Assembly: GCF_014279755.1 (NCBI RefSeq)
Contig: NZ_CP047951.1
Location: forward strand, 2,046,001-2,110,000
Source of the DNA: Synechococcus sp. PROS-U-1
Lineage (GTDB): Bacteria; Cyanobacteriota; Cyanobacteriia; PCC-6307; Cyanobiaceae
Direction of reading: 5' to 3'
DNA length: 64,000 bases
Positions 1 to 64,000 of this stretch are shown piece by piece. The notes under the pieces are model-generated. The model saw only the letters and a program-made list of their open reading frames with translations, made no database searches and was not told the origin of the DNA. Each line of letters starts with the position of its first letter. The first letter of the stretch is position 1. A program made the position numbers and the translations under genes.

Positions 1-1
1 G

Positions 2-166
2 CCCAGCGACGCTCTGGTGTTGCCGCTGGAACCGCCAGGCGAACAGGGCGAAGACTGCCTGAGGCTGCGCTGGAGCATTGATGCTGAAGCGCAGCTGCAG
101 CTGGAGATCAACGATCTGCGCTCCGGACAAGTCTGGTCCCACCCAACGCTGGGGGCTGTCCGATAA
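2..166 (+). CDS. C-terminal end of an Hsp70/DnaK-family protein (partial)
   Basis: The open frame enters from the left edge and stops at 164-166. The last 54 residues contain LRLRWSIDAEAQLQLEINDL followed by RSGQVW, which resembles the end of the Hsp70 beta-sandwich substrate-binding domain, where a stretch like 'F.ID..G.L.V...D..SG' is typical. The protein would be a chaperone or chaperone-like ATPase; the ATPase domain lies outside the window. There is no helical lid after the match, so this is a short, divergent Hsp70 rather than canonical DnaK. The family call rests on a short segment and is tentative. Confidence 0.5.
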   Translation, partial: PSDALVLPLEPPGEQGEDCLRLRWSIDAEAQLQLEINDLRSGQVWSHPTLGAVR

Positions 167-240
167 CACGTCCGTCCACAGACCCTTGGAACAGTGGCTG
201 TCAATCCATAAAACAGAATCAGCTCACGGCTCATTGGTTC

Positions 241-1086
241 TTGGCGGCTCCGCGCCATCTGTTGTTGCGGCTCTGGGGTCTTGGAACCCTGGGGATGGTT
301 CTGTCGATCGCGACGGGAGCCTACTGGTGGGAAAAACAGCTTCCTCAGCAACTCCAAAGCGCCATCAATGCCAGCGACTACGAGGCCTGCATCCGAACCA
401 GTGAGCAATTAGCTGCCCTGCGTTGGTTGGGCGACGGGGCGCCTGAAGAACAGGCCCTCTGCCGCCAGAAGCACGCCGCACAGCTCTGGGAAGAAGGCCA
501 CACCATCGCCGCTCTTGCGTTGCAGCAGCAACTGATCGCATCAGGCCATGGCGACCTTGACATCCATCGTCAAACCCTCGATCGCTGGCAACAATCCCTC
601 AAGGATCAGGCTGTCGCACTGTTTCGTGAAGGTGAACTTCAGAAAGCACTCGACCTGCTGGACCCCCTGAAAGGCCACGCACGCAGTTCGGTGAGCCAAC
701 TCAGTGCAACGCTGATGGAGATCTGGAACCGCAATCAGCTGGAACAGCTCCGGCTGGTCCAGCTGGTCGAGCAGGAACGCTGGTGGGAAGCGCTGGACAG
801 CCTCAACAAGCTCGACCATCCCTGGTGGCAACAGGAGGCCCGTGCCACCCGACAACAGGTCGAGAATGCGATTCAGGCCCTCGACGCTGCCCAGGAACAC
901 CAACAGCATCCAGCGGTGCATGCCGACGTGATCAGCGGTGACGCGCTGGATGCCGCCGTCCAGGACCAACTGCGCCAAGGCCTTGATCCTTGGACAGCTT
1001 TTTCCACGGGGTGCAGCCATCTCGGCGGACGGGTCGAGGAAGACGGACCCGAAAGTTTCTGTCGGCGTACATCCCCGAGCCCGTGA
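241..1086 (+). CDS. Hypothetical protein with one N-terminal membrane anchor and a helical body
   Basis: I do not recognise a named family. A hydrophobic stretch at residues 7-28 (LLLRLWGLGTLGMVLSIATG) looks like an uncleaved membrane anchor. It is followed by about 200 residues rich in Glu, Gln, Leu and Ala with TPR-like spacing (LWEEGHTIAALALQQQ, LFREGELQKALDLLDPL), and a short C-terminal tail with two Cys. The frame starts at a TTG at 241; an ATG at 295 would cut the membrane segment in half, so the upstream start is preferred, but no good ribosome site is visible. It follows the Hsp70-like gene by 74 bp and may be co-transcribed with it. A scaffold role is possible but not shown. Confidence 0.6.
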   Translation: MAAPRHLLLRLWGLGTLGMVLSIATGAYWWEKQLPQQLQSAINASDYEACIRTSEQLAALRWLGDGAPEEQALCRQKHAAQLWEEGHTIAALALQQQLIASGHGDLDIHRQTLDRWQQSLKDQAVALFREGELQKALDLLDPLKGHARSSVSQLSATLMEIWNRNQLEQLRLVQLVEQERWWEALDSLNKLDHPWWQQEARATRQQVENAIQALDAAQEHQQHPAVHADVISGDALDAAVQDQLRQGLDPWTAFSTGCSHLGGRVEEDGPESFCRRTSPSP

Positions 1087-1116
1087 CAAAATGATTCGGT
1101 GGATGACTCAGGTGCA

Positions 1117-1338
1117 ATGCAGGCGGGCGACAGGGTGACGGTTGAGGCATCCGTCGTGGTGTTCAACCATCCCGAACACCGGGGTCAGGCCTTTGACATG
1201 AAAGGCCAAAGCGGTGACGTGGTGAACGTCCTGAACGACTGGAAGGGGCGTGTGATCAGCCCGACGCTTCCGGTGATCGTTGCCTTCGGCCGCTACAAGG
1301 CCCATTTTCGCGCCGACGAGCTCACGCCGGCGGACTGA
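1117..1338 (+). CDS. ftrV: Ferredoxin-thioredoxin reductase, variable chain
   Basis: This small subunit (73 aa from ATG 1117) stabilises the catalytic FeS subunit of ferredoxin:thioredoxin reductase, which passes photosynthetic electrons to thioredoxin. Family hallmarks are clear: SVVVFNHPEHRGQAFD near the N-terminus, the GDVVNVLNDWKGR strand and the ending YKAHFRADEL. An in-frame GTG at 1099 would add six residues, but other members begin with a short M-x-x-G-D-R-V stretch, which matches ATG 1117. The catalytic partner ftrC is not in the window. The 3' end overlaps the convergent pyrR gene by 17 bp. Confidence 0.93.
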   Translation: MQAGDRVTVEASVVVFNHPEHRGQAFDMKGQSGDVVNVLNDWKGRVISPTLPVIVAFGRYKAHFRADELTPAD

Positions 1339-1873
1339 GCCGGCTGAGGAACACCCCCTCCTCGCCATCCAAATCCTGCAGGCGCAGTTCGATTGTTTCG
1401 CTGCGTCGGGTTGGAACAACGCGGCCACAGAAATCAGGCTGGATGGGCAGCTCGCGATGTCCTCGGTCCACCATGGCCAGCAGCATCACCCGTTGAGGCC
1501 GCCCCCAGCTCTGGAGAGCTTCCAGCGCTGCACGAACCGTCCGCCCGGTGAAAATCACATCATCCACAAGGATGACCTGTCGATCTTCAATGCTGTTCGG
1601 CAGGGTCGTCAGTTGCGGCAAGCGGGTTCCGATGCGCTCTAGGTCATCGCGATGGAATGTGGGATCGATCGAACCCTGAGAGATGGCGTGGCCCGTCAGC
1701 CTCTCCAACTCAGCCGCCAGCACCTTGGACAGCTGAACACCTCGTGTCGGAATGCCCAGCAACATCAGCCTGCGGCTGTCCTCAGCACTCTCCAGCACCT
1801 GAGAAGCCAAGCGCGTCAGGGTGAAACCAAGCTCGCGCTCCGAGAGAATTTCAATCCTGTCAGGGTCAGCCAT
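1322..1873 (-). CDS. pyrR: PyrR: uracil phosphoribosyltransferase / pyrimidine regulator
   Basis: A PRTase-fold protein of 183 aa. In Bacillus PyrR binds pyr mRNA and also makes UMP from uracil and PRPP; in cyanobacteria only the enzyme activity may be kept. The PRPP-binding motif VILVDDVIFTGRTVRAAL (around residue 100) and the PyrR-specific start (EILSERELGFTLTRLASQVL, LGIPTRGVQLSKVLA) are present. I chose ATG at 1873 (MADPDRIEIL); an upstream in-frame start at 1954 would add 27 unconserved residues. It is transcribed divergently from gpmI and overlaps ftrV tail to tail. Confidence 0.92.
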   Translation of the reverse strand: MADPDRIEILSERELGFTLTRLASQVLESAEDSRRLMLLGIPTRGVQLSKVLAAELERLTGHAISQGSIDPTFHRDDLERIGTRLPQLTTLPNSIEDRQVILVDDVIFTGRTVRAALEALQSWGRPQRVMLLAMVDRGHRELPIQPDFCGRVVPTRRSETIELRLQDLDGEEGVFLSRLSPPA

Positions 1874-1986
1874 GGGAGATAAACGGTGCAGCAGTGTGGT
1901 GATTGGGTGAAACTGAAGCCTGAGTGCTGGCGGAGCGTTAGGTTGATTCTGCAAAAGTCCTTAAGAACCGTCGGTCGCGGGTAAAC

Positions 1987-3618
1987 GTGGGGAAAAGCAC
2001 TACCAACGGCTCAGAACGCTCCGGCACAGTGTCACCGCTGGTTCTTGCCATTCTTGATGGCTGGGGCCACAGGGACGACAGTGCGCACAACGCCATCCAA
2101 CAAAGCGGCACTCCGGTGATGGATGCCCTTTGGCATGCCTATCCCCACACGCTGATTGAAGCCAGCGGCTCCCACGTGGGCCTGCCCGATCAGCAGATGG
2201 GGAATTCAGAGGTGGGCCACCTGACCATCGGAGCCGGCCGAATCATCCGCCAAGAGTTGGTGCGGATCAGCGAGACCGTTGGCAGCAACCAACTGGGAGA
2301 GACGCCCGCTCTCAAGGCGCTGGTGGAACGGATCAAACAGCGGGGAGGCACCTTGCATCTGCTCGGCCTCTGCTCCGATGGCGGCGTCCACAGCCATGTC
2401 AACCATCTCTGTGGACTGATCCAGTGGGCCGCCGAGAACGGCCTCTCCGATCTCTCTGTTCATGCCGTTACCGATGGTCGAGACACTCCAACCCAAAGCG
2501 CGCCGAACTACATCAGCCAGGTGGAGACGGCCCTGACCCAGAGCGGCGTTGGACAACTCGCCAGTCTCTGCGGTCGGTACTGGGCAATGGACCGTGACCA
2601 GCGCTGGGACAGAACCGAAAAGGCCTACAACCTCTACACCGATCCAGAGATCGCCGTTGACAGCCGAACGCCTGAGCAAGTGCTGGCTGCCAGTTATTCC
2701 GATGGAATCACCGATGAATTCCTCGAACCGGTCCGCCTGCGGAACAGCGTCATCAAAGACGGCGACAGTGTTCTGGTCTTCAACTTCCGACCTGATCGCG
2801 CCCGTCAGATCGTCCAAGCGCTCTGCCTTCCAGACTTTGACGCGTTCGAGCGAAGCCATGTTCCAACGTTGGATGTGGTGACCTTCACCCAGGTGGAACA
2901 GGACCTGCCCGTCCACGTTGCTTTTCCACCAGAGCCGCTCGACCAACTGCTGGGTCAGGTGGTTGCTGAGGCAGGACTGAAGCAGTACCGAACCGCCGAA
3001 ACGGAAAAATATCCCCACGTCACTTACTTCATGAACGGCGGTATCGAACAGCCGCTGGCCGGAGAAGACCGACACTTGGTGCCGTCTCCGAGGGTCGCCA
3101 CCTACGACCTGTCACCAGCGATGTCAGCCGAACAGCTCACCGACAGCTGCATTGCTGCCATCGAGAAGGCTGACTACTCGTTGATTGTCATCAACTATGC
3201 CAATCCCGACATGGTGGGTCATACCGGTGTGATGGACGCCGCCAAGGAGGCGATCCAAACCGTGGATGGTTGCATTGGTCGGCTGTTGGATGCGGTAGGC
3301 CGTCAGGGAGGAACCATGCTGATCACAGCCGATCACGGCAATGCAGAGTTAATGCAGGGCCCGGACGGACAGGCATGGACAGCCCACACCACCAATCCAG
3401 TCCCGGTCATCCTGATCGAGGGAGAGAGGCGCAAGCTGCCTGGCCACGGCAATGCGATCACACTCCGCGATAACGGAGGCCTCGCCGATATCGCGCCAAC
3501 ACTGCTTCAGATTCTCAACCTGCCGCAACCCGAGGCCATGACAGGCCTCAGCCTGGTTGCACCCATGTCCAACATGGACACCACGCCCATGACTGCTCGC
3601 CTACCTCTTTCCGTCTGA
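1987..3618 (+). CDS. gpmI: Phosphoglycerate mutase, 2,3-BPG-independent
   Basis: This enzyme interconverts 3- and 2-phosphoglycerate in glycolysis and carbon export from the Calvin cycle, using Mn2+. At 543 aa the length fits the family. Alkaline-phosphatase-fold landmarks are visible: LAILDGWG with metal ligand Asp24, GNSEVGH with the phospho-acceptor Ser74, and ADHGNAE around residue 448 with further metal ligands. The start is GTG 1987; a second GTG lies at 2029 just before the conserved core. The stop overlaps the secG start by one base, so the two are probably translationally coupled. Confidence 0.96.
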
Positions 3619-3848
3619 TGCTCACCTCAATTCTGTCCTGGAGCTGGATCGGCACAGGAATCCTGCTGATTGTGCTTGTGCTGCTTCACAGTCCCAAAGG
3701 CGATGGCATGGGTGGATTGGCAGCGAGCGGAAGCTCCATGTTCAGCAGCGCCAGCAGCGCGGAAGCAACGCTGAACCGGCTGACATGGACATGCCTGGCT
3801 TTATTCCTTTCCTTGGCCGTCATTCTCAGTGCTGGTTGGCTGAATTAA
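3618..3848 (+). CDS. secG: Protein translocase subunit SecG
   Basis: A 76-aa protein with the SecG plan: one membrane helix (IGTGILLIVLVLLHSPKGDG), a cytoplasmic loop with GGLAASGSSMFSS, and a second helix (LTWTCLALFLSLAVILSAG). SecG assists SecYE in protein export across the plasma and thylakoid membranes. Its ATG shares its first base with the gpmI stop codon (TGATG), so expression is probably coupled. The end overlaps the convergent sulfotransferase-like gene by four bases. The gpmI-secG pairing is an expected core-genome arrangement, and the accessory island begins immediately after it. Confidence 0.93.
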   Translation: MLTSILSWSWIGTGILLIVLVLLHSPKGDGMGGLAASGSSMFSSASSAEATLNRLTWTCLALFLSLAVILSAGWLN

Positions 3849-4957
3849 GTGCTGATAATCTCCTTCCTTGCGGCACTGAAACAGGCACTTTGAACTGAGC
3901 GATTAAATGCTTCAATCGCCTTTAGTCGACGCTCATCGGCCATTTCGGAAGCAAAATCCTTGAGTTCATCAGCTGTTTTTGACAAAGCATCAGGCAACGG
4001 CTGAAAATAGCGCTCATCCACAGACATGAGCTCGCAATAGTCTTTGTTATCAACAGCAGTTCTGCTATCCAGGTGATTTAGCAAACAACGCTCAAAAGCC
4101 GGCGAAAATAACGTTTCAAATTCATTCATTACATCCACTTCACCGGCCAGCCGGTCGCAAACACGGAACAACCAACGATTACCCTCGTGAGGACCAGGAA
4201 AAAAAGATTGACAACCTAGAGGAAGGTCACTGGAGAAATTTGAGACACCATGGATAACGGCAGGATGGAACGATTGATTCTTACGAACATCCATTGACGC
4301 AAGATCATCAATCGCAAGATCCAGACCAGTCGACTCCACAAAATGCTGCAGGAGTGAATAGGGAATCTGGCGCGTGGGAATGTGACAACTCACCACACGA
4401 ACACGACCAGAGAGATGCTTTACCCCAGCAATAAAACGCCTATAGTTTGCACACCAATTTCGATCCTTACCCGCAAAAGCTAGCGCAAACAAGCTTCTTT
4501 CTTGGGCCGTAAACTTGCGCCAAGGCAAACCCAATTCCTTGAAAACCTTAATATCCGAAAGCAGCTTTTTGCGATCACGAAAATACCACTGAGCAAACGA
4601 TGAAACATGATAATTTGACTGCAATCTCGTATAGCCACTGATAACAACACGATCAAACGAGAACATGTTCAAGGCGCGCTCTGCGATGGCACTCACCAAA
4701 GCAGGGCGGTTACCAAGCATTTCATGGCTGATCACAACCTGATCGGCCGTTTGACCGGAGAGCACTTGGTCGACATAGCCGAAGGCGCTGACCTTCTGCT
4801 TGGAAATGGCCAAGTCAGTCGAGCGCAATTGCGCTGGATTCAGAAAACAAAACCCAAAACGACCATTCAGGGCTTGATGCACAAGCCTCAACGATGCCTG
4901 CAGAGACGAGGAGGCGCACTTTTGCGCCCCCACATGGATGACCAAGCTCCGCAACAT
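3845..4957 (-). CDS. Sulfotransferase-like protein 1 of the island
   Basis: The N-terminus IHVGAQKCASSSLQASL is a variant of the P-loop-like 5'-phosphosulfate loop of PAPS-dependent sulfotransferases. A later segment SFDRVVISGYTRLQSNYHVS sits where the 3'-phosphate-binding region is expected, but the usual R-x-P motif is altered. The rest (370 aa) has no family I can name. It may transfer sulfate to a surface glycan or another acceptor; the substrate is unknown. It faces away from the next gene, leaving a 153-bp divergent promoter region at 4958-5110. Base composition is AT-richer than in gpmI-secG. Confidence 0.7.
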   Translation of the reverse strand: MLRSLVIHVGAQKCASSSLQASLRLVHQALNGRFGFCFLNPAQLRSTDLAISKQKVSAFGYVDQVLSGQTADQVVISHEMLGNRPALVSAIAERALNMFSFDRVVISGYTRLQSNYHVSSFAQWYFRDRKKLLSDIKVFKELGLPWRKFTAQERSLFALAFAGKDRNWCANYRRFIAGVKHLSGRVRVVSCHIPTRQIPYSLLQHFVESTGLDLAIDDLASMDVRKNQSFHPAVIHGVSNFSSDLPLGCQSFFPGPHEGNRWLFRVCDRLAGEVDVMNEFETLFSPAFERCLLNHLDSRTAVDNKDYCELMSVDERYFQPLPDALSKTADELKDFASEMADERRLKAIEAFNRSVQSACFSAARKEIIST

Positions 4958-5110
4958 CCAACAACCTCAATGCATCACAGATCAGCCAAGACTATGACAA
5001 CAAGGTTCAACAGGGCAATGCAAAGGATGGAGAAGAAATCCCGGCCACAGCAAACAGACAGAGAGCGACAGAAATCGAAATGCTAAAATTGAATCAATAA
5101 TGCGATAGCG

Positions 5111-6271
5111 GTGGCAAAAACAAAGATTGTTCTGCACGCAGGCCACGGCAAAACAGGAACTTCCGCGATTCAATCAGCGCTCGCAATTTCCGCAGAGGCT
5201 CTACTTAAGAACGGAATCAATTATCCGATTGATCCCAATGAAAGGCAACGTGCTGCACGCTTCGAAATCACATCCGGGAACTGGAAACACAATCCGACAA
5301 ACAGCTTGAGCCAGCAATGCATTCAGCTTGCCGCTTCAAACATTCCTGGGTATACCGTTGTTTTGAGCTCAGAGTCTCTCTTCTGGCATCTACCTGAATT
5401 TATCGATCAAAAAGATCAATGGAATGATGCCGTCGAGGTCCACGTGATTCTTGCTGTTCGTGAGCTAGAAGAAATGTTGTCTTCTGAATATCAGCAGAGG
5501 GTGAAGAGGCACGGAGAGAGTAAACCCTTTGAACAGTTTCTCAAACGGCGCCATTTCATCTCTTCACACCACAAAAAGGCCGCTGAAGTTCTAACGCAGC
5601 TTTCCCGGCACAACATTCCAATCACACTCCTCAATTATTCACGGCACAAAAAAACGATATCCCAACGAGTTTTTGATGCCATTGGATGCAGCGATTTGTT
5701 TCCAAGCAAACAGATGAGCGACCTGGTCATCAACCGAAGCTTGAGCCAGAAAGAACTGCAGATGCTAATGATGATTAATGCTCTTTATTATGACCAGTTC
5801 CCTTGGATCAGTGCAAGGCTTTCGGATGCTCTTGCGAAAAGCTTACCCAATACAGAAACACAACGCAGCCGGATTTCTCCACAAAGCCTCGAAAAGCTCT
5901 ACGAAAAGAATGATCCATACCTTCAAATCATCAACAGCTATCTAAGAGCAGAAGAGCCTTTGACTGTTCATCAAACACTCGAGAAAGATCTCAAAACAAA
6001 CAATCCAGCCAAGCGACTTCAGAAAATCAGACAAGAAGAAGAACAGTCGGTCAAACTGATCAGCCAAACTCTCTTGGAAGCACTGGTCAATAATCCAGCA
6101 CAACGGCTCTGCAATGAGACCATCGACACACTGATCAAAACAAGTCAGGCTGATGACACCCCAGTGCATGTTGAGGTTGAACTTTTAGAAATCGCCAAAA
6201 TCAATCGCCCTCAAGGACAACGTCTGGGGCAATTACTGGAACGAGCTCAGATCAAGAAACAGCAGAGTTAA
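5111..6271 (+). CDS. Sulfotransferase-like protein 2 of the island
   Basis: A 386-aa protein starting at GTG 5111. The PAPS-loop motif VLHAGHGKTGTSAIQSAL is a strong match to bacterial sulfotransferase-like proteins. VVLSSESLFWHLPEF and VILAVRELEEMLSSEYQQ follow at the spacing expected for the second substrate strand and the 3'-phosphate site. The C-terminal half is helical and charged, with no known domain. It is divergent from the 3845-4957 gene and its last 20 bases overlap the convergent 6252-7271 gene, so the cluster is compact. The acceptor substrate cannot be told from sequence. Confidence 0.75.
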   Translation: MAKTKIVLHAGHGKTGTSAIQSALAISAEALLKNGINYPIDPNERQRAARFEITSGNWKHNPTNSLSQQCIQLAASNIPGYTVVLSSESLFWHLPEFIDQKDQWNDAVEVHVILAVRELEEMLSSEYQQRVKRHGESKPFEQFLKRRHFISSHHKKAAEVLTQLSRHNIPITLLNYSRHKKTISQRVFDAIGCSDLFPSKQMSDLVINRSLSQKELQMLMMINALYYDQFPWISARLSDALAKSLPNTETQRSRISPQSLEKLYEKNDPYLQIINSYLRAEEPLTVHQTLEKDLKTNNPAKRLQKIRQEEEQSVKLISQTLLEALVNNPAQRLCNETIDTLIKTSQADDTPVHVEVELLEIAKINRPQGQRLGQLLERAQIKKQQS

Positions 6272-7271
6272 GCGTCGTGAATCGGCACAAGTCGGTGATG
6301 ACGTTAGAAATCTCATCCACGGAAAGCTCCTCAGAAACAGAATCATCGGCCAAAATAAATTCCTCCGAGAGCAGATCCACCATCGACTGATTGGATCGCA
6401 TCAATTGATTCTCCAGCAGGCCGACCTCTCTCCTCGTTAGTCTGAATTTACCTGTGGAATCTAAATCCTCTTTCAGACGAAAGTGATCGGCATTGAGCTG
6501 TTTGCTTTGATCAAACACCGGCCAGCGCTTGTTGATCAAATTTTGGAGACGAACCCATCCATTGCTCTTGGATTCCTGGCTGCTCTGGAATTTGATCAAC
6601 TCCAGCTGAGAGATGCCACAGAACTCCTCCAGCAAATACCCGACAGGCCCTTTGGGATGAGCACAAGCCCGTCGAAACGGCACAAGCTCCAGTTGCTGAC
6701 CAAAGACAGACATCAGCGTCGACAACTCACGCTGACCATCGGGAATCGTCAAACGCTTCATCGGCTGGGGCAACAGCAATGGACCACACCCAACCAACTC
6801 CAAATGCTGACCACCGCGAATCAATTGCTGCGCAATCGAGTGGGCATAGTCCAACGGTGATCGAACGAGAGCCAAGGGTCGAATCGCAAACCCCCTGCCC
6901 CGAATCCGTTCCGTCAGTTGCGACAAGGCTTTAACACTCAGCAGTGACAAGCCCTCACCACTGAGAATGATGGATGTGTCGCTCGCTAATGCTGCAGAAA
7001 GCTGACCATCGTAATCCTGGATCACCTCATCAAGGCGAGTAATTTTCCAGCGCTTATTTATATGATAATTACGAGGATTTTGTTCATAAAGACAGCGCAA
7101 AGGAACCGAATGATTATTGATTTTTAAGCGTTTTGGGCGAGAGTATTCACAGGCAAACAATGGATAGTGAAGGCCTTGCTTGCCAAGAAACTTACGATTT
7201 GAGGCGCATGTCTGCTGAAACGAAGAGGATGCTGTTTTATGCAAGCCCAGATGGAGAAAGCACGTCTTCAC
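6252..7271 (-). CDS. Sulfotransferase-like protein 3 of the island
   Basis: A 339-aa protein opening with FLHLGLHKTASSSFQQT, a PAPS-binding loop motif. It continues with SIILSGEGLSLLS and LALVRSPLDYAHSIAQQLI, the latter matching the R-x-P-x-x-Y 3'-phosphate-binding region. It is clearly paralogous to the 8711-9724 gene: shared blocks include FxHKTA, SGEG, LVRSP, STL...FG, VPF and ESKSN. This points to a local duplication followed by divergence and, in the present arrangement, inversion. The 3' end overlaps the preceding gene by 20 bp. Confidence 0.77.
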   Translation of the reverse strand: MKTCFLHLGLHKTASSSFQQTCASNRKFLGKQGLHYPLFACEYSRPKRLKINNHSVPLRCLYEQNPRNYHINKRWKITRLDEVIQDYDGQLSAALASDTSIILSGEGLSLLSVKALSQLTERIRGRGFAIRPLALVRSPLDYAHSIAQQLIRGGQHLELVGCGPLLLPQPMKRLTIPDGQRELSTLMSVFGQQLELVPFRRACAHPKGPVGYLLEEFCGISQLELIKFQSSQESKSNGWVRLQNLINKRWPVFDQSKQLNADHFRLKEDLDSTGKFRLTRREVGLLENQLMRSNQSMVDLLSEEFILADDSVSEELSVDEISNVITDLCRFTTLNSAVS

Positions 7272-7586
7272 GCCTGCCGAAGCATCATTAGATCACTTTA
7301 AACGATCAGGCCAGCAGCGGCCAAAAAAATGGAGCGAACAGAATAAAGACGACTAAACATCATTCTTCACACGAAAATCATCGAGAAATCAAAACAGCAA
7401 CAACATTCCCAACAAAGACAGTAAACTTTAAAGCCTCTAAACAACAATAAATTCACGCCAAAACCATGCAAAGCGAAAGGCATTGAAGCAGACACCTCAT
7501 TGTATAATCCTTAACAAGAAAATAAAGTAATGTTTTCCAAGAATTAACGGCTGAAGCTTAATATCGAGGAACGAACAAAAATAAGC
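7272..7586. other. AT-rich intergenic gap in the sulfotransferase island
   Basis: A 315-bp stretch with no coding frame of note. It contains many A-runs and is clearly richer in A+T than the core genes. It lies between the start of a minus-strand gene and the start of a plus-strand gene, so it should hold two outward promoters. I see no convincing -35/-10 pair, inverted repeat or RNA gene. Confidence 0.5.
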
Positions 7587-8494
7587 TTGAATTTTTATTA
7601 TTTACATTCCAAAAAATGTATCGTAACCTGGTCACAGAAATGTGCCTGTACGGCACTATCTCATTGGATCAAGCATTCATTTGATGAAGGGCAAGCATGC
7701 CAAAAGGCGATGTCCATGCGCACTTATCTTGCCAAAGCAGGCCACAACTTCAAAGACATCAATAAATTAAAATCGTTAACCACCACTGAGCAGCCAAAAG
7801 CCAACAAGATCGTTGTTTCTTACCGGGATCCAGCCAGCCGGATCACAAGCAGCTTTATCAATAAGTTCCATATTTACGAGAATCGAACAATCTTTGACGG
7901 AAAGAAAAAATCCAGGAATTCTCCCAAGAATTCTCAATAGCCATTACTCAAAGCCTAAATCAAAAATGCGAAGGAACCCGAAATGAGGGCGACTTTTCGC
8001 TTCGAGAAATGATTCTTTTTTTATGGGAATGCAAAGTCAATGGGTCCCTCGAAGCGATAAATCCGCACTTCACGCCGCAGCTAATCAGCAAAGAACATTT
8101 GAATGTCATAAAGTTATGCAGCGCAAGCACAAGACTATTTCCACTAAAGGTTGAATCCCTTCGGGACGACTTGGAATATATTAATAATGCTTTGAGATTT
8201 AACTATATACCCCCTCATATGAATTCGACATCAAAACCTGGGAAGAACTGGGGCTTTAGTGATTCAGCAAACCTTGTTGATCTACCCTTATCCAAACTCT
8301 ATGCCAAGAAGGTAATACCTAAATCAAACAGCCTTCGCAAAGCACTCGAGCAAGATCAAGACTTTAATAAAAAATACATGGAAGTATTTCAACATGATTA
8401 TGAACTCCTCCGCTGGATGGATGAATTGCGACATACAGGGAGAAATCAAAAAAGTATCATTGTTCGTTCTTCAAAACAGGGATGCAATGCCTAA
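7587..8494 (+). pseudogene. Sulfotransferase (Sulfotransfer_2-like), interrupted by a frameshift
   Basis: The first frame encodes TWSQKCACTALSHWIKHSF and SYRDPASRITSSFINKF, the PAPS loop and 3'-phosphate motif of the carbohydrate sulfotransferase type that uses a Cys-containing loop. It stops at 7938-7940. The protein clearly continues in the -1 frame: from 7910 that frame reads IQEFSQEFSIAITQSLNQK and runs without a stop to 8494. One extra base in the A-run at 7905-7910 would give a single protein of about 302 aa. The start (TTG 7587) is weak, with GAGGA 16 bases upstream. This is probably a real disrupted gene or a sequencing slip; a programmed shift is unlikely because no classic slippery heptamer is in frame. 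Confidence 0.7.
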
Positions 8495-8710
8495 AAGGTT
8501 TGCTTCTGGATGTTGAGTTTGATAAAACAACCACCTCCCATCACAAGCTGAGAGCCCAGGCTTTCGGGCATCCGGTCACTAGACCCCCTGAACCCCCTCA
8601 AGCTTTGCTGTCGAGCTCTCCTCCCGACGACCAAAGGCTTGGAATCCTCCCAAGATGTTCACGCTCTGATAAATTACCCATAGCAATTGTGCGATTCCAA
8701 TAAATCATCA

Positions 8711-9724
8711 ATGATAAAACGTTGCTTCTTGCATGTAGGCTTCCACAAAACAGCCACTACATCTTTCCAGCTCACCCTGCAACACAATCGCAAACTGCTC
8801 GAGCAGGAAGAAATTTTTCTCCCAAAATTTCGTGGTAAAAAGCAAAAGTTTTCTGCCAATCATTCCGGTCAGATTCGAGATGTGTTTGATGAGAAGGCGC
8901 AGCATCTCTGGGATGGCAGTGGTCAATCCAACCCGTCAACAGACAAAAAACAACAAACTGTTTATAACCACTGCCAAAGCCTGAGCCGGTTACTGGATCA
9001 AGACCACAACATCTTGATCAGTGGTGAAGGGATATCGACCATGCCTGAGCAATCCTTGGTCAGACTGAAGACAAAGCTCGAACAGCATGGCTTCCTGATT
9101 GAACCATTTGCCTTGGTTCGCTCGCCCTACGCCTTCATTACCTCTGCACTGCAGCAAACAATCAAAAATGGGAAATACAATCCCCTGATTGGCCTGATAG
9201 CAGGCCAAGGCAGTGCATCTGATAAAGCCTTCAAAATCCCCAGTACATCCAAGTCGATCAGCACACTCAATCGCATTTTTGGGGAAAGAATGAATTATGT
9301 CCCGTTCAAAACGGCAACGAACCATCCGGGTGGGCCGGTTCTCTTCCTTCTGCAGAACGTGCTTCGCCTCAAGCAAACCGATCAATACCAACTCATCAAT
9401 GCCAACGAATCAAAAAGCAATGTAAGCATACGCCTCAAAAACTTCCTCAACCAGCAACACCCCCATGCCGATCAAGGCAAATTGAGAAGTTTATTCAAAA
9501 CGATCTCGCTCCAATCAAAGCAGACCAAATTCCTGCTCACCGAGCAGGAGTTCGAAGGGATTCAAAACGATTTCAAAAAAGTGAAGCGGGAGATGAAGCG
9601 CAAGCTTGGCAAAACATTTGTGGAAGAAAAGATCGCTTTTTCATCGGAATTCTCAGCGGATGAAACCAACCAACTCCTCTCTCAACTCAGCCAAAAACTG
9701 TATGAGTTTGCCATCAAGGCATAG
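8711..9724 (+). CDS. Sulfotransferase-like protein 5 of the island
   Basis: A 337-aa protein with FLHVGFHKTATTSFQLT (PAPS loop), ILISGEGIS and FALVRSPYAFITSALQQ (3'-phosphate site). It shares these blocks, plus VPFKTATNHPGGPV and NANESKSN, with the protein encoded at 6252-7271. I chose ATG 8711 because the paralogue begins the same way (M-K/I-x-C-F-L-H); a TTG at 8687 would add eight residues. The upstream gap 8495-8710 contains no convincing gene. The acceptor substrate is unknown. Confidence 0.77.
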   Translation: MIKRCFLHVGFHKTATTSFQLTLQHNRKLLEQEEIFLPKFRGKKQKFSANHSGQIRDVFDEKAQHLWDGSGQSNPSTDKKQQTVYNHCQSLSRLLDQDHNILISGEGISTMPEQSLVRLKTKLEQHGFLIEPFALVRSPYAFITSALQQTIKNGKYNPLIGLIAGQGSASDKAFKIPSTSKSISTLNRIFGERMNYVPFKTATNHPGGPVLFLLQNVLRLKQTDQYQLINANESKSNVSIRLKNFLNQQHPHADQGKLRSLFKTISLQSKQTKFLLTEQEFEGIQNDFKKVKREMKRKLGKTFVEEKIAFSSEFSADETNQLLSQLSQKLYEFAIKA

Positions 9725-9753
9725 TGGAGAGTGGTGTCTTGCACGCAATGAAA

Positions 9754-10131
9754 TCAGCTAGGACTTTGTAAGCCAGATTTCAAAAAAGCGAGCTCTTTAT
9801 AGACCCGATCCAGCTCATACAACATTTTTACGTCCTTCTTTTCCAGAAGTTCGACCCGTTTAAGCAGGTCTTCGAGCAGCTTGTTCTGCAATGTTTCCAC
9901 CTGCACCTGACGCTTCTGAACGCCTTGAGTTGTGGCAACGGGAGCACCAGGGGCAGACCACCGATCAGCTAACACAGCACCGTTGGTCTCGATGTAGAGC
10001 ACCGCTAGGCGCTCCAACACCTTTGAATAAGCCTTGTCCTGCTGTCGACAGAGGTCCTTGAAACGCTGGAGCGTCTCCGGGGCAAACTGTGCCGCAAAGG
10101 CACCGGGGCGCTGAGGCATTTGTCCCGACAT
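9754..10131 (-). CDS. Hypothetical protein with C-terminal coiled coil
   Basis: I do not recognise the family. From ATG 10131 the product is 125 aa. An N-terminal helical segment (FAPETLQRFKDLCRQQDKAY) resembles small DNA- or protein-binding helical modules but is not diagnostic. It is followed by a polar linker and a heptad-rich coiled coil (LQNKLLEDLLKRVELLEKKD). The open frame extends upstream to 10335, but that part runs through the groEL terminator hairpin at 10262-10288, so the longer start is unlikely. Confidence 0.5.
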   Translation of the reverse strand: MSGQMPQRPGAFAAQFAPETLQRFKDLCRQQDKAYSKVLERLAVLYIETNGAVLADRWSAPGAPVATTQGVQKRQVQVETLQNKLLEDLLKRVELLEKKDVKMLYELDRVYKELAFLKSGLQSPS

Positions 10132-10261
10132 AACCATACCAAGCAATACATTAAGCCCGCATGCTTTGGCACCACCAAAGATTCCAGCCTGCAGATGACG
10201 CTGCACCTCTGCAGCCACATGTCTTGATAGGTCTAGACGCGTCAAGAGAATTGCGGAAGCC

Positions 10262-10288
10262 AAAAAAAGAGGTCCCGCAGGACCTCTT
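10262..10288 (-). terminator. Rho-independent terminator of groES-groEL
   Basis: Read on the minus strand, a 9-bp perfect stem (AAGAGGTCC / GGACCTCTT) with a 4-base loop is followed by a run of T. It lies 56 bases after the groEL stop codon, the right place and direction to end the groESL transcript. Confidence 0.88.
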
Positions 10289-10344
10289 GATATGACTGGA
10301 ATTTGAGTGAAGCGGGTGATCTGCAGACCACCCACTGCGAGACA

Positions 10345-11991
<1,647 letters not shown>

Positions 11992-12059
11992 CTAATGAAG
12001 AAGAGGTTGGATAAAGAAGGCTGAACCGAGTCGGAATCCGAGGCTCAGTGGAGCTGATC

Positions 12060-12371
12060 TCAGTTGACGACAGCCAGGATGTCCTTCTCGGACAACAGCA
12101 CGTATTCATCGCTGCCGAGCTTGATGTCGGTGCCGGCGTACTTGCTGTAGAGGACCTTGTCGCCCACACCGACTTCGGGAGCTTGGCGGCTGCCATCGTC
12201 GTTGCGCTTACCAGGGCCCACTTGAACCACTTCGCCCACCTGGGGCTTTTCCTTGGCGGTATCGGGCAAAAGGATGCCGCCGGCGGTCTTCTCTTCGGAT
12301 TCAGAGACCTTGACGAACACGCGGTCGCTCAGGGGTTTGACGGTCGAGACGCTGAGGGAAACAGCAGCCAT
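12060..12371 (-). CDS. groES: Co-chaperonin GroES (10 kDa)
   Basis: A 103-aa co-chaperonin that caps GroEL. The family pattern is complete: [12 protein letters not shown], the mobile loop [25 protein letters not shown] and the ending [11 protein letters not shown] 12371 ([16 protein letters not shown]) is preferred; an upstream in-frame start at 12410 adds an unconserved hydrophobic stretch. It is the first gene of the groES-groEL operon, with the CIRCE operator 53-79 bases upstream. Confidence 0.96.
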
Positions 12372-12423
12372 GGGTATTTGCAGGAACAGGGACAGGGCGC
12401 AATGCGCCACGCATCGACGCGAG

Positions 12424-12450
12424 TTGGCACTCGATGCCGATGAGTGCCAA
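12424..12450 (-). promoter_or_regulatory. CIRCE operator (HrcA binding site) for groESL
   Basis: An inverted repeat with 9-bp arms TTGGCACTC (12424-12432) and GAGTGCCAA (12442-12450), separated by exactly nine bases, differs from the CIRCE consensus TTAGCACTC-N9-GAGTGCTAA by one symmetric pair. HrcA repressor binding here would give heat-inducible expression of groES-groEL. The divergent atpD gene starts 164 bp away and is probably not controlled by it. Confidence 0.93.
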
Positions 12451-12485
12451 CGTATGCAACCGAGCCCCCCTTGGACCAGACCTGA

Positions 12486-14078
<1,593 letters not shown>

Positions 14079-14084
14079 TCGTTC

Positions 14085-14107
14085 CGGGGGTGTGATTCAC
14101 ACCCCCG
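14085..14107 (+). promoter_or_regulatory. Intercistronic hairpin between atpD and atpC
   Basis: A perfect 10-bp inverted repeat (CGGGGGTGTG / CACACCCCCG) with a 3-base loop begins seven bases after the atpD stop codon. No T-run follows, so it is not a standard terminator. It could protect the atpD message end or lower atpC output to match subunit stoichiometry (three beta to one epsilon); this role is an inference. Confidence 0.6.
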
Positions 14108-14152
14108 ATCACGTGTTTCTCGACAGTCCGTTCTTTTTCCGAACCAAGGTTC

Positions 14153-14563
14153 ATGTCCCTCACCCTCCGCGTGCTGGCAACAGACCAGAACGTCTTTGAT
14201 GGCAGCGCCGACGAGGTGATCCTGCCAAGTACCACCGGTCAACTCGGCATCCTGCCCGGCCACATTTCGCTGCTCACCGCCATTGACATCGGTGTTCTGC
14301 GCGTGCGAGCCAACGGTGCCTGGAACTCCATCGCTCTGATGGGGGGTTTCGCCGAGGTGGACGCTGATGAAGTCACCGTTTTGGTCAACAAGGCCGAACT
14401 GGGCAATTCCATAGATGCCGGTGCCGCCGAAGCCGCCTTCCAGAAGGCCTCCACCGTGGTAGCTGGCATGGAAGGCCAACCGGCTTCTCCGGAAAAGCTC
14501 AAGGCACAGCAAGAGCTGAATGAAGCTCGGGCCCGCCTGCAAGCCAGCAAAACTGCCGACTAA
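14153..14563 (+). CDS. atpC: ATP synthase F1 epsilon subunit
   Basis: A 136-aa epsilon subunit of the rotor stalk, which also restrains ATP hydrolysis. The N-terminal beta-sandwich is clear (LRVLATDQNVFDGSADEVIL, GQLGILPGHISLLTAIDIG, FAEVDADEVTVL). It is followed by the short C-terminal helical pair (FQKASTVVAGMEG, ELNEARARLQAS). It is cotranscribed with atpD, 74 bp downstream, and ends at a strong terminator. Confidence 0.96.
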   Translation: MSLTLRVLATDQNVFDGSADEVILPSTTGQLGILPGHISLLTAIDIGVLRVRANGAWNSIALMGGFAEVDADEVTVLVNKAELGNSIDAGAAEAAFQKASTVVAGMEGQPASPEKLKAQQELNEARARLQASKTAD

Positions 14564-14591
14564 ATTCATCCGAAATCAGATGAATTCCAAA

Positions 14592-14621
14592 GCGCCAGGG
14601 GCTCCGTCCCTGGCTTTTTTT
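14592..14621 (+). terminator. Rho-independent terminator of atpD-atpC
   Basis: A 7-bp stem GCCAGGG / CCCTGGC with a 7-base loop is followed by a run of seven T, starting 28 bases after the atpC stop codon. Confidence 0.9.
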
Positions 14622-14673
14622 ATGGTGGACCTTGTGAAGGGTGATCCGATCACTCCACTCATCGGGAAGGCAT

Positions 14674-14699
14674 AAAAAAACCTGCCCGAAGGCAGGTTT
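14674..14699 (-). terminator. Rho-independent terminator of the PSRP-3 gene
   Basis: On the minus strand an 8-bp stem AACCTGCC / GGCAGGTT with a TTCG tetraloop is followed by a run of T. It lies 26 bases after the stop codon of the PSRP-3/Ycf65 gene. Confidence 0.88.
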
Positions 14700-14724
14700 G
14701 AATCGACAATCAAACGAACCGAAA

Positions 14725-15324
<600 letters not shown>

Positions 15325-15339
15325 TCACCATCAGACGTT

Positions 15340-16101
15340 CTGGGATCTCCAACCATCCTGCTGTTCGACATCGATGGTGTGATCCGCGATGTCTCTGGCA
15401 GTTACCGACGGGCCCTCCAATGCACCGTGCAGCACTACTGCGGTTGGCAGCCCAGCGCCGATGCCATCGATGCGCTGAAGGCCGAAGGCGCCTGGAACAA
15501 CGACTGGGACTGCAGCCTTGAACTGCTGCGTCGCCATGGTGCCGAGCTACCGGATCGGACCGCGCTGATTGATGTGTTCAGCGGCTTCTACTTCGGGGGA
15601 GATCCGGAGGGAGACCCCAGCCAGTGGACTGGGTTCATCGGCGATGAGCCCCTACTGGTGAACGCCAGCCTCTTCACCACGCTTTCCCAGCAGAAGGTGC
15701 GCTGGGGGTTCGTGAGCGGTGCTGAGCCGGCCTCGGCACGCTTCGTCCTTCAGCAACGCCTTGGGCTCCAGGATCCGCCCTTGATCGCCATGGGCGATGC
15801 CCCCGACAAACCAGACCCGACAGGGTTGATCCACCTGGCCAAGGCCCTGGGAGCAGACACCGAGGAAGCGCAGGTGGCTTATCTCGGTGACACCGTGGCC
15901 GATGTGCACACCGTGGTTCAAGCCCGAAAACGCTGGCCAGAACAACAGTTCGTCAGTCTTGCGGTGGTGCCACCTCACCTGCAAAGCGAAGAGCAGGCAC
16001 CGGCGCGCACGATCTATGAACAACAGCTGATGGAGGCCGGCGCTGATCTTGTGCTGAACAGCACCGCAGCGCTGCTGAACTGGGAGGGAGTCACGCCATG
16101 A
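15340..16101 (+). CDS. HAD-superfamily subfamily IA phosphatase-like protein
   Basis: The HAD nucleophile motif LLFDIDGVIRDVSGSYRRAL lies at 15358-15417, followed by WGFVSGAEPASARFVL (motif II region), GDAPDKPDP and VAYLGDTVADV (motif IV metal ligands). It resembles the cyanobacterial HAD-IA hypothetical group with the DIDGVI(R/L)DV(S/G)GSYRRA signature; the substrate is unknown. The first GTG (15379) falls after the catalytic Asp, so the true start must be upstream. The frame opens after a stop at 15310-15312 and has no ATG, GTG or TTG before the motif; CTG 15340 is the best candidate. The end overlaps the ChaA-like gene by four bases. Confidence 0.8.
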   Translation: MGSPTILLFDIDGVIRDVSGSYRRALQCTVQHYCGWQPSADAIDALKAEGAWNNDWDCSLELLRRHGAELPDRTALIDVFSGFYFGGDPEGDPSQWTGFIGDEPLLVNASLFTTLSQQKVRWGFVSGAEPASARFVLQQRLGLQDPPLIAMGDAPDKPDPTGLIHLAKALGADTEEAQVAYLGDTVADVHTVVQARKRWPEQQFVSLAVVPPHLQSEEQAPARTIYEQQLMEAGADLVLNSTAALLNWEGVTP

Positions 16102-17261
16102 GGACGGCCGTCTTCCGCGAAACTCCTCTCCTGATTGGGATCGTGGCCCTGATTGGCCTCGAGACCACAACAGTCCTCGACTGGCTACTGCTGCAGCCCG
16201 CCCTACCCGTCCTCACGGGCCTCGGGCTGCTCAGTGTGCTGGTGCTGTTGATGGCGCGGGGGGTGGCGCACCATGCCGATCAACTGGCAGAGCGGCTCGG
16301 GGAGCCCCTGGGGACCCTTGTGCTGACAGGGTCCGTGATCGTGATTGAACTGGCCTTGATCGCCTCCACGATGCTGACGGGAGACAGCAACCCGACCCTG
16401 GCCCGCGACTCGATGTTCTCGGTGCTGATGATCGTGCTCACGGGGGTCAAAGGCGTGACAGTGATCGTGGCCGCCAGGGTTCAGAGACAGGGGCGAACCC
16501 AACCCATGCAGCCGGAAGACCTAGCGGCGGTGAACCAGAGCGGTTCAAGTGCCTACATCAACCTGATCACCACCATGAGCGTTCTTGCGCTGGTGCTTCC
16601 CAACTTCAGTCAAGACAGCCTCGAAGCCAACTACTCCCTGCCGATCAATTGGCTGCTGACGTTCGTTTCGATCAGCCTCTACGCGATTTTTCTGCGCGGC
16701 CAGGTTGGCCGTTACCGCAACCTGTTTCTCGATACCGCTCAGCAACAAACCTCCGGGTCCCTCTCCCTCGCGGACAGCACTGCGGAGGCCCCCACTCCCC
16801 CGGACGAAGCCGAGGGATCGATCCTGAAGAACGGAGCTCTAATGGCGGCTGGGCTGCTGGTGCTGGTGCTGATCGCGGAATCGATGGGGACGCTGATCGA
16901 AACAGGGATCAACGATCTTGGTTTGCCCAGTTCCCTCGGCGGCCTGCTCGTGGGCTTGCTGGTGGTCGCACCGGAAGCGCTCAATGCTTTTCAGGCCGCT
17001 GGGAAAGGAGAGTTGCAGCGTTCACTCAACACTCTCTATGGGTCGTCCCTCTCGACCCTCTGTCTCACGGTGCCGGCGGTTCTGGCAATCGGCGAATTCA
17101 CAAACACTGATGTGATCCTCGGGCTGGATCCACTCGAATCGGTGCTGCTGGTGCTGACGCTGATTCTGGTGCGGCCGATCAGCGGCCGCGTCAGCGAACT
17201 GGACGGTCTGATGCTGCTCACCGTCGGCGTGGTCTGGGTGGCCTTGCAGGTGGTGAGCTGA
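16098..17261 (+). CDS. chaA: ChaA-type Ca2+(Na+)/H+ antiporter of the CaCA family
   Basis: An integral membrane protein of 387 aa with about ten hydrophobic helices. The two CaCA repeats are recognisable: LGEPLGTLVLTGSVIVIELA in the first half and LLVGLLVVAPEALNAFQAAG with LQRSLNTLYGSSLSTLCLTV in the second; each carries the acidic residue expected for cation binding. It exports Ca2+ or Na+ in exchange for protons, important in seawater. A polar loop around residues 205-235 joins the halves. The ATG overlaps the HAD stop (ATGA), indicating an operon. Confidence 0.88.
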   Translation: MRTAVFRETPLLIGIVALIGLETTTVLDWLLLQPALPVLTGLGLLSVLVLLMARGVAHHADQLAERLGEPLGTLVLTGSVIVIELALIASTMLTGDSNPTLARDSMFSVLMIVLTGVKGVTVIVAARVQRQGRTQPMQPEDLAAVNQSGSSAYINLITTMSVLALVLPNFSQDSLEANYSLPINWLLTFVSISLYAIFLRGQVGRYRNLFLDTAQQQTSGSLSLADSTAEAPTPPDEAEGSILKNGALMAAGLLVLVLIAESMGTLIETGINDLGLPSSLGGLLVGLLVVAPEALNAFQAAGKGELQRSLNTLYGSSLSTLCLTVPAVLAIGEFTNTDVILGLDPLESVLLVLTLILVRPISGRVSELDGLMLLTVGVVWVALQVVS

Positions 17262-17266
17262 CAGGG

Positions 17267-18592
17267 TCAGCGTTCCATCGCAGCAACGCTTTTTAGGGCG
17301 TCTGAGGTGAGCACCTCATGGCCGGTCTCGCTGACGGCGACATCGTCCTCGATGCGGATGCCGATGCCTTTCCAGCGATCGTCGATCTCCGGCTGACCCT
17401 CCGGCACGCTGAGGCGATCACTGACGTAAAGGCCAGGCTCCACCGTGAGCACCATGCCCGGCTCCAGCGGAGCGGGTTGCTCACCGAGCCGATAAGCCCC
17501 CACGTCATGCACATCCAATCCCAACCAATGGCCGGTGCGATGCATGTACAGATGCCGATAGTCGCCCCGATCGATAATTCCGTCCACGTCCCCGATCAGC
17601 AGGCCCAGATCCACCAGCCCTTCCACAAGCACGCGCAGGGCTTTGGCGTGAACCGCCTCCGCGGTGCCTCCTGGGGCCACGACAGCAACCGCGGCTTGCT
17701 GCGCTTCCAGCACAAGGCTGTAAAGCTCCCGCTGTTCCGCCGTGAAACGGCCATTCACGGGGAAGGTGCGGGTGATGTCGCCGTTGTAGTAATCCTCCAG
17801 CGAACAGCCAGCATCGATCAGGAGCAAATCGCCGTCCTGAAGCGGAGCCGTGTTGGCGGTGTAGTGCAGCACGCAGGCGTTATCGCCGCCGGCCACGATG
17901 GAGCCATAGGCGGGGCCGCGGGCCCCATGGCTACGGAAGTGCGCCTCCATCGCCGCCTGCACCTCGGCCTCGTTCATGCCAGGGCGGGTGATGGATCGCG
18001 CAAGCTCGTGGGCTTCGGCGGAGATCCGGCAGGCTTCCCGTAGACGCTCCAGCTCGTGGGGCTCCTTGCGCAGGCGCAGGCGATGCAGGATCGGGGTTGG
18101 TGCCACCAGACCCAGGGCCGCCGTCCCCGTGCGGGCATAGGTGTCGAGCTGTCGCCCCCAGGCCGAGAGAACCAGCGACTCCACAGATGGATGGCGGCCC
18201 ACACGGAAGGCAATCGCTTCAGCACCAGCGAGGTACTCCGGCAGCTTTTCGCCCAGCCGATCCAGAGGATGGGCCATGTCCGCCCCATAGCGCTCAACCG
18301 CTCCCTCGGTCCCCCAGCGGAAGCCGGTCCATACTTCGGCCGCCGGATCCTTGGGCTGCACAAACAGCACAAAGCGCTCGCCCTCGGGCCGATGCGGCAG
18401 GAGCAAGGCCACCGCATCCGGTTCATCAAACCCCGTGAGGTAGAAGAAATCGCTGTCCTGCCGGAAGGGCCACTCGCAGTCGGCGTGATGGGTCGCCAGC
18501 GCCGCAGCAGGAATCACCGCAGCGGCTGCACCGAGTTGCTCCAGGAACCGCTCGCGGCGGGCAGCGAACAGCTCAACTTCAAAGCAACTCAT
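17267..18592 (-). CDS. pepP: Xaa-Pro aminopeptidase (M24B)
   Basis: A 441-aa metallopeptidase removing N-terminal residues before proline. The N-terminal domain has DSDFFYLTGFDEPDAVALLL. The pita-bread domain shows the dinuclear Mn site: LLLIDAGCSLEDYYNGDITR (two Asp), HRTGHWLGLDVHD (His), LTVEPGLYV (Glu) and GIRIEDDVAV (Glu). ATG 18592 is preferred over a TTG at 18607. It is convergent with chaA, only five bases apart, with no visible terminator between them. Confidence 0.95.
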   Translation of the reverse strand: MSCFEVELFAARRERFLEQLGAAAAVIPAAALATHHADCEWPFRQDSDFFYLTGFDEPDAVALLLPHRPEGERFVLFVQPKDPAAEVWTGFRWGTEGAVERYGADMAHPLDRLGEKLPEYLAGAEAIAFRVGRHPSVESLVLSAWGRQLDTYARTGTAALGLVAPTPILHRLRLRKEPHELERLREACRISAEAHELARSITRPGMNEAEVQAAMEAHFRSHGARGPAYGSIVAGGDNACVLHYTANTAPLQDGDLLLIDAGCSLEDYYNGDITRTFPVNGRFTAEQRELYSLVLEAQQAAVAVVAPGGTAEAVHAKALRVLVEGLVDLGLLIGDVDGIIDRGDYRHLYMHRTGHWLGLDVHDVGAYRLGEQPAPLEPGMVLTVEPGLYVSDRLSVPEGQPEIDDRWKGIGIRIEDDVAVSETGHEVLTSDALKSVAAMER

Positions 18593-18647
18593 CAGCCGAC
18601 AAATCAACGCCTAGAAACTCTAAAAAACCATTAGCTCAAAAGCCGAC

Positions 18648-19922
18648 TCAGAACAGATCCAAAACATCCATGGATTGCCAGAGGGCCTGCTTCATGGGTC
18701 GAAGCATTCTTGAATAATTCCGCCAAAGCTCAAGCGATTGAGAACCGATCGGACGGCGAACCTGAACACGACTTGCAGTCTGAGTGACCAAACCTGACCG
18801 ATGGTGACCAAGAAAATCATCAGTCCAGGGCAACTCAAGCCACTCAACAAGATCACGCAAAACAGATGATGGATCAGAAACCATTTCCTCATATTTGAGA
18901 GGAAAAATCCTGCCTGGAAACTTTTCCGAAAAAACAGAGACCAACCTTCTTTCGTAAATAATCATTTCCGCTATATCCTCCAAGCTTGAAGAAAATGTAC
19001 TTCCAGGAAAAATATTTGCTCGATAAAGGGACAACGCATGAGCAAAAGGATTTCTCCTGCAATGAATGATCTTTGCCCGCGGGAAGCATTGCGCAATCAA
19101 ATCAATATTAATGAAATTAAAAAGACTTTTATCAACCAAATACTTGTCTTGCCGACGCTTTCTTACTGCCTCGAGGTAGTCCTTTCCAAGTAATTTGAGA
19201 CTATTCTCCCCCCAACCCAAATGAATTCTGACGGCAACGGCTTTCTCGAACTCCGAACACTCCCCAAGGTCACCCACCTTCTCTGACATGCAAAGGATGG
19301 CATCCAGAAGAGTCGAACCGCAACGCGGAAGACCCACCACAAAAATCAATCCGCGGCCTTCATCAAGGCCTGGCTCATGACCATCGACGGGACATTGACT
19401 CACCAAGCCCGCTCGAAAATCACCAATAGCTTGGGTTTGGCGAAGGTCAGAACCAGCCTCCAAAAGCCTCAGCCCATTACCACGCTCCAGCCAGCAAGCA
19501 GAAGCTTCATAATCACCATACTGATGAAAAAGATTTGATTTGGCAAAGCAAATCTTAATTCGATCTTCATAGCTTACGTACGATTCAGCATCAATACCCT
19601 TGAGCCTCTCAGCCAGAAAAGGATATTCTTGATACCTAATTTGCTTGGAGAGCGTGTAGTGCGACGAAGCATGCGAACCATCAATGTGCAACGCACAGAG
19701 GAGAGATCGCAAGGAACAATCAAGTCGCCCACAAAATTGATAAAGAAGGCCAAGATTCCGAAAACAGTCGACTCCTAAATCCTCTCTGAGGCATAGCCTT
19801 CTGAGGCTGACCAGTGCTCCGTTGAAATCCTCTAAAAGCAAGCAGGATTCGAAATCCTCCTGACAAGAAATCAACGCATCAACATTTTGACGTCCAACAC
19901 TTTGACCGAATTGTTCAGCCAC
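18648..19922 (-). CDS. TPR-containing sulfotransferase
   Basis: The C-terminal half is a PAPS-dependent sulfotransferase: FVVGLPRCGSTLLDAIL is the 5'-phosphosulfate loop and IIHCRRNPFAHALSLYR the 3'-phosphate site, followed by FPLKYEEMVSDP. The N-terminal half (about 180 residues) is helical with TPR-like spacing, as in tyrosine- and glycan-sulfotransferases with TPR arms. The start GTG 19922 overlaps the fcl stop by 8 bp and implies coupling; a TTG at 19979 is also possible. Base composition is AT-richer than in fcl and gmd. Encoded after gmd-fcl, it may sulfate a fucose-containing glycan (inference). Confidence 0.82.
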   Translation of the reverse strand: MAEQFGQSVGRQNVDALISCQEDFESCLLLEDFNGALVSLRRLCLREDLGVDCFRNLGLLYQFCGRLDCSLRSLLCALHIDGSHASSHYTLSKQIRYQEYPFLAERLKGIDAESYVSYEDRIKICFAKSNLFHQYGDYEASACWLERGNGLRLLEAGSDLRQTQAIGDFRAGLVSQCPVDGHEPGLDEGRGLIFVVGLPRCGSTLLDAILCMSEKVGDLGECSEFEKAVAVRIHLGWGENSLKLLGKDYLEAVRKRRQDKYLVDKSLFNFINIDLIAQCFPRAKIIHCRRNPFAHALSLYRANIFPGSTFSSSLEDIAEMIIYERRLVSVFSEKFPGRIFPLKYEEMVSDPSSVLRDLVEWLELPWTDDFLGHHRSGLVTQTASRVQVRRPIGSQSLELWRNYSRMLRPMKQALWQSMDVLDLF

Positions 19923-20910
19923 GCAAGCGATTGGTTTCAAGTGTCTTGCAGTAATCCTTGTAAGCGAGCGCAAGTCCAAGATTCAAAGGAATTCTTGATT
20001 CCCATCCCATAGCGCGCAGCCGACTCACCTCGAGTTGCTTCTTAGGCGTTCCATCCGGCTTGGTGGTATCCCACACAAGCTCCCCTTCAAACCCAACCGT
20101 GGCCCCAACTTTTTCCGCCAGCTCACGAATGGAGAGATCGATACCCGTGCCCACATTCAGAAAAGCCAGAGGCTGCCCGGAATCGTCGCAAGGGGCATCC
20201 TCCGCCAAGGCACTCCAGTGCTCCAAAGCGAACACACAGGCTGCACCCAAGTCATCGGCGTGCAAAAACTCCCGCAGCGGAGTGCCGCTGCCCCAACAGG
20301 TCACCGACGCATCGCCGCGGGTCTTGGCCTCATGGAAGCGGCGCAGCAGGGCCGGAAGCACATGGCTGTTGGTGGGGTGGTAGTTGTCCCCCGTGCCGTA
20401 AAGATTGGTCGGCATCAGGCTGATGGCGTCGAAGCCGTGCTGGCGACGCAGGGCCTCACACAGCTTGATGCCGCTGATCTTGGCGATGGCATACCACTCA
20501 TTGGTGGGCTCGAGTGGCCCTGTAAGCAGCGCCTCTTCGCGAATCGGTTGGTCTGCGAACTTCGGATAGATGCAACTGCTACCCAGAAACAGCAGCCGCC
20601 GCGCAGCGGTGGCCCAAGCCGCCTCGATCACATTGGTTTGGATCTTGAGGTTGTCCAGCAGGAAATCAGCCGGAAAGTTGTTGTTGGCCTGAATACCGCC
20701 AACCCGAGCTGCGGCCAAAACCACCACATCCGGATTGTGGTGATGCATCCAGCGCTCGACCGCTTCACGATTGAGGCAATCAAGCTCAACGCGTGAAGGC
20801 GTGAGGAGCTGTCGATAGCCACGGGCTTGCAATGTGCGACAAATGGCGCTCCCGGCCATGCCGCGGCTACCAAACACCGCAATTCGATCCTCCGCGGAGA
20901 TCAGCATCAT
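19915..20910 (-). CDS. fcl: GDP-L-fucose synthase
   Basis: A 331-aa short-chain dehydrogenase that epimerises and reduces GDP-4-keto-6-deoxymannose to GDP-L-fucose with NADPH. The Rossmann loop [29 protein letters not shown], the Ser of FLGSSCIYP and the Y-x-x-x-K of [17 protein letters not shown] are present. Its ATG 20910 overlaps the gmd stop (ATGA), and its stop overlaps the sulfotransferase start. A longer frame to 21030 lies inside gmd and is not used. Confidence 0.95.
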
Positions 20911-21995
20911 TCGTGGGCTCCGACCACATCGAAACCCTTGCGTCGCAGATAAGCCTCTTTTTGTGCTTCCTGCCGGTCGTTGTCCACCATGTCGGCCACC
21001 AGCTCTTCCAAGGTTGTGGTGGGGGTCCACCCCAGCTTCTCCTTGGCCTTGGTGGGATCACCTAAGAGCGTCTCCACTTCCGCCGGTCTGAAATAGCGGG
21101 GATCGATCCGCACGACAACATCATTGGTATCGGCCCGGCGACCGATCTCTTCGACACCGTCGCCATCCCAGTCGATACCGCCCCAACCGATCTTTTCAGC
21201 CGTGAGTTCAATGAACCGCCGCACGGTTTCCTGACGCCCCGTGGCGATCACAAAATCCTCGGGGCTGTCCTGCTGGAGCATCCGCCACTGCATCTCCACG
21301 TAGTCCCGCGCGTGGCCCCAGTCCCTTTTGGAATCAAGGTTGCCCATGTGGATGCACTGCTCCAAACCCGCATCAATTCGGCAGAGACCGCGGGTGATCT
21401 TGCGGGTCACGAATGTTTCACCACGACGCGGACTTTCGTGATTGAACAGAACGCCATTGCAGGCATACATGCCATAAGACTCGCGGTAATTCACCGTGAT
21501 CCAATAGGCGTACAACTTCGCAACGCCGTAAGGGCTGCGGGGATAGAAAGGCGTTGATTCCTTCTGAGGAGTTTCCTGAACCAGGCCATAAAGCTCACTC
21601 GTGCTGGCCTGATAAATCCGAGTTTTTTCAGTCAAACCCAAAATTCGAACAGCCTCGAGGATCCGAAGCGTTCCCAGAGCATCACTATTGGCGGTGTATT
21701 CCGGAGCTTCGAAACTCACCGCCACATGACTCTGAGCCCCGAGGTTATAAATCTCGTCAGGCTGAACCTGCTGAATAATCCGGATCAGATTGGTGCTGTC
21801 GGTGAGATCGCCGTAGTGAAGAACCAGCCTGGGGTCAGCCTCATGGGGATCTTGATACAGATGATCAATCCGGCTGGTATTGAAACTGCTAGCTCGACGT
21901 TTGATGCCATGCACTTCATATCCCTTCTCGAGGAGAAGCTCAGCCAAATAGCTTCCGTCCTGGCCCGTGATCCCAGTAATCAAGGCCTTTTTCAC
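20907..21995 (-). CDS. gmd: GDP-mannose 4,6-dehydratase
   Basis: A 362-aa NDP-sugar dehydratase giving GDP-4-keto-6-deoxymannose, the first step to GDP-fucose or GDP-rhamnose. Motifs: [19 protein letters not shown] (NADP loop, with typical GMD wording), [25 protein letters not shown] (catalytic Thr/Glu) and [12 protein letters not shown] (Tyr and Lys). The start is GTG 21995 (VKKALITG); the upstream extension to 22280 is unconserved and overlaps the divergent gene. First gene of gmd-fcl-sulfotransferase. Confidence 0.95.
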
Positions 21996-22050
21996 GGCTG
22001 GAATGTCCTGCAAGCATCGATAGAGTAAGTCGACTGGAGGATCCCGCCGG

Positions 22051-23055
22051 ATGGCGCCCAACTCGGACCTACTGGTGCTGTCGCTGCTTGTTTTGGTGGT
22101 GCTGTTGGGCTCAGCTCTCTGTTCGGGCGTGGAAGCCGCACTCCTCACGGTGAGTCCAATTCGCGTGCATGAGCTAGCCGCACGAGAAAGGCCTATTCCA
22201 GGTGCGCGACGCCTTGCGCAATTGCGGCAGCGCCTCGGCCGAACCCTCTCCGCCTTGGTCATCGCCAACAACGGTTTCAATATTTTCGGAAGCCTGATGC
22301 TGGGCGGTTATGCCGCCTGGGTGTTCGAGCAACGCAACATCAGCGGCGCCGCCCTACCGGTGTTCTCAGTCGGCCTCACCGTGCTGGTGATCCTGCTGGG
22401 GGAAATTCTGCCCAAAGCTCTTGGCAGCCGCCTGGCTCTGCCGGTGGCCCTGACCAGTGCGCCACTGCTGCATTGGCTCGGATTGGCCCTGCGACCATTG
22501 GTGCTGCTGCTGGAGCGCATGCTGCCGGCCATTACCGCGGAAGCGGAACTGAGCACCAACGAAGAGGAGATCCGTCTGCTGGCTCGCCTTGGCTCGCAAA
22601 AGGGAGAAATTGAAGCCGACGAAGCCGCGATGATCGGCAAGGTGTTTCAGCTGAACGATCTCACCGCCCGTGACCTGATGACGCCGCGGGTTGCGGCTCC
22701 CACCCTGGACGGGAGCCTGAGTATCGAAGCCCAGCGGGCCCAACTGATGAGCAACAACGACCCCTGGTGGGTGGTCCTCGGCGATCAGGTGGACAAGGTG
22801 CTCGGGGTAGCAAGCCGCGAACGGATGCTCACCGCTCTGCTGGAAAACCGTGGACTGCTCACCCCCGTCGACCTCTGCGAAGCGGTGGAGTATGTGCCAG
22901 AAATGATCCGGGCCGATCGGCTGCTGACGGGGTTCCGGCGCGACAGCGGCGGCGTGCGCGTGGTTGTGGATGAATTCGGAGGATTTGTCGGCGTGATCGG
23001 CGCCGAATCGGTGCTGGCGGTGCTGGCCGGCTGGTGGCGCAAGCCGGCAGCATGA
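22051..23055 (+). CDS. CNNM/CBS-domain membrane protein (hemolysin C / CorC-like)
   Basis: Residues 1-150 form a DUF21/CNNM transmembrane module with the [15 protein letters not shown] opening, [13 protein letters not shown] and [17 protein letters not shown] pair follows ([20 protein letters not shown] ... [20 protein letters not shown]). Family members are implicated in Mg2+ or Co2+ transport or tolerance. The C-terminal CorC_HlyC domain is absent, so the protein is shorter (334 aa) than many relatives. It heads a tight series: the next gene starts inside its stop codon (ATGA). Confidence 0.85.
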
Positions 23056-24347
23056 GCGGGATGGAAGCCACCCCGCCCCACACCGTTGGACGCTGCCAGC
23101 TGCTGCTCGAGCACTGGCGCAGCCAGCTGCAGCTGAGCGCCCGGGAACAGGGACTGCTCGGGGGTGAATTACAGCTTCTGGATCGTCAGCTGCATCGACT
23201 CCAGCAACGGCGCCTGCGCATCGCCCTGTTTGGTCGCGTGGGAGTCGGCAAGTCCAGCCTGATCAATGCCTTGATCCAACGCCCGCTGCTGGAGACGGAT
23301 GTCGCCCACGGCAGCACCCGGCGTCAACAGGCGGTGGCCTGGCCGGTTGAGATTGCAGGGCTCACAAAGGTGGAGCTGGTGGACACACCCGGCATTGATG
23401 AAATCAATGCCGCCGGACGGGCTCGTTTGGCCTCCCGCGTGGCCATGGGAGCCGACCTGGTTCTGCTGGTGGTAGACAGCGACCTGACCCGGGGCGACCT
23501 GGAAGCCTTGACCACACTTCTGGCCACCGGAAAGCCCCTGCAGGTGGTGCTGAACCGCAGCGACCGCTGGCCGGAACAAGAGCGCACTGCGCTGCTCCGC
23601 AGCATCCGTGCCCGCCTGCCGGTGAATCTCCCGATCACCGCTGCGGCGGCTGCACCTCGCAGCCCTCAGATCCAAGCCGATGGCCGGGTTCGCAGCACGA
23701 TCACGACACCACAAGTGCAGAACCTGCGAGAGCAGCTCTGCCAGCAGCTGGAGAACGAAGGCAGCCTGTTGCTGGCCATTCAGTCGCTGCGGCAGGCCGA
23801 CCGCTTCCAGGGAGCCTGCCAACAGCTCCGGCTGCAACAGCACCGCCGCACGGCCCAGAGCCTGATCGGCCGCTACGCGGCCGCCAAAGCCACCGGTGTG
23901 GCCGTCAACCCTGTACTGGCTCTGGATATGGCGGGAGGCATGGCCTGCGACACCGCCCTAGTGCTGCAGCTCAGCCGCCTTTACAACCTGCCGATGACGC
24001 CAGCGGCCGCACGACTGCTGCTCACCCGACTCTCCAGCCATAACGCCCTCCTGGGCGGTGTTCAGCTCGGCCTAGCGGCTCTCAAGCAGGCACTCCTGCT
24101 CCTGATGCCCGTCAGCGGGGGCGGGAGTCTGGCCCCGGCCGCCCCCGTGGCCCTCGCCCAAGCGGCCCTTGCGGTTCATGCCAGCCGCCGAACAGGACGG
24201 CTGGTGGCGCAGCAATTGCTGCGGCACCGCGGCGGTCAACCCGGGGCCCTGCTGCGACGCCTAGCCGACCGGGATCCCGTGGTGCATCACTGGCTGTTGC
24301 GCTGGCCGAAAGCCCTGGAGCAGGATCCCCAACCGCTGCTGCCCTGA
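23052..24347 (+). CDS. Era-like GTPase with C-terminal DUF697-like domain
   Basis: A 431-aa protein. G1 IALFGRVGVGKSSLINALI, G3 LVDTPGIDEINAAG and G4 VLNRSDRW define a TrmE-Era-EngA-YihA-Septin-like GTPase. The C-terminal 170 residues are hydrophobic and helical (ALDMAGGMACDTALVLQLSR, GGVQLGLAALKQALLLLMP), as in DUF697 proteins that sit at membranes. ATG 23052 overlaps the previous stop by four bases; a GTG at 23034 is less likely. Role unknown; cyanobacterial relatives are near-universal. Confidence 0.85.
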   Translation: MSGMEATPPHTVGRCQLLLEHWRSQLQLSAREQGLLGGELQLLDRQLHRLQQRRLRIALFGRVGVGKSSLINALIQRPLLETDVAHGSTRRQQAVAWPVEIAGLTKVELVDTPGIDEINAAGRARLASRVAMGADLVLLVVDSDLTRGDLEALTTLLATGKPLQVVLNRSDRWPEQERTALLRSIRARLPVNLPITAAAAAPRSPQIQADGRVRSTITTPQVQNLREQLCQQLENEGSLLLAIQSLRQADRFQGACQQLRLQQHRRTAQSLIGRYAAAKATGVAVNPVLALDMAGGMACDTALVLQLSRLYNLPMTPAAARLLLTRLSSHNALLGGVQLGLAALKQALLLLMPVSGGGSLAPAAPVALAQAALAVHASRRTGRLVAQQLLRHRGGQPGALLRRLADRDPVVHHWLLRWPKALEQDPQPLLP

Positions 24348-24348
24348 G

Positions 24349-24930
24349 ATGACTGCTGCTGCCATCGCCTTGCTGGGCACCAGTGCCGATCCACCCACCC
24401 GGGGCCATCAGGTGCTGCTGGAGGGGCTGCTGAACCGCTACGGGCAGGTGGCGACCTGGGCCAGCGATAACCCCCTGAAACAGCACGATGCTCCCCTCAC
24501 CTTGCGAGCGATGCTGCTCGGCCAGCTGGTGGAGCAACTGCAGGACGAACGGCTGGAGCTGGCCCAGCATCTGAGCAGCCCATACACCTTGATCACCTTG
24601 CAGCGGGCCGCCCAGCATTGGCCCGATCGGGAGCTGGTGTTTGTGGTGGGCAGCGATCTTGCCGGCCAGATTCCCCGTTGGAAACAGAGCGATGACTGGC
24701 TGCCGCAGTGCCGCTTGGCGATCGCCCCACGCAAGGGCTGGCCGATCGAAAACGCCAATCTGCAGGCGCTGCGGGATCTCGGCGGACGGGTGGAGCTGCT
24801 GGATCTAAAGGTTCCCGCCACCGCCAGTTCACAACTGCGCCGTCAACCCAACGTGGCTGAAATCCCGGAATCAGTCTGGCCGCTGTTGCTCCAGCACAAT
24901 CTCTATGGCCTCTCGGGAAGCCTCTGCTGA
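24349..24930 (+). CDS. nadD: Nicotinate-nucleotide adenylyltransferase
   Basis: A 193-aa nucleotidyltransferase that joins ATP and nicotinate mononucleotide to make deamido-NAD. ALLGTSADPPTRGHQVLLEG is a variant of the G-x-F-D-P-x-H-x-G-H motif: Arg-Gly-His replaces the usual His-x-Gly-His. The second motif is ATASSQLRR. FVVGSDLAGQIPRWKQ matches the substrate-site GxDxxxxxxxW. It sits directly before nadE, the next enzyme, sharing one base with its start, which supports the call. Confidence 0.88.
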   Translation: MTAAAIALLGTSADPPTRGHQVLLEGLLNRYGQVATWASDNPLKQHDAPLTLRAMLLGQLVEQLQDERLELAQHLSSPYTLITLQRAAQHWPDRELVFVVGSDLAGQIPRWKQSDDWLPQCRLAIAPRKGWPIENANLQALRDLGGRVELLDLKVPATASSQLRRQPNVAEIPESVWPLLLQHNLYGLSGSLC

Positions 24931-26603
24931 TGCGCATCGCCCTGGCCCAACTCAACCCCGTTGTCGGGGACTTCAACGGGAATGCTGCACGGATCCTTGA
25001 TGCCGTGCGGAAGGCGGAACAACAGAACGCAGAACTGGTGCTCACACCGGAACTCTCCCTCTGGGGCTATCCCCCCCGGGACCAGTTGCTCGAGCCCAGC
25101 CGCATCCAGCAGCAGGAGTCGGTCCTGCAGTGGCTGGTGAACCAACTCAGCAGCAGCGTCACGCTTTTGGTGGGTGCAGCACTACCAGTCGCAGATGCCC
25201 GCAGCCCGCGGCTGCTGAACGGTGTGGTGCTCGTCAATCGCCTGGGCTGGCGGCCGATTGCCCACAAACAACTACTTCCCACTTACGACGTCTTTGATGA
25301 GCGTCGCTACTTCCGTCCTGGCGACGGACCCTGTCTCTTAACCCTGCCGGGCGGTGAGCGGCTGGGGCTCACCATCTGCGAAGACCTCTGGGTGGATGAC
25401 GGCTTGCAGCGCGAGCGCCTGGCCGGACCGGACCCCATTGATCAATTGATCCCCGAACAGCCAGATCTGCTGATCAATCTGGCGGCCTCCCCCTTCGATG
25501 CCGCCAAGCCCGCCCTGCGCCAACAGTTAGCGACGGCGGCGGCGCAGCGACTCAACTGCCCACTCATCTATCTCAATCAAGTGGGGGGCAACGACGAGCT
25601 GGTCTTCGACGGGGCCAGTTTTGTGGTGGGGGCCGATGGCGCTGTGCAGCTCGAGCTTCCCGTCTGTGAGGAGCATCTCGCGCTTTGGGACAGCGATCAT
25701 CCCGCCCCGATCAAGGTCCAGCCAATGAGTGCCCTGGAGCGGCTGTTCCGAGCTCTTGTGCTCGGCGTGCGCGACTATGCCCAAAAATGCGGTTTCAAAC
25801 GCGCATTGCTCGGGTTAAGCGGCGGGATCGACTCAGCGCTGGTGGCAGTGATCGCCACAGCGGCCCTGGGGAACGAAGCGGTGTCGGCACTGCTGATGCC
25901 CTCCCCATGGAGTTCCGCCGGATCCATCGACGATGCCTTGGCCTTGGCCCAACGGTTGGGCCTGCAGACCAACACGGTGCCCATCGCCGGCCTGATGGAG
26001 GGCTACGACCAAGCCCTGAGGGCGCCGCTGGGGGAGGACCCCCAGGGGGTGACAGCGGAAAATCTGCAATCCCGGATTCGCGGCACCCTGCTGATGGCCG
26101 TGGCCAATCAACAGGGCCAATTGCTGCTCACCACCGGCAATAAATCAGAGCTAGCCGTTGGCTATTGCACCCTCTACGGCGACATGAACGGCGGGCTAGC
26201 GGTGATTGGCGATCTCTACAAAACCAGCGTATTTGCTCTGTGCGACTGGCTCGACAGCGACGCAGCCCGGGGCTGCCGTAAGGCACTGGGGCTACCGACG
26301 CACGGGGAGCTGGTGGGGGAAGCGATTCGACGCAAACCCCCCAGCGCCGAGCTACGGCCCAACCAAAAAGACAGCGACTCTTTGCCCGATTACGACGCCC
26401 TGGATGCACTGCTCAAGGCCATAATCCAGGAGCGCCACTCCTGCGCAACCCTGGTGGCCGCCGGCCACGATCCAGGCCTGGTGGAGCGGGTTGAACGGCT
26501 GCTGAAACGGGCCGAATTCAAGCGGCGGCAAGCGGCACCGTTGCTCAAGGTGAGCCCCCAGGCCTTCGGCAGCGGCTGGCGGTTGCCGATTGCCGCGGCC
26601 TAA
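24930..26603 (+). CDS. nadE: NAD+ synthetase, glutamine-hydrolysing
   Basis: A two-domain enzyme of 557 aa that amidates deamido-NAD. The N-terminal nitrilase domain holds the catalytic Glu (LTPELSLWGYPPRD, residue 41), Lys (HKQLLPTYDVFDERRYF) and Cys (LTICEDLWVDDG). The C-terminal ATP pyrophosphatase domain has LLGLSGGIDSALVAVIA and TTGNKSELAVGYCTLYGDM. TGATG coupling with nadD gives a two-step NAD biosynthesis unit. Confidence 0.97.
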   Translation: MRIALAQLNPVVGDFNGNAARILDAVRKAEQQNAELVLTPELSLWGYPPRDQLLEPSRIQQQESVLQWLVNQLSSSVTLLVGAALPVADARSPRLLNGVVLVNRLGWRPIAHKQLLPTYDVFDERRYFRPGDGPCLLTLPGGERLGLTICEDLWVDDGLQRERLAGPDPIDQLIPEQPDLLINLAASPFDAAKPALRQQLATAAAQRLNCPLIYLNQVGGNDELVFDGASFVVGADGAVQLELPVCEEHLALWDSDHPAPIKVQPMSALERLFRALVLGVRDYAQKCGFKRALLGLSGGIDSALVAVIATAALGNEAVSALLMPSPWSSAGSIDDALALAQRLGLQTNTVPIAGLMEGYDQALRAPLGEDPQGVTAENLQSRIRGTLLMAVANQQGQLLLTTGNKSELAVGYCTLYGDMNGGLAVIGDLYKTSVFALCDWLDSDAARGCRKALGLPTHGELVGEAIRRKPPSAELRPNQKDSDSLPDYDALDALLKAIIQERHSCATLVAAGHDPGLVERVERLLKRAEFKRRQAAPLLKVSPQAFGSGWRLPIAAA

Positions 26604-26676
26604 AGCAGTCGCGCCATTGAGCTGTGGCGGGTTGCGCGTGGCGGAGCCACATTGAAGGGATCCCCTTGAAGCCGCC

Positions 26677-27816
26677 ATGGCACCCTCCGTCCTCTCGGCC
26701 CCGATGGCCAGCATCGGTGTGCCGAAGGAGATCAAGCTCGATGAGCAGCGCGTGGCGCTGACCCCCGATGCCGTGAGGGAGCTGGTGAGCCAGGGCTTGG
26801 AGGTGCGCATCGAAACCGGAGCCGGGGCTGGAGCGGGAATCGGGGATGAAGCCTTCGCCGCCGCAGGTGCACAGATGGTGAGCCGCGAGGAGGCCTGGGG
26901 CGCCCATTTGGTGGTGAAGGTGAAGGAACCACAGGCGGAGGAATTTGCCTACCTGCGGCAGGACATGGTTCTGTTCACTTACCTGCACCTGGCGGCATAC
27001 CCAAGCGTCGGGGAAGCTCTGCTGGAAGCGGGCACCACCGCCATCGCCTACGAAACCGTTCAGCTGGAGAACGGCAGCCTGCCGTTGCTGGCACCGATGA
27101 GCGAAATCGCGGGGCGCTTGGCCGCCCAGGTGGGCGCCCACCTGCTGGAAAAACCTCACGGTGGGAGGGGCGTTCTAATGGGGGGCTGCACCGGTGTGCA
27201 ACCGGCACGGGTGGTGGTGCTTGGCGCCGGCACCGTGGGCTGGAACGCCGCACGCACGGCCGCTGCCATGGATGCGGAAGTGCTGCTGCTCGATCGCTCG
27301 CCCCAACGGCTGCGCAGCCTGGAGGCGGATCGGCGCGGCCGGTTGATGAGTGTGGTGAGCAGCCGCGGCCTGCTGGAGCGCTTGGTGCCGACGGCCGATC
27401 TGGTGATCGGGGCAGTGCTCACCCCCGGCGGTCGGGCCCCCACCCTGGTGGATGAGGGAATGGTGCAGCAGATGCGCCCGGGGTCCGTGATCGTCGATGT
27501 GGCGATCGACCAGGGGGGCTGCATCGCCACCAGCCAGGAAACCACCCATCGCGATCCCACCGTCACCATTCACGGTGTGCAGCACTACGCCGTGGGCAAC
27601 ATGCCCGGTGCCGTGCCCTTCACCTCAACCGAAGCCCTGGTGAGCGTGACCCTCCCTTACATCCTGGGCATCGCAGGCCGGGGCCTGGAAGAAGCCGTGA
27701 CAGAACGGCCGGAACTGCTCTCTGGGCTGAACACCGTGCAGGGATCGGTGTGCCACCCCGGCGTGGCCAAAGCCCTTGGGGTGCCACCACGGCATCCGAT
27801 GGCTTGCCTGCGTTAA
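26677..27816 (+). CDS. ald: Alanine dehydrogenase
   Basis: NAD-dependent interconversion of alanine and pyruvate plus ammonium. The 379-aa length fits. SIGVPKEIKLDEQRVALTP, then EAWGAHLVVKVKEPQ, the NAD loop VVVLGAGTVGWNAARTA and VPFTSTEALVSVTLPYI are typical of Ald. Start ATG 26677; ATG 26704 directly before SIGVPKE is an alternative. It lies 73 bp after nadE and may have its own promoter. Convergent with the YchJ-like gene, overlapping by four bases. Confidence 0.95.
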   Translation: MAPSVLSAPMASIGVPKEIKLDEQRVALTPDAVRELVSQGLEVRIETGAGAGAGIGDEAFAAAGAQMVSREEAWGAHLVVKVKEPQAEEFAYLRQDMVLFTYLHLAAYPSVGEALLEAGTTAIAYETVQLENGSLPLLAPMSEIAGRLAAQVGAHLLEKPHGGRGVLMGGCTGVQPARVVVLGAGTVGWNAARTAAAMDAEVLLLDRSPQRLRSLEADRRGRLMSVVSSRGLLERLVPTADLVIGAVLTPGGRAPTLVDEGMVQQMRPGSVIVDVAIDQGGCIATSQETTHRDPTVTIHGVQHYAVGNMPGAVPFTSTEALVSVTLPYILGIAGRGLEEAVTERPELLSGLNTVQGSVCHPGVAKALGVPPRHPMACLR

Positions 27817-28241
27817 CCCTGCAGCTTGAGCGCGCCCACATAGAGCCATGGGCCATCGACCTCACCATCTCGACGTCGAAACAGAGATGTTTCCTTGAGC
27901 ACCCCACCGCGGTAGCCGGCCTCGAACTGCACCGTTCCCTCCAGATCCCCTGGTCCACCTGCGCTGACCGCAAGCACGGTCAAGCCGAGCCAATGGGTCT
28001 GACGGCAACTCCGCTCGAGGGCCCGACGCCGCTGCTGCTCTGGAACATTCGGCTCGGGATGGGTGGCCAGCAGGTAATCCACCTCCCTGCGGGCAAAGGC
28101 TGAATAGCGCGAGCGCATCAACTGTTCAGCCGTTTCAGCACGCTGATCACCGCGATGCAATGGCTCACAGCAGCTGCGATAGACCCCACCCCCACAGGGG
28201 CATGGGCTCTGATCAAGAGTTCCCCCGAAACCGCCAGGCAT
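27813..28241 (-). CDS. YchJ-like (UPF0225) SEC-C motif protein
   Basis: A 142-aa protein with an N-terminal Cys-rich SEC-C-type Zn motif (SPCPCGGGVYRSCCEPLH) and the YchJ signature TAEQLMRSRYSAFARREVDY. The function of the family is unknown; SEC-C motifs bind Zn and often mediate protein contacts. ATG 28241 shares its first base with the upstream DUF3326 stop codon, so it is the last gene of the ferredoxin-61 aa-DUF3326-YchJ operon. A longer frame to 28442 runs back inside DUF3326 and is not used. Confidence 0.85.
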   Translation of the reverse strand: MPGGFGGTLDQSPCPCGGGVYRSCCEPLHRGDQRAETAEQLMRSRYSAFARREVDYLLATHPEPNVPEQQRRRALERSCRQTHWLGLTVLAVSAGGPGDLEGTVQFEAGYRGGVLKETSLFRRRDGEVDGPWLYVGALKLQG

Positions 28242-29293
28242 CAATCCAACCGTTGCAACGCAGGCAATGGGCGGCCCAGGGATGCCGGATTCAATCCTTC
28301 CCGCAGCGCTGTTAACAAGCCAGCCGCTTCGGCGTAGCTGCGCGCTTGCAGAACAGACCCGCCAAGCCCCAACCGCTCGGCCGTGACCGACAGCACCGAT
28401 GGGTTCTCCACCGTGATCAGCGGAACATTCCGTGCCAGACAAGCCAGCACCGCTTCTCCCCCCAAGGCCCCATCGGGCACCACAACCGCCCCCAACTGCG
28501 CCGCATCGAGATCTCCAGGCTGCCTATCGCCGATCACCAGATCCGGTGCCCGGCTCAGCCCCACCAGCACACAGGCCAGGAAGGTGTAGCCGAGCTCCTC
28601 ACCCGCCGCTCTCGGATCCAGCTGCGGATCCAAGGGCAACGGGTCCAAAGCTGGCGCATGGGCACAGGGGATCTGCAATTGCTTCACCAGCAGGTGGCTG
28701 ATCACCGCTTCAGCACCAGCCAATGCATCCACACCACTGCCCTGGCGATAGGCGGCCAGCTCTTCACTCTCCGGATCCTCCGGGAAGCGAGCCACCACGG
28801 CGATCGCCGTCGCCCCCGCCTGCTTCAACCGTTCACCGGCCCGCAGCAAGGCATCAGGACAACCCAATCGCCCCCAGCTGGCGCCACTGGCACCGCGCTC
28901 GAGCGTCACCTCGAGCGGTGTATCCGTTGAAATCACCGGGCCGATGTCCAAACCCAAGCTGGCGCGGCAGCCCTCAGCCACCTGAATCTGACGCTGGGCC
29001 AGCTCCGCTTCAATCCCGGCATCCAGGAGCAAACCGATCCGCTGCCGCCGCACCGGTCGCAGGACCCACTCACCCACGGCGAAACGATCGATGCCGTAGC
29101 CCTCCACATAGTGCACGCGGGAATCGCTCCAATAGAGCGAAGCCCCATTCATCACGTTGGGATGGGTGATCAGGCAGCCGCTCGCTGCAGCCAGCAACCG
29201 TGCTGAGGGCAGAGCATCGCCGGCATAGCCTCCGATGTCGCAACCGATGCCCGTGGGCACCAGCATCAGCGTTGGCATCGGCGGCGAGATCAT
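28241..29293 (-). CDS. DUF3326 family protein
   Basis: A 350-aa protein matching the DUF3326 group found in cyanobacteria and a few other bacteria. Recognisable blocks are LVPTGIGCDIGGYAGDALP, LITHPNVMNGASLYWS, VEGYGIDRF and VPLITVENPSVLSVT. Function is unknown. The alternating alpha/beta pattern and Gly-rich loops suggest a soluble enzyme. Start and stop overlap the neighbouring genes by four and one bases, so it is translated with them. Confidence 0.85.
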   Translation of the reverse strand: MISPPMPTLMLVPTGIGCDIGGYAGDALPSARLLAAASGCLITHPNVMNGASLYWSDSRVHYVEGYGIDRFAVGEWVLRPVRRQRIGLLLDAGIEAELAQRQIQVAEGCRASLGLDIGPVISTDTPLEVTLERGASGASWGRLGCPDALLRAGERLKQAGATAIAVVARFPEDPESEELAAYRQGSGVDALAGAEAVISHLLVKQLQIPCAHAPALDPLPLDPQLDPRAAGEELGYTFLACVLVGLSRAPDLVIGDRQPGDLDAAQLGAVVVPDGALGGEAVLACLARNVPLITVENPSVLSVTAERLGLGGSVLQARSYAEAAGLLTALREGLNPASLGRPLPALQRLD

Positions 29294-29475
29294 GCGCTGA
29301 TCACCGCCTCAACCTGGATCGTTCGGCCTCCATCGGCATCGTCAGAGACCGCGGTGAGGGCCCAACGCAGCAAGTCACCCTCTGCCGCTAGCTGCTGTCG
29401 AATCCAACCGCGCAGATCCTTCAACGGCATCTCAGCAGGCCAGGAGAACTTCCGCTGCAGGCGGATCAATCTCAC
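29290..29475 (-). CDS. Small conserved-looking protein, 61 aa
   Basis: A 61-aa frame exactly fills the space between the ferredoxin and DUF3326 genes, overlapping each by four bases. This spacing strongly supports translation. Sequence features: RLQRKFSWPAEMPLKDLRGW, then a helix and the strand GRTIQVEAVIS. I cannot assign a family. Its position suggests a partner of the ferredoxin or the DUF3326 protein. Confidence 0.75.
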   Translation of the reverse strand: MRLIRLQRKFSWPAEMPLKDLRGWIRQQLAAEGDLLRWALTAVSDDADGGRTIQVEAVISA

Positions 29476-29801
29476 TTCTGATATTGGCCGAACTGGGCTT
29501 CATAGAGGGCATCTTCCTGACCCGCCTTCAGGGTGAGATCAGCGCGCGGGAAGGCCACACACAACAGGCTGTAGCCCTGCTGCTGCAGCTCCCCTTTCAC
29601 GCCCATGGCATCGGGCTGTTCAACGCTGCCTTCACTGACCACCGCAGCACAGGTGGTGCAGACGCCGGAGCAGCAGGAGCTGGGGAGCATGACGCCAGCT
29701 GCTTCCGCTGCATTGAGCACCGTTTGGTCAGCGCGGCAAGAGAAGACATGACTCTCGCCTTCGAACTCGGCGCGGACGGTGTAAGTGGCCACGTCGGACA
29801 T
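29472..29801 (-). CDS. Plant-type [2Fe-2S] ferredoxin
   Basis: A 109-aa ferredoxin. Cluster ligands are in LPSSCCSGVCTTCAAVV (C-x4-C-x2-C pattern) and the distant Cys of YSLLCVAFPRADL. The N-terminal strand YTVRAEFEGESHVFSC and LNAAEAAGVMLP fit the fold. It is longer than photosynthetic PetF, with a C-terminal extension (EDALYEAQFGQY), so it resembles the specialised ferredoxins that serve one enzyme. First gene of the four-gene operon. ATG 29801 preferred over TTG 29813. Confidence 0.92.
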   Translation of the reverse strand: MSDVATYTVRAEFEGESHVFSCRADQTVLNAAEAAGVMLPSSCCSGVCTTCAAVVSEGSVEQPDAMGVKGELQQQGYSLLCVAFPRADLTLKAGQEDALYEAQFGQYQK

Positions 29802-29848
29802 GTCCGGTGTCAACAGAGAAGAGGTCGCATTCTCTCAGGCAAAGGGGT

Positions 29849-30543
29849 CCTCACTGAGATGCCCATTGGCTGGGGTGAGGTGCCAAGTACTCCGGAGAAC
29901 CACCCTGCTCGGGAGCTGTCAGCACGAAATCAAAACTGATCGAACAACGCAGCTCATCGGGGTCGGCATTCGGCAACACACTGTGGTGAAGGCTCGATGG
30001 AAAGAGCACGAGCAAACCCGGTCGTGGAGCCAGATCCCAGTGGGACTGGTTCATCGGGTGGTCTTCAACAATCGGACCGCCGTAGCCCACCGCCAAGCCA
30101 GACACCAACTCATTCGGTTGATGCATCGCATGCAAACGAAGTGCACCCTCCGCACCTGAACCACTGCCTGTGAGATAGAGCACAGCACTCAGATGGGCAT
30201 TCGGATGATGGTGCCGCCCGATCGCCTGATCCCATTCACTGATCACTGGCCAGCAACGCTGCAAATGCAGCGCAACTTGGTCCTTTGCAAATCCAGTTTC
30301 ATCGAGATACGTCCTGGCATGGAGCGCCACCTGTTGCGCTAGCGCCGAAAAAGATGGATGCCGATGCAGCTGCCACACACCATGGAGATCTCCTGTCCAA
30401 GCACATCCATCGCTGGGATTGCCTTCAGCATCACCACGCAAAGCCAACAGCTCCTTAAGCACGATGGCTTGCTGCAGAGGATCGATCGACAGCTGAGCCG
30501 TGGAGACCACCGTGGGAAACAACCGATGATGCTGAAGCACGCA
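29849..30543. repeat. 695-bp direct repeat, copy A
   Basis: Identical over 695 bp to 33265-33959, offset 3416 bp, same orientation; I saw no mismatch in the portions I compared base by base, and the predicted proteins are identical. The repeat starts two bases past the stop codon of the oxygenase-like gene and ends three bases before its GTG start, so it holds the coding sequence and almost nothing else. Flanks of the two copies are unrelated. Confidence 0.95.
29851..30540 (-). CDS. 2OG-Fe(II) oxygenase-like protein, copy A
   Basis: A 229-aa protein resembling the TIGR02466-type 2-oxoglutarate/Fe(II) oxygenase group. Features in order: VISEWDQAIGRHHHPNAHLS, where a His-rich strand could give metal ligands; AVLYLTGSGSGAEGALRLH; then LVLFPSSLHHSVLPN and RCSISFDFVL, the distal His and the Arg that usually holds 2-oxoglutarate. 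The substrate is unknown. GTG 30540 is chosen because the repeat boundary ends just before it; copy A alone could also start at TTG 30549. Located 49 bp upstream of the ferredoxin start, same strand. Confidence 0.72.
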   Translation of the reverse strand: MLQHHRLFPTVVSTAQLSIDPLQQAIVLKELLALRGDAEGNPSDGCAWTGDLHGVWQLHRHPSFSALAQQVALHARTYLDETGFAKDQVALHLQRCWPVISEWDQAIGRHHHPNAHLSAVLYLTGSGSGAEGALRLHAMHQPNELVSGLAVGYGGPIVEDHPMNQSHWDLAPRPGLLVLFPSSLHHSVLPNADPDELRCSISFDFVLTAPEQGGSPEYLAPHPSQWASQ

Positions 30544-30641
30544 CCACAAAGCAGTCGCTTAAATCAAGCCAAACGGCTAATCCAAAACCACAATCGTTAG
30601 CAATACGAAAACAAAGAAAATATGAAGCACCTGGCAATAGA

Positions 30642-30669
30642 TTGCCACTCACAGCGAAAAAAATAAAAT
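30642..30669 (+). promoter_or_regulatory. Candidate sigma-70-type promoter of the DUF1254 gene
   Basis: TTGCCA (30642-30647 region) and TAAAAT (30664-30669) are separated by 16 bases, 25 bases ahead of the ATG at 30695. The area is AT-rich, so chance matches are likely. Confidence 0.35.
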
Positions 30670-30694
30670 TCTTGAATCAAGCATTTACAAACCA

Positions 30695-33085
30695 ATGCCA
30701 AGCGCACCGGCCCCGCTCACAGGAGGACAAGCGGCAAACAGCTCTATACCAACCTTCTACAAAGCAATCTACACATCGTCAAAGCAAATTTTAGGTCCAT
30801 ACAATCCTCTCCCAAGAATCCAAAAGGCATCAAACAGCTATATCGCAAGCGTATGCGCCTACGTTTGGGGGCTGCCACTGCAACAATTCTGGGAGAAACA
30901 GGGGCTTTACACCACACAAACCGCGGAGGGCGGAAAACCAATCAATACGTTTTTTATCGGCAATTCGATTAACCAGACATCGACGATTGTCACCCCTAAT
31001 ACACAGGTGTTGTACACCAATGCCTTTCTAGATTTATCCAATCAGATTCTGGAGGTCGAATACCCAACACCAGAAGACGGAACATACACACTGATTCAGG
31101 TCATCGACCCATACACGAATGTGCAATTCAGCGATGGATCGGCTTACCAGACATCACCCGAAGGCACATCATCTCAGACGTTTTTCTGGTCGGGGGCCGG
31201 CGACATCATCCTGGAAAAGGCCAAAACCATTGATGGAGCAATTGGAATCGCCAGCCCCCAAGCGTGGATTCTGGGACGAACTGAAGTGGATCCATACCAA
31301 ACCCCTGACGGCGAGACAGAAGCAGTAACGCCATACCAACAGACAAACATGGGTGCTGGCTTGGATCTTGCATCGAGCTATGCAATCAACAAGTCATTCG
31401 ACATCACAACTGTCGTCAAAGATGAATCGACATACACAATCCCAACATCACTCGTCAGCCAGGAAGAAAACAGCGCAAATGACTTCTTCACCCAACTCTC
31501 CAACGCCGTTTACAGCAACAGCACAAACACCTACTACTCAGGCATCACCAATGGTGAACTAAACACCTCGGGCACTCTCTACGACCAATCAGCCCTTTTT
31601 AACCAGTTCGGAGCTGGTACCTATTCCATCGGCCTAACAGCAGCAGCCGACAACTCTGGCTTCAAAGCAGCGTCAACAGACATCAGAAATGGATATCGAG
31701 ATGCCAAAGATGTCGCGAGTAGAATCAGCAGCGCTAACACAGACGAATCTACAAATTACTGGTTAATCAACACGACCCTGGGGCAATACAAACCAACATA
31801 TGCTCTTCGAGGCAGCAACTGGCTGACCGGCGCCGCCGTAGCCGCTGTTGGCCTCGGCGCAAACATCGCAGCGGATGGCACCTATCCCCAAACCTATCAA
31901 GACGGAGAAGGCAACCTTCTCGACGGCTCTGAGGATTACAGCATCAGTTTTGAACAATCCTCTCTACCTCCTATCAACACTCCGGGATCGTGGTCAATCA
32001 CGGCATACAACAGCAACAATGAAATTATTACTGACACAAACAACTCATTTTACATCGAAGCAAACGATCCAAGCGCAACCATCGCCAACAATGTCTATGC
32101 ACTGGGATCTGTTCAATTCCCTGAATTAAACGAAACGAACAGCACGTCTTTCGCACTCACACTTTCATCCAGCTCACCCACAACAGCGTCAAGCGAACAA
32201 AACAGACTGCCCACACCAAACAGCGGAACGTTCAACCTGGTGATGCGGCTCTACAACCCAAAACCTGCTAACACCGCAGCACCATCAAATTCAATCTTAA
32301 GCCAAAATAATCCATGGATCCCTCCTTCCGTGGAACATCTCACGACTACAACAAATGGGCCATTACGTCACAGCCGAATCCATCTCGACAAAAATGGAGA
32401 CCTTCAACCTTCCATGCAAGAACCTGGATTGACCAGCGATCAAAATGGTCAATACGCCAGCAGCCAGCTCGGAGGCCGTGGAACACTTGTTCTCAAGGGC
32501 GGCATGGATCAACTGACGGGAGAAAAGCTGAAGGGGAGGTTGCTAGCAACAGGTAATGCGGAGGTAATTTCCCCAGCAACAACAGTGGATTGGGGGCTTA
32601 AGCAAGCAGGATTCACAAAGAAGAGACGAGATCAACTCATGGACCAATTGATCGGAAACATTCACAATGAAATAACAGGCGAATCATTCACACGAAAATC
32701 AAAACGACAGCATCGATCAACGGAGATAGCGCCACACCAAGTCGCTCGAAGCGACCACAAGCAGGCTGTTGCGCTCGCCAAGTCCATGGCAATCGCCAAT
32801 GCCTATCTAGGCGAAGCCTTGAGCATGCAGTGGAAAGCCTGCAAAAGAGAACCTAACAATAGACCAACAACCATGCAATATGCCAAGAAAGTAATCAAAT
32901 TCAGCAAAAAACTAGAAGAAAATCTCAGCCAGCATCCCGACCAATTAACGGAAATTTTACTCAATAATTCTCTACCTTTGCACAACACAAAACTGAAGGC
33001 AAATCTAATCGATTCAAGCAATCACTCCACATCAATGGACTACTATGAACTCATCAATTTTATCGCCGAATCGTCCACAAGCTAA
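30695..33085 (+). CDS. DUF1254/DUF1214 protein with a C-terminal secreted-protein-like domain
   Basis: A 796-aa protein. Residues about 50-170 match DUF1254 (CAYVWGLPLQQFWEKQG, VTPNTQVLYTNAFLDLSNQI, YTLIQVIDPYTNVQFSDG). Residues about 370-465 match DUF1214 (RGSNWLTGAAVAAVGLGANI, YSISFEQSSLPP, SWSITAYNS). These domains usually occur together in periplasmic proteins of unknown function. No Sec signal peptide is seen. After residue 590 comes GTLVLKGGMDQLTGEKLKG and EVISPATTVDWGLKQAGF, similar to a segment common in very large type I-secreted cyanobacterial proteins, then a helical tail. Codon and base use are AT-rich, suggesting acquisition. It lies between the two oxygenase copies. Confidence 0.78.
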   Translation: MPSAPAPLTGGQAANSSIPTFYKAIYTSSKQILGPYNPLPRIQKASNSYIASVCAYVWGLPLQQFWEKQGLYTTQTAEGGKPINTFFIGNSINQTSTIVTPNTQVLYTNAFLDLSNQILEVEYPTPEDGTYTLIQVIDPYTNVQFSDGSAYQTSPEGTSSQTFFWSGAGDIILEKAKTIDGAIGIASPQAWILGRTEVDPYQTPDGETEAVTPYQQTNMGAGLDLASSYAINKSFDITTVVKDESTYTIPTSLVSQEENSANDFFTQLSNAVYSNSTNTYYSGITNGELNTSGTLYDQSALFNQFGAGTYSIGLTAAADNSGFKAASTDIRNGYRDAKDVASRISSANTDESTNYWLINTTLGQYKPTYALRGSNWLTGAAVAAVGLGANIAADGTYPQTYQDGEGNLLDGSEDYSISFEQSSLPPINTPGSWSITAYNSNNEIITDTNNSFYIEANDPSATIANNVYALGSVQFPELNETNSTSFALTLSSSSPTTASSEQNRLPTPNSGTFNLVMRLYNPKPANTAAPSNSILSQNNPWIPPSVEHLTTTTNGPLRHSRIHLDKNGDLQPSMQEPGLTSDQNGQYASSQLGGRGTLVLKGGMDQLTGEKLKGRLLATGNAEVISPATTVDWGLKQAGFTKKRRDQLMDQLIGNIHNEITGESFTRKSKRQHRSTEIAPHQVARSDHKQAVALAKSMAIANAYLGEALSMQWKACKREPNNRPTTMQYAKKVIKFSKKLEENLSQHPDQLTEILLNNSLPLHNTKLKANLIDSSNHSTSMDYYELINFIAESSTS

Positions 33086-33142
33086 AGCAAAACAGCAAGA
33101 AATAGGCGACAACAATTGCAATCCAAAATCAAAGATTCCACC

Positions 33143-33264
33143 ATGAACCAACACACATCTCCCCTGTATTTTGGCCCGTGGCCAACAAGTTCTGGGGCCC
33201 GAAAACAAGACGAGGCATACATCAGGGCTGGAACAGCCTTTTACGCGGGAGCCAGGAGGGATAC
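33143..33264 (+). pseudogene. Truncated N-terminus of an RTX-like protein, cut by repeat copy B
   Basis: From ATG 33143 the frame encodes about 41 residues that align with the start of the intact gene at 34038: both have a FGP-W/Y block, then K-x-D, G-x-x-FY-x-G and D-x-LT. The similarity ends at the exact base where repeat copy B begins (33265). Beyond it the frame reads antisense through the oxygenase gene and stops at 33355. The remainder of this RTX-like gene is missing. Confidence 0.65.
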
Positions 33265-33959
33265 CCTCACTGAGATGCCCATTGGCTGGGGTGAGGTGCC
33301 AAGTACTCCGGAGAACCACCCTGCTCGGGAGCTGTCAGCACGAAATCAAAACTGATCGAACAACGCAGCTCATCGGGGTCGGCATTCGGCAACACACTGT
33401 GGTGAAGGCTCGATGGAAAGAGCACGAGCAAACCCGGTCGTGGAGCCAGATCCCAGTGGGACTGGTTCATCGGGTGGTCTTCAACAATCGGACCGCCGTA
33501 GCCCACCGCCAAGCCAGACACCAACTCATTCGGTTGATGCATCGCATGCAAACGAAGTGCACCCTCCGCACCTGAACCACTGCCTGTGAGATAGAGCACA
33601 GCACTCAGATGGGCATTCGGATGATGGTGCCGCCCGATCGCCTGATCCCATTCACTGATCACTGGCCAGCAACGCTGCAAATGCAGCGCAACTTGGTCCT
33701 TTGCAAATCCAGTTTCATCGAGATACGTCCTGGCATGGAGCGCCACCTGTTGCGCTAGCGCCGAAAAAGATGGATGCCGATGCAGCTGCCACACACCATG
33801 GAGATCTCCTGTCCAAGCACATCCATCGCTGGGATTGCCTTCAGCATCACCACGCAAAGCCAACAGCTCCTTAAGCACGATGGCTTGCTGCAGAGGATCG
33901 ATCGACAGCTGAGCCGTGGAGACCACCGTGGGAAACAACCGATGATGCTGAAGCACGCA
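33265..33959. repeat. 695-bp direct repeat, copy B
   Basis: Second copy of 29849-30543, identical and in the same orientation. Left flank is a truncated RTX-like gene, right flank a 78-bp spacer before an intact RTX-like gene. No target-site duplication, terminal inverted repeat or transposase is seen at either edge. Confidence 0.95.
33267..33956 (-). CDS. 2OG-Fe(II) oxygenase-like protein, copy B
   Basis: Encodes the same 229 residues as copy A (see that entry for motifs). The start is GTG 33956. Because the repeat covers only the coding sequence, this copy must use a different promoter and ribosome site from copy A; GAGGGG lies about 17 bases upstream on the minus strand, rather far for a ribosome site. 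Divergent from the RTX-like gene at 34038. The identity implies very recent duplication, gene conversion or an assembly error. Confidence 0.7.
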   Translation of the reverse strand: MLQHHRLFPTVVSTAQLSIDPLQQAIVLKELLALRGDAEGNPSDGCAWTGDLHGVWQLHRHPSFSALAQQVALHARTYLDETGFAKDQVALHLQRCWPVISEWDQAIGRHHHPNAHLSAVLYLTGSGSGAEGALRLHAMHQPNELVSGLAVGYGGPIVEDHPMNQSHWDLAPRPGLLVLFPSSLHHSVLPNADPDELRCSISFDFVLTAPEQGGSPEYLAPHPSQWASQ

Positions 33960-34037
33960 ATGCCAAAAACAAACCCCTCATCCCAAACGTAGTCAGCAGG
34001 AGCGAGCAACACTATTGAGAGAAACCAACTCAGTGCA

Positions 34038-34721
34038 ATGCAACCCATTGATTTCGGGCCTTACACCACACAGCTGGGCACCAAGAAGAAAGACAAGCTG
34101 AACTGCGCAGGAGGCCAAGGTTTTTACACGGGCGGGGGGAATGACATCCTGACCAATGCAAGCTTCACTGCCGACGATCCGAAAGCCCCAGGGGGTTACT
34201 CCACCTATCCCTCAGTGATGTCGGGAGGCAAAGGCAACGACACCTATAAGTTTAAAACTGATGGCTGGGCTTTCATTGCTGATGGCGGCGGCGGGAAAGA
34301 CACCGTTTCTTTCGGCAAGGACCACGCATTCAATCCAAAATTCTGGTACCCAGACATTGTTATAAACAGCGTATTAATCAACAACCGCGACGTCCTTCTT
34401 TCAACCACCGACCTGACGAATGGAGGACGCGCCAATGGCATTGTTTTCGCCGATGCCTTTGGCAAATACAACAAGGCCAATAAGATCGAAAAAGTGAGGT
34501 TCGGAAAAACCAACTACAGCTTCAAAAAACTCTTCAATAAATTAAAGAAGTCAGCAGCAAGCACCAAAGAGTGGGGAGACAACTACACATTCAGCACAGC
34601 TACTTTTGAAGAGCTTGGCAAAGCTGGCGCCCTAAATCTGTCGGCATTTAGCGACATTTCACAGCTCGAGAGCGGCGCCTATCTAGACATCGCAACCTAC
34701 AACAATAGCCTCATAGTTTAA
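34038..34721 (+). CDS. RTX-like calcium-binding protein
   Basis: A 227-aa protein with nonapeptide-type Ca2+-binding repeats: GGGNDILTNASF, SGGKGNDTYKFKTDG and GGGGKDTVSFG. No signal peptide is present, as expected for type I secretion substrates; the C-terminus (LDIATYNNSLIV) could carry the secretion signal. Likely secreted or cell-surface; role unknown. A truncated paralogue lies at 33143-33264. Ends 12 bp before a bidirectional terminator shared with the atp operon. Confidence 0.7.
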   Translation: MQPIDFGPYTTQLGTKKKDKLNCAGGQGFYTGGGNDILTNASFTADDPKAPGGYSTYPSVMSGGKGNDTYKFKTDGWAFIADGGGGKDTVSFGKDHAFNPKFWYPDIVINSVLINNRDVLLSTTDLTNGGRANGIVFADAFGKYNKANKIEKVRFGKTNYSFKKLFNKLKKSAASTKEWGDNYTFSTATFEELGKAGALNLSAFSDISQLESGAYLDIATYNNSLIV

Positions 34722-34733
34722 AGACAACGCAAC

Positions 34734-34763
34734 AAAAAAGCCGGCCCCATTGGGCCGGCTTTT
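34734..34763. terminator. Bidirectional terminator between the RTX-like gene and atpG
   Basis: A perfect 12-bp inverted repeat (AAAAGCCGGCCC / GGGCCGGCTTTT) with a 4-base loop. The A-run on the left and T-run on the right allow it to act for both convergent transcription units. Confidence 0.9.
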
Positions 34764-34786
34764 GAGCATTTTGTGAACTGAACGAA

Positions 34787-35737
34787 TCAGCCAACAGCGG
34801 CGGCACCACCTGCAACTTCCAGGATCTCCTGGGTAATTGCAGCCTGACGTGCCTTGTTGTAGTCAAGGGTGAGGGTCTTGGCCAACTCCTTGGCATTGTC
34901 ACTGGCGTTGTTCATGGCCGTCATCCGGCTGGCCAGTTCAGAGGCTGCTGATTCCTGCAGGGAACGCAGCATCTGGTTTTGCAGATACAGAGGAAGCAGT
35001 GCATTCAGCAGCTGTTCAGGTGTCTGCTCAAACACAATGTCCGAAGGAATCTTCGGCTCGGTGTTAGCAGGGCCAGCACCGGGCTCGACCGTCAACAAGC
35101 CGTCCTTTGTGGTGAGACGGAAGATCTCGTCCTCAGGATCAGCAATGTCCTGAGGATCCAAGGGCAACAGAGTCTGCACCACGGGCTTGCAGCTCACCAG
35201 GTTGATGAACTTGGTGAAGATCAACTCCACTCGATCGGTGCTCTCAGCTAGGAATTCAGCCAGCAGATCCGTGGAGATCGTGTTGGCCTCATCGGCGGTG
35301 GGCACCTGCTCAAGACCAGAGAAAGTGGCCTGGATCGGATAGTCACGACGGGTGAAATAGCCGATCGCTTTAGTGCCAACCAGCAGCAGCTTCACATCAA
35401 AGCCTTTGCCCTTCAGTTCAGCGAAACGTTGTTCCGTGCGCTTAATGATGTTGGCGTTGTAGCCACCACACAGACCGCGATCACCAGTGATCGCCACCAG
35501 GGTGATGGTCTCCACATCGCGCTGCTGCATCAGGGGAGATGCTGCATCTTCGAAACGCATGCGGGACTGGAGATTTTCCAGGATTCGCGCCAGCCGATCC
35601 GCGAAGGGACGGCTGCGGAGCACTTGCTCCTGGGCGCGGCGCACCTTGGCCGCAGCCACCAGGCGCATGGCCTCGGTGATCTTGCGGGTGTTTTTGACCG
35701 ACTTAATTCGGTCGCGGATTTCTTTGAGATTCGCCAT
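34787..35737 (-). CDS. atpG: ATP synthase F1 gamma subunit
   Basis: The central rotor shaft (316 aa). N- and C-terminal coiled-coil halves are typical: [20 protein letters not shown] and [20 protein letters not shown]. The cyanobacterial/chloroplast insertion in the middle is visible between about residues 190 and 235. Start ATG 35737 (MANLKEIR); the frame extends upstream without conservation. Last gene of the main atp operon, followed by the bidirectional terminator. Confidence 0.96.
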
Positions 35738-35750
35738 GTCGGCAGCTCCG

Positions 35751-37328
<1,578 letters not shown>

Positions 37329-37877
37329 TCAGCTCGCCTTGGCGAGTGCCAGACCAAGGCGACGAACCTGGCCAGACAAACTGGCGTCGATCACCTGAGA
37401 TCCGAGACTCACGACGAAGCCGCCAATTAAGGACGGATCCACACTGAGGTCGATGTCGACCTTGTTGGTGCCGGCCATGGCCTGCACCTTCTTAGACAGT
37501 GCCGCCTGTTGATCCTCGGTGAGGCTTTGAGCAGAACGGACCTGGGCCAGCGTGATGCCTTGCTGTTCGCGGTAGAGCTCGAGGTAGCGGAGCATGACCG
37601 CATCAAAAGCAATGAGACGTTGGCGATCAGCCAGCACCTTCAGCAAATTGAAAACTGAAGGAGTGACATCCTCACCAACAAGAGCTTTGAGAGCTTTCTT
37701 TTTGGCGTCGGGCTCAAGAACCGGAGACACCATGGCGTCACGGAAGTCCTCGGAATCGTTCCAGATCTCAAGCAGTTGCTTGCATTGATCCGCAACGGTT
37801 TCAGACTCGCCACGGGCCTCTGTGACCTGAAGCAATGCTTCGGCGTAAGGGGTGGCGAGGGAGTTAAGGAGAGGCAT
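37329..37877 (-). CDS. atpH: ATP synthase F1 delta subunit
   Basis: A 182-aa peripheral-stalk subunit (OSCP type) linking F1 to the b/b' stator. Typical segments: LATPYAEALLQVTEARGE, the helical NDSEDFRDAMVSPVLEPDAK, and the C-terminal VDPSLIGGFVVSLGSQVIDA. Its ATG shares one base with the atpF stop. Confidence 0.95.
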   Translation of the reverse strand: MPLLNSLATPYAEALLQVTEARGESETVADQCKQLLEIWNDSEDFRDAMVSPVLEPDAKKKALKALVGEDVTPSVFNLLKVLADRQRLIAFDAVMLRYLELYREQQGITLAQVRSAQSLTEDQQAALSKKVQAMAGTNKVDIDLSVDPSLIGGFVVSLGSQVIDASLSGQVRRLGLALAKAS

Positions 37878-38359
37878 CAGGCGTTCTCCAGATTTTTGAT
37901 GGTGGAATCGATCAACTTGGCCTGAGCTTTGGCATCGAGACGGCCGGGTAGTTCGGCAAGAACCTTGTCGATCGAAGCAAGAGCGGCCTCACGACGAAGG
38001 CTGTCTTTGATTCGAGCGGCATCAGCCTCAGCATCAGCATCGGCACCGGCCTTGATGGCAGCCATCACGGAGATGGTCCGCTTCTCGCCTTCGGCACGGA
38101 TACCTGCGGCGCGGGTCTGGCCGTCAGCACGAATCTTTTCGGCTTTCTGCTGGGCAGCAGCCAATTCGGACTGGGCCTTGCTCAGGTTTTCGCTGGCAGT
38201 CTTCAGGCGGGACTCAGCATCCTGCAGCTCCTGAAGGATGTCAGCTCGGCGGCGTTCCAGGATTCCTCCCAGGAACCCACGTAGGAACCAAACCAGGACA
38301 CCGATCACAATGACCAGGTTGACCAGATTGGTCTCAAGCGGATTGAAATTGAGAGTCAT
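37877..38359 (-). CDS. atpF: ATP synthase Fo subunit b
   Basis: A 160-aa stator subunit with one N-terminal membrane helix (LVNLVIVIGVLVWFLRGFLG) followed by a long coiled coil (AESRLKTASENLSKAQSELA). ATG 38359 is chosen, overlapping the b' stop by one base (TGATG); a GTG at 38362 lies directly before it. In cyanobacteria b pairs with b' encoded upstream. Confidence 0.95.
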   Translation of the reverse strand: MTLNFNPLETNLVNLVIVIGVLVWFLRGFLGGILERRRADILQELQDAESRLKTASENLSKAQSELAAAQQKAEKIRADGQTRAAGIRAEGEKRTISVMAAIKAGADADAEADAARIKDSLRREAALASIDKVLAELPGRLDAKAQAKLIDSTIKNLENA

Positions 38360-38823
38360 CACGCGGTCAGCAAACGGTTGATGATCGTGGTGCTCAGCTG
38401 ATCCACCTGACCCTTCAATTGGGATCGGGCGGATTCACGCTCGGCCTCGATGGCGCGACGGCTTTCCTCTTTCGTGCGGTTGGCTTCGGCTTCCGCCTGT
38501 GCCAGTGCTTCGCGGTAAAGCCGATCGACTTCTTGTTCCGCCTCAACGATCACGGCCTGAGCGGCCTGACGGGCACCTTTCAGCTGTTCAGCCAGATCAG
38601 CTTCCAGGCGTTCAACCTGGGCAAGCTTCTGCTTGGCGTCAGCACGACTGGTGGAGATGTAGCCCTCACGATCTTCCACGACCTTGCCGACCGGACGGAA
38701 GAAGAGAACATTGAGCAGGAAGGTGAGGAGAACCACCTGAACCGCCATTAGCGGAAGGGTGGCATCGAGGTCAAAAAGACCTCCCTCCGGAACACCTGCT
38801 TCAGCGAGCAGAAGCCAGGTCAT
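38359..38823 (-). CDS. atpF2: ATP synthase Fo subunit b' (b2)
   Basis: A 154-aa relative of subunit b found in photosynthetic organisms. N-terminal membrane helix at [20 protein letters not shown], followed by a charged coiled coil. The [13 protein letters not shown] opening is typical of b'. It is also named atpG in older cyanobacterial annotations. Translationally coupled to atpF. Confidence 0.94.
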
Positions 38824-38893
38824 GGAAAGGTGCGCTGGAAAGGAATCGAAACAAGGAGTTCAGAAGGGGGGATCAACGATCCCCCAGCACTGA

Positions 38894-39271
<378 letters not shown>

Positions 39272-39311
39272 TTAGCAGATCGCCGATCGAAGGCGAAAGA
39301 AAAAGGGGGCC

Positions 39312-40037
39312 TTAGTGGGCTTCGTGGAGACCTTCACCGATATAGAAGGCGGTGAGGGTCGCAAAGATCAAAGCCTGAATGGCACTGGTGAACAGACCAA
39401 GCAGCATCACGGGGAGAGGCACCAAAAGCGGAACCAGGTAAACCAGCACACCCACCGCCAATTCGTCGGCAAGGATGTTTCCGAACAAACGGAACGAGAG
39501 CGAAAGAGGCTTGGTGAATTCCTCGATGATCTTGAACGGGAGCATGATCGGCGTCGGCTCCACGTACAGCTCGAAGAACCGCAGACCTTTGCGGCTCAGA
39601 CCGGCATAGAAGTAGGCCAGCGACACCAGCAGAGCCATCGCCACAGTGGTGTTGATGTCTGCTGTGGGAGCGCCGAGTTCACCCTCTGGAAGTTCAAAGA
39701 TCTTCCAGGGGATCAGGGCACCGCCCCAGTTGCTCACAAAGATGAACAGGAACAAGGTGCCGATGAATGGCAGCCAATCGCGGTAATACTTCTCGCCGAT
39801 GTTGTCGCGGGCGATGTCGCGGATGAAGTTCCAGAGGAACTCCATCAGGTTCTGCAGACCCAAAGGGTCGCGCTGCATGTTGCGGGTGCCAGCCAGCACC
39901 AGGGCGAGAAGGATGCCAATCAGGATCCAGGAGCTCAGGAAGACCTGGCCATGGAGGTACAGATCGCCGATCTGCCAATACAGGTGGTGGCCCACTTCCA
40001 GTTCAGCGAACGGAAGTGGTAGGGGCAGCAAAGCCAT
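39312..40037 (-). CDS. atpB: ATP synthase Fo subunit a
   Basis: A 241-aa membrane subunit forming the proton half-channels. The essential Arg lies in [20 protein letters not shown], and the last helices ([20 protein letters not shown]) are typical. Second gene of the operon after atp1. The 169-bp region downstream (39143-39311) before atpE may hold an extra promoter or processing site, which would help raise c-subunit output; I see no clear element. Confidence 0.96.
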
Positions 40038-40061
40038 GGGTGCAGAGAGAAGTGCTCAGCT

Positions 40062-40439
40062 TCAGCGGTCGTCGAAAACGTGCTGAAGAATCAGGGCGGG
40101 CTTGTAGAGAAGAAATCCCAGGAATGCCGGCAACAGATCGAGCTGGGGCAGCTTGGCCGAACCAACCACAAGCAAGGTCGGAACGATGAGCTGAAAACGC
40201 CCCAGTCCACGGGACTGGTCACTGAGCCGGGCCACACTGCGGGCGAGCAGGCGCACGTACAAAAGTCCGGCGCAAGAACCCACAAAAACACTGCCAGCCA
40301 CCGAAACGTTCATGGTGAGAGCCACGATCGGAACCGTGACCAGGGACACCAGAACGGTGGCCAACAGCAGACGACGCTGAAGACGGTAGAAATCCTCCAA
40401 GCGCTGCCTGAAATGGCGCGCGGAATCTATCACGCGCAT
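40062..40439 (-). CDS. atp1: Atp1/AtpI-like ATP synthase assembly protein
   Basis: A 125-aa membrane protein at the head of the ATP synthase operon, as in most cyanobacteria. It has four hydrophobic stretches (LLLATVLVSLVTVPIVALTM, VAGSVFVGSCAGLLYVRLLA, FQLIVPTLLVVGSAKLP, LLPAFLGFLLYKPALILQHV). AtpI-type proteins aid c-ring assembly. ATG 40439 starts five bases after the stop of the methyltransferase gene, so both may share one transcript. Confidence 0.85.
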   Translation of the reverse strand: MRVIDSARHFRQRLEDFYRLQRRLLLATVLVSLVTVPIVALTMNVSVAGSVFVGSCAGLLYVRLLARSVARLSDQSRGLGRFQLIVPTLLVVGSAKLPQLDLLPAFLGFLLYKPALILQHVFDDR

Positions 40440-40443
40440 TTCC

Positions 40444-41613
40444 TTAACCCTGCAGTAACACCAGCCGCCGATCCACAAGGCGGCGAATCACCGACGGCTC
40501 GGCCAGGCTTCCCAGCGGAGCCTCAGGCTGCTCTTGCAGGGTCTGCAGCAACGCCCGCTCCTCACTCGACAGCTGCAACGGTTCCATGTTGGTGCCAAGA
40601 ATCGGATCCGGCTCCCCCCAAAGGCAGGGCTGGCGCAACCCATGGGACTGCAGCAAGGCCTCATCGGTCAGTACTGCCGGTTCGATCGGCTGAGCGGAAA
40701 GGAAGAACTCGAAGTGGCTGATGTCGGGATCCAGCTGCTCCACAAGCTCCCATTGCTGAGAAAGGGGCAAGGCCTGGGCACGCTCCAACAACTCGCCGTT
40801 CAACAGGCGTGCCGGATCCCAGACCTCCGGATTCGAGAAGCCGGCGAAATGCAGGCCTGCCGTGGCGATGTATTGGAACAGCCGCTCGAGGTTGTAGCTG
40901 GTCTCCTGCGGATGCAGGTACATATCCGCGAAGTTGGCATCCGCAGCACAGTCCACGGCCCAGCGTTCGCGGTGATGACGGGCGAGGCGATTGGTGTCGG
41001 GAAGGGTCTCGAACAGCTCACGGCCCAAGCGCAGCCCTTCAGCCCCGATGCCGGCCTGCAAGAGGTTCAGCGCTTTCTGGGTCCGGTGAATTTCCCAGCG
41101 CCCCGCATCGGCATACAGAAAGAGATGGAGCAAGCCATGGGGGGCCAACAACCCGCTCAAGGCACGCAGGCCCGCTTCCGGTTGATCAAGGTGATGCAAC
41201 ACCCCCACAGAGTTGATGTAGTCGAAGGGGCCTTCGTCAGCCAGATCCAGAAGACTGCGCTGCTCCTGACGCAGAGAGGTCACCTGCTGGGCCGCCCCGG
41301 AGCGCTGACACCGTTCCTGCGCCACCGCCAGGGCCCCATCACTGATATCCACCCCGAGCACATCCGCACCCGGATTGAGATGGCAGAGATAGTCAGTGCT
41401 GACGCCGGTGCCACAGCCGGCATCAAGAATCCGCGGCCGCTCCATCCCCGATGGGATCCGTCCGTGGACGGCGGCCAGAACGCTGCGGTGACACCACCGC
41501 CAGTTGTATCCGGGGGGCGGTCCGTCCTGAAGCGGGTCGCCCGGGAAAGGGAAGCGGTCATAGAACGCACTCACCACGGGGGTCGCAGCATCACTGGGCT
41601 TTGGGTGGGCCAT
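40444..41613 (-). CDS. SAM-dependent class I methyltransferase with C-terminal extension
   Basis: A 389-aa protein. SAM-binding motif I RILDAGCGTGVSTDYLCHL and the acidic strand VLGVDISDGALAVAQERC are canonical; FDYINSVGVLHHLDQPEAG matches post-motif II. The opening VVSAFYDRFPFPGDP is seen in cyanobacterial methyltransferases of unknown target. The C-terminal 170 residues have no known domain. It lies four bases upstream of atp1, so it is probably cotranscribed with the ATP synthase genes. ATG 41613 preferred over an upstream start at 41646. Confidence 0.82.
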   Translation of the reverse strand: MAHPKPSDAATPVVSAFYDRFPFPGDPLQDGPPPGYNWRWCHRSVLAAVHGRIPSGMERPRILDAGCGTGVSTDYLCHLNPGADVLGVDISDGALAVAQERCQRSGAAQQVTSLRQEQRSLLDLADEGPFDYINSVGVLHHLDQPEAGLRALSGLLAPHGLLHLFLYADAGRWEIHRTQKALNLLQAGIGAEGLRLGRELFETLPDTNRLARHHRERWAVDCAADANFADMYLHPQETSYNLERLFQYIATAGLHFAGFSNPEVWDPARLLNGELLERAQALPLSQQWELVEQLDPDISHFEFFLSAQPIEPAVLTDEALLQSHGLRQPCLWGEPDPILGTNMEPLQLSSEERALLQTLQEQPEAPLGSLAEPSVIRRLVDRRLVLLQG

Positions 41614-41759
41614 GGAGTGCAGATTCGGCGCCTGCGAGCTTTTCACGTCACACCCAGCGAGTCACTCCGACACCGCAGGGCCTGCAAACATTTGTTCATG
41701 GGGCCGCGGAGCACCATCCCAACAGCCGTAACGTGGCGCGATCCGGCTTGCTTTCGTCG

Positions 41760-44711
41760 ATGACAGTGACCGCCAGCAGCGGCAGCCCGCGCGTGTCTCC
41801 CCAACTGTTCGACACGCTGCCGCTCTCCAGCGTCCGTCAGGCAGAGCAGCAGGACCGTTTCCCTGACAACGGGGAACTGAACAGTCTTGTGACCTTCTTC
41901 CGGACTGGTCAAGACCGGATCGAAGCGTCCAGGATCATTGCGGCGAATGCCGAGGCCATCGTGGCCCGCGCCGCCAACAGAATTTTTGTGGGGGGCACGC
42001 CCCTCTCCTTCCTTGAATCGCCGCTAACAACAGGCGAGACCGGACGCAGTAGTAGTCAGGGCGGCACACCACTGGCGGCAGACCAAGCCGCCTTTGAACA
42101 GTCGGTACGCACCTTCACCGGCGACAGCGGCAGCACAAAGAGAGGCAACTTTCTGACCCGTCTTTTGGAAGGAGCCGGTGGGGATGCTGATATTCGTGTG
42201 GTGCTTCCGACAGGCTTCAACGCCATCAGTGTGGCCAAGTACGGCCCGGCGTTCATGCGCAAGTCGGTGCGCGATATGGGCTGGTTCCTGCGTTATGTGG
42301 GTTACGCCCTCGTGGCTGGTGACCCCAGCATCCTCGCGGTGAACACCCGCGGCCTGCGAGACATCCTCCTGGAAAACTGCTCCCTGGCTGCCACCAACGT
42401 GGCCCTTCAGGAGATGCGGGCAGCCTCCGCCGAACTGCTACGGGACCGTCCTGAAGCCCGTCAGATGACCATCGACTGCTTCAACGTGCTGTTGCAGGAG
42501 CTGGCTATACCCACCCCCAGCACCAAGCAGCGGCAGGGGAGTGCAGTTCAACAAGGCTTGCAACTCCCGGCGATCTACGCCCTTGCCTCAGAAGGCCGCC
42601 AGCTTTTTGAGATGCGGCCGGGCCTCTCCGGAGCAGAAAAAGCAGAAATCATTCGCGCCGCTTACCGCCAGGTGTTTGAGCGCGACATCGCCAAGGGTTA
42701 CTCCCAGACCCCCTGCGCAGACAAAGCCAGCGCCGTGGCCCAGGGCCAGATCTCGATGCGCGAATTCGTTCGCGCCCTCGGCCGCAGCAAGGAATATCGC
42801 CAGCAGTTCCACGACGGTTTCGTCAACAGCCGTGTTGTGGAACTGGCCTATCGCCACTTCCTCGGACGGGGCATCAGCTCCCTCGAGGAATTCCGAAAGT
42901 CGTTCGCCATCCTCAGTGACCAGGGCCTGAATGGCCTCGTGGATGTGCTGGTGAATTCCTCGGAATACGCCCAGGCCTTTGGTGAAGAAACAGTTCCCTA
43001 CCTGCGGGATCTCGGCACGGAAGCCCAGGAAAGCGCCGGCTGGGGATCCAACCGAAAGCTGTTCAACTTCAGTGCCCCCTTTGATGGCGCACCGCAATAC
43101 GTCACCCTCTACGCCTCCTACCGCCAACCGTTTGCCGACCAGCACGTCTACGGCGGTGGCAATGATCCGGTGGCCAACAAATTCGGAGCCATCTTCCCGA
43201 GCGGCACAGCTTCCGTGGCCACCCGACCGGCCCCTTACGGCTACGACAGCCGCCGCCTGCTCGTGAGCAATGGGCTCAACAGCCCCGGCCAGCTAGACAG
43301 CGACAGTTTCCGCAAGAGCCGCCCACGCAAGAGTGGTCCGCGCGTCATGCGACTTCAGCAGATCGCCACGGGTGGCACTGTGAATCCAGGCCGTGGTGGT
43401 CAGCCCAGCGTGCGCACAACTGAGGCCAGCACCCAAGCCGTGATCAAGGCGGTTTACGTGCAAGTGCTCGGCAACGGCGGCTATGCGGGAGAGCGAATGA
43501 GCTCTGATGAAGCCCGCCTCGAAAACGGGGATATTCCGCTCAAGGATTTTGTTCGGGCCGTCGCCAAATCCGATGCTTTCCGACGCCGCTACTGGAGCGG
43601 CCTTTACATCGTGAAGGCGATCGAAGTGATGCATCGCCGTTTGCTTGGCCGACCCACCTTCGGACGCTGGGAAATCGATGCCCTTTTCGATACAGCCGCA
43701 CGGCACGGTTTCTATGGAGTGGTGGACGCACTGATCGACAGCAAGGAATACAGCCAAGCGTTTGGAGCCGACACAGTCCCCTACGAACGTTTCATCACAC
43801 CCGGTGATGTGACCGCTCGCCGTGCTCCCGGCTGGTCACGCCCTCTCAAGCTTGAAGCTGCCGCTGATCTGACCCTTGGCAGCCGTCCTGAAACACAGCG
43901 ATCCGAAGCATTCCGCGGCAGTGGCGAAGTAACACCACGCAACCTGCCTGACACGCAAAAGGAAACCAGCCAAGACTTCACGACAACAACCAGCGCAAAC
44001 GCCGCAGGGCCCAGTTGGCTGTCGGTGGTGCGTCGACAAGGTCTTGCATCCAACAAGACTGGCTTCCCAATGCGTCGAGCCAGCAACTCAACGCCGACCA
44101 GCATCGGTGGTCGCACTTGGAGCGTTGAGCTCATTTCTTCCAATGCGCGGAGTGGACAAGCACTCCCACGCATGGGAATGGCCCTTATCACGGAAGGAGC
44201 TTCGGGGTTCCGCTTGCGAGGTGGACTTCCCGCGATGCTCGAGCTGAAACAGCCTTGCAGCGAAGATGAGCTCCAGACGGTTCTCGATGCGACTTACAAG
44301 CAGCTGCTCAACCGTGTCCCCACCGGAAATGAGCGTCTGATCAGCGCGGAGTCACGTCTGCGCAATCAGGACATCGACCTGGCTGATTTCATCGCTGAAG
44401 TGGCGATGAGCGAGGCGTTCCAGAACCGGATCTCCTCGATGGCACCGCTTCGGGCCGCTTCCGCTGCTGGTTTAGCCCTGCTGGGACGAGCGACCACACC
44501 TGCTGAGACCAGCCGCTTCCTGATCACACGAGCCCAGGCAGGCCATGGTGCTGCGGTGACCGAATTGCTGGCAGATCGCATCGGCACAGCGGTGCCTCGC
44601 GTTGATGGCATGAACACCACATCAGGGGTTCCACAGGCCACAATTCAGCGGACAGCATCGCTGTACAGCGGAAACGCAGGCATGAATCCCACCTCGGGCG
44701 AGGCGATCTAA
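41760..44711 (+). CDS. apcE: Phycobilisome core-membrane linker (L-CM)
   Basis: The 983-aa terminal emitter and anchor of the phycobilisome core. The N-terminal phycobilin domain (to about residue 240, with a loop insertion) holds the chromophore Cys207 in LLENCSLAATNVALQEM. Three linker repeats follow, each with the A-Y-R-Q/V-F and FVRA...S pattern (for example IIRAAYRQVFERDIAKG, IKAVYVQVLGN, LDATYKQLLNRVPTGNE). Three repeats fit a tricylindrical core. ATG 41760 (MTVTASSGSPRVSP) is used; the long upstream frame overlaps the methyltransferase. First gene of apcE-A-B-C. Confidence 0.97.
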   Translation: MTVTASSGSPRVSPQLFDTLPLSSVRQAEQQDRFPDNGELNSLVTFFRTGQDRIEASRIIAANAEAIVARAANRIFVGGTPLSFLESPLTTGETGRSSSQGGTPLAADQAAFEQSVRTFTGDSGSTKRGNFLTRLLEGAGGDADIRVVLPTGFNAISVAKYGPAFMRKSVRDMGWFLRYVGYALVAGDPSILAVNTRGLRDILLENCSLAATNVALQEMRAASAELLRDRPEARQMTIDCFNVLLQELAIPTPSTKQRQGSAVQQGLQLPAIYALASEGRQLFEMRPGLSGAEKAEIIRAAYRQVFERDIAKGYSQTPCADKASAVAQGQISMREFVRALGRSKEYRQQFHDGFVNSRVVELAYRHFLGRGISSLEEFRKSFAILSDQGLNGLVDVLVNSSEYAQAFGEETVPYLRDLGTEAQESAGWGSNRKLFNFSAPFDGAPQYVTLYASYRQPFADQHVYGGGNDPVANKFGAIFPSGTASVATRPAPYGYDSRRLLVSNGLNSPGQLDSDSFRKSRPRKSGPRVMRLQQIATGGTVNPGRGGQPSVRTTEASTQAVIKAVYVQVLGNGGYAGERMSSDEARLENGDIPLKDFVRAVAKSDAFRRRYWSGLYIVKAIEVMHRRLLGRPTFGRWEIDALFDTAARHGFYGVVDALIDSKEYSQAFGADTVPYERFITPGDVTARRAPGWSRPLKLEAAADLTLGSRPETQRSEAFRGSGEVTPRNLPDTQKETSQDFTTTTSANAAGPSWLSVVRRQGLASNKTGFPMRRASNSTPTSIGGRTWSVELISSNARSGQALPRMGMALITEGASGFRLRGGLPAMLELKQPCSEDELQTVLDATYKQLLNRVPTGNERLISAESRLRNQDIDLADFIAEVAMSEAFQNRISSMAPLRAASAAGLALLGRATTPAETSRFLITRAQAGHGAAVTELLADRIGTAVPRVDGMNTTSGVPQATIQRTASLYSGNAGMNPTSGEAI

Positions 44712-45117
44712 GCCGTACAGCCCATTTCAGTGACAAACAACCGCCACATTCGCGACGGTTGTTCTCATTCGATCCCGGTGAAGTACAGCTTCCTCGGGAT
44801 CATTTTGTGCGTCTTAGACGCATCCGGAGCAAAGTCGCAGATCGCAGTCATGCCAGCACTTTTCTGCGCAACAAATTAGCCATGAAGAACTGTTACCCGG
44901 TCAAAACTCCCCGGCCATGGTCAGCGCAGAATGCCTCAGCCGAATCCAACGGAGCGAGCTCACCGCGGTCAGTGTTGACCGATGTGAACAAGTCTCACTC
45001 CCGACGCTTCGACCCCCTGTCCCAGCCTTTAGTCTGAGACTCGATCCTTCGGGATCACCCCTTATTCACCGGATACCGGTCTCCTACGGGTGGCCGCTTG
45101 TTTCGAGGCAGAACTGC
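44712..45117. promoter_or_regulatory. apcE-apcA intergenic region
   Basis: A 406-bp gap with no convincing gene; the frames inside look random. An inverted repeat AACAACCG (44736-44743) / CGGTTGTT (44756-44763) just after apcE may be a processing hairpin or weak terminator, though no T-run follows. The rest probably holds the strong apcA promoter and a long leader; I cannot place the boxes. Confidence 0.5.
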
Positions 45118-45603
45118 ATGAGCATCGTCTCCAACTCGATCATCAACGCGGACGCCGAAGCCCGCTACCTCAGCCCTGGCGAACTCGACCAGATCAAAGC
45201 CTTCGTCACCGGCGGTCAACGCCGTCTGCGCGTGGCTCAGGTCTTGTGCGAGAGCCGCGAGCGCATCGTCAAGCAGGCTGGAGGTCAGCTGTTCCAGAAG
45301 CGTCCCGACGTCATCTCCCCTGGCGGTAACGCCTACGGCGAGGAGATGACCGCCACATGTCTGCGCGACATGGATTACTACCTCCGCCTTGTCACCTACG
45401 GCATCGTTGCCGGTGACGTCACTCCGATCGAAGAGATCGGTGTGATCGGCGCAAAAGAGCTTTATCGCTCCCTGGGAACTCCTCTGGAAGCATTGGCTGA
45501 ATCCGTGCGCGAGATGAAGATCGTCGCCATGGGCCTCCTCACAGGAGCCGACGCAGAGGAAGCCGGCACCTACTTCGACTACGTGGTTGGCGCCCTCGCC
45601 TGA
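45118..45603 (+). CDS. apcA: Allophycocyanin alpha subunit
   Basis: A 161-aa phycobiliprotein of the phycobilisome core. It binds phycocyanobilin at Cys81 in [20 protein letters not shown]. The globin-like helices ([34 protein letters not shown]) are typical. ATG 45118 starts directly at the conserved N-terminus. Followed 39 bp later by apcB. Confidence 0.98.
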
Positions 45604-45642
45604 ACCGCTCGCTGATTTTCCCTCTCGTCTCCTCACGGATCC

Positions 45643-46131
45643 ATGCAAGACGCCATCACCAACGTCATCAACAAGTCGGACGTCCAGGGCCTGTACCTGG
45701 ACACGGCTTCGATGGGCAGCCTCGAGTCGTATTTCGCCAGCGGTGAACTGCGCGTGCGCGCTGCCGCCACCATCAGCGCTAACGCTTCGGCCATCATTCG
45801 TGATGCCGTCGCCAAGGCGTTGCTGTACTCGGACATCACCCGTCCCGGCGGCAACATGTACACCACTCGCCGCTACGCCGCCTGCATCCGCGACCTGGAT
45901 TACTACCTGCGGTATTCCACCTACGCCATGCTCGCCGGCGACACTTCCATCCTCGACGAGAGGGTGCTTAACGGTCTCAAGGAGACCTACAACTCCCTCG
46001 GTGTTCCCATCGGTGCCACCGTTCAGGCCATCCAAGCCATGAAAGAAGTCACCGCAGGACTGGTCGGACCTGACGCCGGCAAGGAAATGGGTGTCTACTT
46101 CGACTACATCTGCTCCGGCCTCGGCAACTGA
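45643..46131 (+). CDS. apcB: Allophycocyanin beta subunit
   Basis: A 162-aa core phycobiliprotein pairing with ApcA. Chromophore Cys81 lies in [20 protein letters not shown], with Asn71, the usual site of methylation, in [10 protein letters not shown]-terminus [20 protein letters not shown] is typical. apcC starts five bases after its stop codon. Confidence 0.98.
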
Positions 46132-46136
46132 GCCCC

Positions 46137-46337
46137 ATGCGGTTGTTCAAAGTCACCGCCTGTATCCCCAGTCCTGAAAAGGTGCGGACGCAGCGCGAAT
46201 TGCAGAACACCTTCTTCACCAAATGGGTTCCCTATGACAGCTGGTTCGCTGAGCAACAGCGCATCCAGAAACAGGGGGGACGCATTATCAAGGTGGAACT
46301 CTGCACCGGGGGTCAGCAGGTCAACGTCGGCAACTGA
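46137..46337 (+). CDS. apcC: Phycobilisome small core linker (L-C 7.8)
   Basis: A 66-aa CpcD-like linker that caps allophycocyanin trimers. MRLFKVTACIPSPEKVRTQR and RIIKVELCTGGQQVNVGN are conserved. Last gene of the apc cluster; a terminator follows within 22 bases. Confidence 0.97.
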   Translation: MRLFKVTACIPSPEKVRTQRELQNTFFTKWVPYDSWFAEQQRIQKQGGRIIKVELCTGGQQVNVGN

Positions 46338-46358
46338 ACTCCGTTCCAATTCAAGGCC

Positions 46359-46385
46359 AAGCCCGGTTCAACACCGGGCTTTTTT
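46359..46385 (+). terminator. Rho-independent terminator of the apc cluster
   Basis: A 9-bp stem AAGCCCGGT / ACCGGGCTT with a 5-base loop followed by a T-run, starting 22 bases after the apcC stop codon and just before the convergent tlyA stop. Confidence 0.92.
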
Positions 46386-46393
46386 ATGGCCCA

Positions 46394-47200
46394 TCAACCA
46401 TTCAGCGTCTTCGCAACCAGAAGCTCTAGATCCGGCAAATCAGCCGCGTCGGCCTCAGCCAACCAGAGCACGTACTCGTGGTTGCCGGCGGGGCCTGTGA
46501 GCGGCGAGGCCACGAGGCCCTGCGGCTGCCAACCCGACTCCCCAGCTGCTGTGATCACGGATTCGATGGCATCACGGTGGGCCGCCGGATCACGAACCAC
46601 ACCCCCCTTGCCGACCCTGTTCTTACCGACCTCAAACTGCGGCTTCACCAGCACCAGCGCCTCGGTTCCTGGACCCTGCAACAGCCGGCGCAAGGCAGGA
46701 AGGATCAGACGCAGCGAAATGAACGACACATCGGTGACCGCAAGACTGGGCCAGGGGTCATCTGCCGTGTAGAGAACCTCGGGTTGGAGGTGGCGCAGAT
46801 TGGTCCGTTCACGCAGCACCACCCTGGGATCAGTGCGCAGACTCCAGGCCGTTTGGCCATAGCCCACATCGACGCCATAGACACGGCTGGCACCATGCTG
46901 CAGCAGGCAATCGGTGAAGCCGCCCGTGGAAATGCCGCCATCCAGGCAGACCCGATCCTCCACACGCACAGCAAAAGCCTTCAAGCCCGCCAACAGTTTT
47001 TCGCCACCACGGGAGACGAAGCGGGGGGGCTGCTCGACCCTCAATTCCCGCTCGGCCGTGACTTCCGTTCCGGGCTTATCGAGCAGCATGCCTGCCCCAT
47101 CACGCACCTTCCCAGCACGGATTAGCTGCTGCGCCTGTTGCCGTGAACTGACCAAGCCACGGGTCAGGAGTTCAAGATCAAGACGCTGTTTGGACGCCAT
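46394..47200 (-). CDS. tlyA: TlyA-family rRNA (cytidine-2'-O)-methyltransferase / hemolysin A
   Basis: A 268-aa protein with an N-terminal S4 RNA-binding domain (RLDLELLTRGLVSSRQQAQQ), then FVSRGGEKLLAGL and a FtsJ-like methyltransferase domain (VCLDGGISTGGFTDCLLQHG, VYGVDVGYGQTAWSLR, VTDVSFISLRLILPAL, LVLVKPQFEVGK). It likely methylates ribosomal RNA. Convergent with apcC across a terminator. Confidence 0.93.
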   Translation of the reverse strand: MASKQRLDLELLTRGLVSSRQQAQQLIRAGKVRDGAGMLLDKPGTEVTAERELRVEQPPRFVSRGGEKLLAGLKAFAVRVEDRVCLDGGISTGGFTDCLLQHGASRVYGVDVGYGQTAWSLRTDPRVVLRERTNLRHLQPEVLYTADDPWPSLAVTDVSFISLRLILPALRRLLQGPGTEALVLVKPQFEVGKNRVGKGGVVRDPAAHRDAIESVITAAGESGWQPQGLVASPLTGPAGNHEYVLWLAEADAADLPDLELLVAKTLNG

Positions 47201-47297
47201 TGCGACATAAAAGCAGACCGATCCCGAAGAAAACCCGGGATCCTGTGGCTGGAGACGGTTCTGCCGGGAGGATTTCCATCAATCCGTACAGAGGGAC

Positions 47298-47498
47298 GTG
47301 TCCACCCACCGCCCCCAAACTTCCAAGGTGGTGCCGCTGTTGCGACCGGGCAGCTTCGTGCGGCTCGACAACCAGCCGTCCGACCTCCCACCCTTTCAGG
47401 TTCTGCACTGCCGCGGGGGCCGCTGCTGGGTGCGCCAGCAATCCTGGGGTTCACATGTTCAATGGGAAGTTGAGCATGAGCGCCTCAGCGCCGCCTGA
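47298..47498 (+). CDS. Small hypothetical protein, 66 aa
   Basis: A short frame starting at GTG 47298 with a good Shine-Dalgarno-like GAGGGA just upstream. The product is basic and aromatic with a beta-rich look (LLRPGSFVRLDNQPSDLPPF, QVLHCRGGRCWVRQQSWG, VQWEVEHERL), reminiscent of small SH3-like barrels. I cannot name the family. It lies between divergent tlyA and ftsW. Confidence 0.55.
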   Translation: MSTHRPQTSKVVPLLRPGSFVRLDNQPSDLPPFQVLHCRGGRCWVRQQSWGSHVQWEVEHERLSAA

Positions 47499-47575
47499 AC
47501 AACAGCACCTTTGGCTTGGCAAAGTTCCGCTTTCGCGGCTCAATGGAGCATCGATAACCCCCTCGCTCTGCCTCG

Positions 47576-48799
47576 GTGAACGCCACTGCGCCCAAGTCCA
47601 AGCCTGCCAGGCGTGAAACGAGCGAAGGACGCAAAAGCGGACTGTTTCAGCGGCTGCTCCCCTTGCCCTGGCAGCTCTGGCCGGCAGAGGCCCGCCTGCT
47701 GACGGGATTGGCAGGGTTCTGGAGTGTGGCAGGACTGGTGGTATTGGCGTCGGCCAGCTGGTGGGTGGCCCTGCGGGAAATGGGGGACGGCGGCTTTTAT
47801 CTGAAACGGCAGGCGATCTGGCTGTTGGCCAGCTGGAGCCTGCTCGGGATCACAATCTCCACCAACCTGCGGCGCTGGCTGCGTTGGTCGGGACCGGGGC
47901 TGTGGATGGGCTGCCTGCTGATCGCCGCCACCCTGGTGATGGGCACCACCGTCAACGGCGCCAGCCGCTGGCTGGTGATTGGGCCCCTGCAGGTGCAGCC
48001 CTCGGAGCTGGTGAAACCCTTTGTGGTGCTGCAGGCCGCCAATCTGTTTGCCCCCTGGAGCCGAATGAGCCTCGACCAAAAGCTGCTCTGGCTCGGCAGC
48101 TTTGGCGGACTGCTGCTGCTGATTCTCAAGCAGCCCAACCTCTCCACCGCCGCCTTGATGGGACTCACCCTCTGGATGGTGGCCATGGCGGCCGGCCTGC
48201 GCTGGCGCAGCCTGCTCGGCACAGCCCTGGCGGGATCGCTGCTGGGCACCGCCAGCATCCTGATCAATGAATACCAACGGATCCGGGTGGTGTCGTTCCT
48301 GGATCCCTGGAACGACCCCATGGGGGATGGCTATCAGCTGGTGCAGAGCCTGCTGGCGATCGGATCCGGCGGTTGGATGGGTCAGGGCTATGGCCTCTCC
48401 ACCCAAAAGCTCCAATACCTCCCGATCCAAAGCACTGACTTCATCTATGCAGTGTTCGCTGAGGAATTCGGCTTTGTGGGCTCGCTGCTGCTGCTGTTGT
48501 TCCTGATGCTGGTGACCTGGGTGGGGCTGCGGGTGGCCCTGCGCTGCCGCAGCAACCAGGCACGCCTTGTTGCCATCGGATGCTCAACAATCCTTGTGGG
48601 CCAGTCGATCCTGAACATCGCAGTGGCTTCTGGCGCGATGCCCACGACCGGTCTTCCCCTGCCCTTGATCAGCTATGGGGGCAACTCTCTGATGTCGAGT
48701 TTGGTGATTCTTGGGCTGCTGATCCGCTGTTCTCTGGAGTCCACCGGTTTGATTGGCGGTCGTTCGAACAGCCGACCACGAGCAGCACGCCAACGATGA
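47576..48799 (+). CDS. ftsW: Cell division / lipid II polymerase FtsW (SEDS family)
   Basis: A 407-aa membrane protein with about ten helices. SEDS hallmarks: VNGASRWLVIGPLQVQPSEL, the conserved YQRIRVVSFLDPW segment, FIYAVFAEEFGFVGSLLLLL and TTGLPLPLISYGGNSLMSSL. It polymerises peptidoglycan at the septum with a partner transpeptidase. Start GTG 47576. Confidence 0.93.
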   Translation: MNATAPKSKPARRETSEGRKSGLFQRLLPLPWQLWPAEARLLTGLAGFWSVAGLVVLASASWWVALREMGDGGFYLKRQAIWLLASWSLLGITISTNLRRWLRWSGPGLWMGCLLIAATLVMGTTVNGASRWLVIGPLQVQPSELVKPFVVLQAANLFAPWSRMSLDQKLLWLGSFGGLLLLILKQPNLSTAALMGLTLWMVAMAAGLRWRSLLGTALAGSLLGTASILINEYQRIRVVSFLDPWNDPMGDGYQLVQSLLAIGSGGWMGQGYGLSTQKLQYLPIQSTDFIYAVFAEEFGFVGSLLLLLFLMLVTWVGLRVALRCRSNQARLVAIGCSTILVGQSILNIAVASGAMPTTGLPLPLISYGGNSLMSSLVILGLLIRCSLESTGLIGGRSNSRPRAARQR

Positions 48800-48853
48800 G
48801 GCAGGCAGTCCACCCGACTTGCCTGGATAGGCTTTGAACACTTAAGGGCACCT

Positions 48854-49567
48854 GTGGACCTGCTGCTGCTCTCCGATCTGGCCCAGAGCAGCGAACAGCT
48901 GTTGCGACGTGCCCTTGCGGATCCCGGACCGCTGACTGTGGCGCTGGTCTTCGGTGGCGGCGCCCTCACCAGCCTGGGGCCCTGTTCTCTGTCGTTGCTG
49001 CCGGTGACGCTGGCCTATCTGGCGGGGTTTGAGGATGCCCAACCGGCGTGGCGGCGCAGCTTGGCCTTCTGCAGCGGCATCGTGGGGGCCCTCGTGGTCC
49101 TGGGCAGCGTCAGTGGGCTGCTGGGCCGGATCTATGGACAGGTACCGGCGTTGGTTCCCACGCTGGTGGCGATCCTCGCTGTGGTGATGGGATTGAACCT
49201 TCTTGGGCTGCTGCGGATTCCGCTTCCCAGTGGTCCGGATCCGGAACTTTGGCGTCAGAAAGTGCCAGCTCCATTGGCTCCTGTCGCCGCCGGCCTGGCC
49301 TTCGGGCTGGCGGCCTCCCCATGCACCACACCGGTACTGGCGGTGCTGCTGGGCTGGATCGCCCAGAGCGGTCGTCCCCTGGCGGGGGTGGTTCTGCTGA
49401 GCAGCTTCGGCATTGGCCAGGTGCTGCCCCTGCTGCTGGCCGGCACGTTTGCAGCAGCCATTCCAAAACTTCTGGCGTTACGGGGCATCAGCCGCTGGGT
49501 GCCGCCGGCGAGTGGCGTCATCCTGCTCACGAGTGGCCTGCTCACCCTGCTGGCCCGCTGGAGCTGA
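48854..49567 (+). CDS. ccdA: Cytochrome c biogenesis protein CcdA
   Basis: A 237-aa thiol-disulfide transporter with six helices that passes reducing power across the membrane for system II cytochrome c maturation. The two redox Cys are in [18 protein letters not shown] and [17 protein letters not shown]. Start GTG 48854; stop overlaps ccs1 by one base. It forms a functional pair with ccs1. Confidence 0.95.
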
Positions 49568-50886
49568 TGGGGATGGCGCTACTGAAACGCATGGCGGCCT
49601 GGCTCAGCGATCTACGGCTGGCCATCGTGTTGCTGCTGATGATTGCCCTGGCAAGTGCCGTGGGCACCGCAATCCCCCAGGGAGACCCACCCGCCAGCTA
49701 TGTCGATGCCTATGCCAGCAGCCCGTGGCTGGGTCTGCTCCACGGCGAGCAGGTGCTGCAGCTGCAACTCGATCATGTGTATTCCAGCGGCTGGTTTCTG
49801 GCCTTGCTGGCCTGGCTGGGCCTGGCCCTGATCCTGTGCAGCTGGCGACGCCAATGGCCGGCCCTGATGGCGGCCCGGCGCTGGATCGACTACCGCACCC
49901 AGCGCCAATTGAGCAAGCTGGCCATTGCCGAAAGCCAGCCCTGCCCTGATTCCAGTCAATGCCTGACTCAGCTAGAGACAGTGCTACGGGCCAATGGCTG
50001 GCAAGTGCAACGCAAGCCGCAACGGCTGGCGGCTCGGCGTGGCGCCATCGGCCGGGTTGGGCCCTTGCTCGTGCACACCGGTCTTGTCCTGCTGATGCTG
50101 GGCGCAGCCTGGGGCGCCCTAGCCGGCAACCGCCTGGAGCGATTCCTGGCCCCCGGCCGCAGCCTCGACCTTCTGGATCGCGACGGCACCAGCCAATTGA
50201 CCATCACGCTGAATCGCTTTGCCATCGATCGGGATCCAGCCGGACGCACGGAACAGTTCCGCTCCGCTCTGCAGCTGCAAGGCGCCAATCAGACGTTGGA
50301 TGCGGAGATCAGCGTCAATCACCCGCTGCGCCATCGAGGCATCACGATTTACCAGGCGGATTGGTCGTTGGCGACGATCAGCCTGCAAATCGGGCGCAGC
50401 CCCGTGCTGGAACTTCCCTTGCAGACCTATCCAGAGCTTGGGGATCAGGTGTGGGGCCTGGTGCTGCCGACCCGGCCGGATGGCAGCCAACCGGTCTTTC
50501 TGAGTCTGGAGAGTGAACAAGGGCCCGCGACAGTGTTCGATGCCGACGGCCAGCAGGTTGCCCGACTGCGGCCAGGGGGACCAGCAGTAGAGGTGAAAGG
50601 CTTGCCGATGCGGGTGGACGCAGTGATGCCGGCCAGCGGCCTGCTGCTCAAACGGGATCCCGGAGTACCGCTGGTGTATTTGGGCTTCGCGATCCTGCTG
50701 GTGGGGGGGGGGTTAAGCCTGGTGGCCACCCGGCAGATGTGGGCCATCGCTGCTGATGGAACCCTCAGCCTCGGCGGCCTTTGCAACCGCAACCTCGCCG
50801 CCTTTGCGAACGAATTGCCCCAGCTGTTGCAGCAGGTGGTCGGTGCTGCGGCCAATCCTGGGGAACAAAGCGATCAGCAGGGCTGA
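49567..50886 (+). CDS. ccs1: Cytochrome c biogenesis protein Ccs1/ResB
   Basis: A 439-aa membrane protein of the system II heme-ligation complex. N-terminal helices ([37 protein letters not shown]), a third helix ([18 protein letters not shown]) whose His may bind heme, a large lumenal domain, and a last helix ([15 protein letters not shown]). It works with CcsA, not found here. Start ATG 49567 is coupled to ccdA (TGATG); an upstream frame to 49048 is a shadow within ccdA. Confidence 0.94.
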
Positions 50887-51263
50887 CGGCTGCCATGAGT
50901 GACCCTCACCACCGTGTGGACGTTGCCACGGGGGTTGAAATCGGCTTCCAACTGCATCCAAACCGGATCAGTCGCCGCCACCAGATCGTCGAGGATGCGA
51001 TTGGTCACCTCTTCATGGGAAATCGACTGGTCGCGAAAGCTGTTCACATAGAGCTTGATCGCCTTGAGCTCCACCACGCGGGGCCCCGGTTGGTAGATCA
51101 GGCGCAGCACGGCGAAATCGGGATAGCCGGAGAAGGGGCACTTGCAGGTGAACTCCGGCAGCTCGATCGACACCTCATATGGACGGCCGGGCCGGGGATT
51201 GTCAAAGCAGATCAGCTCGGCTTCGGCGATGGCGCGTTCGCCATAGAGGGGAGTCTGGGTCAA
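50874..51263 (-). CDS. queF: 7-cyano-7-deazaguanine reductase (QueF type I)
   Basis: NADPH-dependent reduction of preQ0 to preQ1 in queuosine synthesis. The catalytic Cys is in [18 protein letters not shown], with [14 protein letters not shown] (NADPH site) and [17 protein letters not shown] 51263 (TQTPLYGER) gives 129 aa; the alternative GTG 51341 gives 155 aa but would overlap the likely glnB promoter. The 3' end overlaps ccs1 by 13 bp. Confidence 0.93.
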
Positions 51264-51323
51264 AGGGCTGAAGTGGCCAGTTCTGATGAGCGACCCTAGG
51301 AAGTCAAGCTTCGGCAGCGTTCT

Positions 51324-51337
51324 GTAACAGCGGTCAC
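51324..51337 (+). promoter_or_regulatory. Candidate NtcA site upstream of glnB
   Basis: GTA-N8-CAC at 51324-51337 differs from the NtcA consensus GTA-N8-TAC at one base and lies 52 bases ahead of the glnB ATG. glnB is an established NtcA target in several cyanobacteria. No clear -10 box at the usual distance was found. Confidence 0.35.
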
Positions 51338-51367
51338 GCACGGCTGTTGGAACCGCGGCATCCTTGA

Positions 51368-51727
<360 letters not shown>

Positions 51728-51749
51728 GCTCACAACGCAAGAACAGCCC

Positions 51750-52649
51750 CTATCCACCGCGGCGTTCTCCCAGCCAGAGCGGATCAAAACCTACAGAGAT
51801 GCCGAATTCCTCGGCGAATTCCACCACCCGACACCAGGCCCGGTCCCCATCGGCTCCGGATCGAAGAATGCCTCGAAGGATCACCGGGGCTGAGCCACTC
51901 TGAAGCGACATCTCAAACAACGGCCATCCCACTTCAGCCTGAACGCCGTCTTCCCGGAAGGTCGGACTCACATCCATGGCTCCGATGAGCAACCGACGGT
52001 GGCTTGCATCCCAGGCGAAAGGCAGCTCATAACGCTCCAAGAGATCGGAGGCCAAGGCCCAGGAGCGGCCTAAGGAATCCAACTGAACCGAGAGCTCACG
52101 GCCTCGGGCCTGAATTGTCGTGATGCCCCGAAAGGCAAGCAGCTCCTGCTCAGGCCGCGCATCCGACTCCCGCAACAGCGCCTGAATGCGGTGCCGCAGC
52201 TGCTCCCCTCCATCGGTGGCACCGTTCTTGGACAGCTGCAGCAGATCCCAGCGCTCCCCCGTCCCGCCCCAGATCACCGGGCCGTAGTTGTCGTGCATCC
52301 AACGACCATCGCGGTTGGAGGCTGCCTCGGCATGGGTCATCACCCGCTCCACCGTGATCTGATCCGCACCCCAGCCCAAGCTTCGGGCAACGGCAGCGGC
52401 CTCGGAGCAGAGGCTGCTGAGCTGAGCGTCCGTGGGGGGCTGTGTCCAGGGATCGGGCACACCGCCCATGCAGGCACAGGACAGCGCGATGCTGTTGCGG
52501 TTGCGGCCGTAGGTGTGAGCCGGCAGATCCACGTTGTAATCGTGCAACCGGTGCACACGGCCATCACCGCTGATGATCGAGTGATAGTGCCCAGGACGGA
52601 TCCAGTCGTAGGGCGTTGCCGTCCAGTGCAGGTAAAGCGTTGGGGTCAT
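51750..52649 (-). CDS. N-acetylmuramoyl-L-alanine amidase-like (Amidase_2/PGRP) protein
   Basis: A 299-aa protein. Residues 1-140 resemble the Zn amidase fold: LYLHWTATPYDWIRPGHYHS (first His), NSIALSCACMGG, and VERVMTHAEAASNRDGRW (second His). The C-terminal half has no known domain except a beta-rich region (SWALASDLLERYELPFAWD) reminiscent of peptidoglycan-binding modules. No signal peptide is evident, so it may be cytoplasmic or leaderless. ATG 52649 is used. Confidence 0.72.
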   Translation of the reverse strand: MTPTLYLHWTATPYDWIRPGHYHSIISGDGRVHRLHDYNVDLPAHTYGRNRNSIALSCACMGGVPDPWTQPPTDAQLSSLCSEAAAVARSLGWGADQITVERVMTHAEAASNRDGRWMHDNYGPVIWGGTGERWDLLQLSKNGATDGGEQLRHRIQALLRESDARPEQELLAFRGITTIQARGRELSVQLDSLGRSWALASDLLERYELPFAWDASHRRLLIGAMDVSPTFREDGVQAEVGWPLFEMSLQSGSAPVILRGILRSGADGDRAWCRVVEFAEEFGISVGFDPLWLGERRGG

Positions 52650-52756
52650 CGGCCAAGGATGGCGGCGATCCTGAGCTGGCACGACGACTCATCAGCTTTG
52701 GCTGTCGCGCGGGGGCGGCCCCATAGATTCGTTGGGTTGTTCAACCGAGCGCGCCG

Positions 52757-54052
52757 GTGATTGAGCGTTACACCCTTCCTGAGATGGGAGCCGTCTGGAG
52801 TGAGCAGGCGAAATTCCAGAGCTGGCTGGATGTGGAGATCGCCGCCACCGAAGCCAACTGCCGGCTTGGCCGCGTGCCCCAGGAGGCCCTCGACACCATC
52901 AAGGCCAAGGCCAGCTTCGAGGTGGAACGGATCCTCGAGATCGAAGCCGAGGTGCGTCATGACGTGATCGCCTTCCTCACCAACGTGAACGAGCACGTCG
53001 GCGATGCCGGTCGCCACATCCATGTCGGCATGACCAGCAGTGACGTGCTGGATACGGGCGTGGCCCTGCAGCTGAAACGCTCCGTTGCCCTGTTGCGAAA
53101 GGAACTGGATGACCTTGCAGCAGCGCTGCGGGAACTGGCCCGAGCCCACAAGAGCACCGAAATGATCGGCCGCTCCCATGCCATACACGGCGAACCGATC
53201 ACCTTCGGATTCAAGGTGGCCGGCTGGCTGGCCGAAACCGAGCGCAACCGCACCCGGCTGGAGCGGCTGGGACAGGATGTGGCCGTGGGCCAGGTCAGCG
53301 GTGCCATGGGCACCTACGCCAACACCGACCCCCAAGTGGAAGCGATCGCCTGCGAGATCCTCGGCCTCACTCCAGACACCGCCAGCACCCAGGTGATCTC
53401 CCGCGATCGTCATGCCGATTACGTGCAGACCCTCGCCCTGGTGGGCGCCTCCCTGGAGCGCTTCTCCACCGAAATCCGCAACCTTCAGCGCACCGATGTG
53501 CTGGAAGTGGAGGAAAACTTCGCCAAGGGCCAAAAGGGCAGCTCCGCCATGCCCCACAAACGCAACCCGATCCGCAGCGAGCGGATCAGCGGTCTGGCCC
53601 GAGTGCTGCGCAGCTACACCATTGCGGCCCTCGAGAACGTGGCCCTCTGGCACGAACGCGACATCAGCCATAGCTCAACCGAGCGAATGATGCTCCCCGA
53701 TTGCTCGGTCACCCTGCACTTCATGCTGCGTGAGATGACCAGCGTCGTGAAGGGTCTTGGGATCTACCCCGAGAACATGCGTCGCAACATGAATGTGTAT
53801 GGCGGAGTGGTGTTCAGCCAGCGGGTGCTGCTCGCCCTTGTGGGTACGGGCATGAGTCGGGAGGAGGCTTATCAGGTCGTCCAGCGCAATGCCCACACCG
53901 CCTGGAACACCGCCGGCGGCGACTTCCGCGCCAACCTCGAAGCGGATGGCGATGTCAGCAGCCGGCTCTCCGCAGCCGAGCTGGCCGACTGCTTTAGCAC
54001 CGCGCTACACCAAGAGAACCTTGGTGTGATCTGGGAGCGGCTAGGAATCTGA
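52757..54052 (+). CDS. purB: Adenylosuccinate lyase
   Basis: A 431-aa enzyme of purine synthesis and AMP formation. The lyase signature SSAMPHKRNPIRSERISG (around residue 265), HVGMTSSDVLDTGVALQLK and GRSHAIHGEPITFGFK are canonical. Start GTG 52757 (IERYTLPEMGAVWSEQAKF). Directly abuts the stop of the convergent export gene. Confidence 0.97.
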   Translation: MIERYTLPEMGAVWSEQAKFQSWLDVEIAATEANCRLGRVPQEALDTIKAKASFEVERILEIEAEVRHDVIAFLTNVNEHVGDAGRHIHVGMTSSDVLDTGVALQLKRSVALLRKELDDLAAALRELARAHKSTEMIGRSHAIHGEPITFGFKVAGWLAETERNRTRLERLGQDVAVGQVSGAMGTYANTDPQVEAIACEILGLTPDTASTQVISRDRHADYVQTLALVGASLERFSTEIRNLQRTDVLEVEENFAKGQKGSSAMPHKRNPIRSERISGLARVLRSYTIAALENVALWHERDISHSSTERMMLPDCSVTLHFMLREMTSVVKGLGIYPENMRRNMNVYGGVVFSQRVLLALVGTGMSREEAYQVVQRNAHTAWNTAGGDFRANLEADGDVSSRLSAAELADCFSTALHQENLGVIWERLGI

Positions 54053-55246
54053 TCAACGGCTGCGAGAAGATGAACCGACCCCGGTGGGCAGCCCCAGCAG
54101 CCGGAAAATCGACGCCGCATTCACGATCGGCGTCAGCGGCTGCAGGGCGTCATTCATCCCGTCGGTGAACCTGGTGAGGTTGTTGCGGTCCACCACCACC
54201 ACATCGCCATTGCGCATCGGCGGGTTGTTCGTGCTGCTGAGCACGGCATTCGGGTCGTAGCGCAACTGCTTCACCGTGGTACGGCCCTGACCATCCATGC
54301 GGATCAAATCAACCCGCGTCACGCTGCCGCGGCGGGTGACTCCACCCGAGGCAAGGATGGCGCGCGACAAAGGAGCGTTGGAACTGATTTGAACAACTCC
54401 TGGAGCAAAGACCTCGCCAGCGACTTGCACGTTGATCGTTGCCGGGGCGAAGTTCGACGCAGCAGTTGTCAGCAGGTCGACATTGACCGGCGATATCGTC
54501 TTGTAGACCCGGATGCTGTCGCCGTCATAGATCAGCGGATTGGGGGCAAACCCTCCGTTTTTCAGCACGGTGAGGTAGTCAAAGACGTAACTCTGAGTTG
54601 ATCCACCTGGCGTTGGAGAGGGGCGCAGCAGTTCCAGACGAGCCAGATCCCCAGTGGCGGAAATCCCACCAGCTTTCTGGATCACATCAACCATGGTCGG
54701 CCATCCACCACCGCCACCGCCGACACCACCAAGTTCGACGCCCCCGCCCACGGATCCCTGACTGTTCACAGGCAGGGTGAAAACGCCAGGACGCAAGACC
54801 TGCCCCGTCACCGTCACCCGGATCGGACGCTGCTCGACCAAGTCGAGATACACCAGAGGTCGCCGCAGAAATTGGCTGTAGCCATTGGTGATCCGCTGCC
54901 GCGCTTCCTCAAGGGTCAGGCCCCACACCTCAACCGTGCCGAGCCGCGGCAGGTTGATGGTGCCATCGCTCAACACCTGAACCTGCGCTTCGTAACCCTC
55001 GATCTTGAACACCGATGTCACCAGCCGGTCTCCTGGGGCCAGGCGGTAGCGGTAGGTCTGTGGCGGCAGGCTGGGCGGCGGTGGTAACTGCGGAGGGGCC
55101 AGCAGCGGTGCAGTGGCCTTGACCGGCGTTTTGAGCCAGTTGATCCTCTCTTCAGCCCTCAGTCCTCCACCAAAAGACAGTGGAGCCGAGAGCACCATCG
55201 CTGCAGCAACACCTGCGGATAGACCGGTCCTTGAGGGCACAACCAT
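54053..55246 (-). CDS. Polysaccharide export protein (Wza/OPX family)
   Basis: A 397-aa outer-membrane polysaccharide export protein. A hydrophobic N-terminal signal (GLSAGVAAAMVLSAPLS) precedes a Pro-rich linker, then the Poly_export domain (YRYRLAPGDRLVTSVFKIEG, VLSDGTINLPRLGTVEVWGL) and two SLBB-type repeats (VTVTGQVLRPGVFTLPV, INVQVAGEVFAPGVVQIS). There is no lipobox Cys. A Gly-rich insert sits near residue 180. Divergent from the acyltransferase-ACP-ketosynthase genes; likely the export pore for the glycan made by this cluster. Confidence 0.88.
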   Translation of the reverse strand: MVVPSRTGLSAGVAAAMVLSAPLSFGGGLRAEERINWLKTPVKATAPLLAPPQLPPPPSLPPQTYRYRLAPGDRLVTSVFKIEGYEAQVQVLSDGTINLPRLGTVEVWGLTLEEARQRITNGYSQFLRRPLVYLDLVEQRPIRVTVTGQVLRPGVFTLPVNSQGSVGGGVELGGVGGGGGGWPTMVDVIQKAGGISATGDLARLELLRPSPTPGGSTQSYVFDYLTVLKNGGFAPNPLIYDGDSIRVYKTISPVNVDLLTTAASNFAPATINVQVAGEVFAPGVVQISSNAPLSRAILASGGVTRRGSVTRVDLIRMDGQGRTTVKQLRYDPNAVLSSTNNPPMRNGDVVVVDRNNLTRFTDGMNDALQPLTPIVNAASIFRLLGLPTGVGSSSRSR

Positions 55247-55315
55247 GGGTGGAACTGAGGCGGCAGCCGATGAGACGCCAATCTTCCCGCATAATGCGGG
55301 TCAGGCATATGGCCC

Positions 55316-56257
55316 ATGACGCAGACCGGACCAGCAGCTCAGGATGACGTTCTTCTTCCTCAGGGCTGGAGCGAAGCCAACCAGGCCACCAGCCTGCTGT
55401 TCAGCATCGACGGTCTCGAGCTGCATCTGATCCCCGGATCGCGATTCGATGCCGTCGCTGACGCCGTCGGCACGTTGCGGGAATCCACCTACCGCCAACA
55501 GCTCTCCGGCTCCGGCAGCACCCGTGACCTTGACGGACGCGATGCGTCCTATGACCATTTGATTCTGCTGGAACCCCGCAGCGGGGCCCTGGCCGGTTCT
55601 GCCCGGCTGCAGTTCATTCCCCAGTTCACAGCGTCTGAACATCTTCCTGGCAGCCAGCAGTCCTACCTGGAGCACGTCTATCCGGGCATCAAGGCGATGC
55701 TGGCTGAGCAAACCCACCACGTGGAGATCGGTCGGGTGGCGTTAGCCCACCGCTTTCAGCGCCAACCGCATTCCCTGATGGCCCTGTTCCGAGGGGGGCT
55801 CCTGATCGCAGCCCGTTCGGGCTTCAGCATCCTGCACGGACTTGTCTCCTACAACCACTTCGCCTACAGCGATGCTGTCAACACGGCCTTCCTCAGTGCG
55901 TTAATGCGGCCTCCTTATCGCAGGACCCGCCCGACCCTGCCGCCACCGCGTCACCCGATCAGCGCGATCCAGCCCGACGACAGCATCCACCCGATCGGCA
56001 ACGTTCAGGCTCTGGAAGTGGCGATCCGACAAGACCACAACGACGACTTCCGTCTGCCGGTGTTGTTGCGTCAATACTTCAATCTGATGGAAGCCAAGGT
56101 CTGTGACCTGTCTCTCGCGAGAGATTTCAACCGAATCACCGAGATCCTGATGGCAGCCGACCTCTCAAGCCTGCCAAAAGATCGCCTAGCGTTCTTTATT
56201 GATGTTGATCACCAACCGGTCTACCAGCAATTCAGCTGGTACCGCGGCGAAAGATAA
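55316..56257 (+). CDS. OlsB/GNAT-like N-acyltransferase
   Basis: A 313-aa protein resembling the autoinducer synthase/OlsB-type acyltransferases that use acyl-ACP (YDHLILLEPRSGALAGSARL, then VEIGRVALAHRFQRQPHSLM, and HGLVSYNHFAYSDA). The place, two genes before a stand-alone ACP and a ketosynthase, supports an acyl-ACP donor. Acceptor unknown. The C-terminal 70 residues include FNLMEAKVCDLSLARDFN, typical of the family's closing region. Similarity is weak and the call is moderate. Confidence 0.6.
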   Translation: MTQTGPAAQDDVLLPQGWSEANQATSLLFSIDGLELHLIPGSRFDAVADAVGTLRESTYRQQLSGSGSTRDLDGRDASYDHLILLEPRSGALAGSARLQFIPQFTASEHLPGSQQSYLEHVYPGIKAMLAEQTHHVEIGRVALAHRFQRQPHSLMALFRGGLLIAARSGFSILHGLVSYNHFAYSDAVNTAFLSALMRPPYRRTRPTLPPPRHPISAIQPDDSIHPIGNVQALEVAIRQDHNDDFRLPVLLRQYFNLMEAKVCDLSLARDFNRITEILMAADLSSLPKDRLAFFIDVDHQPVYQQFSWYRGER

Positions 56258-56299
56258 ACGAAGCGGCGCTGGTACTTTGGCTTGATTAGATGGTTATAG

Positions 56300-56584
56300 G
56301 TGTTGGCCGAGGGAACCCCCGATAAGCAGCAGCTAGAGGGACGCCTTGTCGAGATCCTGCATCGCATCTCCGGTGCGGATCCTGCCGTGATCACCTCTGA
56401 TGCACGCCTGATGGAGGACATTGGGATTGACTCCCTCGGCTTCTACGAAATTCTGATCGAAGCCGACACCTGTTTCGGCATCCGCATCCAAGAAGAGCAG
56501 CTGCTGCAGTTCAAGACTGTGGGTGATATCCAAACTCATTTGGAATCACTCGAGATCGATCCAACCAACTCAAAGACCGCCTGA
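56300..56584 (+). CDS. Stand-alone acyl carrier protein
   Basis: A 94-aa protein with the 4'-phosphopantetheine attachment Ser45 in MEDIGIDSLGFYEILIEAD and typical four-helix ACP length. It is distinct from the general AcpP in its sequence around the serine (DSLGF rather than DSLDT/DSLDV). Start GTG 56300, or the next codon TTG 56303. It lies between the OlsB-like gene and the ketosynthase, starting two bases before the next gene's gap. Confidence 0.9.
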   Translation: MLAEGTPDKQQLEGRLVEILHRISGADPAVITSDARLMEDIGIDSLGFYEILIEADTCFGIRIQEEQLLQFKTVGDIQTHLESLEIDPTNSKTA

Positions 56585-56586
56585 CC

Positions 56587-57867
56587 GTGTCAGTTCGTCA
56601 GCGGTGCGCCCAACGTGTTTCGATCGTGGGCTGGGGTTCTGTCTCTCCCCTTGGCTGTGACGCAAGATCAACATGGGACGCGGTGCTGGCTGGCCGCTCT
56701 GGCATCAGCGCTCTGACGGCACCATGGAGCGACGATCTGCCGGTGCGCATCGCAGGCTGCGTACCGGAAGCTGCCACAAGCTCCCTTGAACCACTGCTCC
56801 TGCGGCGGTCCGACCGCTGTGCTCAGCTCGGGCTCCTGGCGGCTCGGGAGGCGTGGACCATGGCCAGCGATCTCACCTCAGGTCTTGATCCAGCCCGGGT
56901 GGCCGTGGTGCTGGGAACAGGCATCGGTGGACTCCACACAATGCATGAACAGCACAACCAGCTGACCGCCGGAGGCCCCACGCGGGTCAATCCCCTGACC
57001 GTTCCGATGCTGATCCCCGATGCTGCGGCCGGCCAAGTCGCGATCGATCTGGGGCTGCATGGTGGTGCTCACACACCGGTCTCAGCCTGTGCATCTGGAG
57101 CCGAGGCAATGATGCTTGCCCAGATGCTGCTTAACGATGAACGGGTCGATCTCGTGTTGGCGGGTGGCACTGAAGCACCGGTGAACCGGCTGGGGCTCGT
57201 GGGCTTTTCCGCGATGCGGGCCCTGTCGTCCCGCAACGACGCCCCTGAGCAAGCCTCGCGGCCCTACAGCCAAGACCGGGACGGTTTTGTGCTCTCCGAA
57301 GGGGCCGGAGTGCTGGCGATGATGCGAGAGGAGGACACCCCCAGGGGCGCTGCACTGGGTTGGCAACTGGCCTGCGGCAGCAGCAGCGACGGCCATCACA
57401 TCGTGGCGCCTGAACCCCAGGGCACCCAGGCCAGCCTGGCGATCGAAGATGCCCTGCGGCGAGCTGGGGTGGAACCCGGCGATCTCTGCGCCGTCCAGGC
57501 CCATGCCACCGGCACCAGCCTGGGGGACCTCGCGGAAGCGAGGGCGCTACGCCGCAGCTTGGGTGCTGCCGCCGATCAGATTCCCGTCTTTGCCCCCAAG
57601 GGGCAACTCGGGCATCTGCTGGGTGCTGCGGGAGCCGTGGAGGCGATTCTTGGCCTACAGGCGCTACAGCAAGGGACGCTGCCCCGCAGTATCAATGCAG
57701 ATCCCCTCGACCCGGAGGTGGAGCTCGCTGTGACCAACCAAGGGTCCGTCGAACTGTCCACCTCAGGCTCCGAACGGCTGATGCTCAAGAACGCCTTTGG
57801 CTTCGGCGGTCACAACATCAGCCTTGTGCTGTCTGCTCCCGGTAGTACTGCTGAACAGCAACGCTGA
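56587..57867 (+). CDS. FabF-like 3-oxoacyl-ACP synthase
   Basis: A 426-aa ketosynthase with a complete Cys-His-His triad: Cys168 in TPVSACASGAEA, His306 in VQAHATGTSLGD and His343 in GQLGHLLGAAGAVEAILGL. The closing NAFGFGGHNISLVL is typical. It is less like housekeeping FabF and fits a dedicated chain-elongation enzyme working with the adjacent ACP. Start GTG 56587. Overlaps the convergent KpsS-PlsC gene by 50 bp. Confidence 0.9.
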   Translation: MSVRQRCAQRVSIVGWGSVSPLGCDARSTWDAVLAGRSGISALTAPWSDDLPVRIAGCVPEAATSSLEPLLLRRSDRCAQLGLLAAREAWTMASDLTSGLDPARVAVVLGTGIGGLHTMHEQHNQLTAGGPTRVNPLTVPMLIPDAAAGQVAIDLGLHGGAHTPVSACASGAEAMMLAQMLLNDERVDLVLAGGTEAPVNRLGLVGFSAMRALSSRNDAPEQASRPYSQDRDGFVLSEGAGVLAMMREEDTPRGAALGWQLACGSSSDGHHIVAPEPQGTQASLAIEDALRRAGVEPGDLCAVQAHATGTSLGDLAEARALRRSLGAAADQIPVFAPKGQLGHLLGAAGAVEAILGLQALQQGTLPRSINADPLDPEVELAVTNQGSVELSTSGSERLMLKNAFGFGGHNISLVLSAPGSTAEQQR

Positions 57868-59803
57868 ATCCGTCACGATCGCGGGGATCCGTCGGCAACT
57901 GGAGATCATCCGCCCGACCACGGCGGCAATGAATCGTGCCCAATGGAGCTGTCAAACGACCCAGCAACAGGGGCAGCGGTTTGTAGCGTGCACCGACGGC
58001 ACCCTCCAATCCGTCGTAGCTGAAGAACCAGGGCACCACCCGGCCGCCGTAGTGCTGGGCCAGCATCCAGGCACTCGGCGACACCCGCTCCTCAATCGGC
58101 GTCACCAGCGAACCGTTGGGGGCAATCATGATTTCGCCGTGGTCCCGCAGCAGGGTGGAGGCACTCATCATTCCGGCGAGGCGCGACTGGGGCTGGCGGT
58201 GGTCCAGCACCGCCGAGCCTGCATTGCGTGCAGCGGCGGCATAGCCGGGCAGCACCCAGCGCAGATGCAGCTGAGCAGTGGTCAACCCCGGCAAGCGCAG
58301 AACCCCTTGAATCACCAGGCCATCACAGGGGCTGCGGTGATTGAAGATGTGCACCAGGGGCATCTCGGACGGTTCCGAGGGTTGACTGTCATCCACCACC
58401 ACCTGAATCCCCAGGGCCCGCAGAGCCACTGAGGAGGCCATGGTCATGAGTGCTGCGGCCCAGTCCGGTCTCCTCAGCAGCATGGCCGGCAACTGCAAAC
58501 CGTAGAGCGTGAAACCCAAGAAGGCCCAAGCCAGCCGAGCCATCACCCGCCCCACCAGCAGCACAGGATTGCGCAGCGTCCCCGATTTCGGGATCGGCAG
58601 TCTGGGACTGGGAGGGAGCTGACGGGCCTCCGGACCGATCGGGAAGGTGGTGCGGAAAGGGAAATCTCCATCGAAATTTCCATTCACCTGCGTGGTGAGC
58701 ACCAAATGGTTGTAAAACCGGTAGAAAAGTGCTCGATCGCTGGGCTGAGGATCACACCAGAAGGCATCAAGCGGCTTCTGATCGGTCAGTCCCTCCAGGT
58801 TGTAGAAGGTGTTTCCCATCGTCTTGGTGGGCACCGCATGGAACAAGGCCTGCAGCCCAACAGTGCTGTTCACAGTGATCACCCCACGGCAGGTGCGCAG
58901 ATAGCGGCTGAGGGGACCGTCGTGGAAGTAATGCACCCGGCCGGAGACGCCGTACTGCTTGGCGAGGAGCCGGATCAGCGAGGCATAGTTGTTGTACCCC
59001 CGATCCCGGGGATGGTGCTTGAAAGCCAGATGGTCGGACGCGTGGGCATGGCCAGCGAAGGACCGGATGACGTCTTCGATGAAGTCATGCATGCCGCGAT
59101 AAGGCGACCCCATCTGGATCTGTGAATCACTGGAGACCTGCAGAACAGACAGGAAAAAAGAGAAGTGTTCCAGCAACCGCTGCTTCACCGCCCGCTCCTG
59201 CCAGCGGTAAAGCCAGTAACGCCAAGTGCCCCGAACCTGACACCAAAGGAAGCGTGGTGACGGCTGAAGCTTGTGCTCTCCCTCAATAATTGGGTAACGG
59301 GTGAAGGCGTGCTGGATGAACGTCGGCGCCTTCAAGGCCTTGCGCCAGCGCCAACCCGGATCAAGCACGATGTTTTGCGGGAGCTGATCGCACGGCGGCA
59401 GCACCCGATAAAAGGCCGCTGGCTGGTTGAGGTTGGAACGGGCATTGACCCGGTCCCGTTCCAACGTCACGTAATTCGGGCGCAGATACCCCAGCTCAAA
59501 CACCCAGGCCTCGACACCAAGATCGCGGGCTTCTTCAATCGCGATCCGGTGGGGAATGATGAAGTCGCCATACATAAAGATGTGGCGAATTCCGCGTTCT
59601 TCAATCAGCCGCCGCAGGAAGGGACGCCACGAGTCCATCCCCTTGCTGTAGGGCACACAGACATCAGCCGGGAAGCCGAATTCCCGCAGGGGGAACGCCA
59701 CCTTGGTGACCGGAATGCCACACCCCTGCAGGTAGCGGCAGAAGCGAGCGAAGAAAAGACCAATCGGACCCATCAACAGCAGAACCGGTCCGTCGATCCG
59801 CAC
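57818..59803 (-). CDS. KpsS-like capsule glycosyltransferase fused to a PlsC-type acyltransferase
   Basis: A 661-aa fusion. Residues 1-430 match the KpsS capsule family: VLLLMGPIGLFFARFCRYLQ, FELGYLRPNYVTLERD, DHLAFKHHPRDRGYNNYAS and GVITVNSTVGLQALFHAVPT (Kdo-transferase-like). After a hydrophobic linker comes a PlsC-like domain with HIFNHRSPCDGLVIQGV (H-x4-D catalytic pair near residue 487) and IMIAPNGSLVTP. GTG 59803 is the chosen start, ATG 59773 the alternative. Downstream of kpsC on the same strand, 73 bp apart. Confidence 0.85.
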   Translation of the reverse strand: MRIDGPVLLLMGPIGLFFARFCRYLQGCGIPVTKVAFPLREFGFPADVCVPYSKGMDSWRPFLRRLIEERGIRHIFMYGDFIIPHRIAIEEARDLGVEAWVFELGYLRPNYVTLERDRVNARSNLNQPAAFYRVLPPCDQLPQNIVLDPGWRWRKALKAPTFIQHAFTRYPIIEGEHKLQPSPRFLWCQVRGTWRYWLYRWQERAVKQRLLEHFSFFLSVLQVSSDSQIQMGSPYRGMHDFIEDVIRSFAGHAHASDHLAFKHHPRDRGYNNYASLIRLLAKQYGVSGRVHYFHDGPLSRYLRTCRGVITVNSTVGLQALFHAVPTKTMGNTFYNLEGLTDQKPLDAFWCDPQPSDRALFYRFYNHLVLTTQVNGNFDGDFPFRTTFPIGPEARQLPPSPRLPIPKSGTLRNPVLLVGRVMARLAWAFLGFTLYGLQLPAMLLRRPDWAAALMTMASSVALRALGIQVVVDDSQPSEPSEMPLVHIFNHRSPCDGLVIQGVLRLPGLTTAQLHLRWVLPGYAAAARNAGSAVLDHRQPQSRLAGMMSASTLLRDHGEIMIAPNGSLVTPIEERVSPSAWMLAQHYGGRVVPWFFSYDGLEGAVGARYKPLPLLLGRLTAPLGTIHCRRGRADDLQLPTDPRDRDGFSVAVQQYYREQTAQG

Positions 59804-59876
59804 CTGTACGAGAGCTGGCGCCCGTCCCCTGCCCAAACTGCATCCCGCCCATGAATAGGCAAAATCCTGACACGCC

Positions 59877-61874
59877 TCAACGGCGCCGCAGCCGGCCCCA
59901 GTGGCGGAACAGGGCCTGCACAAGCGTCCGCCGCTGCGGCGGAGCCGCTCGCCAGGCCACCAGCTCATCGATGGCCTGCTCTGGGGTGATGAACCAACCG
60001 CTGTCGCGGCTGACGTAGCGGGGATAGTCGATTAGGGCGGCATGGACCAGCTCATCCAGCGACAGCTGCCGCTGTCGGCGGTCGCAACGCTCGCGGTCGT
60101 GGGTGAGTCCCCAGCCGGCATAGAACGGCAAGCCCCAGCAATGCACCTCCAGGCCACGCAGCAACGCCTCAAACCCCGCCAGGGAGGTGAGCACGTGCAG
60201 GGCATCAATTTGAGTGAACAGCTGCTGGATCGAACCCTGCGGCAGCACCGCATCGCAGAGCTCAGCGGCATCGTCTTCGCCCGCACCGGCACGGCAGAGC
60301 CCGGCCACCACATCGGGATGCGGCTTGTACACCAGATAAGCCTCTGGCTCCGCCGCGCGCACCGCCGCCAGCAAGGCGCGGTTGCTGCGCAGACCCGGGG
60401 CGCCGTAGCGGATCGAGGCATCGCTTTCCACCTGACCGATCACGAGCACCACCCGCCTCTGGCCGACAGGGCGGATCCAGGGCTCCGCCTGGAGGTTGTA
60501 TTTGGTGATCGCCTCCTCCACCAACCGCTGACGCAAGGCCGCGGCCCTCTGCTGTTGGGCCGGCGTCCACTGCCCCGTCGCCAGGCGTGTTTCAAGATCG
60601 CTGGGTCGAGTGGCGTCGTAATAGACGCCCTGGTGATCCACCACCCAGGACACTGGATCCACCAGATCAGCCCCAAGTCCGACCGAACGCAGAAAACCGT
60701 CCTCCACCTGCACCACCGGCAGCTGACGCCGGGCCGCGGCCTCAAGCAACCGCGGCTTGGCGCGACGGCCCCAGACCACCACGGCATCAACGCCCTGCGG
60801 AATCCGCCGCCATGGGGCGCGAAAGCGCAGCTGACTGCCCGCCAGGAAGCGGCGCAGATTGCGCTGTTTCCAGGGGGTGAAGCCGTAGGCCACACACCGC
60901 CGCGGCTGCTGGGCCTGCAGGCGCCGCTGCAGGCCGATCGCACGCATCAACGTTTCCATGCTGCAGGGCTGATGCCGGTGCGGGTCGATGCAGCGGCAGG
61001 CCCCCACCAGTGCGGCATGCACCAGGGCCTCCAGGCTGGCGCGCTGGCGTCGCCGGACCGGGGCCTTGCATCGGTCGTGGGTTAGCCCCCAGCCGCTATA
61101 GAACGGCACGCCAAAACAGTGGACAGGGCGACCCCAAAGCAGGGCCTCAAAGCCCATCTGAGAGGTGACCACATACACCGCCCTGGCCCGCTCGAGCAGC
61201 TGCGCCGGATGACCACCATCAGCACTCAAACGAACGCGGGGCTCAGCCAGATCCCTGGCATTGAAATGGCCTCGGGCGCGCCCAGAGATCACATCCGGAT
61301 GCACCTTCAACACCACCGTGCAGTCGGGATGTTCGTCCAAAGCGGCCTGAAGCATCTGCTGAAAACAGCTGGCATCCGCCAGTCCAAGCGCGATCGATCG
61401 ATCCCCCGCGGATTGATCGACCACCAGCACAAACGGGTCTTGGGGCGCCGCCGCCTCCGCAGGGGGGTTCACCTTGCTGAGCCGCTGCTCGCGCCACAGC
61501 ATCCCCAGCGCACGGGCGCGATCAGCCTCAGCCGCCGTGATCGGCGCCGCAATCAACTGCTCCATCCGGCTGGGGGCTGTGGCATCGAAATGCACCCCCA
61601 GTTCATCCACCAGAAGAGCAAGCGGTGGATGATTCCTGCCCTTAGCCAACGAGCGCAGCAAACCGTCCTCGAGATGCCAGACCGGCAGATCCCAACGGCG
61701 GGCGAGGCGTTCGACACGAAGCGCACTGGGCCGCCGCCCCCAGGCCAGTAGCGCATCCACATCACGCCTCCGGCCCGGCACCAACAAGTGCGGTGCCATG
61801 AGCTGCGGAAGTGTGCGGTGCGTCAGCATCCCCCGGGCCGGAACACCGAGCCGCAGAGCAGCAGGCCTGGTCAT
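59877..61874 (-). CDS. KpsC-like double-module capsule glycosyltransferase
   Basis: A 665-aa protein with two tandem related modules. The first has VWHLEDGLLRSLAKG and VPFYSGWGLTHDR; the second has VVQVEDGFLRSVGLG and LPFYAGWGLTHDR. KpsC proteins build the poly-beta-Kdo linker of lipid-anchored capsules using two glycosyltransferase modules; the sugar here need not be Kdo. ATG 61874 is used. Divergent from the CMP-sugar synthetase, 32 bp away. Confidence 0.85.
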   Translation of the reverse strand: MTRPAALRLGVPARGMLTHRTLPQLMAPHLLVPGRRRDVDALLAWGRRPSALRVERLARRWDLPVWHLEDGLLRSLAKGRNHPPLALLVDELGVHFDATAPSRMEQLIAAPITAAEADRARALGMLWREQRLSKVNPPAEAAAPQDPFVLVVDQSAGDRSIALGLADASCFQQMLQAALDEHPDCTVVLKVHPDVISGRARGHFNARDLAEPRVRLSADGGHPAQLLERARAVYVVTSQMGFEALLWGRPVHCFGVPFYSGWGLTHDRCKAPVRRRQRASLEALVHAALVGACRCIDPHRHQPCSMETLMRAIGLQRRLQAQQPRRCVAYGFTPWKQRNLRRFLAGSQLRFRAPWRRIPQGVDAVVVWGRRAKPRLLEAAARRQLPVVQVEDGFLRSVGLGADLVDPVSWVVDHQGVYYDATRPSDLETRLATGQWTPAQQQRAAALRQRLVEEAITKYNLQAEPWIRPVGQRRVVLVIGQVESDASIRYGAPGLRSNRALLAAVRAAEPEAYLVYKPHPDVVAGLCRAGAGEDDAAELCDAVLPQGSIQQLFTQIDALHVLTSLAGFEALLRGLEVHCWGLPFYAGWGLTHDRERCDRRQRQLSLDELVHAALIDYPRYVSRDSGWFITPEQAIDELVAWRAAPPQRRTLVQALFRHWGRLRRR

Positions 61875-61906
61875 CGGGTAAGACAGGTCGCACTGAATCC
61901 TCACCG

Positions 61907-62587
61907 ATGGCAGTCCCCCGTGGTGCGCTGGCCCTAATCCCCGCCCGCGGTGGATCGAAGGGCATTCCAGGAAAGAACCTGCAAGAGGTGGGCGGTGTGC
62001 CACTGGTCTGCCGCAGCATCCATGCCGCCCAGGCCAGCAACAGCGTTGGCCGAGTGGTGGTGAGCACCGACGATGACGCCATCGCGGCAGCTGCCGAAGG
62101 CGAGGGCGCCGGCGTAATTCGGCGCCCCGAGGCCATCTCCGGGGACACGGCCAGTTCGGAATCGGCACTGCTGCATGCTCTCGACGTGCTGGAGGAGCAG
62201 GGACCACTCGAAGCCGAGCTGGTGTTCCTGCAATGCACCTCCCCCTTCACCAACGGAGATCAGATCGATGCGGTACTTGCTGCCCTGAATCCAGAACACT
62301 GCAACAGCAGCTTCGCCGTCACCCCTTGGCACGGCTTTCTTTGGCGCGCCGATGGGCGGGGCATCAACCACGACCCTGAGCTGCCCCGCCAACGCCGCCA
62401 GGAGCTGGAACCAGCATTTTTGGAAACAGGAGCGATTTACGCCATGGACCTCGCGGCCTTCCGGCGCTGCGGCAGTCGCTTCTGCCCACCGTCGAGTCCG
62501 GTAGTCCTGGAACAGGTAGGGCCGGAAATCGACACGCCCGACGATCTGGCCCTCTGCCGCAACATCGCTGGACAGAAAGCCGAGTAA
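61907..62587 (+). CDS. neuA: CMP-nonulosonate (acylneuraminate-like) cytidylyltransferase
   Basis: A 226-aa enzyme activating a nine-carbon acidic sugar with CTP. Nucleotide-binding motif ALIPARGGSKGIPGKNLQEV, VGRVVVSTDDDAIAAAA, the substrate motif LVFLQCTSPFTNGDQI and FLETGAIYAMDL are characteristic of NeuA/PseF/LegF enzymes rather than KdsB. Which sugar is used cannot be told. ATG 61907. Confidence 0.88.
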   Translation: MAVPRGALALIPARGGSKGIPGKNLQEVGGVPLVCRSIHAAQASNSVGRVVVSTDDDAIAAAAEGEGAGVIRRPEAISGDTASSESALLHALDVLEEQGPLEAELVFLQCTSPFTNGDQIDAVLAALNPEHCNSSFAVTPWHGFLWRADGRGINHDPELPRQRRQELEPAFLETGAIYAMDLAAFRRCGSRFCPPSSPVVLEQVGPEIDTPDDLALCRNIAGQKAE

Positions 62588-62613
62588 TTTTGCCCAGCAA
62601 AGACTCGGAGTCG

Positions 62614-63921
62614 ATGGCGCTCGCAGAATCAAAGCGCCTCGTCGGCCGCAAGGTCACCGCCGTCGCCTGTTTCGACTCCTTTGGGAAGCTGGCGATGACC
62701 ATGCTGGCTGCTTGCCGGAGGGAAGGCGCCGAGACCACCCTGCTGCTGCTGCAGCTGAACAACCGGGCTCTCTCTCGCCGGCAACGCCTTGAAATTCGGC
62801 GGATCGACCCCAAGACCCGCATCGAAAAACACAACTGGAATGATCTGCGCCAGCTCTGTGGCGACATGGCGGGGGATATCGATGCCCTGATCCTGGGTCT
62901 GGATGGCCAGCGCAGCCGCGATGCCCTGCTGCAATTGCAAAACATCTGGGCGAATCAACAGCAACGTCCACGGCTGATCAGCGCGTACCCGGGAATCCTG
63001 TTCCGGTTCGGCCTCGAAGGGATGATGGACCGCTCCGGCGTCGACCTGCTCTGCCTCAACAGTGCCGACGATCTGGCCTTGTATGGCCGAGGCCGCAAGG
63101 CTCTGGGCCTGGACAGCAGCAATGCCGTCGTCACAGGTCTACCGATTCTCTGGCGCACAAAACAGCGCCAGGCAGTTCTGGAGAACCCGTCGATCGTGTT
63201 CTTCGAACAACCCTCGATTCCAGTGCATCCACTGCAACGCCGGTTCCTTTGCGACCAGATCAAGGAGCTGGCCGCGGCCTGGCCCGATCACCCCGTGATT
63301 TTTAAGCCGCGGACATCGAGCATCGAGAGCACTCTGCATCGGCGCCATGGGGAAATGGCCAGCGTCATCGACAAGATGACGCGCGATCAGCCGAATCTGC
63401 GCCTGAGTTTCAAACCCGCCACTCTGCTGCTCCGCCAGTGCGGTTGTGCCATCACCGTCTCATCAACCGCCGCCATGGAATCGATGGCGATGGGCATCAG
63501 CACCCGCATCGTCGGTGACCTGGGCGTGACCGAAACCCTCGGCAACCACTTCTTTGCCAGTTCAGGTGCCATCGCCAGCTTCGCCGCGATCAAGGCGACC
63601 CCGTTCGAAGTCATCCATGACGCTCAATGGCTTGAGCAGCAAGGTTTACACCGGGACGGTGAAGACCGCTTCATCACGGCACTCATGGAGCGGCTCAACA
63701 GCCCCGCCACTCCGCTCGGGGAATCAAACCATGGTCCCCTGAGCTGGGGTAGCAGTGCCTGGCAGAAGGCCGCCTTGCGCAACGGGGGCCGGCGGATGCT
63801 GAGCAGTGGTGGCGCCCGCTCCAGCCAGCGCAAACGCCACCGCACCCGTCGCATGCTGCGCAGCCTGCGAGACAGCGTGGTGGGATTCGGCTGGCTCTCG
63901 AAACTGCTGCGGGAACGATGA
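62614..63921 (+). CDS. DUF6716-type putative glycosyltransferase
   Basis: A 435-aa protein resembling the DUF6716 putative glycosyltransferases. Features: VTAVACFDSFGKLAMTMLAA, RLISAYPGILFRFGLEGMMD, VFFEQPSIPVHPLQRRFLCD and ITVSSTAAMESMAMGI, a GT-B-like C-terminal half. A basic tail (RKRHRTRRMLRSLRD) ends the protein. ATG 62614 is preferred; TTG 62590 would add eight residues. Overlaps the next gene by four bases. Confidence 0.65.
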   Translation: MALAESKRLVGRKVTAVACFDSFGKLAMTMLAACRREGAETTLLLLQLNNRALSRRQRLEIRRIDPKTRIEKHNWNDLRQLCGDMAGDIDALILGLDGQRSRDALLQLQNIWANQQQRPRLISAYPGILFRFGLEGMMDRSGVDLLCLNSADDLALYGRGRKALGLDSSNAVVTGLPILWRTKQRQAVLENPSIVFFEQPSIPVHPLQRRFLCDQIKELAAAWPDHPVIFKPRTSSIESTLHRRHGEMASVIDKMTRDQPNLRLSFKPATLLLRQCGCAITVSSTAAMESMAMGISTRIVGDLGVTETLGNHFFASSGAIASFAAIKATPFEVIHDAQWLEQQGLHRDGEDRFITALMERLNSPATPLGESNHGPLSWGSSAWQKAALRNGGRRMLSSGGARSSQRKRHRTRRMLRSLRDSVVGFGWLSKLLRER

Positions 63922-64000
63922 CCCTCCTGCTGGTCAGCGACGGAGGGCTGGAGCGTTCCGCCTGCTTGCTGATGGCAGAGGCGCTGGAACAGCAGGGTCA
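63918..64000 (+). CDS. Start of an unknown gene, cut by the window edge
   Basis: ATG 63918 overlaps the preceding stop codon (ATGA). The visible 27 residues, beginning MTLLLVSDGGLERSACLLM, look like the first strand-loop-helix of a Rossmann-like or GT-B glycosyltransferase. Too short for a firm call. Confidence 0.45.
   Translation, partial: MTLLLVSDGGLERSACLLMAEALEQQG

Follow-up and report, generated by a model that had tools for sequence, protein, structure and literature searches.

A KpsS-PlsC fusion beside an acyl cassette suggests a special capsule lipid anchor in Synechococcus and Cyanobium picocyanobacteria

A capsule locus with a fused acyltransferase

We analyzed a 64,000-nucleotide stretch of DNA (the window) from Synechococcus sp. 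PROS-U-1. The following genes and features lie in the part considered here.

54053..55246, minus strand: outer-membrane polysaccharide export protein (Poly_export, SLBB), from domain matches
55316..56257, plus strand: GNAT N-acyltransferase of the OlsB/OlsF/FeeM superfamily (PF13444, 43.7 bits; cut-off 22.4)
56300..56584, plus strand: acyl carrier protein (ACP), 94 aa, with a G-I-D-S-L attachment site (PF00550, 38.5 bits; cut-off 20.8)
56587..57867, plus strand: second beta-ketoacyl-ACP synthase, FabF type, with C, H and H motifs present
57818..59803, minus strand: kpsS-plsC fusion gene, 661 aa from a GTG, frame open to ATG 59968
58673..59581, minus strand: KpsS-type Capsule_synth domain (PF05159), residues 75-377 of the 661-aa protein
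57821..58573, minus strand: PlsC-type acyltransferase domain, residues 411-661, N-terminal helices aligning with the start of PlsC
58322..58342, minus strand: H-x4-D catalytic motif N-H-R-S-P-C-D, residues 488-494
58106..58120, minus strand: P-N-G-S-L replacing P-E-G-T-R, residues 562-566 (block III reads A-P-N-G-S-L)
59877..62207, minus strand: kpsC, with four Capsule_synth stretches (PF05159, 288.8 bits, E 7.6e-86)
61811..62587, plus strand: CMP-sugar synthase, nearest PseF (125.5 bits, under the cut-off of 205.7)
62590..63921, plus strand: DUF6716 putative glycosyltransferase, first of three (PF20471, 196.8 bits)

A preliminary description of this DNA proposed that one polypeptide combines a KpsS-type transferase with a C-terminal PlsC-like domain. 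The fusion gene is indeed a single uninterrupted frame on the minus strand, from the first ATG (59968) or the GTG (59803) to the stop at 57818. Both Pfam domains exceed their cut-offs, with 192.4 bits against 20 for PF05159 (Capsule_synth, E 1.7e-56) and 29.2 bits against 23 for PF01553 (Acyltransferase, E 8.8e-7). By eye, no clear ribosome site was found upstream of the GTG, and the frame stays open into the end of kpsC.

The best NCBIfam match of the fusion protein is KpsS (NF050054) with 278 bits, which is under the cut-off of 600. Thus, the KpsS half is a relative of KpsS and is not called an equivalog. Residues H263, H264 and P265, together with N312, S313 and T314, are invariant in all 10 aligned rows, and we take these H-P and S/T motifs to be the CMP-sugar site of KpsS-type transferases. 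This half is presumed to be the beta-Kdo initiator that acts on lipid, and the kpsC product is a probable beta-Kdo chain extender. A sequence search of solved structures with the fusion protein gave no match. The predicted model of the KpsS half has pLDDT below 50 over most of its length, and the model of the PlsC half was the basis of our fold comparison.

The PlsC half matches Thermotoga maritima PlsC (5kym) with a Z-score of 14.8 over 224 of 241 residues; its other fold matches include PatA (Z 10.6) and LpxM (Z 9.3). The catalytic H-x4-D pair assigned earlier to this domain is present, as N-H-R-S-P-C-D, within a domain that also has the PlsC fold. P-E-G-T-R is the acceptor motif of the PlsC, or lysophosphatidate acyltransferase, family. 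The change from E-G-T-R to P-N-G-S, likewise noted before, is confirmed and proves to be a fixed family feature of the form P-[N/S]-G-S-L, with P, G, S and L invariant in eight of eight diverse intact copies of the PlsC half. Because this form is fixed in the family, an acceptor other than lysophosphatidic acid is plausible. The AGPAT profile TIGR00530 scores only 11.1 bits on the PlsC half, under its cut-off of 102.95.

Occurrence, decay and selection in related genomes

The KpsS part was found in 29 of 148 related genomes. In two of these, the contig ends before the acyltransferase domain, and the remaining 27 reach its motifs (including locus L028, whose contig ends at residue 609, past both motifs). 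Both motifs lie in the KpsS frame in 20 of the 27. A chance frame, a frameshift or an assembly artefact was rejected as the origin of the gene, because the frame recurs in many genomes. One more genome has a single ambiguous residue, and another retains H-x4-D with the P missing from PxGSL. The remaining five have lost both motifs, and an intact stand-alone copy adjoins in four of them. An intact acyltransferase, either fused or as an adjacent stand-alone copy, is therefore present in 26 of 27 genomes. In genome G064, KpsS and the acyl cassette are present, the PlsC half is decayed, and a search for another copy of the acyltransferase found none; this loss without replacement indicates that cells can do without the acyltransferase or have a substitute for it.

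Stand-alone acyltransferases occur in 6 of the 29 KpsS-positive genomes, and the fused domain is decayed in four of these six. Physical coupling is thus not strictly required, and the earlier proposal that the fusion couples acylation to transfer of the first linker sugar is a hypothesis. The PlsC subfamily was matched in 26 of the 148 genomes, all of which are KpsS-positive, and in none of the 119 KpsS-negative genomes.

Purifying selection acts on the PlsC half: omega lies between 0.047 and 0.119 in eight close pairs in which both copies are intact. Among pairs involving decayed PlsC halves, one omega was undefined and two came with saturated synonymous changes (dS 2.6 and 3.2). Stand-alone copies gave omega values of 0.22, 0.13 and 0.18, with dS saturated or nearly so in two of the three, and one further stand-alone pair gave an undefined value. 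The tree of acyltransferase domains has no outgroup, leaves out the decayed domain of L038 and contains long branches among decayed domains.

A contig scan of other genomes with peptide patterns from the fusion protein produced 18 loci, all cyanobacterial; the scan reaches close relatives only, so more distant fusions may exist on chromosomes in other phyla. Both motifs are present in 13 of these loci, whereas one has an ambiguous residue, one lacks the P, one is decayed and two are broken off. At least 10 of the 18 duplicate sequences from the 29 genomes, and six are clearly additional (L045-L047 and L049-L051). Among plasmids, 100 records match KpsS and none covers 80% of the fusion query; in the best 25 of the 100, the matches end at residue 377 or 379. 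No report of a KpsS-PlsC fusion was found in the titles and passages of the literature searched.

The acyl cassette, Kdo supply and export

The GNAT, ACP and ketosynthase genes next to the fusion gene form a cassette that was absent from the preliminary description. The GNAT protein scores 58.5 bits against the OlsF profile NF052615 (cut-off 620) and 15.1 bits against the FeeM profile PF21926 (cut-off 27). Its fold matches include LasI (Z 11.8), TofI (Z 11.7), AAC(2') (Z 11.5) and FeeM (Z 11.1), and the FeeM value is thus tied with those of plain acetyltransferases such as AAC(2'). A sequence search of solved structures with this protein gave chance-level matches only.

An ACP gene adjoins the GNAT gene in all 27 GNAT loci. 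The ketosynthase gene is convergent with the fusion gene and overlaps it by 50 bases. With TIGR03150, the cassette ketosynthase scores 398.5 bits, under the cut-off of 493.75, and the other FabF-type copy of the genome scores 637.6. Genome-wide, there are two carrier-protein matches and two FabF-type matches, and the members of the non-capsule pair are also neighbours. The capsule pair therefore looks like a second acpP-fabF unit.

The GNAT and KpsS-PlsC genes occur in the identical 19 of 104 good genomes and in the identical 10 of 386 across the phylum. Among incomplete genomes (53-87% complete), one has GNAT without KpsS (G010) and three have KpsS without GNAT (G012, G013 and G018). The order GNAT-ACP-ketosynthase followed by KpsS-PlsC-KpsC is kept in 14 of the 18 scan loci, the remaining four being broken off, and the same order occurs in two further genomes in which KpsS is only ~50% identical. 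Because the cassette is on the strand opposite kpsC-kpsS, the genes are not one operon. Co-occurrence of neighbouring genes can also come from gain or loss of a whole block.

Homologues of KdsA, KdsB, KdsC and KdsD are encoded elsewhere in the genome, those of KdsB, KdsC and KdsD near KdsA, and each exceeds at least one curated cut-off. KdsA is present in 15 of 15 good genomes of the same genus with this KpsS and in none of four without it; in the wider family, 10 good genomes have KdsA without this KpsS. In two marine Synechococcus strains, the LPS is described as lacking Kdo (PMC4515613), which we count in favour of the capsule reading. The idea that Kdo is absent and another donor is used was rejected, given a KdsA above its cut-off with the other homologues nearby. 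The CMP-sugar synthase at 61811 is unlikely to be a Kdo activator, because PseF is its nearest match and the genome encodes a KdsB as well; judged by its sequence, it probably serves a nonulosonic acid of the capsule.

Homologues of KpsE (TIGR01010, 160.9 bits; cut-off 437.5) and KpsM (NF050053, 65.9 bits; cut-off 300) fall under their cut-offs and lie far from the locus. The gene at the KpsT position had no match in the profile search. As a KpsM candidate, the genome's strongest ABC-2 permease (G000:C1:671103) was rejected by eye, since its neighbours look like genes for cytochrome oxidase, heme synthesis and a drug-exporter-like ATPase. A better fit appears to be the KpsE/KpsM pair at 1890529.

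A candidate route to the capsule anchor

The locus is best read as a variation on a transporter-dependent capsule; given its neighbour, the GNAT-ACP-ketosynthase cassette, the most likely acceptor is a different one. We assign a probability of about 0.48 to a reading in which this Kdo-linked, transporter-dependent capsule has a lipid anchor made by a dedicated pathway, with a non-standard acceptor and with the fusion protein performing one step. The stronger part of this claim, a role for the acyl cassette in making the capsule anchor, has somewhat better than even odds; the weaker part, that the anchor is an aminolipid, falls well short of them. More tentative still is a specific version in which the anchor is a phosphate-free N-acyl aminolipid made by the private ACP, ketosynthase and GNAT, and then acylated by the KpsS-PlsC fusion, which also starts the glycan. 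A scheme of PF13444 protein, PlsC-like O-acyltransferase and acyl-ACP is that given for aminolipids in a review (PMC11631085).

In the proposed pathway, the private ACP and ketosynthase would prepare a special acyl-ACP. The GNAT, judging from its family and fold, would acylate the amine of an amino acid or similar head group to yield a lyso-aminolipid, as do OlsB and FeeM. The PlsC-like half would then add a second acyl chain to a hydroxyl, as does OlsA; its fold, catalytic pair and selection are established, and its substrate is conjectural. The KpsS half would place the first beta-Kdo on this lipid, and KpsC would extend the linker. On this linker, the polymer, probably a sulfated nonulosonic acid glycan, would be built and then exported through the KpsE and KpsM homologues and the SLBB protein.

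Ordinary lyso-PG acylation is the main rival to the aminolipid step. The PlsC half would acylate lyso-PG or remodel PG for KpsS, and the cassette would give an unusual chain or serve some other role. Published accounts have KpsS act on PG or lyso-PG and report anchors with one or two acyl chains (PMC7694667; review PMC12220298), and the best structural match of the PlsC half is a lysophosphatidate acyltransferase. However, intact copies carry P-[N/S]-G-S-L in place of P-E-G-T-R, the TIGR00530 score is far under its cut-off, and the co-occurring GNAT and ACP are unexplained; we regard an ordinary acceptor as the less likely reading. The GNAT is equally unexplained if the target of the PlsC half is, as for PatA or VexE, a sugar (a linker Kdo or the polymer) rather than the lipid acceptor, which would give the capsule a further point of attachment. 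PatA and LpxM are among the structural matches, and VexE is described as having a C-terminal LPLAT domain, an acyl-ACP donor and UDP-GlcNAc as acceptor (PMC9597891). The PlsC match is clearly better and spans the N-terminal helices, and we regard sugar acylation as improbable.

Decay of the domain in G064 without a replacement, and retention of a fused domain without catalytic residues in four other genomes, would fit a PlsC half that is a catalytically inactive membrane anchor for KpsS. Against this quite improbable role, 21 of 27 fused copies retain H-x4-D and one more has it with an ambiguous residue, intact pairs show the low omega values given above, and an intact stand-alone paralogue is present in four of the five genomes that lost the motifs. 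Finally, FeeM-type enzymes are described as yielding free N-acyl amino acids (PMC11631085), and the cassette, on the other strand, might make such a product as a mere neighbour of the capsule genes. The identical distribution of GNAT and KpsS-PlsC and the gene order kept where KpsS is only half identical make this very improbable.

The preferred reading, a dedicated anchor pathway, has partial parallels in known systems. As in group 2 capsules of Escherichia coli and Neisseria meningitidis, there are a KpsS-type first transferase, a KpsC-type extender with repeated domains, CMP-Kdo genes and KpsE- and KpsM-like exporters; here, however, KpsS is fused to an acyltransferase and adjoins a private acyl cassette. 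Synthesis of ornithine, glycine and glutamine aminolipids (OlsB with OlsA, OlsF, GlsB with GlsA) is described with the same PF13444 N-acyltransferase, PlsC-type O-acyltransferase and acyl-ACP donor (PMC11631085), whereas in this case a sugar transferase forms part of the same protein as the O-acyltransferase, the pair has an ACP and a ketosynthase of its own, and the genes lie in a capsule locus. The GNAT differs from OlsF in its score far below the NF052615 cut-off, and from FeeM-type N-acyl amino acid synthases, which it resembles in fold, in its PF21926 score.

VexE of the Vi capsule, which is likewise transporter-dependent, is described as a dedicated, acyl-ACP-dependent LPLAT-type acyltransferase for making the capsule anchor. 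It acts on UDP-GlcNAc by that account, and the Salmonella Typhi Vi system is described as having no KpsS or KpsC (PMC12220298), whereas KpsS- and KpsC-type genes are present here; gene content and description thus set the locus apart. Rhizobial rkp-1 and Burkholderia wcb are reported to have fatty-acid-synthase-like genes beside capsule genes (PMC4881576, PMC3908369), and the product ascribed to rkp-1 is a specific lipid carrier (PMC4881576). As described, however, they use type I PKS/FAS proteins (RkpA/WcbR) rather than a discrete ACP, a discrete ketosynthase and a GNAT.

Synechococcus ranks with the most abundant phototrophs, and the glycans on a cell's surface influence how it meets phages and grazers. 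According to a 2025 review, the lipid terminus of such capsules is conserved and consists of beta-Kdo on PG (PMC12220298). Here a natural lineage has its own acyltransferase on the presumed Kdo initiator, beside an acyl-ACP and N-acylation cassette, and acceptor recognition by KpsS thereby becomes a directly testable question. A 2015 survey of cyanobacterial EPS genes suggested, from the confined distribution of KpsS and KpsC, that a poly-Kdo linker may be absent or Kdo transferred differently; the locus would answer this question concretely for one clade. If the anchor is a phosphate-free aminolipid, the acceptor of KpsS is not a glycerophospholipid, and phosphorus would be spared in waters where it is scarce.

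The fusion gene and its distribution

The kpsS-plsC fusion gene lies beside three genes that were absent from the preliminary description.

Fusion gene and adjoining cassette in the window
55316-56257, plus strand: GNAT N-acyltransferase (PF13444, 43.7 bits; nearest NCBIfam model OlsF, 58.5 bits, under cut-off)
56300-56584, plus strand: small acyl carrier protein, ACP (PF00550, 38.5 bits)
56587-57867, plus strand: FabF-type ketosynthase with C-H-H motifs
57818-59803, minus strand: kpsS-plsC fusion, one uninterrupted frame of 661 residues from GTG

The preliminary description of a KpsS and a PlsC-like domain in one polypeptide is borne out by this frame, which matches PF05159 (the KpsS-type Capsule_synth domain, 192.4 bits) and, towards its C-terminus, PF01553 (Acyltransferase, 29.2 bits against a curated cut-off of 23). 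The NCBIfam KpsS model scores 278 bits, whereas an equivalog call requires 600. Either the GTG or an upstream ATG may be the start codon; from the ATG, the frame reaches up to 716 residues.

An AlphaFold model is poor for most of the KpsS half and of fair to good quality over residues 411-661, where block means are mostly 70-90. The well-modelled part matches Thermotoga maritima PlsC (5kym; Foldseek E 5e-5; Z 14.8 over 224 of 241 residues), with lower structural matches to glycerol-3-phosphate acyltransferase (Z 10.7), PatA (10.6), and LpxM (9.3). The motifs N-H-x-x-P-x-D and P-[NS]-G-S-L-x-T are invariant in eight of eight diverse intact copies. P-E-G-T-R, the canonical motif of lysophosphatidate acyltransferases, is thus replaced across the family, as the change of E-G-T-R to P-N-G-S first noted here illustrates.

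The KpsS part is present in 29 of 148 related genomes. Of these 148, 104 have a completeness of 90% or more and a contamination of 5% or less (hereafter, good genomes), and 19 of the 104 have it. Among named loci, 18 contain it, almost all of them under the title Synechococcus or Cyanobium; at least 10 of the 18 are identical in sequence to loci of the 29 genomes. Two of the 29 contigs stop before the second domain, and locus L028 stops at residue 609, past both motifs. Among the 27 copies that reach the motifs, 20 have N-H-x4-D, which includes the H-x4-D pair first proposed for this protein, together with P-x-G-S-L in the fused frame. One more (L014) has both motifs, but the residue in the D position is ambiguous; another (L023) retains H-x4-D and has lost the P of P-x-G-S-L, and five (L031-L034 and L038) have neither. 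A phylum-wide sample of 386 genomes has the protein in 10, which all belong to a single family. The fusion is an old trait under selection.

A triple fusion is seen in a named single-cell assembly, where kpsC, kpsS, and plsC form a single open frame of 1388 residues (L044:5814-9977, plus strand). In another single-cell assembly (L042:5755-7921), kpsC is read as two overlapping frames, reflecting a frameshift or a sequencing error.

KpsS is matched in 100 plasmid records, none of which covers 80% of the fusion query; the 25 of these matches that were listed all end short of the PlsC half, at residue 377 or 379. No report of a KpsS-PlsC fusion was found in the portions available of literature on KpsS with PlsC or acyltransferases, capsule anchors, and Synechococcus capsules. 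The word "acyltransferase" is absent from the main text of a 2015 phylum-wide survey of cyanobacterial EPS genes.

Decay and complementation of the acyltransferase half

In 6 of the 29 genomes, the acyltransferase domain is also present as a stand-alone copy immediately after the fusion gene. All six copies carry both motifs and together form one clade (99/97 support). The fused domain lacks both motifs in four of these six genomes and lacks the P in a fifth (L023/L042). Because the four decayed proteins fall among the close relatives of the window's protein in a tree of the KpsS half (SH-aLRT 100), the decay is recent and has occurred in genomes that have the stand-alone copy. The pairing of stand-alone copy and decayed fused domain is a natural complementation. 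One genome, G064 (L038, L100), counts against this: it has the cassette and KpsS with a decayed acyltransferase half, and a search for another copy found none. It is the single genome of this kind.

Omega for the PlsC half is 0.047-0.119 in eight close pairs intact in both members, for which the KpsS half gives 0.027-0.079. The two pairs that include the half-changed L042 give 0.12 and 0.126. Three decayed pairs give 0.24-0.31, two of them saturated at synonymous sites, and the value for a fourth is undefined. The PlsC subfamily is matched in 26 of the 148 genomes, all KpsS-positive; three KpsS-positive genomes have no match, namely G064 and, with their contigs cut, G013 and G018.

The cassette and a possible capsule anchor

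The ACP gene, located by searching the gap between the GNAT and ketosynthase genes, adjoins GNAT in 27 of 27 GNAT loci. The ketosynthase does so in 25, the remaining two being short and apparently at contig ends. GNAT and KpsS occur in an identical set of 19 of the 104 good genomes and of 10 of the 386 in the phylum sample; the four mismatches are in incomplete genomes (GNAT only in G010; KpsS only in G012, G013, and G018). Carrier proteins and FabF-type enzymes give two matches each in the whole host genome, and the housekeeping pair is likewise adjacent; the capsule pair therefore appears to be a second acpP-fabF unit. A model of GNAT (mean pLDDT 73.5) resembles the acyl-homoserine-lactone synthases LasI (Z 11.8) and TofI (11.7) and also FeeM (11.1), on a par with some plain acetyltransferases, such as AAC(2') (11.5), so that fold alone does not settle its class.

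Known KpsS enzymes put the first Kdo on (lyso-)PG (PMC7694667, PMC12220298). In aminolipid synthesis, a PF13444 N-acyltransferase acts together with an O-acyltransferase of the PlsC type, and acyl-ACP is the donor (PMC11631085, section 4). The same two acyltransferase types are present in this locus, which differs in adding a private ACP and ketosynthase and in the fusion of its O-acyltransferase to KpsS. We favour a dedicated anchor pathway, in which the cassette and PlsC half would make an N-acyl aminolipid and the KpsS half would start the linker on it. In the main rival explanation, the PlsC half would do no more than acylate lyso-PG. The idea of a dedicated anchor has precedent in VexE, the anchor acyltransferase of another capsule system (PMC9597891), and in lipid-carrier genes reported for the rhizobial K antigen (PMC4881576). 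If the anchor-pathway reading holds, the locus would be a new route to a dedicated capsule anchor.

Kdo supply, export, and polymer

A KpsC gene lies upstream of the fusion gene. KdsA is found in the host genome, with KdsB, KdsC, and KdsD/KpsF homologues at most 11 kb away, each above at least one curated cut-off. Within the genus, all 15 good genomes that have this KpsS also have KdsA, as against none of the 4 that lack it; in the wider family, KdsA is found without this KpsS in 10 good genomes. Kdo is reportedly absent from the LPS of two marine Synechococcus strains (PMC4515613), so a capsule linker is a natural use for it.

Homologues of KpsE (160.9 bits) and KpsM (65.9 bits), both under curated cut-offs, are adjacent elsewhere in the genome. 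The adjoining gene in the KpsT position (host locus L123:2221-3084, minus strand; G000:C1 about 1891250-1892110) has no match in NCBIfam or Pfam, and a search of every frame of L123 for a Walker A pattern was negative. From its sequence, it looks to be either an ATPase-dead ABC ATPase partner or a different protein.

Past the window's right end are two further DUF6716 proteins, a NeuB-type synthase, and at least two sulfotransferases. By inference from these neighbouring genes, a sulfated nonulosonic acid glycan is the probable polymer. The three DUF6716 putative glycosyltransferases are in tandem (window 62590-63921; L058:918-3262) beside the nonulosonic acid genes. Capsule_synth matches one of them weakly (17.2 bits, under cut-off), and DUF6716 in turn matches KpsS-PlsC weakly (18.2 bits), so DUF6716 and KpsS may be distantly related. 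Also to the right of the window, L058:3302-5587 (plus strand) encodes a 761-residue protein that combines a CBS domain, NeuB, SAF, and a xylose-isomerase-like barrel. At 18648-22280 (minus strand), a sulfotransferase gene adjoins GDP-mannose dehydratase and epimerase genes of the GDP-fucose type, which are probably additional surface glycan genes.
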